Virus record (IMG/VR): IMGVR_UViG_3300030450_002652
Span: 1 to 32,209 of that record
Source of the DNA: a virus
Direction: 5' to 3' (one strand)
Length of the DNA: 32,209 nucleotides
The position numbers were made by a program, and so were the translations under genes. Shown one piece after another: positions 1-32,209 of this stretch (its first letter is position 1; every line of letters starts with the position of its first letter). Below the pieces are notes generated by a model, which had not been told where the DNA came from, ran no database searches, and saw only the letters and a program-made list of their open reading frames with translations.

Positions 1-189
1 TGCCCCCTTAAATATGGAGATAATATGGAAAGATTTTTTAAAAAAGGTAATGGAACAATTATTATAGCAAACTCTAATCACGATATAAAGTCTTTAGAAG
101 ATAGATTTACAGAATGTGATGAAAGTGGTCAAGAAATTAAGAAAGAAGTTAAAAAAGTAGCTAAAAAAGCTAAAAAGGAAGGTAAATAA
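1..189 (+). CDS. Partial hypothetical protein, 5' end outside window
   Basis: The frame is open from base 1 and stops at 187-189. The visible 62 residues end in a lysine-rich tail (about 12 Lys in the last 20 residues). An internal ATG at 25 could be the true start, but the frame stays open upstream, so the gene may be longer. Its stop overlaps the next start as TAATG, which indicates translational coupling. No family recognised; from its place between the capsid gene (right end, if the genome is circular) and the lysis/tail genes it is probably a late gene. Confidence 0.6.
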   Translation, partial: CPLKYGDNMERFFKKGNGTIIIANSNHDIKSLEDRFTECDESGQEIKKEVKKVAKKAKKEGK

Positions 190-392
190 TGCCGATAGTA
201 GCTAAAAGTTTTTTACACAATGATGATAAAATAGTTGGTACTTCAGGTGATGCAGATGGTAATTTAGCAGAAGATGTACAAGATTGGATAACTTCACAAG
301 ACGCTGAATTAGTAGCTACCACAAATTTAAATGTTACTTGCACACAATTTGGAAGCAAAATATTTACATTAGTAGTATTAGATAGCGATTAA
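189..392 (+). CDS. Small hypothetical protein (67 aa)
   Basis: ATG shares its A with the stop of the upstream gene (TAATG) and its own stop overlaps the next start in the same way, so three genes are coupled in series. The protein is acidic, starts MPIVAKSFLHNDDK and has no membrane segment or cysteine motif beyond one Cys. No family recognised. The position in a compact late operon supports it being real. Confidence 0.6.
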   Translation: MPIVAKSFLHNDDKIVGTSGDADGNLAEDVQDWITSQDAELVATTNLNVTCTQFGSKIFTLVVLDSD

Positions 393-520
393 TGTCCAAA
401 GTAACAAGAAATGGTAAAGGGGATTCTTATAGAATCCCTATTACTGATAAGAAGTATAAAGAAAATTATAATAAAATTTTTAAGAAAAAAGACGCAAATG
501 AAATTAATAGACAGCATTAA
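392..520 (+). CDS. Small basic hypothetical protein (42 aa)
   Basis: Starts MSKVTRNGKG and ends at TAA 518-520. The ATG overlaps the upstream stop as TAATG. The product is very basic (many Lys/Arg). Its last 23 bases overlap the start of the lysozyme gene in another frame. No family recognised; the coupling to the upstream gene is the main support. Confidence 0.5.
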   Translation: MSKVTRNGKGDSYRIPITDKKYKENYNKIFKKKDANEINRQH

Positions 521-908
521 GCAACACGAAGGTTATGTTAAGCGTGTTTATAAGGATTCTTTAGGGATTGATACTATAGGTTACGGCTTTGCTATTAAAG
601 ATTTAGAGTTAGATCAGGATATATGCGATATGATTCTTGATAGAAAATTAAAGGATTTAGAGAGAATGGTGAACTCTAAATTTAATTGGTATCGTTATAT
701 GCCACCAGAGATTAAAAATGTGGTTATTGAAATGTGTTATCAGCTAGGTGTTACAGGTTTTTCAAATTTTAGAAAAACAATAACATTCCTACAAAATAAA
801 CAGTTTCACGATGCTTCAGTAGAGATGCTTGATAGCAGATGGGCACTACAAACTCCTGTAAGAGCAAAAGAATTAAGTGATAGAGTAAAAAAGGTAGATA
901 TAAAGTAG
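498..908 (+). CDS. T4-type lysozyme (endolysin, glycoside hydrolase 24)
   Basis: Muramidase that cuts peptidoglycan between MurNAc and GlcNAc to release phage. With the start at 498 (136 aa) the catalytic triad falls exactly at the phage T4 numbers: Glu11 (in HEG), Asp20 (YKD) and Thr26 (TIG). Family signatures TIGYG and, near the C-terminus, SRWALQTPVRAKEL match the T4 pattern SRWYNQTPNRAKRV. A longer open frame back to 411 exists, but its 29 extra residues have no counterpart in the family, so 498 is preferred although its Shine-Dalgarno is weak. No signal peptide, so it should need a holin; holin-like genes are far away at 27174-27714. Confidence 0.93.
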   Translation: MKLIDSIKQHEGYVKRVYKDSLGIDTIGYGFAIKDLELDQDICDMILDRKLKDLERMVNSKFNWYRYMPPEIKNVVIEMCYQLGVTGFSNFRKTITFLQNKQFHDASVEMLDSRWALQTPVRAKELSDRVKKVDIK

Positions 909-1691
909 ATGGCTACAGGTGTCGTTAAAAGAGTAATAGTAACACCTGATAAGCATTTTCCTTTACACGACCAACCATCTATAAACGTCTTAAAAAAGAC
1001 AATAGAGATAGTAAAGCCTGATGCTTATGTAGATTTAGGTGATGTTGGTGAATGGCACGCATTTAGTGCTTGGAGATTTAAGCGTAAAAAAGCACCTCCT
1101 CTTGAATACCTTATCGAAGATTTCGAACAAGATGTAAAAGATGTTAATGCTGGTATGGATCAGATTGACGAGAGTTTAGACAAAGTGAATTGTAGGGAAA
1201 GATACATCACAGAAGGCAATCACGATAATTGGTTGAATATGTGTGTAGAGAAATACCCTTACATACCTCAGTATAAGTTTAAAAATGCAGTAAAACTTAA
1301 CGAAAGAGGTTACAAATATATTCCCTTTGGAAAACACTTAAAATTAGGTAAATTATACCTATATCACGGACATCATTATGGAGGTCAATATCATACTTCC
1401 AACCATTTGCGTAAACTTGGTTGTAATATTATGTATGGACATTGGCACGACCTCCAACAAATGTCTGTCACCCATAAAGATGGACCTAAGTCTGCTTGGA
1501 GTGTCGGATGTTTGAAAGATATGAGAGAAGAAGCAAATTCTTGGCTTGGTGGAAGACCAATTAACTGGGCACACGCTTTTGCGATAGTAGATTTTTTTAG
1601 GGGTGGACTTTTTACAGTTCACATTATACAGATAATAAACGGCAAAACTTCGTTGTGGGGTGAATTGATAGATGGGAACAAGAGATGTTAG
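909..1691 (+). CDS. Calcineurin-like metallophosphoesterase
   Basis: Two-metal phosphoesterase. All family motifs are present in order: PDKH (Asp14, His16), LGD (Asp45), GNHD (103-106), a lone His in LYHGHH (about 153) and GHWH (177-180). These are the metal ligands and catalytic residues of the superfamily. Substrate cannot be read: phage members include nucleic-acid or nucleotide phosphatases. Starts directly after the lysozyme stop. At 260 aa it is a complete single-domain enzyme. Its 3' end overlaps the next small gene by 7 bases. Confidence 0.9.
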   Translation: MATGVVKRVIVTPDKHFPLHDQPSINVLKKTIEIVKPDAYVDLGDVGEWHAFSAWRFKRKKAPPLEYLIEDFEQDVKDVNAGMDQIDESLDKVNCRERYITEGNHDNWLNMCVEKYPYIPQYKFKNAVKLNERGYKYIPFGKHLKLGKLYLYHGHHYGGQYHTSNHLRKLGCNIMYGHWHDLQQMSVTHKDGPKSAWSVGCLKDMREEANSWLGGRPINWAHAFAIVDFFRGGLFTVHIIQIINGKTSLWGELIDGNKRC

Positions 1692-1852
1692 TGCAGAAGC
1701 TGATTATTAAAGAGGCTTTAAGGCTAATCACAAAAAAATTCAAATTAAATGATGTTCTCAAATATGTACAAGAACCCAACGAATTAGATGAAGAAGTTGA
1801 ACAACTTAAAAGCCGTATCGAAATGTTAGAAACTATTATAAAGGAGAAGTAA
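1685..1852 (+). CDS. Small coiled-coil protein (55 aa)
   Basis: ATG at 1685 overlaps the end of the phosphoesterase gene; stop TAA at 1850-1852. Residues 33-55 (NELDEEVEQL onward) have heptad-like spacing of Leu/Ile with many Glu/Lys, which predicts a coiled coil. The last codons contain AAGGAG, the Shine-Dalgarno of the next gene. No family recognised. Confidence 0.55.
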   Translation: MLVQKLIIKEALRLITKKFKLNDVLKYVQEPNELDEEVEQLKSRIEMLETIIKEK

Positions 1853-1853
1853 T

Positions 1854-2135
1854 ATGTTAGATTTTTTATCAAATAACGCAACATTATTAGGTGGTGGAAC
1901 AGGAACAGCCATTGTACTATGGGTACTTAAAAAAGTTCCAAATAAAGAGATATGTGGTTGGGTTGAAGGTATCTCATATACATTAGGTAAATGTATGACT
2001 TTAGGTTTATCACAATGGAAGTTTACTAAAAACTTTTGGAATAAAACGATAGAGCCTTGGTTTATAGATTTATTTGATAACTTTATAGGTGGAGCAGTAA
2101 GAGGATTTATTAAAGGGTTAAGGTCTGATAATTAA
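1854..2135 (+). CDS. Small membrane protein (93 aa)
   Basis: Good Shine-Dalgarno (AGGAG, 7 bases from ATG). Residues about 9-27 (NATLLGGGTGTAIVLWVLKK) form one Gly-rich hydrophobic segment near the N-terminus; the rest is amphipathic and aromatic, with repeated Trp and Phe. The single N-terminal membrane segment and the nearby lysozyme make a holin-type role conceivable, but nothing more specific is visible. Function unknown. Confidence 0.6.
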   Translation: MLDFLSNNATLLGGGTGTAIVLWVLKKVPNKEICGWVEGISYTLGKCMTLGLSQWKFTKNFWNKTIEPWFIDLFDNFIGGAVRGFIKGLRSDN

Positions 2136-2749
2136 TGCCATATAAGACACAAGGAAATAGATTAGTTAATGAAGTCACTTTAGGTGACGGCTATCCTTTG
2201 TCTAATAATTTGCAACCATTAAAAATTGGAGGGGAAGCATCTGTTCTACAGATTTCCTCTCCAACACCTTCTACAACAGATAAAGGTAAGGTTAAAGTTG
2301 AAGGCGATCTAGAAGTTACAGGTTCTATACTTAAACAACCTACCTTACATATTATAAATGGTGGTGCTTATAATAGTGGAACATCAAAGTTTTATTTACC
2401 ACTTGTAGGAGCAAATAGAGAGCTTACATCAACTACAGGAAATAATGAAAGTATAGCTTATGTTGTACCTTATGATGGTAGAGTTAATAAATTAGTTTTA
2501 AGAAGTGAAGCTGCTTGTTTAACTACAACAGCAGGGTTTCATATATCAACAGAAGGAACAGAAGTTCCTAACGCTACATCAACAGAGGATATAGAGGTTG
2601 AGATGGCTTCTGATGATACTGCTTACACATTTAATTTTACAGGAGTAAGCTGTTTTAATTCAGGCGATATAATTACAGTATCAGTAACACCTGAAGCAGG
2701 AGTTTATGATATGGTATGGACATTAGTATTAGAATATTATATAGATTAG
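2135..2749 (+). CDS. Virion structural protein, likely appendage/receptor-type (204 aa)
   Basis: Starts with a TAATG overlap. After an MPYK N-terminus the protein is rich in Thr, Ser, Gly and beta-prone segments. Residues about 50-66 (KGKVKVEGDLEVTGSILK) resemble the short motif before the tail-fibre or trimeric beta regions of phages. The C-terminal half resembles a compact beta domain ending in MVWTLVLEYYID. The next gene has the same layout and a similar end (LRVQVLYHIN), so the two may be diverged copies. Probably a decoration or fibre protein. Confidence 0.6.
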   Translation: MPYKTQGNRLVNEVTLGDGYPLSNNLQPLKIGGEASVLQISSPTPSTTDKGKVKVEGDLEVTGSILKQPTLHIINGGAYNSGTSKFYLPLVGANRELTSTTGNNESIAYVVPYDGRVNKLVLRSEAACLTTTAGFHISTEGTEVPNATSTEDIEVEMASDDTAYTFNFTGVSCFNSGDIITVSVTPEAGVYDMVWTLVLEYYID

Positions 2750-2756
2750 GAGAGAG

Positions 2757-3542
2757 ATGGGAAGTTTAGGAGGAAAATCACCAGCAAATACATACAAGAG
2801 CTTACTTAAAGTAGCAGACGAATCTCACGGTGTTTCTACAGCAACTAGTCAAATAGAGGATGGAGAAGGAACTTCTACCTGTGTATCTATTAGTGATGAT
2901 AGTTTAAAAATAAAACCTCAAAATGATAATACAACTACTACATTAGAAGTAGAAAACGAAAGTGGAGCAAACATATTAACAGTTGATACTACTAATAGCT
3001 GTGTAAAAGTAAATGCTACTCAAACGTATGCTAATACTCAGATTTTAGAGTTCGCATCATATAGATTAGTTCCAACAGCAGGTACGCATTATTTTGTGCC
3101 TTGTAGTGGAAATAGCTTTAATCAATTCGCTATAGCTGAACTTGCTAATGGAACAGGAACAGATCCTGCCACCACTTTTGACGCAGGGGATACAACAGAC
3201 GAGCTTGTTAATATGCTTTTTTATGCCCCTGCCAATATAACTATTGATGGTGTGACATTTATGGTATCAACAGATCAAGACACAGATACTACTATTAATG
3301 TTCATCTTTATAAATTTACAATGACAAACGCAGGTGGAACAAGTGATGGTAATTTAACAAGTGGAACTTTACTTGCAAATGGACAAGCAACAAGTGTAGA
3401 TAGAAATGTAATTAAAACTGTGGCAGCTAGTATAGATAGTTCTAGCGTCTCTGCTAATGAAGTAGTTGCTTGTTTTGTAGAAAATGAAACTAATACAGAC
3501 GATATTAATTTAAGGGTACAAGTATTGTACCATATAAACTAG
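2757..3542 (+). CDS. Virion structural protein, likely appendage/receptor-type (261 aa)
   Basis: Shine-Dalgarno AGGAG 4 bases before ATG. N-terminal region (about 1-90) is low-complexity Ser/Thr/Asp/Asn with alternating hydrophobics, followed by a beta-rich C-terminal domain (about 95-261) ending in VQVLYHIN. Overall plan matches the preceding gene. Expected to be exposed on the virion; which structure it belongs to is not determined. Confidence 0.6.
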   Translation: MGSLGGKSPANTYKSLLKVADESHGVSTATSQIEDGEGTSTCVSISDDSLKIKPQNDNTTTTLEVENESGANILTVDTTNSCVKVNATQTYANTQILEFASYRLVPTAGTHYFVPCSGNSFNQFAIAELANGTGTDPATTFDAGDTTDELVNMLFYAPANITIDGVTFMVSTDQDTDTTINVHLYKFTMTNAGGTSDGNLTSGTLLANGQATSVDRNVIKTVAASIDSSSVSANEVVACFVENETNTDDINLRVQVLYHIN

Positions 3543-3550
3543 GAGATAAG

Positions 3551-5116
3551 ATGGCAAGATTAGACGCAAATTTAACGGTATCAACAGGAGAAGGAAAAGA
3601 ATACTTGTGTTCTATGTCCGACCAATACACGGAAGTGTATCAAGAGGTTGCAAAAGTAGATAACACAGACACTTTTATAACTTTAGCAACATTAAGTAAA
3701 ACTAATGCTAGTTTACTTAAAGGTTCAAAATTAATTATTATTAAAAACAATAGTCCAATATCTATTGAACTTCAATTACATATTAATGCGTTTCAGGATA
3801 CTAGCGACATTGATCAATATTTATCTGATTTATTTATAACCCCACTTTTAGGTGGAAATGAATATATGGTTATTCCTAATCAATGGATTTCTGCTTACAA
3901 CGCTGACGTATCAGGTGGTAATGCTAAGACTATTGATAACAAAGGTGGTTATGATGTTAATAGTGGTAAACTTTATATAGATAGTGTGGCTAACTTAGCA
4001 GAAGATGTAGATGGTTCTGAAACAGCAATAGATGTTAATGATGGAGATTATTTTAGAGTTGGAGATTTAATACAGCTTGGAACTACCACAGGTACTGCTG
4101 AAACTAAAATAGAAATTATGAGAGTAACAGGAATCTCTACAAACACTTTAACAGTAGAAAGAGGATTGTTTGGTTCCACTACAGGCAATGTTTCAACTCA
4201 ATCAACTGGACACGCTTCAGGAGCTGCTGTTCATCTTCCTTGGTTTAATACTCAAGAGGCTTATAATAAATATCACGATGATGCTAATGCTTTAGGGACA
4301 GCACAAACTAATGCAACAGGAAGATATACGGCACAAAATTTATTTGGATATGGTAGAAGTGCTACTTATCCTACAGGTATAGTTAAGGGTTCTTTAGCAT
4401 TTAAGTTCTATAATGCAGGACACCAAGAGTGGAATCTTTCAGGTATTACGCCTTCAACTCATAGTGGATTAGCTGCTTCAACTGCATATGCTTTTAATAT
4501 TACAGTAGATGGTGGTTCTACATTCGCTAGTTTGTCATTTACAACTGATGCTAGTAATTTGAACTTTGGTGGTAACAATGGTGTGATAAGTAAAATTCAA
4601 GCTGCTTTAGATACTCAATATTACACAGCAGGTAACTTATTTGAGAAAAAAGTAACTGTAGCTATAGTAAATGGAGATATTAGATTTACATCAGGAAATA
4701 GAACAAGAGCTTCAGCTATTGCTTTGGCTGCACCAACTTCAGGCACAACACCATTTGGCGTAGGTAGAATACCTGCTATTGGGAGTATAGAAGGTGCAGT
4801 CGCTGCTAAATTACCTGATGACACGGTCTTTGGGAAATCAGACTATATTGAAAGCAAAAATCAAGCTGCATTTGCTTATGATGATGGTAAAGGTAATATA
4901 CAGGGTGCTGCTTCAGGTACTATTAATTATGAAACAGGTGCTATAGATATTTCAGGTCCTGCTAATGCAGAGTTTGTAGTAAGTCTTAATTATGATTCGG
5001 CTCATAGTGGAGGAATAAATTCTGCATCAAACCAAGAGAATTGCATTATAGATATATCAGCAAGAAGTATGAACAGTAAGATAGATGCAGAAGTAGAAAT
5101 AATAGGATTTGTATAA
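3551..5116 (+). CDS. Large virion structural protein (521 aa), tail/neck associated
   Basis: Shine-Dalgarno AGGAG before ATG. Rich in Gly, Thr, Ala and Asn with few Cys and no membrane segment, typical of virion proteins. Residues about 160-215 (GDYFRVGDLIQLGT then IMRVTGIS...LTVERG) look like the short beta-barrel module seen in phage baseplate and tail proteins, where a state of the form 'resolution / contact' is followed by 'RG..GT'. The gene ends by TAATG overlap with a 19-codon ORF. Exact role not recognised. Confidence 0.65.
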   Translation: MARLDANLTVSTGEGKEYLCSMSDQYTEVYQEVAKVDNTDTFITLATLSKTNASLLKGSKLIIIKNNSPISIELQLHINAFQDTSDIDQYLSDLFITPLLGGNEYMVIPNQWISAYNADVSGGNAKTIDNKGGYDVNSGKLYIDSVANLAEDVDGSETAIDVNDGDYFRVGDLIQLGTTTGTAETKIEIMRVTGISTNTLTVERGLFGSTTGNVSTQSTGHASGAAVHLPWFNTQEAYNKYHDDANALGTAQTNATGRYTAQNLFGYGRSATYPTGIVKGSLAFKFYNAGHQEWNLSGITPSTHSGLAASTAYAFNITVDGGSTFASLSFTTDASNLNFGGNNGVISKIQAALDTQYYTAGNLFEKKVTVAIVNGDIRFTSGNRTRASAIALAAPTSGTTPFGVGRIPAIGSIEGAVAAKLPDDTVFGKSDYIESKNQAAFAYDDGKGNIQGAASGTINYETGAIDISGPANAEFVVSLNYDSAHSGGINSASNQENCIIDISARSMNSKIDAEVEIIGFV

Positions 5117-5175
5117 TGCCATATAAGAAAAAGAAAAAAACTAAAAAGACTAAGACTAAATACAGGAGGAAATAA
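5116..5175 (+). CDS. Tiny lysine-rich peptide (19 aa)
   Basis: ATG overlaps the upstream stop (TAATG) and its stop overlaps the next ATG the same way. The product begins MPYKKKKK and 13 of its 19 residues are Lys or Arg. It also carries the AGGAGG Shine-Dalgarno for the next gene in its last codons. It shares the MPYK start with the protein at 2135. It may be a real DNA-charge-neutralising peptide or simply a translational bridge between two structural genes. Confidence 0.45.
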   Translation: MPYKKKKKTKKTKTKYRRK

Positions 5176-6149
5176 TGGCGACAGCAGCAATATATTGTAC
5201 ACATAAAGAATTAAAGAGAGTATTTCCTCAGCTTGATAGTTTTGATAATAAAAAGCAGATTTATGGATGGACAGAAGTTTCAAGTAATAAGTATGCTGCA
5301 CACAATAGTGGTATAGTAACTCAATTATTTGCAGATGGAGAAGATTTAGGACCTGCACAGTCAGCACATACTGATTTAAATGTTGAAGGCGAATGGTTTT
5401 ATAATTCTGCTGAAGATGTGCTTTATTATTATTCGGCTAGTACTCCATTAGACAAACTAATGGAAGCAGGAGAAGAATTTACTGCTATGGTTACTCAATA
5501 CAGAACTGATGCAAGTAGATACCTTGATAGTATGCTTGATCCTAATATGCCTAAAGAAGCATTAAAAGATAAAGAAGGTAATTTTGATTATATTATAATT
5601 CGTACAACGGCTTTACTTGCTGCTAACTTTATGATTAAAAGTCACGACCCTAATAGTGAACTTGCTAATGCTTTAATGGAAGAGGCTAGTTCAAATATTG
5701 AAAATATCAATCAAGGTAGAGCAGCTTTATCTTGGCAAGTATCAAGAGATTCGTCTCAAGGTGTTGTTAGAGACGTTACTTACACTTCAGGCAAAATTAG
5801 ACCTGTAGATACAAGAGGTGAGTGGTCAGGTACTTATGACTTAATTAAGGTTAAAATAGGTACTGGTGGCGTTTTAGGAACGGCTACATATTCAGTATGG
5901 GTTAAAGATGGTGATGGACTTAAAAATCAACAAGTTATTACTAATGAAACAATCAATGGTGATTATCAGTCTTTAGCAGGTGGTTTAGAGATTAGATTCG
6001 GAGGTAGCACAGATTCTACACAAGCTGCTGCTAATGACGAATGGGAAATAGAAGTATTTGGAAGACACGAAGTTGTAGATGTATCTAGTGGTAAAGCCGT
6101 TAAAATGACTAGAACAGGAAGAGCTTCATATAAAAGAAAGTATAACTAA
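5175..6149 (+). CDS. Head-tail connector/neck-type structural protein (324 aa)
   Basis: AGGAGG Shine-Dalgarno in the preceding tiny ORF. N-terminal part (about 1-180) is mixed alpha/beta with helices such as YIIIRTTALLAANFMIKS, which suits a head-tail adaptor; the C-terminal part (about 215-310) is a beta domain. Placement directly before a tail-terminator-like gene and the tail-tube gene supports a neck role. Assignment is by position and composition, not a clear motif. Confidence 0.55.
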   Translation: MATAAIYCTHKELKRVFPQLDSFDNKKQIYGWTEVSSNKYAAHNSGIVTQLFADGEDLGPAQSAHTDLNVEGEWFYNSAEDVLYYYSASTPLDKLMEAGEEFTAMVTQYRTDASRYLDSMLDPNMPKEALKDKEGNFDYIIIRTTALLAANFMIKSHDPNSELANALMEEASSNIENINQGRAALSWQVSRDSSQGVVRDVTYTSGKIRPVDTRGEWSGTYDLIKVKIGTGGVLGTATYSVWVKDGDGLKNQQVITNETINGDYQSLAGGLEIRFGGSTDSTQAAANDEWEIEVFGRHEVVDVSSGKAVKMTRTGRASYKRKYN

Positions 6150-6586
6150 TGGCTATAAGTTTTGCTAACAACTTTAAGAATATTTTAGACCAATTACGTA
6201 AGGTATTAAGAGATGAATTTAAAGGTGCTTTACCTGTATATATAGGGCACGAGACTAAAGAAGTGGGAACACAATATTTAAGGTTAGACCCTATAGGTAG
6301 TGAATTATTAAGATATGATATATCTTCAGAATTAAGGAGCTTTACAATACAAATTTATTATTACTTTTCAGAACCTAATGTGAACAAAAGTGCACTTGAT
6401 CAGGTTCTAAGAGTAACTTCAAGAATTGAGGCATTAATCCACGATAACATCTCAATGACACTAAGTGATAGTTCAAGATGTATTAATTGTCGTATTGAAA
6501 CAACTGAACTAAATGCCTTAGATGACGAAAACGAATATGTTGTTCAACTTACTTGGATTGGGCAACATTTAGCAAATGTAGGATAA
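6149..6586 (+). CDS. Tail terminator / tail completion-like protein (145 aa)
   Basis: Size, an N-terminal helix (FKNILDQLRKVLRDEF), a central beta sheet (SFTIQIYYYFS) and an alternating alpha/beta order are those of the lambda gpU-type tail terminators, and it sits two genes before the tail tube gene, where such genes lie. TAATG overlap with the upstream gene. The call rests on context and fold-like pattern. Confidence 0.55.
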   Translation: MAISFANNFKNILDQLRKVLRDEFKGALPVYIGHETKEVGTQYLRLDPIGSELLRYDISSELRSFTIQIYYYFSEPNVNKSALDQVLRVTSRIEALIHDNISMTLSDSSRCINCRIETTELNALDDENEYVVQLTWIGQHLANVG

Positions 6587-6595
6587 GGAGGTTTT

Positions 6596-6793
6596 ATGAA
6601 AGTAAAACTAAAAAAAGGAGTACACCTATCGTCTATGGATAATCATTGTGGTTTATCGTACAAAGATTGGATTGCTCTTGAACAAGGAAAAACGGTTGAA
6701 CTTGATGAAATAAACAGGTTTATAAAAGATAAAGTGGAAACAGTAGGTGCTAATAAAGTTAAAAAGCAACCTAAATTAGAGGAGGAAAAATAA
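6596..6793 (+). CDS. Small hypothetical protein between tail genes (65 aa)
   Basis: Strong Shine-Dalgarno (AAGGAGG, spacing about 6). Lys/Glu-rich, starting MKVKLKKGVHLS and ending KKQPKLEEEK; the last codons supply the GGAGG for the tail tube gene. Small genes of this kind with a KV(K)LKKG start lie near the tail tube gene in many siphoviruses. Function not recognised. Confidence 0.6.
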   Translation: MKVKLKKGVHLSSMDNHCGLSYKDWIALEQGKTVELDEINRFIKDKVETVGANKVKKQPKLEEEK

Positions 6794-7795
6794 ATGGCGA
6801 ATGCAGTATTTTCACCAAAAGACTTTAAGGCTTGGGTAATAGAAGAAGCTACAACAGGTACAGCACCAACATTAACTTCAGGTTTGTATCAATTAGATGT
6901 AGATTCTATAGGATTCCCATCTTTAAATGTTAATCAAGTAACTTCGGTAAGAAGTCAAACAGGAAGAGTTGCTCATATTGACGATTTCTTTCAAGATAAT
7001 GATATGAGATCAATAGAAGTATCACTATCAGGAACGTGGCATAAAGATGGTGGGCACGTTATGTTATTACAAAGTGCGTGTTCTAATGCTTTAACACCTG
7101 ATTCTGTAGCTGACGTAAATATAGGGGCAGCACCATCTGCAACTGTAGGTAAATATGGAGAAACAGAAGGAAATAAAACTTTTACATTAGTATTAGCATC
7201 ACCTGACAGAAATGATGCACAAAATATTGTTGTTAAAGGTTGTTTCTGTACAAGTTTTACATTAAATGCAGATATGGGAACTGATGGTGGGCAATATAAA
7301 TGGAGTGCTACAATAAGTTCAGGCAGAGTGCCAGACCTTACTGAAAATAGTGCTGCAGCAGGAACAGCTTATAGTGCTGATCACGTAGATATGTCTGCTA
7401 TTGATGTATCAGAGGTTAGAATTGCAAGTGTTAACCCTGTATTATCTTCATTTAGTGTTACAGTTGATAGTCCAGCAGTATACACAGGTGTTGATGAAGG
7501 TAATGGATATGCTTGTTTTGGTAGAAGTGAAGAAATATCTGTAACAGCAAGTGCTACAGTTAAATTAGATAGTGTAACTATGGATTTACCTTCTGCATTT
7601 GACACACAAACAGGACACGATGCAGCAGATTTATTCACTATCAATCAAACTACCGATACAGCTACATCTATACAAATACCTTGTGGTATTTTAACTAATG
7701 TAGCTTATAATGAGGGCGATATAATGATGCTAGATGTTGAAATGAAAGCATTAAATCAAGAATCAGGTAATGTAATACTTTTTGATTTAGCGTAG
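6794..7795 (+). CDS. Major tail (tube) protein
   Basis: 333 residues, beta-rich, Ser/Thr/Gly/Ala-rich, directly followed by a chaperone pair and the tape measure gene, the standard siphovirus order. Features such as GTWHKDGGHVMLLQSACSNAL, an FTLVLASPDR strand pair and an Ig-like C-terminal part (about 220-333) fit tail tube proteins that form the central channel. Shine-Dalgarno GGAGG ten bases before ATG. Confidence 0.75.
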   Translation: MANAVFSPKDFKAWVIEEATTGTAPTLTSGLYQLDVDSIGFPSLNVNQVTSVRSQTGRVAHIDDFFQDNDMRSIEVSLSGTWHKDGGHVMLLQSACSNALTPDSVADVNIGAAPSATVGKYGETEGNKTFTLVLASPDRNDAQNIVVKGCFCTSFTLNADMGTDGGQYKWSATISSGRVPDLTENSAAAGTAYSADHVDMSAIDVSEVRIASVNPVLSSFSVTVDSPAVYTGVDEGNGYACFGRSEEISVTASATVKLDSVTMDLPSAFDTQTGHDAADLFTINQTTDTATSIQIPCGILTNVAYNEGDIMMLDVEMKALNQESGNVILFDLA

Positions 7796-7825
7796 TAATA
7801 ATAAATAAAATAAGGAATACAAACA

Positions 7826-8107
7826 ATGGAATTCAAACTTAAATCTGGTCAAAAGATAAAGTTAAAAGATGTATCAATAGATGAGAAAGATGCGATGTTG
7901 GATGCTGTGCAATACGAATTTAAGGAAAATGGAGACGTTCAGGGAGTTAAAATGATGCACTCTACAATGACTAAATGGATTCGTATAGGTGTTGACGGTG
8001 ATACATCTGATGAATTTTTACAAAAACTATCATTGCAAGATAAAATAGACATATTTACTAAAATGCAAAATCTTTATCTTGTGGGGGAAGAGAAAGCCTC
8101 CAAGTAG
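7826..8107 (+). CDS. Tail assembly chaperone, upstream frame (gpG-like)
   Basis: 93-residue charged, mostly helical protein (MEFKLKSGQKIKLKDVS...) located between the tail tube and tape measure genes, the place of lambda G. Its last codons contain GGGGGAA, at which a -1 slip would enter the next frame and produce a longer gpGT-like fusion. Such chaperones bind the tape measure protein while tube subunits polymerise and are absent from the virion. Confidence 0.75.
   Translation: MEFKLKSGQKIKLKDVSIDEKDAMLDAVQYEFKENGDVQGVKMMHSTMTKWIRIGVDGDTSDEFLQKLSLQDKIDIFTKMQNLYLVGEEKASK
8083..8089 (+). promoter_or_regulatory. Candidate -1 ribosomal frameshift site G GGG GAA
   Basis: In the zero frame the codons are GTG GGG GAA. 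A -1 slip keeps Gly-tRNA fully paired on GGG; Glu-tRNA would read GGA with one G-U pair. The -1 frame is open from 8062, so the slip fuses the 93-aa product to the downstream 143-aa frame through residues RESLQVELTV. The downstream ATG at 8119 has no Shine-Dalgarno. Confidence 0.5.
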
Positions 8108-8118
8108 AACTGACAGTA

Positions 8119-8550
8119 ATGTCTAGTGGCTGTGGAGGCTGCCAATATTGTGATTTTCCTTATAAGGCTACTTTACCTATCAGGATAGATGGAGTTTATC
8201 AAGAAAAGGTATTTGAGAAAAAGGAAGATGTCTTGGAAATTGTAGATTTATTAATTGATGAAGCTAAATCTTTTAATAAAGAAATGCAAAAAGAATTTGA
8301 TCCAATAGCTAGTGCTATAGCTCAAATACCATTTTTTTCTTGCTATAATCATTTAATAGATATTAAATATTTAAAGCTAATGAATAGGTATATATATTGT
8401 ACAGAAACAGGCACACCAGCCTTTTCAGGTAGTTATGGTGAGCAACCTGCAAAATGGGTACAATATTTTTTTATAATTAAAAATGCTTTAGCCAAAAAAG
8501 AAAAGCGAAAGTATGACGAGATGAATAGGAAGGCGAAAACAAATGGCTGA
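8119..8550 (+). CDS. Tail assembly chaperone, downstream (T-like) segment
   Basis: 143 residues from ATG 8119, but the frame is open from 8062 and lies -1 to the preceding gene, so it is most likely made as the C-terminal part of a frameshift fusion, as in lambda G-T. The N-terminal part has a cysteine cluster CGGCQYC (residues 5-11), possibly metal binding. C-terminus is helical and Lys-rich. Overlaps the tape measure start by 8 bases. Confidence 0.7.
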   Translation: MSSGCGGCQYCDFPYKATLPIRIDGVYQEKVFEKKEDVLEIVDLLIDEAKSFNKEMQKEFDPIASAIAQIPFFSCYNHLIDIKYLKLMNRYIYCTETGTPAFSGSYGEQPAKWVQYFFIIKNALAKKEKRKYDEMNRKAKTNG

Positions 8551-11140
8551 TGATATTATAATAAAGTTTAAACCAGTAGGTGACAGAGCTTTAGTTAGAG
8601 CTATTCAAGAATTACAAAGAGCTACACAAAAATATGGTGGCTCTATACCCATAGTAAATGAACAAGCCAAAAAACTCACAGCACAATTAAAAGCTCAAGG
8701 TAAAAATTGGAAAGCATTAGGTGTTCAAGTAAAAACAATAAAACAAGCCTATAGAGGTAATACTACTGCTCTTGAAAAAATGAGAGTAGCTATGCAAAAG
8801 ACTAATACAGGTATGTTTAGTCTTACTAATAATGGAAGGCTATTAAGTAATGCCTTTGCTACAATGCGTTCTAAATTGTTACTTGTTTCTTTTGGTTTTG
8901 GTTTGGTTACGGCAGCTATTGGAAGAAATATAGAAGCATTTGGGAAACAAGAAGATAGTCTAGCTAGGTTAATTTTGCAATTCGGCAAAGGAGGAAGACA
9001 ATTAGCTAAATACGCAAGTTCTCTTCAAAAAGTAACAAGATTCGGTGATGAAAGTATTAATGCTGCTATGGCACAATTTGGTGCTTACGGAGCTACTATT
9101 GAGCAAACTAAATTATTAACAGAAGCAACCTTAAATTTTGCAGAAGGTGCGATGATGGATCTTAATTCTGCATCTTTACTTATTGCTAAATCATTCAATT
9201 CATCTACAAATGCTCTTACAAGATATGGAATGGAAATAGATACTTCAGCGTCTCAAAGCGAAAAAATTAGCCAACTTATATCAGAAATAGACAAAAAGTA
9301 TGGTGGATTAGCAAAAACAATGGGTGGATTAGCAAGTTCTGAAGCAAAGCAATTATCTATGGCTATGGGAGATATGCAAGAAAGATTTGGTCAAGCTCTT
9401 GCTGAAGCATTAAATCCTTTAATAAGAGCATTTACAGCATTAGGCGAATCTATAAATGTTGAAATATTTAGAATTTTAATAAAAGCTGTAATGATGGCAT
9501 CAGCAGCTTTTGTAATATTAAAAAGTGGAAAAGTATTACTGGGGGTAGTGACATCATTTAAAGCAGCGATTACAGCAGTTAACACTTATACTGCCTCAAC
9601 AACAATTGCAACAACAGCTACAGGTATATTAAGTAAAGCTATGATAGCATTTTTTAGAACTTTAACTGTAAAAACAGGTGGATTATATCTTGTAGTTATT
9701 GGAATTGGCTATTTAATTACTTGGTTAGCAGAGGCTTTTGGATTATTTGGAGACACTACTGACGAAGTAAAAAAACTTGAAAAAGAATTGGAAAAGTTAG
9801 AAAAAACTACTTTAGAATTTGATACAGATAATGGTGTAAGCGAATTAGATAAATTCTATCAAAAATTAAAAGAAGGTAATGAATTATTTGCATTGTCAGG
9901 AAGGAGACTTGAAGAAGATTTTATTTCTTCATTTGATTTTTCTATTACATCAGCAGGTATATCTGAATATATATCAGAAATATCAGGTGAATATGAGAAT
10001 GCTGTAAATGAAATAAATGAAATTATTAATAATCCAGCATTAAGAGGAACAATGGGTATGGGTTTTGTGACACATTTTGCAATGGGATTAGCCAAAATCA
10101 ACAAACTTAATGAAGAATTTGCAAATAAATTAGATGAAGCATCTGATTCAGTAGGAGCACTTGAAGCGTCATTTAAAGTAAATTTTATGAGTATTACTGG
10201 TGTTACTGGGGAATTTTTTGATAAGTATATTAAAAATTCAGAGATTAAACAAGCTATTGATCAAGGTTTAATTAAGAATAATAAAGATTTATTAGTTGTT
10301 TTAGAAGCATCAGTTAAACAAGGTTTATCGTTAAATGCAGCAACTATAGAAGAGGTACTTTTAAATGAACATAATAAAACATTATTACAAGGATTAACAG
10401 ACGCTTACAATAGCACAGATGAAGCTAAATTAGCAGTTTTAGAAACAACTATCGCTGAAGCTGAAGCATTGTTTTTCCTTAATGAATTAAACGCTGAACA
10501 AATAAAAGGATTAGATATATTAATTCAGAAATACAATGAATTAATTGATAAAATAAACGGCAAAACTGATGCAACAAAAGAAGATAAAAAATGGTCAGAA
10601 TTAACTTTCAACGAACAATTAGGTCACGTTGCAGATTTAGCTGGAGCTCTTGGTTCTTTAGTAGGCTCTACAGGTAAAAATCGTTTACAGGCAGCTAGAC
10701 TTACACAATCTGCTGCTATAATTGATACTTATGCAGGTGCAAATAAAGCATTCGCACAAGGTGGAACTCTTGGTTTTATAACAGGAGCTACTATAATTGC
10801 TCAAGGTATGGCTAATGTAGCAAGAATAGAGGCTCAATTATCTAAAATGGGTAGCTCAGGTAGTGCAGTAGGTAAGTTTGAGCACGGAGGATATGTAGGT
10901 GGCAGACCACACTCTCAAGGTGGTACTATTATAGAAGCTGAAAGAGGTGAATTTGTTATGAGTAGAAATGCAGTTGAATCTATCGGCTTAGAAACACTCA
11001 ACCAAATGAATGAAGGTGGTGGTGGTGGAATTAATATTACTGTGACAGGTAATGTAATGACGCAAGATTTTGTTGAAGGTGAACTTGCAGAATCAATTAA
11101 AGAAGCTGTCCGTAGGGGTAGTGATTTTGGGATTAGCTAA
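8543..11140 (+). CDS. Tail tape measure protein
   Basis: 865 residues, by position the gene after the tail chaperones. It has hydrophobic segments (about 110-130; 310-340; 380-405 with GGLYLVVIGIGYLITWL) and long helical stretches such as EVKKLEKELEKLEKTT. The C-terminal GGYVGGRPHSQGG...AERGEFVMSRNAVESIG motif is characteristic of tape measure proteins. It sets tail length and is expected to exit the tail during DNA entry. Its 3' end overlaps the next start as TAATG. Confidence 0.93.
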   Translation: MADDIIIKFKPVGDRALVRAIQELQRATQKYGGSIPIVNEQAKKLTAQLKAQGKNWKALGVQVKTIKQAYRGNTTALEKMRVAMQKTNTGMFSLTNNGRLLSNAFATMRSKLLLVSFGFGLVTAAIGRNIEAFGKQEDSLARLILQFGKGGRQLAKYASSLQKVTRFGDESINAAMAQFGAYGATIEQTKLLTEATLNFAEGAMMDLNSASLLIAKSFNSSTNALTRYGMEIDTSASQSEKISQLISEIDKKYGGLAKTMGGLASSEAKQLSMAMGDMQERFGQALAEALNPLIRAFTALGESINVEIFRILIKAVMMASAAFVILKSGKVLLGVVTSFKAAITAVNTYTASTTIATTATGILSKAMIAFFRTLTVKTGGLYLVVIGIGYLITWLAEAFGLFGDTTDEVKKLEKELEKLEKTTLEFDTDNGVSELDKFYQKLKEGNELFALSGRRLEEDFISSFDFSITSAGISEYISEISGEYENAVNEINEIINNPALRGTMGMGFVTHFAMGLAKINKLNEEFANKLDEASDSVGALEASFKVNFMSITGVTGEFFDKYIKNSEIKQAIDQGLIKNNKDLLVVLEASVKQGLSLNAATIEEVLLNEHNKTLLQGLTDAYNSTDEAKLAVLETTIAEAEALFFLNELNAEQIKGLDILIQKYNELIDKINGKTDATKEDKKWSELTFNEQLGHVADLAGALGSLVGSTGKNRLQAARLTQSAAIIDTYAGANKAFAQGGTLGFITGATIIAQGMANVARIEAQLSKMGSSGSAVGKFEHGGYVGGRPHSQGGTIIEAERGEFVMSRNAVESIGLETLNQMNEGGGGGINITVTGNVMTQDFVEGELAESIKEAVRRGSDFGIS

Positions 11141-14100
11141 TGTTAGAATTACCTCCAAAGTTTAAGTCGGCTCTAGGTAATGGAATTAGAACCTCTTTAT
11201 TTCCTGTTATTAGATTTTATAAAGACGTAAGACTAGATGAACCTGATACTTGGAGTGAAGCCAAATCAGTTAATCTTTCTATTAAAGACACAAATTTAGA
11301 TGGTATTGCTTTTGATCCATTACTTCTTAATGCTCCTAGCATAAATTCTTCAGCCGATATTATAAACAACAAATACACTATCTCTAGTGTATCTTTATCT
11401 ATATCTAATGCACCATATAAGGGTAAAATATTTAGTGATGATATTCAGAACCTATTAAACGCTGTATGTCAAGTATATTATTGTGCTAACGGCTTAGATA
11501 GTTTGGAAGATTGTTTATTAGTGTACACAGGAACAGTAAGACGTTTTAATCAGTCGGCAGAATCTATCAAACTAGAATTAGAAGATATAACAGAACAAAT
11601 GCTTACTACACAAATACCTGCTTCTTTAGTACCTGATACACCTAATGAACCATATAGAGAAGATGATAAAGGTAAACCCTTTCCTATGGTTTATGGTTAC
11701 GTTGATAGATCGCCTTTAATCTCACGTTCTAGTGGCTATGATGATATGGGTGAATTGCAAAACCAGATTACAAAATTACATATAGATAAAAGAGGTATGT
11801 TAATTAGTGGTTTATGGACATTTCCAAACGAAGACAATTATGGTAGCAGCATTATTACAGAAAATCACGATTTAGTTGAAAATGGATGGCTGACTTTATT
11901 GTCATATTTATCTGTTTACTCAGATAATTTTACGCCTATTTTGCAAAATGTTCCTGATAATTGGGGTGATGAAGATTTAAGTGTTCCTGATATTGAATTG
12001 TATAATTTTCAACAAAGTAACGGAACAAATAGTTCTGCCTCTGTAATGATTAATGCTGATGCGATTATAGTCAGCAAAGATGTGAATGGAATACCTACAA
12101 GAGTATTTAGAACTATTGAAGATGTTGAATGTTTTACTTATTGTGATAATAATCAAGGTGATAATGATAAAGATGCTGTTAATCGCATTTGGGGTTTTAC
12201 TAATTATTACGATGAAAATATGTGGGAGCCTTGGGAGTTTTCTCAAAACGTCTCAGGTCGTCTTGGGTATGAAAAAGATTGGGGTGATGGAGGCACAACA
12301 ACTTGGTGGGAACCTACTGCTTGTAACCAAAATGTAAATGGAGGTGTATTTAGTTCTATTGACAATAGATGGCTATCAGCAGGAAGAGAACCATCTTTTC
12401 CTGTAGATAGATTACAAAATAGCTCAAAAACAGATGGAATTTATTTAGGAGGAAGAAATCCTGACGGAGAAAGAGGTGAATATAATAAGTCAGGTGGTGC
12501 TTATATTCGTATGATTTTCAAGGATAATATCGGAAGTTTTCCTTGTGTAACAAAAGTTGTATATGATGCTGAATATCATTCGTTTTTTGATATGTATGGT
12601 CAATCTCTTGGGGATTTAAAACAACCTTATGCTGCTGCATTTTGGACAACTCCAAAATTAATTAAATCTAGTGAGCTTCCTGAAACTTTTACAGAAACTG
12701 CTAGTGATTTATTAGCACAAAGTGGTGATGAAGCAATTAATTTTCCTTATATACCAAATGTTGAGCATAATTGGGAACATATTGAACATAGCAGTCAAGA
12801 CGGAACAGAAGATTCTTTAATTAAAGAAAATGGATATGGAATATCAGAAACATTCAATACAACTAATGCGTTTAATAGTGTTCAATTTGGGATTCCACAA
12901 TATCCTATAAGAGGCAATCATCAAGGAAATGATAATGGTTATGTTGCTGTGCAATTATTTAACTGTTACACATTACAAGATGTTGTTATTGATAATCCTA
13001 TTGAACAAAATTTTTATGCTGATGTTGTAGGTAGATTTGATGAAAATGAAGAAGTTATCGTTAAAGCAGATAAAATAATGGAGAACATTCTTAAACAAGA
13101 GCTTAATTATAATGGAACAATCCAATTATTTGATGAAGACAATGATTGGTTGCATAGTTTTACTTTAAACGAACAAAAAGAAGCTAAAGAAGTGTTTGAA
13201 GGGTTGTTTAAGTCATCTTTAATTATACCGTCTTTTGATTCTAAAGGGCAATTTAAATTTATTGGATTAAAGCAGATTATAGATACGACAGAAGAATTGC
13301 CTATTATAAATAACGAAGATGTTATACAATATTCATTTGAATTAAGCAAAATAGATGATGTTTATAATCAAGTTAATGTTAAATATAAAAAGAATTATGG
13401 CTCAGGTGAATTTGATAAAGAAACAGGATATTCTTTAATAGATGGAAATAATGTTGAGTATGAATCCTATGATGAAGTTACAGAAACTATTTATCCTGAT
13501 CAGCCTGAAAAGCAATATTCTATAGATTATTATGGCTTAAAATCTGATGAAGCTAAATTAGAAGTAGAAACTGAATATATCAGAGATGATTCTGTAGCTA
13601 GAAAATTACAAAAACGACTTGTTTCTTGGTATGCGAACCAACATTTAATTACAAAGATAGTTTTACCTGTTAAGTATATGGATTTAGAGGTAGGAGATTA
13701 CATAAAATTTGACGAGTTATTGGGTGGGAAACTTGCGTTTGGGCAAGATTATACAATAAATACTAATAAAAATGGTCAATTAGTTTATCCTGTGTTTTTT
13801 ATAACTAAAATTAATAAATCTTTACAAAAGATAAGTATAGAAGCAATACAGATTCATCGTGGTGAATATGGGTTTCCTGATAATTGGGAAGATGGTGTTG
13901 ATGGTGGGAGTATAGTAGGAAATGGAAATTGGGATTTAAGTGAGCTTTTTGAACAATCTGATTATGAAGACCATATAACAACTGATGAAGATATTGTTGA
14001 AGAAGATTATTTTAATGTTTTTTGGGGTGCAGGTAACATTTTGCCAAATGATGAAGTTGCTGCTATTATCTCTACAAACTTATTAGATTACTGGGATTGT

Positions 14101-14562
14101 GATGTTTGGCTAATAAATACTTCACAAACATTTATAGTAGAACATTCTCAAGAAGGTGAACTTGAATTTGAACATCAAGAACAAGATTATGAAGTTGGAG
14201 AACAGTCTGCAGATGCTTTAATTGCTATGTCAGATGACACAGGGCAAGGATTTAAATCAGTTATGCTTTATAATAGATTCGCCCTTCCTGATGGTTTTAC
14301 AGGTAGAGTTGATTATGTCTTTAGAGCATATATAGGTGACGGCTCTGAATATAGTATAGAAATTCCATTTTATCAAATAGGTTCTCAAGGTTTGCTTGGA
14401 GATGTTAATGGTGATGGTGGTATTAATGTTTTAGATGTTGTAATGGTAATGGGAGCTATATTAAACCATACTGAAGATGAATTAGAAAACGCAGATATAA
14501 ATGGTGATGGTACAGTTAATGTTCAGGATTTAGTAGCGTTAGTTAATGAAATATTAGGATAA
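11140..14562 (+). CDS. Tail tip / central baseplate protein with C-terminal dockerin
   Basis: 1140 residues. Immediately after the tape measure, where the tail tip hub gene lies. The N-terminal part (about 1-190, with SVSLSISNAPYKGKIF, FSDDIQNLL and a YTGTVRRF strand) resembles the hub/Dit-associated region of siphovirus tips, and residues about 790-930 (RKLQKRLVSWYANQH; VGDYIKFD) look like a tail-hub domain. Residues 1084-1140 are a dockerin type I domain: two 12-residue calcium loops DVNGDGGINVLD and DINGDGTVNVQD, both with all ligands, each followed by a hydrophobic helix. A C-terminal dockerin would hook onto a cohesin or, on a phage tip, serve as a calcium-stabilised end or ligand. Confidence 0.8.
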   Translation: MLELPPKFKSALGNGIRTSLFPVIRFYKDVRLDEPDTWSEAKSVNLSIKDTNLDGIAFDPLLLNAPSINSSADIINNKYTISSVSLSISNAPYKGKIFSDDIQNLLNAVCQVYYCANGLDSLEDCLLVYTGTVRRFNQSAESIKLELEDITEQMLTTQIPASLVPDTPNEPYREDDKGKPFPMVYGYVDRSPLISRSSGYDDMGELQNQITKLHIDKRGMLISGLWTFPNEDNYGSSIITENHDLVENGWLTLLSYLSVYSDNFTPILQNVPDNWGDEDLSVPDIELYNFQQSNGTNSSASVMINADAIIVSKDVNGIPTRVFRTIEDVECFTYCDNNQGDNDKDAVNRIWGFTNYYDENMWEPWEFSQNVSGRLGYEKDWGDGGTTTWWEPTACNQNVNGGVFSSIDNRWLSAGREPSFPVDRLQNSSKTDGIYLGGRNPDGERGEYNKSGGAYIRMIFKDNIGSFPCVTKVVYDAEYHSFFDMYGQSLGDLKQPYAAAFWTTPKLIKSSELPETFTETASDLLAQSGDEAINFPYIPNVEHNWEHIEHSSQDGTEDSLIKENGYGISETFNTTNAFNSVQFGIPQYPIRGNHQGNDNGYVAVQLFNCYTLQDVVIDNPIEQNFYADVVGRFDENEEVIVKADKIMENILKQELNYNGTIQLFDEDNDWLHSFTLNEQKEAKEVFEGLFKSSLIIPSFDSKGQFKFIGLKQIIDTTEELPIINNEDVIQYSFELSKIDDVYNQVNVKYKKNYGSGEFDKETGYSLIDGNNVEYESYDEVTETIYPDQPEKQYSIDYYGLKSDEAKLEVETEYIRDDSVARKLQKRLVSWYANQHLITKIVLPVKYMDLEVGDYIKFDELLGGKLAFGQDYTINTNKNGQLVYPVFFITKINKSLQKISIEAIQIHRGEYGFPDNWEDGVDGGSIVGNGNWDLSELFEQSDYEDHITTDEDIVEEDYFNVFWGAGNILPNDEVAAIISTNLLDYWDCDVWLINTSQTFIVEHSQEGELEFEHQEQDYEVGEQSADALIAMSDDTGQGFKSVMLYNRFALPDGFTGRVDYVFRAYIGDGSEYSIEIPFYQIGSQGLLGDVNGDGGINVLDVVMVMGAILNHTEDELENADINGDGTVNVQDLVALVNEILG

Positions 14563-14564
14563 TA

Positions 14565-15092
14565 ATGAAAGCTATAAGCGTAAATAAGAAATATAAACCT
14601 AAAGTACGGCTTGATGAAGTTGTTACTTTTACTTGTGATAATGGTGAGTGTTATGTAGAATCGGCTTCAGGTGTCGCAGGTATAGAGATTAATTTTAAAG
14701 GTAACGCTATTATAACGCCACAGCTCCCAGAAGGGTGGTTTTTACAAGGAAATAGCAATAAGATGATTATCTTTACGCTTGAAGATAAAACGCTTGAAAA
14801 TGAGCTATTATTTACTTATGAAGGTTTTATGCAGATTATAAGCGTGATTGCTTGTAATAATAAAGCCGAGAGATATAGTGAAACATTTAGAAAAAGTCCA
14901 CTATCTTGGGGATCAAGTAATTGGTCAATGGATGTTGAAACAAATACTTGGGATAATTTTAAAGATAACAGAAGAAAAGGTAAAGTAAAAAGAACAAGTT
15001 ATAACTTGCCTGATTATAATCTACCTGAAGTTAAGCCGATTAAAAAAACTAAAAAAAGAGTTAAACGAAGAAGTAGTACAGGAGGATACTAA
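14565..15092 (+). CDS. Tail-associated hypothetical protein with basic C-terminus (175 aa)
   Basis: Starts two bases after the tail tip gene and ends with a TAATG overlap to the next gene. Residues 1-115 are beta-rich (TFTCDNGECYVES...IEINFKGNAIITP); residues 145-175 are extremely basic (KKTKKRVKRRSS). The basic tail is like that of the first gene and the 19-residue peptide. Function not recognised; context suggests a tail tip component. Confidence 0.6.
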   Translation: MKAISVNKKYKPKVRLDEVVTFTCDNGECYVESASGVAGIEINFKGNAIITPQLPEGWFLQGNSNKMIIFTLEDKTLENELLFTYEGFMQIISVIACNNKAERYSETFRKSPLSWGSSNWSMDVETNTWDNFKDNRRKGKVKRTSYNLPDYNLPEVKPIKKTKKRVKRRSSTGGY

Positions 15093-16198
15093 TGGGAAAA
15101 CAAGTTAAAACACCAAGATTTTATGTAGATATGCCTACATTTTTACACGCCACAGGACAATTAGGTTGGGATGATGGTAAAGGTGGGGCAGAATTATTGT
15201 ATATGAATTGTGCTAATCCTTATTTAACAGAAGTTCAACAAGCACAGGAACAAACTCCTTTTAGTATAGGTCATAGTTCAGATAACACACCTAAAACATC
15301 TTTTCCTATTAATTTTGTTGCTTTATTGAATCATAATCTAAGTTCTAACACAAATGAATTTAGGCTTGTGGGTAAACATGGATTAAGTAGTACAACAGAT
15401 GTAGACCTTTATCCTTCTACACAAATATTAAATGCTAACCATAGTGCTGGATATATTGACCCCACTTATAATGGAACAACTATATTTGAATTTACTTCTG
15501 ATGAACAATATTGGACAAGTTTTAGTATATTTTATGATAGTGCAAACATTATAGATGCAGGTACACATCAATTAGGTTCTTTTGTAGTAGGCAAGTATTG
15601 GGATGCTCCTAATTCGCCAGACCTTAACCTTACAATGTCAAGACGATTTGATGGTATTAAAAAACAAAAAACTATAGGTGGAAAAACTCTTGCTAACATT
15701 TATTATGATGGACCAACAGAATGGACTATGAATTCTAACAATCCTGATTATGGTGGAAGTGCTACTTATAAATATCCACCATTTGAATTAGATACTACGG
15801 CTAAAGTAGATAGTCAAGGTTATCGTTTTGATTATAGAGCTAAAAGTGGTTTAGGAAGAAAGGGTTTAAGAAGTTGGAAACTTACTTTTTCATATATAAG
15901 CGAAGATGATATGTGGATGGATAACGAAGTATCAAGCAAAGTAACTAGCGATTCTATTGATGATGGTCAAGTACCTACAGGAGGTTCTGATCCTAACCCT
16001 ATGCTTTCAGATGATAGTTTTAATTTTGTGTGGAATTGCACTTTAGGTGGAACTTTGCCGTTTATCTTTCAACCAGACAATACAAATAATAATCCTGATC
16101 AGTTTTCAATATGTACTTTTAGAGGAAATAGTTTAAGTGTGAAACAAGTGGCTTTTAATACTTATAATTTGAGTGTTACGATTGATGAGGTTGCCTAG
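15092..16198 (+). CDS. Tail protein, distal/minor (368 aa)
   Basis: AGGAGG Shine-Dalgarno. Beta-rich with many Asn, Ser and Gly and aromatic residues; segments VGKYWDAPNSPDLNLTMSR and RKGLRSWKLTFSYISEDDMW look like the paired beta strands of distal tail or tail-tube-like folds. Last gene of the rightward late operon. Its final 23 bases overlap the convergent ninB-like gene. The specific tail part is not determined. Confidence 0.6.
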   Translation: MGKQVKTPRFYVDMPTFLHATGQLGWDDGKGGAELLYMNCANPYLTEVQQAQEQTPFSIGHSSDNTPKTSFPINFVALLNHNLSSNTNEFRLVGKHGLSSTTDVDLYPSTQILNANHSAGYIDPTYNGTTIFEFTSDEQYWTSFSIFYDSANIIDAGTHQLGSFVVGKYWDAPNSPDLNLTMSRRFDGIKKQKTIGGKTLANIYYDGPTEWTMNSNNPDYGGSATYKYPPFELDTTAKVDSQGYRFDYRAKSGLGRKGLRSWKLTFSYISEDDMWMDNEVSSKVTSDSIDDGQVPTGGSDPNPMLSDDSFNFVWNCTLGGTLPFIFQPDNTNNNPDQFSICTFRGNSLSVKQVAFNTYNLSVTIDEVA

Positions 16199-16529
16199 CA
16201 TTAGGTAGAACTATACCCATATCCATTGATGCCCATCTTTTTATCATTTCAATTAGTTCAGTAAATTCATCTACAGATAATTGTTTAGTTGATCCAATAT
16301 CGTATTTTTCTTTTATGGTTTCGTGCATTTCGGCTTCAGTATAGCCTAATTCTTTTCCTAATATCCTTATAAGAACTCTATAGTAAGCATTTTGTTGTGG
16401 AGAACGCACTTTTTCGGCAGGTTTTATCTCTAGGTGGACATCACCCTCAATTAGCCGTAAATAATCCCTAAATCCAAGATTATCATCTAAGGTAAGTTTA
16501 CCATTTTTTATTTTACCTGCGAATTTCAT
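16176..16529 (-). CDS. NinB-like recombination protein
   Basis: 117 residues with the NinB/Orf signature: RSPQQNAYYR (43-52), LGKELGYTEAEMHETIKEKY and STKQLSVDEFTELIEMIKRWASMDMGIVLPNA. Lambda NinB binds single-stranded DNA and substitutes for host RecFOR in phage recombination. Translation starts from ATG right after a leader ORF stop (TAATG), with GGAGG inside a 12-bp inverted repeat (see finding). First gene of the leftward recombination block next to HNH and resolvase genes. Confidence 0.8.
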   Translation of the reverse strand: MKFAGKIKNGKLTLDDNLGFRDYLRLIEGDVHLEIKPAEKVRSPQQNAYYRVLIRILGKELGYTEAEMHETIKEKYDIGSTKQLSVDEFTELIEMIKRWASMDMGIVLPNARQPHQS

Positions 16530-16594
16530 TAGAAAGCCTCCAAGAGTGATGCTTGTTTTTCATATATTTGGTTTCCCTTATCGTGGAATTTCAT
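16529..16594 (-). CDS. Possible 21-codon leader ORF before ninB-like gene
   Basis: ATG at 16594, stop TAA at 16529-16531, overlapping the next ATG as TAATG. Product MKFHDKGNQI YEKQASLLEA F. It lies inside a 12-bp inverted repeat (16529-16540 and 16597-16608) whose 3' arm contains the downstream gene's Shine-Dalgarno, and both starts share TCTAATGAAATTC. It has no Shine-Dalgarno of its own. It may be a control peptide or just the loop sequence of a regulatory hairpin. Confidence 0.4.
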   Translation of the reverse strand: MKFHDKGNQIYEKQASLLEAF

Positions 16595-16608
16595 TAGAGG
16601 CTTTCTAA
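16529..16608 (-). repeat. 12-bp perfect inverted repeat enclosing leader and start of ninB-like gene
   Basis: TTAGAAAGCCTC (16529-16540) is the exact reverse complement of GAGGCTTTCTAA (16597-16608), 56 bases apart. In the leftward transcript the 3' arm covers the Shine-Dalgarno (GGAGG) and ATG of the ninB-like gene, so pairing would block its initiation. The 5' arm ends just before the leader ATG. Confidence 0.6.
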
Positions 16609-16625
16609 TTTTTAGCACTTTTTCT

Positions 16626-16700
16626 AAAAAACTTGCTCCTAGAATAGCGATTTTAGGAAAGATTATGGTATAAGGAATACCTAGACATACCCTATATTTC
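16626..16700 (-). promoter_or_regulatory. Leftward control element, copy A (GGTAT boxes, -10, hairpin + T6)
   Basis: Reading leftward: GGTAT-type boxes at 16687-16691 and 16677-16681 (10 bp apart), a CATAAT -10 (16662-16667), then a hairpin (TCCTA 16637-16641 with TAGGA 16654-16658, outer CTT/AAG) followed by T6 (16626-16631). Matches copy B closely over about 75 bp. Sits between the HNH stop and the ninB-like start. Confidence 0.55.
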
Positions 16701-16710
16701 GCATTTTTTA

Positions 16711-16980
16711 TCATTCTCCGAAATACCCTCTTAATAAATAAAATGCTTCTTTCCATAGATTTACGGAATGTTTATGTTCAAATTGAAAGTTACCTATACT
16801 ATGTCTTTCTGAGTGGTGTTTACGGCACAAAGGTATGCAACTAAAATCTTTAATAGTTTGTTTCTTTCTGTCGCCACCCATTCCTATATGGTCTAAATGA
16901 TCTGCATCTACAGGTGACTGCCCACAAATCAAACAATGTTTAGACTTAATATATTTAAGGTAGTCTTTAGTGTTTACCAT
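16711..16980 (-). CDS. HNH-type endonuclease (recombination nuclease)
   Basis: 89 residues when started at 16980. Zinc-binding CxxC (CLICG, Cys16/Cys19) and CxxHH (PLCRKHH, 52-56) frame a DHLDHIGMGGDRK loop with the catalytic histidines, a pattern of short phage HNH recombination nucleases. Likely nicks or resolves DNA in the recombination block. A longer frame exists to 17022, but the ATG at 16980 keeps the usual length. Its start overlaps the stop of the small membrane gene by 7 bases. Confidence 0.75.
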   Translation of the reverse strand: MVNTKDYLKYIKSKHCLICGQSPVDADHLDHIGMGGDRKKQTIKDFSCIPLCRKHHSERHSIGNFQFEHKHSVNLWKEAFYLLRGYFGE

Positions 16981-17078
16981 AAACCAAGCCAATCTAAAAC
17001 ATAATAAACTATAAGATACCAAATTAATGCCGTTGCTAAAAATATCCCTAAATAAACCAATATATTAATCCAATTCAT
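16974..17078 (-). CDS. Small single-pass membrane protein (34 aa)
   Basis: MNWINILVYL then a long hydrophobic segment (IFLATALIWYLIVYYV) ending WLGLW; almost the whole protein is one membrane helix. Shine-Dalgarno AGGAG nine bases upstream of ATG. Very short but well placed in a tight operon. Function unknown; small inhibitory membrane peptides are common in phage early regions. Confidence 0.55.
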   Translation of the reverse strand: MNWINILVYLGIFLATALIWYLIVYYVLDWLGLW

Positions 17079-17219
17079 TTAATCTCCTTTAATTCTCTCC
17101 AACCATTGTTCAACTATATTAGGTTGGATTGATTCTTCGTGTTCAACGGCTTTGGATTTATCCAGAAATCTCTTGCCGTCACTTGTTATCCATACAAAGT
17201 CTAATTCGTGTTTAATCAT
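17079..17219 (-). CDS. Small hypothetical protein (46 aa)
   Basis: MIKHELDFVW ITSDGKRFLD start; ends at TAA 17079-17081, one base before the next ATG. Acidic/basic mix with a predicted C-terminal helix (IVEQWLERIKGD). The sequence reads as a start-of-helix DNA- or protein-binding stub but no family is recognised. Its tight junctions with both neighbours support it. Confidence 0.5.
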   Translation of the reverse strand: MIKHELDFVWITSDGKRFLDKSKAVEHEESIQPNIVEQWLERIKGD

Positions 17220-17222
17220 AGG

Positions 17223-17363
17223 CTACATTTCCTCCTCATCTTTTACAAACTCTACATCTATCCCATCAAATGTCCAAGTAAAAGATTCTCTGTTATAATG
17301 CACTAACTCTTGAAACATTCTTATATCTTCTTCTCCTATTGGTATTTGTATTTTTTTATTCAT
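17223..17363 (-). CDS. Small hypothetical protein (46 aa), first gene after element B
   Basis: MNKKIQIPIGEEDIRMFQEL start and acidic end (VKDEEEM). Shine-Dalgarno AAAGGG about 8 bases upstream. Lies directly downstream, in leftward sense, of control element B, so it leads the operon that continues to the HNH gene. No family recognised. Confidence 0.55.
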   Translation of the reverse strand: MNKKIQIPIGEEDIRMFQELVHYNRESFTWTFDGIDVEFVKDEEEM

Positions 17364-17388
17364 TTTTACCCTTTCTGTTATTTATTAT

Positions 17389-17461
17389 AAAAAACTTGCC
17401 CCTACAATAGCCGTTTTAAGCAAGATTATGATATAGGGCATACCTAAGTATACCCCATATC
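17389..17461 (-). promoter_or_regulatory. Leftward control element, copy B, with 32-bp dyad
   Basis: Boxes at 17450-17454 and 17440-17444 (GGTAT on the minus strand), CATAAT -10 (17425-17430), hairpin CTTGC/GCAAG (17395-17399 with 17420-17424) and T6 (17389-17394). The box area is a dyad: GATATAGGGCATAC, CTAA, GTATACCCCATATC (17430-17461), 12 of 14 positions paired. Confidence 0.6.
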
Positions 17462-17473
17462 TGATGTTTTTAT

Positions 17474-17722
17474 TTATCCTTTAATTATATTTTTAAAGTG
17501 ATAATTAAACCAATTCTGAAAATTTGAAACTTTATCTTCAGTTTTATCTGGTGTTCCATTATCATATTTTAATTTAACACTAACTAAAATAGGTTTTTTT
17601 TGATTTGGAACATCAACTTCTAAATTCCAACTTGAACCATATTCTATTAAATTACATAATTGCATAGCATCAAGTTCAATATGATTTTTAGAATCTAAAT
17701 AAATATATTCTTTATTTTTCAT
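17474..17722 (-). CDS. Hypothetical protein (82 aa)
   Basis: MKNKEYIYLDSKNHIELDAM start, ending FNYHFKNIIKG. Beta/alpha mix, one Cys, no membrane segment. Leader of about 40 bases from a good sigma70-type promoter at 17771-17800, with AAAGGG Shine-Dalgarno. No family recognised. Confidence 0.6.
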   Translation of the reverse strand: MKNKEYIYLDSKNHIELDAMQLCNLIEYGSSWNLEVDVPNQKKPILVSVKLKYDNGTPDKTEDKVSNFQNWFNYHFKNIIKG

Positions 17723-17770
17723 TTTTTTACCCTTTCGTTTATTTCAAAAAGCACATCGCCAACATTGACG

Positions 17771-17800
17771 ATAATACAAGTTACGAATAATATTTGACAA
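17771..17800 (-). promoter_or_regulatory. Leftward sigma70-type promoter, possibly bidirectional
   Basis: On the minus strand TTGTCA (17795-17800), 18-bp spacer, TATTAT (17771-17776), placed 50 bases upstream of the 82-aa gene. The plus strand also reads TTGACG (17765-17770), 17-bp spacer, TAATAT (17788-17793), so the same 36 bp could fire rightward. Confidence 0.5.
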
Positions 17801-17852
17801 TTCCTAATACTTTCTTTTACGAGGATGTAAATTTTATCATAAATTAATAGAG

Positions 17853-17923
17853 AAGAGATAGTGTGCAGAAAGGGGAAGCACTAAAAGTAGGAAGAATGAA
17901 TGAAAACCCACTACCTATCTCTT
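17853..17923. repeat. 9-bp inverted repeat with nested hairpin
   Basis: AAGAGATAG (17853-17861) pairs with CTATCTCTT (17915-17923); inside, GTGC (17863-17866) can pair with GCAC about 11 bases on. The + strand right arm runs into TTTTCTT. It overlaps the 3' end of the resolvase gene. Could end a leftward or rightward transcript, or belong to a small RNA from the rightward promoter at 17765. Confidence 0.4.
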
Positions 17924-18231
17924 TTCTTATCTAATAACCAATCGTTTAATTCTTGAACAACATAAATCTTTCCTCTGTCCTCTTTTATAATCTGGACATC
18001 TACTTCTTGTGAGGGTTTGATCCATTTCGGCAAAGCCTTACGAACTTTAGCCTGTACTTTAATATCATCCCAAGTAGCAGGGTCTGTAATAACTATATCT
18101 ACTTCTTCGTGGTGTCCTAATGCCCTGCCGTTACTACCCCAAGCACGAACACACTTAACATCGTGTAACTCAACGGCTTCTACTATTTCTCTTTCAAATC
18201 TATTTCCTTTAGCTTTGCTTTTGTTCGGCAT
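17911..18231 (-). CDS. Hjc-like Holliday junction resolvase (PD-(D/E)XK nuclease)
   Basis: 106 residues. KGNRFEREIV gives the first acidic residue (Glu13), VDIVI the catalytic Asp45, and VQAK the Q-x-K motif (Gln60, Lys62); RAWGSNGRALG lies between, as in archaeal-type Hjc and related phage resolvases. Would cut branched DNA in phage recombination or before packaging. Neighbours are other recombination genes. VRR-NUC type nucleases are the main alternative. Confidence 0.75.
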   Translation of the reverse strand: MPNKSKAKGNRFEREIVEAVELHDVKCVRAWGSNGRALGHHEEVDIVITDPATWDDIKVQAKVRKALPKWIKPSQEVDVQIIKEDRGKIYVVQELNDWLLDKKRDR

Positions 18232-18232
18232 A

Positions 18233-18820
18233 TTATCCCTCTACTCTTGTTACTTTATGTGTATATTTGTCCAATGATTCAATCTCATATTGAAGGTTAG
18301 AGCCTTTCTTTCTTACCCTTGAAATACCTATGCAATTTGCTCTCCATAACCAACCTCCTCGTATAACTTCTTTTGTTCTGTCGTAAATCATCATAGAATC
18401 TCCAATTTTAAGTTTCCTTAAATTTTCAATACAAGAATGTTTATAAATCCCTGCATTACCACTATAAAATTTACCAACCATTTTATCTTCACAAGTATTG
18501 CAATATTCTAAATTGCTTTTTTTAAGAATATTTTGACTAAAAGATTTTAGTGGCTTATAATTACCACAAGCATCACAAGTGATCTTTATTTTATCCTTTT
18601 TGTTTTGTTTATTAACATATATTCTATTTTTAGTATAATAAGATAATTCTTCTATTAATCTATTTGCTTGTTTTTTATTTAAATGTCCCCAATGGTCGCA
18701 AAATTGAGAGGAACTTAGACTACCTTTTTTATATACTCTTATAGAAAACTTACCTCCTCTTTCAGATGTTTTTAATTCAAGATTCTTTTTACCATCAGGA
18801 CTTTCTACTATCAATTTCAT
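18233..18820 (-). CDS. Zinc-finger-containing hypothetical protein (195 aa)
   Basis: Residues about 81-110 hold CDACGNYKPLKSF...CNTCEDK, a four-Cys zinc ribbon of the type that joins HNH endonuclease-like and DNA-binding phage proteins. N-terminal half has an FSIRVYKKG strand and a helix LNKKQANRLIEELSYY. The C-terminal half (about 130-195, IGDSMMIYDR...) is beta-rich. No catalytic HNH pattern is clear. Starts one base after the previous gene's stop. Confidence 0.6.
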   Translation of the reverse strand: MKLIVESPDGKKNLELKTSERGGKFSIRVYKKGSLSSSQFCDHWGHLNKKQANRLIEELSYYTKNRIYVNKQNKKDKIKITCDACGNYKPLKSFSQNILKKSNLEYCNTCEDKMVGKFYSGNAGIYKHSCIENLRKLKIGDSMMIYDRTKEVIRGGWLWRANCIGISRVRKKGSNLQYEIESLDKYTHKVTRVEG

Positions 18821-19012
18821 TTACTGCTCCTCTTTTAAATCATTAATTCTATCTTGTAAAGTATCTATATCGTCAAAACCATTTAATTGTATAACCATAT
18901 CTGTCATTGAAGAAACACACCAAACGCAAAAAGAAACTGGAGATATACCAAAGTTACCAATTATATCGCCATTATCTTCTTCTATTTCACTATCACATAT
19001 ATTACAATTCAT
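18821..19012 (-). CDS. Small zinc-ribbon protein (63 aa)
   Basis: CNIC (3-6) and CVWC (29-32) give a four-Cys metal site; the rest is acidic with a C-terminal helix IDTLQDRINDLKEEQ. Its stop touches the start of the 195-aa gene and its start overlaps the preceding stop by one base (TAATG). Likely a small nucleic-acid or protein-binding module; no family recognised. Confidence 0.55.
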   Translation of the reverse strand: MNCNICDSEIEEDNGDIIGNFGISPVSFCVWCVSSMTDMVIQLNGFDDIDTLQDRINDLKEEQ

Positions 19013-19230
19013 TAATCTTTCCTAAAAGAAATGTCGGCTAAAATTGACTGATATACCCACCAACATTTTCCATTGTTTGTGTATCTTAATATAATATCTT
19101 TTGCTTTGCTTTTTTTCTTTCTATTATAATATTTCTGACAATCTCTACAATAAGTGGTGTTGCTATATCCGTCTTTATTCCAATCTTTACGATTCTTTTG
19201 GATTTTGCATCTCGGACATTTCTTCATCAA
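19012..19230 (-). CDS. Small HNH-like/zinc-binding protein (72 aa)
   Basis: CPRC (5-8) and CRDC (28-31) pairs followed by QKYYNRKKKSKAK. The pattern CPRCK...W.....YCRDCQ is the first half of many phage HNH endonucleases, but the C-terminal histidines that would complete one are missing; the protein ends at NGKCWWVYQSILAD. A second ATG at 19227 is equally good. Probably a degenerate or minimal DNA-binding form. Confidence 0.5.
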   Translation of the reverse strand: MMKKCPRCKIQKNRKDWNKDGYSNTTYCRDCQKYYNRKKKSKAKDIILRYTNNGKCWWVYQSILADISFRKD

Positions 19231-19336
19231 TTCTCCTTATCTCATCAAGTGTTTTACCTGCTAATTCAGATACATCAGAATCCATATCTCTAATCATCTT
19301 TAAAGTATTAATTGCTAATTCAAGTCTTTTGTCCAC
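19187..19336 (-). CDS. Small coiled-coil protein, GTG start (49 aa)
   Basis: GTG at 19336 with AGGAG four bases upstream; reads VDKRLELAINTLKMIRDMDS and stops at 19187-19189. Acidic, predicted helical. It overlaps the end of the upstream gene by 17 bases and the start of the zinc-binding gene at 19230 by 44 bases, which is more overlap than usual; the good Shine-Dalgarno and acidic helical product favour it being real. Confidence 0.4.
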   Translation of the reverse strand: MDKRLELAINTLKMIRDMDSDVSELAGKTLDEIRRIDEEMSEMQNPKES

Positions 19337-19784
19337 GAAACTCCTTTAGTATGTTTTTGATCTCTTGTTTTGAAGCAGGTTCTTCTTTCGCCCACTTTTT
19401 CTTTTGTTTATACAAATGTTCGTTTGATTTTTCGTGTCGGCTTTTAACTACTGCCGTCTTATTAGGGTTCTTCATAGCTCTAGCCAACCAATTATTACAA
19501 AATTTCTTGAAATCTTTTTTAGCATTACCTGTATTAGATAATAGCCAAGCCTTTGCTAAATTTAATTCTGATTCTATATCTACATTAGGATATGCCTCTC
19601 GCCAGATTTGTAGGATGTTTTGTGTGCGAATGACTTTGTCAAAGAAAGATTTGACTTTATCAGGATAGGCAATAGGCATACCCTTTGTAGTTATATCCTC
19701 ATCAAATAACAACTTTTTGAAGTCCTCAATGGAAACCCATTGTGGCTTCTCATCTCCTCTTTTTATTGCTATTTTTATACTCAC
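19320..19784 (-). CDS. Replication-associated hypothetical protein (154 aa)
   Basis: Residues about 65-107 read YPNVDIESELNLAKAWLLSN...KKDFKKFCNNWLARA. This helix-turn motif recurs at the C-terminus of phage replication initiator and helicase-loader-like proteins, where it is thought to bind the helicase or DNA. C-terminus is highly charged. It sits beside a winged-helix gene, as replication initiators often do. The catalytic or DNA-binding half is not present, so this may be one subunit of a split initiator. Confidence 0.5.
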   Translation of the reverse strand: MSIKIAIKRGDEKPQWVSIEDFKKLLFDEDITTKGMPIAYPDKVKSFFDKVIRTQNILQIWREAYPNVDIESELNLAKAWLLSNTGNAKKDFKKFCNNWLARAMKNPNKTAVVKSRHEKSNEHLYKQKKKWAKEEPASKQEIKNILKEFRGQKT

Positions 19785-20051
19785 TTAGAAGGAATATATT
19801 GGGGTTATTGTTCTCTTGGTTATAGGGCATTTAATTTTATTAACACCCTCAAATACTTTTCCATTCTTTTTCAAAGTATTTATTCTTCCACTTACAGAAC
19901 TTTTCTCAAAACCAGTTAGTGCAGATATTTCAGACAAACTCAATCCACCTCGTTTTTCTTTTAGGATTTGTAATATCCTTTGTTCTTGGGATAGCTTTTT
20001 ACCCTCAACTTTTAGTTGATTATAAGATAATTTACTTGTTTCTCTTATCAT
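19785..20051 (-). CDS. Winged-helix DNA-binding protein (88 aa)
   Basis: Residues 22-62 (EQRILQILKEKRGGLSLSEISALTGFEKSSVSGRINTLKKNGKVF) have the helix-turn-helix plus wing of MarR/LexA-like small regulators and initiators: 'LSEISALTGFEKSSVSGRINTL' is the recognition unit. The C-terminal KCPITKRTITPIYSF would be the wing strand. It may act with the adjacent replication-like protein at the origin. Confidence 0.65.
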   Translation of the reverse strand: MIRETSKLSYNQLKVEGKKLSQEQRILQILKEKRGGLSLSEISALTGFEKSSVSGRINTLKKNGKVFEGVNKIKCPITKRTITPIYSF

Positions 20052-20067
20052 TCTTTATTCTCCTTTA

Positions 20068-20337
20068 TTAAAATGGAATGTCATCAGATTGTGATGATCC
20101 ACTTTGGTTATAGTGTTCAAGTGCTAATTGATTCACTTTTTGTTTTAGTGTTTTATCGGCAAAGACAGTATCGTTGTATTCGTCATCTTTGTTTTTCTGG
20201 CTTGGGAATCCTGCAAACATTCCGTTTGCTCCCTCTATAATTTTAAAGCCTTTTATAGTAAAGCCGTCTTCTGTTTCTAAATCAAAGAAAGCCTTAACTT
20301 TTCCCCAATCGCCTTTGTTCATTCTACTTATTTTCAT
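20068..20337 (-). CDS. SpoVG-like protein with SSB-type acidic tip
   Basis: Residues 12-66 (GKVKAFFDLETEDGFTIKGFKIIEGANGMFAGFPSQKNKDDEY) follow the SpoVG fold signature, where KIIEG.NG.F..MPS is diagnostic. The protein ends SQSDDIPF, the conserved acidic-hydrophobic tip of bacterial single-stranded DNA-binding proteins that recruits SSB partners. SpoVG proteins bind DNA and RNA. A combined reading is a phage ssDNA-binding or helper protein. Shine-Dalgarno AGGAG inside the preceding gene; overlap 14 bases. Confidence 0.75.
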   Translation of the reverse strand: MKISRMNKGDWGKVKAFFDLETEDGFTIKGFKIIEGANGMFAGFPSQKNKDDEYNDTVFADKTLKQKVNQLALEHYNQSGSSQSDDIPF

Positions 20338-20476
20338 CTGCTAACTCCTTTGCTTTTTTTAAAGTTTCTTCAAGTTCTGTGATTGTGTAGTATGCTTTGT
20401 GGAAATGTATTGTTAAATCATTTCTATCAAAACTTACTGCTTTTTCTTTTCTGTGTAAGATTATTTCTTCTTTCAT
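20324..20476 (-). CDS. Small hypothetical protein (50 aa)
   Basis: MKEEIILHRKEKAVSFDRND start, stop TAG 20324-20326. Predicted helical C-terminus (ITELEETLKKAKELADENK). Overlaps the upstream gene by 4 bases (ATGA) and the SpoVG-like gene by 14. It supplies the Shine-Dalgarno for the SpoVG-like gene. No family recognised. Confidence 0.5.
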   Translation of the reverse strand: MKEEIILHRKEKAVSFDRNDLTIHFHKAYYTITELEETLKKAKELADENK

Positions 20477-20625
20477 TCTTTCTCCTTTTTTGTGTCTTTA
20501 TACATTTCTTCTGGGTCAAATACATTAAACTCTATTACAACCTTATCTCCAAACATTTTCATAATTTTATCTGCGAAATCCTTACACTCATATTTAAGTT
20601 CAGTTATTAATAAATCATTCTTCAT
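20473..20625 (-). CDS. Small hypothetical protein (50 aa)
   Basis: MKNDLLITELKYECKDFADK start, stop TGA 20473-20475, overlapping the next ATG as ATGA. Hydrophobic/charged helix then VVIEFNVFDPEE. Starts one base after the preceding gene stop. No family recognised. Confidence 0.5.
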   Translation of the reverse strand: MKNDLLITELKYECKDFADKIMKMFGDKVVIEFNVFDPEEMYKDTKKEKE

Positions 20626-20626
20626 T

Positions 20627-21190
20627 CTACTTACCATACCTTTCTAATATGTTTTGATTTATTTTAAGTATATTGGTTTTTATCTTTTGATATTTTTCTA
20701 AATCGTCAAATTCTCTTCCATATGTTTTTTCTTTTTCTACATCATCTTCTGTCCAATATGTCATTTCTTCCATAGCTGGTTGGTCGTGAATGTCGCCATA
20801 GACATTGCCCATATGTCCTTCATCAATTAATCTATCTGTAGTTCTTGTAAGCATTTCAAGAAATTCTTTTTCTCTTTTAATAAGTTTATTTAAATCACTC
20901 ACATAAACATTAGTTATAATTTGTGAAGCCTCAACAATATTAAGTTTATCAAGAAATTTATCTTGTGATTCTTTACTAAATGAACAAGTTAAATTATCAT
21001 AAGGATTAGATGTAATTTCTTCAAGAGTCATTTCTTTTATCATTTCCGTATAATCATCTTCGTTTAGTGCATCGTCATTCTGATTTATTGCATCGTAACA
21101 CCCACAAATTTTTAAATCTATAAATGAAGGATTATGCCCTTTGATAAATTCCCTAATTTTATCTTTTTGTTTTATTGTTGCTTTTTTCAT
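20627..21190 (-). CDS. Hypothetical protein, acidic (187 aa)
   Basis: Very acidic with helical stretches (LIKREKEFLEMLTRTTDRLIDE) and a C-terminal coil. Two Cys early (ICGC). GGAGGGG Shine-Dalgarno lies in the preceding small gene. No family recognised; it lies in the recombination/replication block, so an anti-host or accessory DNA role is possible but not shown. Confidence 0.55.
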   Translation of the reverse strand: MKKATIKQKDKIREFIKGHNPSFIDLKICGCYDAINQNDDALNEDDYTEMIKEMTLEEITSNPYDNLTCSFSKESQDKFLDKLNIVEASQIITNVYVSDLNKLIKREKEFLEMLTRTTDRLIDEGHMGNVYGDIHDQPAMEEMTYWTEDDVEKEKTYGREFDDLEKYQKIKTNILKINQNILERYGK

Positions 21191-21192
21191 TC

Positions 21193-21339
21193 TTACCCCT
21201 CCTCCGTTCTTGAAGCATCATAATAAATAGTAATTTTATCTTGTTCTGGCGATACTTCAAATTCTTCACAAAACTCTTTCCAAGTTCCAAAAGAGTAGTC
21301 TTCTTTTATTAAATTTAATGGTGTTAATTCATTGTTCAT
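21193..21339 (-). CDS. Small hypothetical protein (48 aa), paralogue of 22883 gene
   Basis: MNNELTPLNLIKEDYSFGTW then KEFCEEF...EQDKITIYY. Aligns with the C-terminal half of the 22737-23093 frame: (D)Y/F...WK..C....V....DK.TI.Y. Ends in the GGAGG used by the next gene. Overlap with the preceding gene is 4 bases. Function unknown. Confidence 0.55.
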   Translation of the reverse strand: MNNELTPLNLIKEDYSFGTWKEFCEEFEVSPEQDKITIYYDASRTEEG

Positions 21340-21557
21340 AGTATCTCCCCTTTGAATTTTTCAACAAAACCTTTTAATAATGGGTGATCATTTTTATTAT
21401 AATCATATTCTAGTGTTTTGTGTTCTATTTTCGGCTTTGTAGGATTTATAGGAATGCCGTATTCAGATATATTATAAGCACTTTCTTCATACCAAATACA
21501 ATTCTCACACCCTTTGCATTCTTTAAGGTGTTTTTGTGCTTCTTTATACATACTCAT
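21336..21557 (-). CDS. Small Cys-containing protein (73 aa)
   Basis: Contains LKECKGCENCIWYE (residues 12-25), a three-Cys cluster that might bind metal. Start either at 21557 or the second Met (21551). Otherwise Lys/Glu/Asn-rich. Couples to the annealing-protein gene at 21557 by an overlapping stop/start. No family recognised. Confidence 0.5.
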   Translation of the reverse strand: MSMYKEAQKHLKECKGCENCIWYEESAYNISEYGIPINPTKPKIEHKTLEYDYNKNDHPLLKGFVEKFKGEIL

Positions 21558-22153
21558 TACAATTTCCCCCCTAATTGATTGTCTAAGTCTTGATTTATAG
21601 ATTCGGCTTCTTCATTCTCAAAGTTTTGAATTGTGCTTTTCATTTTATTAAGAACTCTTTGATAATTAGTTTGATTTGAATCTTTCCTTATTTCATCTTT
21701 GACTTTATTTCTTTTGCCGTCAAATGCTTTGTGTTTTATAAGGTTATCAAACTCTTTGGCTTGTTCTTCTGTCCTGTATTCTTCGGCAGGTTTTTTGAAA
21801 TCCTCTGCTTCTACATCAGAATAAACTCCATACTCATAAGCATTTATAAGTGCTAGACATACTCTATCTTTGGCTCTTTTTTCTGCCATAGCCAACAAGT
21901 AAAGGTTCTTACAATTTTTTGTGTCTGCTTCGCCTGTTTTCCACATTACAACATCGCCCTTTTTACCTGTGACAACCATTCTTACTAAATCTTTTTCAGA
22001 ATTTATAATTTGTGGTGGTGCAAATGTTATACTTTCAATGTGTGCTATTTTCTGACAAGCGTCATGTGTTATAATCCATTTCTTGCTTCTGGATTCTTGC
22101 CAATAGTCTGATTCTGTTAAATTATACTTTTTTGCTAGTTCTTTCATATTCAT
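21557..22153 (-). CDS. Candidate single-strand annealing / recombination protein
   Basis: 198 residues. The pattern TGKKGDVVMWKTGEADTKNC, YLLAMAEKRAKDRVCLALINAYEYG and VYSDVEAEDF is that of a group of phage proteins predicted to be Rad52-like or Erf-like annealers: a conserved GEA, an [M]AEKRAKDR helix and an E-rich end. It lies beside SpoVG-like, resolvase and NinB-like genes, which fits a phage recombination set. The C-terminus has a disordered acidic tail. Exact superfamily is unproven by eye. Confidence 0.6.
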   Translation of the reverse strand: MNMKELAKKYNLTESDYWQESRSKKWIITHDACQKIAHIESITFAPPQIINSEKDLVRMVVTGKKGDVVMWKTGEADTKNCKNLYLLAMAEKRAKDRVCLALINAYEYGVYSDVEAEDFKKPAEEYRTEEQAKEFDNLIKHKAFDGKRNKVKDEIRKDSNQTNYQRVLNKMKSTIQNFENEEAESINQDLDNQLGGKL

Positions 22154-22166
22154 TCTTTTGATCTCC

Positions 22167-22385
22167 TTAAATTTCGTAATATGTGATTCGTTTTTTAGTG
22201 CAGTTAGGGTAGAGTTTTTCTACCGATGTGTTTAAAATTCTTGATAATTGTTTTAATCTTTCTTGGTTTGGCTTTCTAGTGCCTTTAATATAACCACTTA
22301 GTATGCTTGGGTGTAAGTCCATTTTAGAGCAAATATAAGTATTTTTTAAACCTTTGCTCTTTATAACTTCTTTTAATCTATTCAT
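22167..22385 (-). CDS. Cro/CI-type helix-turn-helix regulator
   Basis: 72 residues. MNRLKEVIKSKGLKNTYICS then MDLHPSILSGYIKGTRKPNQERLKQLSRILNTSVEKLYP is the full XRE helix-turn-helix with the typical 'SGYIKGTRKPN' recognition and 'LYP' end. A small repressor of the phage, lacking any catalytic domain. Leftward promoter TTGTAT-18-TATTAT (22420-22449) lies upstream, and a TTTACA half-site (22415-22420) touches it, which matches operators in the 26 kb intergenic region. Confidence 0.85.
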   Translation of the reverse strand: MNRLKEVIKSKGLKNTYICSKMDLHPSILSGYIKGTRKPNQERLKQLSRILNTSVEKLYPNCTKKRITYYEI

Positions 22386-22419
22386 TTGTAATCTCCATTT
22401 ATAATCAATTTTAATTTAC

Positions 22420-22449
22420 ATAATATATAATAATTATTTAAATATACAA
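22420..22449 (-). promoter_or_regulatory. Leftward promoter of the HTH regulator
   Basis: TTGTAT (22444-22449 on the minus strand), 18-bp spacer, TATTAT (22420-22425). It faces the rightward promoter at 22478-22505 back to back, as repressor and target promoters do in lambdoid switches. TTTACA (22415-22420) at its edge could be an autoregulatory half-site. Confidence 0.45.
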
Positions 22450-22477
22450 AATTATTTATTATTTTTTTTTTATTTCT

Positions 22478-22505
22478 TTTATAATTCATTTTATTTGTTT
22501 ATAAT
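22478..22505 (+). promoter_or_regulatory. Rightward promoter with perfect TATAAT
   Basis: TATAAT (22500-22505) with TTTATA 16 bases upstream (22478-22483). The start site expected about 7 bases after the -10 box falls at 22511-22513, the first bases of the pseudoknot. No rightward ORF follows. Confidence 0.5.
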
Positions 22506-22510
22506 AATCC

Positions 22511-22710
22511 TTGTTATTTGGTTTGGCTTATTACTTTTGGCGAATAACAATTATAACGAACTACCAAAAGGGATCACAAAGTTCAAGGTGAGGACGAATT
22601 ATAATACACCTGTGATGAAAAAAATATTATAAGCTATCTTCCACAATGTGAGGGATATAATAGCAGTCATTCTCAGATTAAAAGTCTGGGAATAAGGACT
22701 GCTATACCAA
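22511..22710 (+). ncRNA. Candidate structured RNA with H-type pseudoknot
   Basis: Three elements on the + strand. (1) Pseudoknot: 22511-22520 pairs with 22541-22550 (10 bp, one G-U), and CTTTTGG 22534-22540 pairs with CCAAAAG 22564-22570 (7 bp). Order a-b-a'-b', no base between b and a'; loops 13 and 13. (2) ATCACA 22573-22578 with TGTGAT 22611-22616, and GGTG 22587-22590 with CACC 22607-22610, an 8-base bulge between. (3) 22660-22668 with 22697-22705 and 22669-22677 with 22685-22693, 18 bp with one G-U, loop TTAAAAG, a single AAG bulge. G-U pairs favour the + strand. A T-run terminator was not seen, so the 3' end is uncertain. No protein can be read. Confidence 0.55.
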
Positions 22711-22726
22711 ATATAAGGGATATAAT
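22651..22726. repeat. 11-bp direct repeat flanking the 3' hairpin
   Basis: AGGGATATAAT occurs at 22651-22661 and again at 22716-22726, one copy on each side of the 18-bp hairpin, 65 bases apart. It could be a protein-binding pair or part of an origin. Confidence 0.5.
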
Positions 22727-22736
22727 TTATAAACAT

Positions 22737-22883
22737 CTATTTATTAACTATAACTTTATTATAAGATATAGTAACTTTATCAGTTTTATTATAATCTACA
22801 TCTAAAGCATCACAAACATCTTTCCAAACTCTTGAATATTCAAAATCTTCTGAATATAATTCTAATTGTTTATCTTTATTCAT
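22737..22883 (-). CDS. Internal start product, 48 aa, paralogue of the 21193 gene
   Basis: ATG at 22881-22883 with AGGAG 8 bases upstream, in frame with the 118-residue frame. Module shape D-F/Y...WK..C....V....DK.TI.Y matches the 48-residue gene at 21193-21339, of the same length. Likely translated independently as well as inside the fusion. Confidence 0.5.
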   Translation of the reverse strand: MNKDKQLELYSEDFEYSRVWKDVCDALDVDYNKTDKVTISYNKVIVNK

Positions 22884-23093
22884 TTTATTACTCCTATATT
22901 TAAATTCAAAATCATCTATATCTTCAATACAAGAACATATTTTTTCTTTATGTTCATCATCATACTCATCACAACAAACTATATTTTTATATCTTTCTTT
23001 ATTATTTTCTTCTAACCATTTTTCTGGATTATCTGTTGTTCCACAATGATCAACAGACCCAGTTATATGTCTATAATAAATATCAAACTTCAT
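22737..23093 (-). CDS. Two-module hypothetical protein, likely fusion of two small genes
   Basis: 118 residues. Residues 1-66 (MKFDIYYRHITGSVDHCGTT onward) and 71-118 (MNKDKQLELYSEDFEYSRVW onward) are separate in style. At residues 66-71 the codons read AAA TAT AGG AGT AAT AAA ATG, which is exactly the TAGGAGTAATAAAATG start region of the neighbouring genes, so the second module has its own Shine-Dalgarno and ATG at 22883. The second module is like the 21193 gene. It seems a stop between two genes was lost, giving a read-through plus an internal product. Confidence 0.6.
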   Translation of the reverse strand: MKFDIYYRHITGSVDHCGTTDNPEKWLEENNKERYKNIVCCDEYDDEHKEKICSCIEDIDDFEFKYRSNKMNKDKQLELYSEDFEYSRVWKDVCDALDVDYNKTDKVTISYNKVIVNK

Positions 23094-23116
23094 TTTATTA
23101 CTCCTTTAGTTAGTTA

Positions 23117-23296
23117 TTACCAATTTGTATTACCTTTATTCATTTCGTTTATAATATATTCTGCTCTTTTATCAGTTTTAACATCTGATATAGTTATATG
23201 TTTATAATCGCCAATATAAGTATGCAATATATTATCGTCATCAATATAATAGCTTGTTATTTTAATATCTTTGTTTTTCTCGGTTATTAAATTCAT
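23117..23296 (-). CDS. Tiny early-region protein (59 aa)
   Basis: MNLITEKNKDIKITSYYIDD start, ATAGGAGTAAAAGAATG start context. Beta-strand rich N-terminal part with Asp-rich loop, helical C-terminus. Member of the leftward array of tiny genes. No family recognised. Confidence 0.5.
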   Translation of the reverse strand: MNLITEKNKDIKITSYYIDDDNILHTYIGDYKHITISDVKTDKRAEYIINEMNKGNTNW

Positions 23297-23310
23297 TCTT
23301 TTACTCCTAT

Positions 23311-23478
23311 TTATATTCTTTTAAAAGTTAAAAAATCATCATTACCTAAAGATATTTCTCCACCTTCTAAAATATCTCTAATATCATCGTAATTTGTACT
23401 TTCTAAAAATTCTGTTAATCTATAAATATCTTTATCTTTTAAGCCTTCTTTATTATGTATTTCTATTTGTAATTTCAT
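23311..23478 (-). CDS. Tiny early-region protein (55 aa)
   Basis: MKLQIEIHNKEGLKDKDIYR start, AAAGGAGTAAAAGAATG context; acidic C-terminal DDIRDILEGGEISLGNDD. No family recognised. Directly followed by the 59-aa gene 14 bases on. Confidence 0.5.
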   Translation of the reverse strand: MKLQIEIHNKEGLKDKDIYRLTEFLESTNYDDIRDILEGGEISLGNDDFLTFKRI

Positions 23479-23507
23479 TCTTTTACTCCTTTAGTTAGTT
23501 ATGTAAT

Positions 23508-23741
23508 TTATATAAATTTACCAGTTAAACATTCAATAGCATAATCTGGATAATGTTTATTTAATTGTTCTACTAATTCATTATATTGATATATAGTTAT
23601 ATCACATAAATCTGAAACATCACATTCGCCACAATTTTTTAATTGTTTAGCATTATTATCATATTCTTCATAGCAATATATTAAGCCGTTATTTTTAACA
23701 TAATAATAGCCCTCTATACCACATATTCTAATTTTCTTCAT
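23508..23741 (-). CDS. Cys-rich small protein (77 aa)
   Basis: Starts MKKIRICGIEGYYYVKNNGL with AAGGAG Shine-Dalgarno. Holds CGECDVSDLCD (about 37-47), which with the earlier and later Cys could bind a metal or form a zinc knuckle. No family recognised. Confidence 0.55.
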   Translation of the reverse strand: MKKIRICGIEGYYYVKNNGLIYCYEEYDNNAKQLKNCGECDVSDLCDITIYQYNELVEQLNKHYPDYAIECLTGKFI

Positions 23742-23751
23742 TTTTTACTCC

Positions 23752-23883
23752 TTAATTCGTGATATAATTTATTAGCAATCTCGTCCAGAACAACGCCAAT
23801 AATATAGCCGTTCCTACTAAAGTTATTCCGATTGTGTTTATTATAATGTCATAATATAACCTGATCAGTTTTGATGTATTCAT
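23752..23883 (-). CDS. Small single-pass membrane protein (43 aa)
   Basis: MNTSKLIRLYYDIIINTIGI then TLVGTAILLALFWTRLLI, one membrane segment of about 20 residues, short polar ends. CAGGAGAATAATAAAATG start context; overlap of 4 bases with the preceding gene's stop. Resembles small phage membrane peptides that alter host envelope or exclude other phages, but the role is unknown. Confidence 0.5.
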   Translation of the reverse strand: MNTSKLIRLYYDIIINTIGITLVGTAILLALFWTRLLINYITN

Positions 23884-24032
23884 TTTATTATTCTCCTGTT
23901 TTTGATTGAAAGTATTAATTTATAATATAATTTTTTAAATGTATAGATTATAATATTATCATCATCTTGTAATAAATTATATTTATCCGTTGCAATAGCA
24001 TATCTTATGCTCATTAGATGTTTTTTATTCAT
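23880..24032 (-). CDS. Tiny early-region protein (50 aa)
   Basis: MNKKHLMSIRYAIATDKYNL start with TAGGAGATTAAAAAAATG; stop TGA 23880-23882 overlaps the next ATG by one codon step (ATGA). C-terminus is basic (IKNRRIIK). No family recognised. Confidence 0.5.
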   Translation of the reverse strand: MNKKHLMSIRYAIATDKYNLLQDDDNIIIYTFKKLYYKLILSIKNRRIIK

Positions 24033-24102
24033 TTTTTTAATCTCCTATTTTATTTGTTTAATTTGTTTATCAATTCCATTAATTAACATTATATTCCCAA
24101 TC

Positions 24103-24414
24103 TTATAAAGCATATTTAGTGAAATCATAATTAACATATAGCAAATATTCTTGGACACCTATCGCATTATTTTGTGTGGGAAATGGATTGTGTTTTTCAT
24201 AATAATATTTTCTTGAATCTGAATATGTTTTAGGATATAAAATTGTAAAGCCTTTTGCTTCTTTAATTAAATTCCTAGCTTCTTTTAATCTTGTTTTATC
24301 TTTAAAATGTAAAACATAAGAACCATAATTTTTTGTGATTTGATGGTGACTATAATCTACCATAAATCCAATTTCTTTTAACAAGTGTATAATTTTATGT
24401 TTTTGTTCAATCAT
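24103..24414 (-). CDS. Small hypothetical protein (103 aa)
   Basis: MIEQKHKIIHLLKEIGFMVD start, TAGGAGATTAAAAAAATG context. Has an alternating alpha/beta pattern: helix, SYVLHFKDKTRLKEARNLIKEAK, GFTILYPKTYSD, then HNPFPTQNNAIGVQEYLLYV. Probably a small alpha/beta protein. No family recognised; an anti-host role would fit its early location but is not shown. Confidence 0.55.
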   Translation of the reverse strand: MIEQKHKIIHLLKEIGFMVDYSHHQITKNYGSYVLHFKDKTRLKEARNLIKEAKGFTILYPKTYSDSRKYYYEKHNPFPTQNNAIGVQEYLLYVNYDFTKYAL

Positions 24415-24426
24415 TTTTTTAATCTC

Positions 24427-24585
24427 CTATTTATATTCATTTTTAAATTGTTTTATTGCTTCATTAAGATTATAACCTATATAACAACCTTTATTATAAT
24501 TTTCATCTTTTATTATTATATGATTATTATGTTTTATAATTTCTATTGTTAAATCATTTTTAAATATATATTTACTTTGATACAT
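24427..24585 (-). CDS. Tiny early-region protein (52 aa)
   Basis: MYQSKYIFKNDLTIEIIKHN start, TAGGAGATTAAAAAAATG context. Stop TAG 24427-24429. Asn/Lys/Tyr-rich, C-terminus helical (EAIKQFKNEYK). No family recognised. Confidence 0.5.
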   Translation of the reverse strand: MYQSKYIFKNDLTIEIIKHNNHIIIKDENYNKGCYIGYNLNEAIKQFKNEYK

Positions 24586-24611
24586 TTTTTTAATCTCCTA
24601 TTTTATTATTA

Positions 24612-24821
24612 TTATACTCTATCTTTTATAATGTATTCATAATTTGGATTAATTTTTTTAGCTCTATTTATTGCTTTTCTATCTGTTGTAATAGGTAATG
24701 CACAAATAGTAATATAATTTTTTTCCTGTGGAATATTGCTAAAATCATACCATATACTATTAATTGCGTTTTTATCTTTAATAAATTTAAATCTCTCTAT
24801 TATTATATATTCTTTATTCAT
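24612..24821 (-). CDS. Tiny early-region protein (69 aa)
   Basis: MNKEYIIIERFKFIKDKNAI start, AGGAGATT Shine-Dalgarno. Central IWYDFSNIPQEKNYITICALPITTDRKAINRAKK gives a beta-alpha pattern. No family recognised. Confidence 0.5.
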   Translation of the reverse strand: MNKEYIIIERFKFIKDKNAINSIWYDFSNIPQEKNYITICALPITTDRKAINRAKKINPNYEYIIKDRV

Positions 24822-24826
24822 TTTTT

Positions 24827-25027
24827 TTAATCTCCTTTATTATTGTCAAAATACCAACATTTTGATAATTTATTATAATGCCCTGTATTAACTCCGTTTG
24901 TTAAATAGTTTGGATTAGCACAAAATTTCCAACCATTTTTTAATAGTAAATTTCTTCCTTTAACTTTAGATAATTTCATATAATAGATACTATCCCCAAA
25001 ATTACTTTTAGCTTGTTTTATATTCAT
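24827..25027 (-). CDS. Small hypothetical protein (66 aa)
   Basis: Start placed at 25027 (MNIKQAKSNFGDSIYYMKLS) because AAAAGGAGTAAAAATG lies there; an upstream in-frame start at 25078 would overlap the neighbour by 70 bases. Contains KNGWKFCANPNYLTNG and CWYFDNN, with two Cys. No family recognised. Confidence 0.55.
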   Translation of the reverse strand: MNIKQAKSNFGDSIYYMKLSKVKGRNLLLKNGWKFCANPNYLTNGVNTGHYNKLSKCWYFDNNKGD

Positions 25028-25139
25028 TTTTACTCCTTTTTTTTGCCGTTTTATTAGTTTTAAATTGATCAGTATCAATTATATAATTATCTTGTTTCTT
25101 TATTCTTTTAAATATATATACTAGCTTTTTATTGTTCAT
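25008..25139 (-). CDS. Tiny lysine-rich protein (43 aa)
   Basis: MNNKKLVYIFKRIKKQDNYI start; ATG overlaps the upstream stop (TAATG). Strongly basic; overlaps the next gene start by 20 bases. Shine-Dalgarno AAAGGG. No family recognised. Confidence 0.45.
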   Translation of the reverse strand: MNNKKLVYIFKRIKKQDNYIIDTDQFKTNKTAKKRSKNEYKTS

Positions 25140-25633
25140 TATATACCCTTTATTTTATTAATTATTTGTTTGTGTGTTAAGTTTGCACTATCTCTAAACG
25201 TGTAGTATTTATCATTAATACGCACATAAATATCAGTAATAATACCAGAATAATATTCAGAAAATATAAAAGATTCTGTATTTTGTTTTTGTGTCCAATT
25301 TTCTGGAGGCAATTCACAAAGCATATTTTCAAATTGTTGATAGTCTATTTCTTTAGGTTTTGTTTTATTTTTATCATCAATCATTTTACAAGCTCTCTCA
25401 ATATCCATTACAACAGCATTTGAATTTTCAAGTTTAACTTGTTCATATGTTTTTTTATTAATGCTTGTTAATCCATCTTTATTAATAGTATCTATTACAA
25501 TATTTTTAACTATATCATAATATACAATACAATTTACAGGTGATAAAATTGTACCTTGTTTGCTATCATATTTTAAGACATAAAATTTATTGTCTTTTAT
25601 CATTGCGTTGTCATCTAAATATATTGTATTCAT
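25139..25633 (-). CDS. Hypothetical protein (164 aa), largest of the early array
   Basis: MNTIYLDDNAMIKDNKFYVL start with AGGAG nine bases upstream. Beta-rich; region IRINDKYYTFRDSANLTHKQI near the end. Two Cys. No domain recognised. Its size makes it the most likely to have a defined activity in the array, such as host-takeover or counter-defence, but nothing in the sequence proves it. Confidence 0.6.
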   Translation of the reverse strand: MNTIYLDDNAMIKDNKFYVLKYDSKQGTILSPVNCIVYYDIVKNIVIDTINKDGLTSINKKTYEQVKLENSNAVVMDIERACKMIDDKNKTKPKEIDYQQFENMLCELPPENWTQKQNTESFIFSEYYSGIITDIYVRINDKYYTFRDSANLTHKQIINKIKGI

Positions 25634-25650
25634 TTTATTTTACTCCTATT

Positions 25651-25812
25651 TTATTTAGTTAGTGTTTCTTCAAAAACATAATAATCTTGGCTACCTAATT
25701 CATTTAGTTTCTTTTCTGATATAGAGCCTTTTTTATAAACCCCATAAATCTCTTTATATATTGGGCAATATACTACAACAATTTTCATTTCTGTATTTTC
25801 TTTTAATTCCAT
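25651..25812 (-). CDS. Tiny early-region protein (53 aa)
   Basis: MELKENTEMKIVVVYCPIYK start, AAGGAATAAATAAAATG context, stop TAA 25651-25653. Pattern VVVYCPIYKEIYGVYKKG is a beta hairpin. No family recognised. Confidence 0.5.
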   Translation of the reverse strand: MELKENTEMKIVVVYCPIYKEIYGVYKKGSISEKKLNELGSQDYYVFEETLTK

Positions 25813-25813
25813 T

Positions 25814-25990
25814 TTATTTATTCCTTATGTTATTATTTATAAAATCTATCATAATTTCAATTACTTTTTTATCTATTGGTATTTGGCTTATTATTTTATC
25901 ATTGTCAAACATAGTAATGTAAAAATAGTAACCAAGTTTTGAAATTTCAGTTTTTAAAGTACCTACTTTTTTAATTGTTTTATATTCCAT
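25814..25990 (-). CDS. Tiny early-region protein (58 aa), first of the array
   Basis: MEYKTIKKVGTLKTEISKLG start, stop TAA 25814-25816, AAGGAAAAAATAAAATG context. C-terminal helix VIEIMIDFINNNIRNK. First gene of the leftward array; a roughly 390-base leader lies between it and control element C. No family recognised. Confidence 0.5.
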   Translation of the reverse strand: MEYKTIKKVGTLKTEISKLGYYFYITMFDNDKIISQIPIDKKVIEIMIDFINNNIRNK

Positions 25991-26062
25991 TTTATTTTTT
26001 CCTTATTTATTTATTTATCTTAAAATGAAATTACTTTAAATTTATTTACCAAACAAGAATTA

Positions 26063-26077
26063 TTTACATATTGTAAA
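26063..26077. promoter_or_regulatory. Operator-like palindrome TTTACA-TAT-TGTAAA
   Basis: Perfect 6+6 inverted repeat with 3-base spacer, about 75 bases upstream of the early array's first ATG. Shares its half-site with the palindrome at 26176-26191. Confidence 0.5.
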
Positions 26078-26175
26078 GAATATCTTTAAGTAATAGACGA
26101 GATAAAATTTTGTTTAAGTCTTTTAATATGTGTTTCAATGGTGTTTTTATGCTATTTTGAGCCGTTTCTAGTTAA

Positions 26176-26191
26176 TTTACATTAATGTAAT
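26176..26191. promoter_or_regulatory. Operator-like palindrome TTTACA-TTAA-TGTAAT
   Basis: TTACATTAATGTAA (26177-26190) is a perfect palindrome and extends to the TTTACA half-site. It is flanked by AGCCGTTT copies (26160-26167, 26196-26203). Same half-site as 26063-26077, so likely bound by the same phage regulator, for example the 22167-22385 HTH protein. Confidence 0.5.
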
Positions 26192-26244
26192 ATCAAGCCG
26201 TTTTAAAGTGTTAAATTCATACATAGTAAAACAAAACAATAAAT

Positions 26245-26269
26245 ATGCTTTTGGAATCTTGAAAAGCAT
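26245..26269. repeat. Hairpin ATGCTTTT / AAAAGCAT
   Basis: Eight-bp perfect stem, 9-base loop GGAATCTTG. In the long leader of the early array transcript (if it starts at element C). No T-run after it. Confidence 0.45.
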
Positions 26270-26376
26270 TTAGAATCTAGATTAATTTCTAATATGTTAA
26301 AATCTGATTAAATTAGGGTATATGGTGTTTCACGCCCCTTATTACCATTTATTTAACTACAAACACCCTCAAATAA

Positions 26377-26411
26377 GCAAGATTATTTCTTAGGCATACC
26401 AAAACATACCC
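26377..26411 (-). promoter_or_regulatory. Leftward control element, copy C
   Basis: Boxes at 26406-26410 and 26396-26400 (GGTAT on the minus strand), 10 bp apart, with AATAAT -10 (26382-26387) and the GCAAGATTAT block in common with copies A and B. The core also forms CTTAGG...CCTAAG. Faces the early array. Confidence 0.55.
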
Positions 26412-26552
26412 TAAGCCGTATTATTGGCTAAAATAGGGTGTAGGAGGATAGGACACAAATTTCCTTTGTCGGCTCCCATTCCACAAAAAAAGAGGACTTT
26501 TACTACCAAAAAAAGATTTTTAAATTTCTACCAAATTGTAGTAAATTACGCT

Positions 26553-27182
26553 ATGGATAATAAACTAGCTAAGAAAAAACCTGCAAAAGTACTAGCAATA
26601 GAGTGTTTTGCTTTAAATCCTACGATTACAGCTAAGGAGGTTGCAGCACAAGTTGGCGTTAGTCCAAGGACAATAGCTTCTTGGAAGGAAGATCCAATGT
26701 TTATAGATAAGATATACGAAAGGTATATGACTGAGTTTGGCTCACAGTTACCTGCTGTGATTAATTCTATGGTAAGGGAAGCTAAGCACGGTAATGTTCA
26801 AGCTGCTAGGTTAGTGTTAGAGCATAGTGGTAGATTAGTTAAGAATGTTAATATAACGATTGATAGTCCTTTTGAGAAGTTTTTAAAGAAAGAGACTATA
26901 GAAGATGCTGAGGTTATAGAGGTATTTGATGAGGTAGAGATGCCACAAGACTTACCTGAAAGAAAAGAGCATAAAACAGTCAAAGAAGAAAAGATTAAGA
27001 TTAAGACTATTATGGATAGGGAGAAAAAGAAACTTACCTATAATGATAAGCGTAAAGAATGGTATAATTGGAAGAAAAGAGCTAAAGCTGTGGACATAGA
27101 TCCTTTACCTGCTAAAAAGCCTACTAAAGGTCAAAGAAAAGAATGGGAACAATCTATAATTGAGGCAGAAAAACTACTCTAA
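26553..27182 (+). CDS. Terminase small subunit
   Basis: 209 residues from ATG 26553 (MDNKLAKKKPAKVLAIECFA). Helix-turn-helix ITAKEVAAQVGVSPRTIASWKEDP (about 25-48) is the DNA-binding motif of terS proteins; then a helical oligomerisation part (GSQLPAVINSMVREAKHGNVQAARLVLEHSGR), then a long charged, acidic C-terminus for the large subunit. A frame with TTG start opens earlier at 26424 but lies in control element C. No Shine-Dalgarno before 26553. It sits apart from the large subunit, on the other strand, and its end overlaps the convergent gene at 27174. Confidence 0.75.
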   Translation: MDNKLAKKKPAKVLAIECFALNPTITAKEVAAQVGVSPRTIASWKEDPMFIDKIYERYMTEFGSQLPAVINSMVREAKHGNVQAARLVLEHSGRLVKNVNITIDSPFEKFLKKETIEDAEVIEVFDEVEMPQDLPERKEHKTVKEEKIKIKTIMDREKKKLTYNDKRKEWYNWKKRAKAVDIDPLPAKKPTKGQRKEWEQSIIEAEKLL

Positions 27183-27422
27183 ATCCATTAACATTTCTTC
27201 TAATCTATCAAATCTATTATCTAGTTGTGTTTCTATTTTGGCTACACTTACTTTAAGGTTGGTTATATCGCCTTCATTCTTTTTGACAGTTTTAACTGTA
27301 TTTATTTGTTCTTTTTCAATAACTTCAATTTTTGTTTGAGTAGAGCCTTGAGTGAATATAAAAGTACCTATTATAGTTACTCCTGTTAGTATTGTTCCTA
27401 GTGAAATCTTCTTGTCAATCAT
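27174..27422 (-). CDS. Small membrane coiled-coil protein, holin/spanin-like (82 aa)
   Basis: Membrane segment at about 8-25 (LGTILTGVTIIGTFIFTQ), then a long charged helix (IEVIEKEQINTVKTVKKNEG through LDNRFDRLEEMLMD). This is the plan of small phage holin-type and outer/inner spanin-like helpers. Overlaps the 3' end of terS by 9 bases (convergent) and the next gene by 8. Paired with a similar gene at 27415. Function is a guess from shape. Confidence 0.55.
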   Translation of the reverse strand: MIDKKISLGTILTGVTIIGTFIFTQGSTQTKIEVIEKEQINTVKTVKKNEGDITNLKVSVAKIETQLDNRFDRLEEMLMDLE

Positions 27423-27714
27423 TTTCTCTCTCCATAATTCTTAAAAATTTATCTTTTAGTCCATTTCCTGATAGTCTCGCCATTATCTCTACTTGTGCCT
27501 TGAATATACCATTTAATTTCTTTTGTTCCATTTGTACTTTTTTTTGCTGATCTATCAGCTTAATAATAATACCTTCCAACCTCTTGAAGTCTTGGTCTAG
27601 TTCTTGCATTAGAGTTTCCTGAATGAATTTGTTTTGCCTCCATATAAAAAATCCAAATGCTATCGTCATTGCAATCGGTATTCCAAATTGTTCCAGTATT
27701 TGTAAAATATCCAT
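27415..27714 (-). CDS. Holin-like membrane protein (99 aa)
   Basis: Membrane segment at about 11-27 (IPIAMTIAFGFFIWRQNKF) after a short N-terminus and a helical cytoplasmic coil rich in Glu/Lys/Gln. The form MDILQ..EQFGIP(I)AMTIAFGFFIWRQNK is like the BhlA/UviB holin-like family. Two such proteins side by side would fit a holin and its antiholin, though the lysozyme gene is at the other end of the window. Shine-Dalgarno GGAG five bases upstream. Confidence 0.55.
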   Translation of the reverse strand: MDILQILEQFGIPIAMTIAFGFFIWRQNKFIQETLMQELDQDFKRLEGIIIKLIDQQKKVQMEQKKLNGIFKAQVEIMARLSGNGLKDKFLRIMEREND

Positions 27715-27723
27715 CGTTCTCCA

Positions 27724-27948
27724 TTACGCTATTCCCATAAAGGGTATTGTATTGCTTTCCATTAATTCACACATTTGTTGGTAAGTATCTTTTCCTATTT
27801 CTACTAACCTATCTTCTTCTTTGTAAAATTCTCTCTCGTATTTCTCTTCCGTTAATTCTTGTGCCATATAATCAATTAAAATATTAAGTTTCTCGTGCAT
27901 ATTAATGATATTTTTAAGCAGTATCTCTATTTTTTCATCTTCAGACAT
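27724..27948 (-). CDS. Small acidic helical protein (74 aa)
   Basis: MSEDEKIEILLKNIINMHEK start; helical, Glu/Lys-rich; no membrane segment. Sits between holin-like genes and the morphogenesis gene, 1 base from the latter. No family recognised. Confidence 0.5.
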   Translation of the reverse strand: MSEDEKIEILLKNIINMHEKLNILIDYMAQELTEEKYEREFYKEEDRLVEIGKDTYQQMCELMESNTIPFMGIA

Positions 27949-27949
27949 T

Positions 27950-28414
27950 TTATCGTTTCCTTATTAATTGACTTAATAATTTAACAAATTTTTTCTCAAA
28001 ATCCTTGTAAATTTTATTATTAGCTGTTTTTTCGCTTGGATAATGAGCTGTTATGAATTTCCTTTGCGGAACTTCCAAATGAAGAGTTTTTTCTTTTCCT
28101 TTTATTACAACTTTTTTATCCCAAGTGTACCCACCTTCTTGGTAATGCTTTTTACCATAACTAACGCCACTAATACCTTGAGAAGTACCTTTTAAACTTT
28201 TTGCAAGTTTACCAGTATCAAATAAAGGTGGTGCATCTACACCTCTTGGGTTTTTATCTGACAACTCATCTTGTACCTTTCCTGCTTTTATAAATTTTGT
28301 TGAATTTTTAGCAAACTTATCTGCAACACCCTTATTAAGGGTTTCTGTAAGTTTTTCCCTCTCTAATTCCTTTAGAGCTTTCTTAAAATCTATATTATAC
28401 TTGATTTCTATCAT
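27950..28414 (-). CDS. Virion morphogenesis-type head/tail protein (154 aa)
   Basis: Carries the marks of the phage virion morphogenesis / gp10-like family: N-terminal helices, PPLFDTGKLAKSLKG, ISGVSYGKKHYQEGGY, and a VPQRKFITA end. Such proteins act in head completion or neck formation. Overlaps the end of the portal gene by 20 bases. Confidence 0.65.
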   Translation of the reverse strand: MIEIKYNIDFKKALKELEREKLTETLNKGVADKFAKNSTKFIKAGKVQDELSDKNPRGVDAPPLFDTGKLAKSLKGTSQGISGVSYGKKHYQEGGYTWDKKVVIKGKEKTLHLEVPQRKFITAHYPSEKTANNKIYKDFEKKFVKLLSQLIRKR

Positions 28415-29675
28415 CTTCAGGCTCCATTTGTGCTTTATTTGCTTTTAATTTAGCATTTGCCTCTTCTATACTCAAGTCTTTGTTATATTCAACCATTAAT
28501 TCGGCTTTATTTACAAGTCCTAGACTTAATCTATGATTATCAAGAGCTATCTGATCTTGAACTGTCATTGGGTACTCAGGCTCATTAAAATCAAGTTTTA
28601 AGCCTTCAGGCATCCCTATATTGAAAGTTCTTGCTATTTTTCTTTCAATTTGGTAAATTTCGTGCTCGTATTGTGTCCATAAAGCCAAATCATCCTGATA
28701 ATCTTCAAAACTTTCCAAATCTTTAATTTTTAAGGCTATTCCACTAGGAGTTTCGCCTCCATCTTGAGCAAATTGGACAGATAAGTGGTTATTTTGTGCT
28801 ACAAGCTCCATTTGGAACTTAACATTCTCAATTACCTTCTGAATATCACCTGCTGGAGATAAAATATTGTAATTTGCACCATCTGGAAGCTCTAATATAA
28901 CGTCAGAGCCAAATCTTTGGTTATTTCCTAAATCAGCACCACTTACAACAGGTTGTCCAAACATTTGAAACCTTAAACCAAGTTGAAGCTCTGTCATTGT
29001 AATATTTATGTGTTCATTTGCATTACATATATCATTTGCACCTTCTACATAGAAAGAATCGCTTTGATGCTCTCTGTGTGTAAATGCAAACGGCAAAGTT
29101 CCATATCCGTGCTTTTTTTCCTCTATTACCTTACCTGATTCATCAAATATAATGTAACTTTCTTGATTCCAATGAATATACTGACAAGAATCTGAATTAG
29201 AAGCGTCTTCAGTAAAGTGCATTAAAGGATAAGAAATTGCTATTGGTTTGAATGGATCATCACCAAAGAACGGATGAAAGTAATAAATAGGCTGATAATC
29301 AAAGTGAGGCATCTCATCATCAACATACATTACTCTTACTGCTATACTTCCAACTAAGCGTGTCATTCTTTCAATATGTTTCATTTTAGCGTCTTTTAAT
29401 ACAGAGAGATTTTCGTATTTCTTATTAACATTCCTATCAGCACCTACTGTGTAGATTCTTGACATTTTATTTATAAACTTTTTAGTTATATTCGCCTCGT
29501 AAGGAGGAACTTCTCTGAAAGCATCTAAATCAAATCTATTTTCTATATAGTATTTAGTATTACTACCATTATAGTAATCTAATAGCTTATGTACATAACT
29601 TTCTCTTTTTCTATGGTTTTCTATCTTTAAGACGTTTAAGCTGTCTTTAATAGCTTGTTCTCCTTTGTATATCAT
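28395..29675 (-). CDS. Portal protein
   Basis: 426 residues directly downstream of the large terminase, the classic place for the portal. Segments consistent with portal proteins: LDYYNGSNTKYYIENR and EANITKKFINKMSRIYTVG near the N-terminus, SGIALKIKDLESFEDYQ, and the helical end. The dodecameric ring at the head vertex serves DNA entry and exit. Its start overlaps the terminase stop (ATG-type overlap at 29672-29675). Confidence 0.8.
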   Translation of the reverse strand: MIYKGEQAIKDSLNVLKIENHRKRESYVHKLLDYYNGSNTKYYIENRFDLDAFREVPPYEANITKKFINKMSRIYTVGADRNVNKKYENLSVLKDAKMKHIERMTRLVGSIAVRVMYVDDEMPHFDYQPIYYFHPFFGDDPFKPIAISYPLMHFTEDASNSDSCQYIHWNQESYIIFDESGKVIEEKKHGYGTLPFAFTHREHQSDSFYVEGANDICNANEHINITMTELQLGLRFQMFGQPVVSGADLGNNQRFGSDVILELPDGANYNILSPAGDIQKVIENVKFQMELVAQNNHLSVQFAQDGGETPSGIALKIKDLESFEDYQDDLALWTQYEHEIYQIERKIARTFNIGMPEGLKLDFNEPEYPMTVQDQIALDNHRLSLGLVNKAELMVEYNKDLSIEEANAKLKANKAQMEPEDDRNQV

Positions 29676-30982
29676 CTGTTCCTCACTTTTATCTCTCTGT
29701 TTTTAATTGGAAAATTGTTAATAAAAAAATATCTTAATTGGTCGCATCCGTGGTCGTGATAACCGTCTTTTAAAGGCTCTTGCTTTAAAGGTTTGCTATC
29801 TTGAGCCTCTGGATACCTATAACTTTCTAAATCTTCTGCCATACCTGTACAATTATTGTTTAAATGAAGGTATCTTTCGCCATTAGCGTTTTCTATAAAA
29901 CTTCTAACGTGATTAACTCCTGCTGTAATACTTCTTGAGGCTTTATCTGTTATTGTATTGACATTTATACCCATTTTTCTAAAAATTTCTATATCTCCTA
30001 CACCTGATTGTCCTTGTGCTTGTAAACCTGCTGGGTCGCCATAATATTTTGCTACTATATAAGGTTTTGATTTAATCGTAGCTGCTAGTTCGTCTGTTTT
30101 AATATTGGTCTCGTGTATAATCTCGTCTATCATATTAATATGCCACTCACCATTTACTCTGTAAGTCTGATACCATCCCACAGAAGGCATCCTGTACCCA
30201 AAGTCAATACTACAAAAAGTAGGAAGATGTGGGTTATAAGGATAGTAGCCGACATCAAGATTCCTATCAAAAGGATAAACCCTACCTTCAAATGATGTAA
30301 ACTGAGCTCCATATTCCTGATCATAAAGCTCTTTAGCCATATTACGTTTTCTTTCAATAAGAAACCTGTCATCTGCACCTTCAGGAAACGCAAAGGAGTT
30401 ATCCCAAGACGGTGCTTGATGTGATTCCCATAACTCATCAGTTTTTCCCAATAAATATAAATCATATAGCCAATTAAACCCTTCTGGTGTTGAAATAAAT
30501 ACAGCCTTACCTTTTCTATCAGATAAAGTGGGAGATAAATACATATCCCATATTCTTGGTCTTACTTTAGCTGCCTCATCTACTATCAATAAATCTAACC
30601 CTTCTCCTACAAGTGAATCAGGGTTATCTGCTGATTTAGCTTCTACAACAGTACCCCATTTGAATTTTATATATCTTTCTTTTTCTGAAGCCTTTATAAT
30701 GTCATTAGGGTGTCCTTTAACCATTTTTTCCCAAACCTCCCTAAACATTAAATCGGCTTTATCATACGAAAGTCCTACTAACCATATTCTTTGATTCGGC
30801 TGGGAGGCGTAGAATGTCGCTTCCATTGCCGATGCCGTAGTCTTCCCAAAACGCCTCCCACAAACCATTACAAAAAACCTTGCAGATTCTTTAGTAGGGA
30901 AGTGTAACTTCCTCTGACCTTCGTGTGGTTCATAGCCTAAAAAATCAAACCATTTTTGCTTATAATTATTTAAAACTTGCAT
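29672..30982 (-). CDS. Terminase large subunit (packaging ATPase and nuclease)
   Basis: 436 residues. ATPase: Walker A GRRFGKTT (42-49), Walker B LLIVDEAA (131-138, Glu136), coupling motif FISTP (162-166). Nuclease: CSIDFGY (Asp260), YYGDPAG (Asp316) and the Asp/His cluster YHDHGCDQLRY (408-418), the metal-binding acids of the RNase H-like fold. Drives DNA into the prohead and cuts concatemers. Small subunit is encoded elsewhere (26553), on the other strand. First gene of the leftward block. Confidence 0.95.
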   Translation of the reverse strand: MQVLNNYKQKWFDFLGYEPHEGQRKLHFPTKESARFFVMVCGRRFGKTTASAMEATFYASQPNQRIWLVGLSYDKADLMFREVWEKMVKGHPNDIIKASEKERYIKFKWGTVVEAKSADNPDSLVGEGLDLLIVDEAAKVRPRIWDMYLSPTLSDRKGKAVFISTPEGFNWLYDLYLLGKTDELWESHQAPSWDNSFAFPEGADDRFLIERKRNMAKELYDQEYGAQFTSFEGRVYPFDRNLDVGYYPYNPHLPTFCSIDFGYRMPSVGWYQTYRVNGEWHINMIDEIIHETNIKTDELAATIKSKPYIVAKYYGDPAGLQAQGQSGVGDIEIFRKMGINVNTITDKASRSITAGVNHVRSFIENANGERYLHLNNNCTGMAEDLESYRYPEAQDSKPLKQEPLKDGYHDHGCDQLRYFFINNFPIKNREIKVRNR

Positions 30983-30991
30983 ATTTCAACC

Positions 30992-31006
30992 AACTTAATT
31001 TAAGTT
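30992..31006. promoter_or_regulatory. Perfect palindrome AACTTAA-T-TTAAGTT between divergent late genes
   Basis: Seven-bp arms round one T, in the 91-base gap between the terL start and scaffold start. Site for a regulator of both divergent late units, or an AT-rich accident of a 30% GC genome. Confidence 0.45.
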
Positions 31007-31029
31007 ACGTTGTATGGAAAAAGCAAGAT

Positions 31030-31057
31030 ATAGTATTTTGCAATTAAAAATATACAA
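31030..31057 (-). promoter_or_regulatory. Candidate leftward promoter of terminase-portal block
   Basis: On the minus strand TTGTAT (31052-31057), 16-bp spacer, TACTAT (31030-31035), followed by ATCTTGCTT, the bases that also follow the -10 of elements B and C. About 48 bases from the terL ATG. AT-rich background makes this tentative. Confidence 0.35.
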
Positions 31058-31073
31058 GATATAGGAGGACAGT

Positions 31074-31625
31074 ATGTCTGAAGAACAAGTAGTATCAAAC
31101 GAAGCAGAAGTGGAAACTGGTACGGAGAATGTTACTCAAGATAATGCTCAAAATGAGTACATAGCAGAAAGCAAGAAGTATAGAAAAAGAGCACAAGACG
31201 CTGAAAATAAGTTAGCCAAACTAAATAAACAGCTAGAATCTCAAGAAAATACTAAATTAAAGGAAAAAGAGGAATTTAAGACTTTAGCTGAAAAATATGA
31301 AGCTCAAGTAAATGAACTTTCGCCTTTTAAAGAAAAGTATGAGGGTTTAGTTGAACAAAGACGTAATGTTTTACTAGAGAGGTTACCTGAAGATAAGCGT
31401 GAAACTTTTAAAAACAAAGATTTAGATGTTTTAGAATTTATGGTATCTGAACTTAAAACTAAAACCCAAGAACCTTCAGCAAGAAATCTTGTAGGCACTA
31501 AAAATACAGAATTTGGTGGTTACTCTTCTTTTGCTGAATGGGCAGAGAAAGACCCTATTGGATACGCTTCACAAAACACTACTAATTCTGCTAAAGGAAT
31601 TAAGTTAGGTTACGGTGGCGAATAA
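31074..31625 (+). CDS. Capsid scaffolding protein
   Basis: 183 residues, acidic N-terminus, then a long predicted coiled coil (about 28-95, rich in Glu/Lys/Leu with QDAENKLAKLNKQLESQEN), and a low-complexity C-terminus. Lies directly upstream of a GTG small gene and the capsid gene, and scaffolds of this build occur in that place. Would fill the prohead and leave or be cleaved at DNA entry. AGGAGG Shine-Dalgarno. Confidence 0.75.
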   Translation: MSEEQVVSNEAEVETGTENVTQDNAQNEYIAESKKYRKRAQDAENKLAKLNKQLESQENTKLKEKEEFKTLAEKYEAQVNELSPFKEKYEGLVEQRRNVLLERLPEDKRETFKNKDLDVLEFMVSELKTKTQEPSARNLVGTKNTEFGGYSSFAEWAEKDPIGYASQNTTNSAKGIKLGYGGE

Positions 31626-31866
31626 AGACCCACATAAACCTTTTGGAGTTGATTTAGATCCTAATAACGATTTAACTCATACACCTCAACCTGATGGTGA
31701 CGTAAAAGTTACTCATAGAGGTAAAGAGATTAAGTATATGGATTATATTGATATTATGGAAGAAAGAGCAACTCGTAAAGGCGAGGGAAAAAGTCCAGTA
31801 AAGTCATCTATGGGATTATTTGGTGGTTTTGGTAAAGGTACCTTGAAAAAAGCATACGAAAAATAA
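31615..31866 (+). CDS. Small hypothetical protein, GTG start (83 aa)
   Basis: GTG at 31615 overlaps the scaffold stop by 11 bases; stop 31864-31866. Polar and charged, with short motif DPHKPFGVDLDPNNDL near the start and a Gly-rich end (FGGFGKGTLKKAYEK). Small head gene between scaffold and capsid; no family recognised. A possible decoration or head-assembly factor. Confidence 0.5.
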   Translation: MANKDPHKPFGVDLDPNNDLTHTPQPDGDVKVTHRGKEIKYMDYIDIMEERATRKGEGKSPVKSSMGLFGGFGKGTLKKAYEK

Positions 31867-31922
31867 TTCCTACTTGAAGGCGAAAGCAGTTGATAGAGGA
31901 TAATAATTGAAGGGAGCTTTAA

Positions 31923-32209
31923 ATGGCTTTAACAAACACAAGCACAGCAGCTGGTGGATTAGGAAGAACGATTGGCGATGCTGTAATTGCTTTTAATCAC
32001 GTAAATGTAATGTACCCATTAGTGACTGTACAACAAGCAGCACAGGGTTCAAATCACGTTCAATTTTCAGATTGGACAAAATTAACATCAAGTAATGTAA
32101 CTGCTGCTACACAGGCTACTACTACTACAGCCGTAGCTATTACAACAGCAGCTAGAACTGCAACTATATCAGAGCACGTTATTGCTTCTACAGTAAGTGA
32201 CTTAGTTCT
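31923..32209 (+). CDS. Major capsid protein, N-terminal part (runs off the window)
   Basis: Open to the right end; first 95 residues visible: MALTNTSTAAGGLGRTIGDA, VMYPLVTVQQAAQGSNHVQF, then a Thr/Ala-rich stretch. This start matches the N-terminal arm region of HK97-fold capsid proteins found after scaffolds in marine phages. GGGAG Shine-Dalgarno. Identity depends on context plus the arm-like sequence; the remainder must be on the missing part of the genome. Confidence 0.7.
   Translation, partial: MALTNTSTAAGGLGRTIGDAVIAFNHVNVMYPLVTVQQAAQGSNHVQFSDWTKLTSSNVTAATQATTTTAVAITTAARTATISEHVIASTVSDLV

Follow-up and report, generated by a model that had tools for sequence, protein, structure and literature searches.

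The window analysed here is the whole of IMG/VR virus record IMGVR_UViG_3300030450_002652 (positions 1 to 32,209; 32,209 bases). The locus of interest is flanked by an HTH_3 gene (22167-22385, minus strand) and a leftward gene (22737-23093, minus strand). The neighbourhood is a block of leftward genes, in which a predicted RNA is, by its position, a rightward transcript. In the window's lineage this RNA heads the recombination/replication gene block and has no sense gene 3′ of it; there and in most relatives, the next gene lies on the opposite strand, tail to tail. The 118-aa product of the neighbouring gene has no Pfam or PHROG match. A SpoVG-like protein (PF04026, E = 5e-14) is encoded at 20068-20337 on the minus strand, in the phage early block. 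The features of the locus are as follows.

22478..22505, plus strand: predicted promoter, with -35 TTTATA at 22478-22483, a 16-nt spacer and -10 TATAAT at 22500-22505, 5 nt before P1
22511-22520 with 22541-22550, plus strand: helix P1 (TTGTTATTTG with CGAATAACAA), with two-sided changes in both alignments and a coordinated 1-bp deletion in the relative L002
22521..22533, plus strand: loop L1, with a GGUUUGG motif (from 22520) kept in most members, including the GC-rich L121 and L122
22534-22540 with 22564-22570, plus strand: helix P2 (CTTTTGG with CCAAAAG in the DNA), crossing P1 and P3
22558-22562 with 22580-22584, plus strand: helix P3 (GAACU with AGUUC), crossing P2 and P4
22573-22578 with 22611-22616, plus strand: helix P4, crossed by P3 and P6
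22587-22590 with 22607-22610, plus strand: helix P5 (GGUG with CACC), stacked inside P4, with 100% of cells paired and two-sided changes at two pairs in alignment A3
22599-22606 with 22625-22632, plus strand: helix P6, loop strand UUAUAAUA with UAUUAUAA, crossing P4 and P5
22633..22637, plus strand: X1 (GCUAU), first X copy, pairing with x′ better than permuted sets do
22641..22653, plus strand: P7, a small hairpin (CCACAAUGUGAGG) just before and into R1, seen in the MFE fold and kept in class A/B
22651..22661, plus strand: R1 (AGGGAUAUAAU), first direct repeat, matching R2 within the RNA
22660-22668 with 22697-22705 and 22669-22677 with 22685-22693, plus strand: hairpin P8, with two-sided changes in both halves
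22660-22664, plus strand: x′ (AUAGC), within the 5′ strand of P8, able to pair with X1 or X2
22701..22705, plus strand: X2 (GCUAU), second X copy, in the 3′ strand of P8
22716..22726, plus strand: R2 (AGGGAUAUAAU), second direct repeat and end of the conserved region

The initial annotation described a TATAAT box at 22500-22505 and a pseudoknot beginning at 22511, and these coordinates hold on recheck. So do the details of its two stems, here P1 (10 bp, one of them G-U) and P2 (7 bp), with loops of 13 and 13 bases and no base between the stems. The bulged stem at 22573-22616 and the 18-bp hairpin at 22660-22705 (9 + 9 bp, with an AAG bulge) are likewise present. When the 351-nt intergenic region was dinucleotide-shuffled 3000 times, two shuffles contained an H-type pseudoknot of 10 bp and 7 bp; in the 32-kb window, with both strands scanned, one of such size occurs only once. 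The RNA at 22511-22710 folds with -48 kcal/mol (z = -3.5 against its own shuffles). The first crossing, P1 with P2, is thus real, but the RNA is not the simple H-type pseudoknot it was taken for; it is predicted to be a chain of crossing helices with a 3′ repeat module. The crossings of P3 with P2 and P4 and of P6 with P4 and P5, the X-R direct repeat and the wide family all go beyond what had been noted.

Along the window sequence the strands of the core follow in the order P1a, P2a, P1b, P3a, P2b, P4a, P3b, P5a, P6a, P5b, P4b, P6b. From P1 to P4 each helix opens before the previous one closes, and the crossings are P1xP2, P2xP3, P3xP4, P4xP6 and P5xP6; by our calculation the genus of this crossing graph is 3. 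Each new strand abuts the closing one, with a gap of 0 nt between P2a and P1b, 0-1 nt between P3a and P2b and 0-2 nt between P4a and P3b, each in 19 of 20 RNAs, a count made without L108, L124, L133 and L135, in which the automatic helix calls are partly wrong (P4/P6 or P2). A further pairing in the MFE fold, 22525-22531 with 22629-22635, was rejected as it is not kept in L002.

The helices are kept while their sequences change. Compensatory changes are already visible in the first relative, L002 (84% DNA identity), in which P1 loses one base pair on both strands, GAACT/AGTTC of P3 becomes GAAGCT/AGCTTC, and P4 becomes GTTTACA/TGTAAAC. P2 is invariant in class C, changes from CUUUUGG/CCAAAAG to CUCUUUG/CAAAGAG in class B (four cells with two-sided change, at two pairs) and reads CUUCUAG/CUAGAAG in L054/L059. 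The 5′ strand of P3 has approximately 20 different versions among 25 RNAs, CCCGCT/AGCGGG in L121 among them (by eye); this tally is not independent evidence, because the helices were picked by complementarity. Further versions of P4 include ATCACA/TGTGAT, TGAAC/GTTCA and TGTGAC/GTCACA.

The independent covariation evidence comes from columns aligned by sequence alone (MAFFT; alignments A2 and A3). In A2, 86.6% of cells are paired and there are 46 two-sided changes (shuffled mean 16.7); in A3, 90.0% are paired and there are 69 (shuffled mean 24.1), and in neither case do any of 500 shuffles reach the observed number. The covariation score is 0.334 in A2 (0.145 in shuffles) and 0.310 in A3 (0.168). 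When the structure is slid along the alignment, only 7-27 (A2) or 5-14 (A3) two-sided changes are found, a comparison that favours the unslid version, since each alignment's structure string came from a single one of its members. Further pair types in A3 are below the shuffles (26 against 36.5). P6 is 100% paired in A3, with two-sided changes at three pairs, and 88.5% paired in A2, with such changes at five of six pairs. With 65-71% of its cells paired, P4 is the weakest helix in the raw alignments, due to misalignment of its stretch by MAFFT, and misalignment between subclasses lowers the scores of both P3 and P4. Overall the covariation is strong, in favour of helices that cross one after another: P1xP2, P2xP3, P3xP4, and P4 and P5 with P6. 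In the homologous loci stem bases change and pairing is kept, the point on which the initial annotation had proposed that its reading be judged.

Homologues were gathered from loci fetched via the terminase and from pattern scans of IMG/VR. The RNA is present in approximately 43 IMG/VR contigs of uncultured phages, counted by hand from several scans and including some near duplicates, and ranges from about 220 to 310 nt. Most carriers belong to the window's terminase lineage (TerL identity 62-97%); the GC-rich L121 and L122 have no TerL of the window type, and the RNA is thus common to two or more phage lineages. A search of whole contigs found exactly one copy in 29 of 37, and of the 18 long contigs retrieved solely through TerL, 15 carry it. 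Three contigs negative with the covariance model still have the RNA, by pattern (L054, L065) or descriptor (G006). In the TerL relatives G002, G003 and G007 (L008, L027, L081) it was found by neither model nor descriptor; these contigs may be incomplete, free of the RNA, or carry a diverged form. Pattern matches L140 and L141 from the genome collection are due to chance, as the other helices are missing, and matches L107, L123 and L129 from the viral scan were set aside by eye.

Trained on 13 distant class C sequences, with the window RNA left out, a covariance model recovers the window RNA (57.5 bits, E = 8.6e-10) and the GC-rich L121 (E = 3.1e-5). This recovery of the window and other classes by a class C-only model is the best test of the family, the existence of which is nearly certain from sequence comparison. 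No near DNA relatives were found among cultured phages, in which TerL is at most approximately 33% identical.

Compensatory changes, together with promoter-like sequence before P1, bear out the earlier proposal of a structured phage RNA on the plus strand that begins at the pseudoknot. The predicted sigma-70-like promoter of the window has the top score among 106 positions tested in its sequence. Across the family, the promoter-like sequence directly ahead of P1 ranks first of 106 positions in 14 of 24 RNAs and within the top three in 20, ranks that are indicative only, because the scoring weights were set by the analyst. The pattern in relatives is TTGnnn-N18-TATATT-N6-8-P1, for example TTGACA-N18-TATATT in L076 and L114, compared to TTTATA-N16-TATAAT in the window; spacing from promoter to P1 is 3-9 nt. 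No terminator was identified for the RNA. G-U pairs exceed A-C pairs on the plus strand clearly in A3 (40 against 18) and slightly in A2 (27 against 22); this excess and the base-pair covariation argue for an RNA rather than a DNA element.

Downstream of the core, the 3′ module has the order X1-R1-x′-hairpin-X2-R2, a direct repeat of X and R around a hairpin. Such direct repeats around the last hairpin are present in nearly all members, in L124, L133 and L122 by shorter matches (by eye). R1 and R2 are alike within each RNA and diverged between RNAs, with an identity within the same RNA of 0.72 (0.43 when permuted; none of 5000 permutations reach it). No further exact copies of R were found in the window or tested contigs. 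The pairing of x′ with X2 is reached by none of 5000 permutations and that of X1 with x′ by two, compared to 4618 and 696 of 5000 for two control windows; the X1-x′ test treats the RNAs as unrelated, and that pairing is short, often 5 bp. The X segment reads GCTAT in the window, TATGC in class C, TATCTA in L135, TATCCAA in G005, GTGCTT in L117 and TTGGTCGCC in G021. The automatically reported common segment is not X in every RNA (AAATA for the window and L002, whose X pairing shows up in the R1-R2 and x′-X2 analysis instead), therefore the case for X1 is based on the window test and inspection.

Similarity among relatives fades shortly after R2, close to the stop codon of the leftward gene. 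In class A/B (for example L063, L026 and L011), unrelated leftward genes beyond R2 share near-identical end residues (VNN*, VND*, VKN*), so that the RNA border looks as if it were a recombination junction. In L021 (7588-7808, minus strand) the core resembles L004/L011 and the 3′ module resembles L002, which gives it a recombinant look (by eye).

The structure, promoter-like start, conservation and repeats are established by comparison of sequences. As a whole they are best explained by a phage RNA that acts in trans and combines a rigid, knotted core with a 3′ module that switches, an account to which we give about an even chance. In it the RNA (approximately 220 nt in the window, longer in relatives) would be read rightward from its own promoter. 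The core of crossing helices would serve as a rigid scaffold, and the RNA would act in trans, either free or in complex with a protein of phage or host. During transcription x′ would pair with X1 first, and the longer pairing with X2 (P8) would then take x′ over. One partner may dock at R1 or R2 interchangeably, and this would account for the joint change of the two copies. The docking and switching steps are put forward more tentatively than the account as a whole. The likely setting is early infection, given the place of the RNA at the head of the recombination/replication block in the window's lineage. Other roles for R were considered and rejected: an internal complement in the core, as a switch partner, has no consistent position; R is not repeated elsewhere, as a genome-wide operator would be; and as a repressor site it is not supported, since the HTH protein is 100% identical in the window and L002 (surrounding DNA approximately 87% identical), yet R is altered in both copies. 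Short frames within the RNA are not conserved (by eye), and an encoded peptide was likewise rejected.

A self-processing RNA is an unlikely alternative, in which R1 and R2 would be the sites where the knotted core cuts, or cuts and rejoins, the 3′ module of its own RNA. Here x′ would be an internal guide that pairs with X1 and then X2, so that a single active site receives the same R sequence each time, with the intervening hairpin released or circularised. The guide-like x′ does pair with two like strands at nearly equal distance from R, R1 and R2 are kept the same even though the search for an internal complement of R gave no consistent one, and a compact core with several pseudoknots is characteristic of ribozymes. 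Against this, no catalytic motif was recognized, Rfam ribozymes give no match, and there are other reasons why two repeats may remain similar. That the RNA is a phage ribozyme of a new catalytic class, with a crossing-helix chain, one internal guide and two like 3′ sites that are processed or joined, is rather less probable again.

It is improbable that the locus is a DNA replication element, with R1 and R2 as iteron-like binding sites and a rightward transcript that opens or primes an origin. Its place beside recombination/replication genes, direct repeats and single copy per genome would fit, but the covariation and G-U excess indicate RNA, exact R copies are limited to these two in the tested contigs, and the setting differs in L121/L122. 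There the RNA lies within a same-strand gene cluster, between genes, with an HNH gene next on the same strand and no evident promoter before it. In L160 and L161 (from GC-rich phages G021 and G022) a 202-aa gene ends a few bases before the RNA and an HNH gene (PF01844) lies 3′ of it on the same strand, so that this RNA may be cut from a longer transcript. The window's own HNH gene is also present in contigs lacking the RNA and missing from some carriers, and an RNA-guided HNH partner was therefore rejected. Integrase arm sites were also rejected, since in 23 contigs no integrase passed the cut-off.

The proposal of the initial annotation that the RNA is antisense to leftward transcripts, next to the repressor, holds by position only: in the window it diverges from the HTH gene and runs head-on into the leftward gene at 22737-23093. 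As an explanation it is weak and has little probability, because the leftward genes on its flanks vary from carrier to carrier while the RNA is kept, the repressor-type HTH gene was not found in seven of 15 carriers searched, and the L121/L122 cluster is on the same strand; nor would antisense pairing need conserved crossing helices. A leader or riboswitch for a downstream gene, for which the same-strand HNH gene after the RNA in L121/L122 could speak, is very improbable and already disfavoured in the window's lineage, given the tail-to-tail gene that follows and the lack of any Rfam riboswitch match.

The Rfam check proposed for the locus was run and matched no family: Rfam 15 gave no match at gathering score in the window or 11 diverse relatives, and permissive scans gave nothing of weight (in one of them only FTX_1, at E = 3). 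This agrees with the earlier remark that no SAM-II or preQ1 core motif is seen. Like these riboswitches it has a 5′ H-type pseudoknot with abutting stems; unlike them it has several more crossing helices, no core motif and, in the window, no regulated same-strand gene downstream. A hairpin between direct repeats recalls the template-jumping DRT ncRNAs, which is a lead only: a reverse transcriptase template was rejected, as the PF00078 domain is absent from 23 carrier contigs (controls positive). Type III toxin-antitoxin RNAs differ in their tandem array of pseudoknot repeats, whereas the window has one such pseudoknot, and X-R is two copies around a hairpin. A compact crossing-helix core of genus 2 or more is shared with HDV-like and small pseudoknotted ribozymes, and two side-by-side coaxial stacks are conceivable in the core, as for HDV (PMC3390330); the HDV fold is a nested double pseudoknot rather than a chain. 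Complex pseudoknots, with a genus of at least 2, have been observed only seldom (PMC3390330). Since one connected knot as intricate as this is rare among known RNAs, its three-dimensional structure would be instructive whatever the role of the RNA.

No known RNA family fits. The open-licence literature searched holds no earlier description, one elsewhere being possible, and on this and the Rfam result the class is new; its mechanism may prove to be of a known kind. RNAs so elaborate and conserved usually do what a protein or simple RNA does not, and presence in most long contigs of one uncultured lineage and in an unrelated GC-rich one suggests that this RNA matters to the phage. The X-R module yields direct testable predictions. 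GOLLD and ROOL are phage- or prophage-encoded, highly structured pseudoknotted ncRNAs without known function, approximately 650-850 nt long, often near tRNA genes, that form RNA-only cages (PMC12286853). The window RNA family is smaller, ARAGORN found no tRNA genes in the window, and the GOLLD and ROOL models match neither the window nor the 11 relatives; as phage-encoded, ornate and pseudoknotted RNAs, they are nonetheless the nearest in kind to it.
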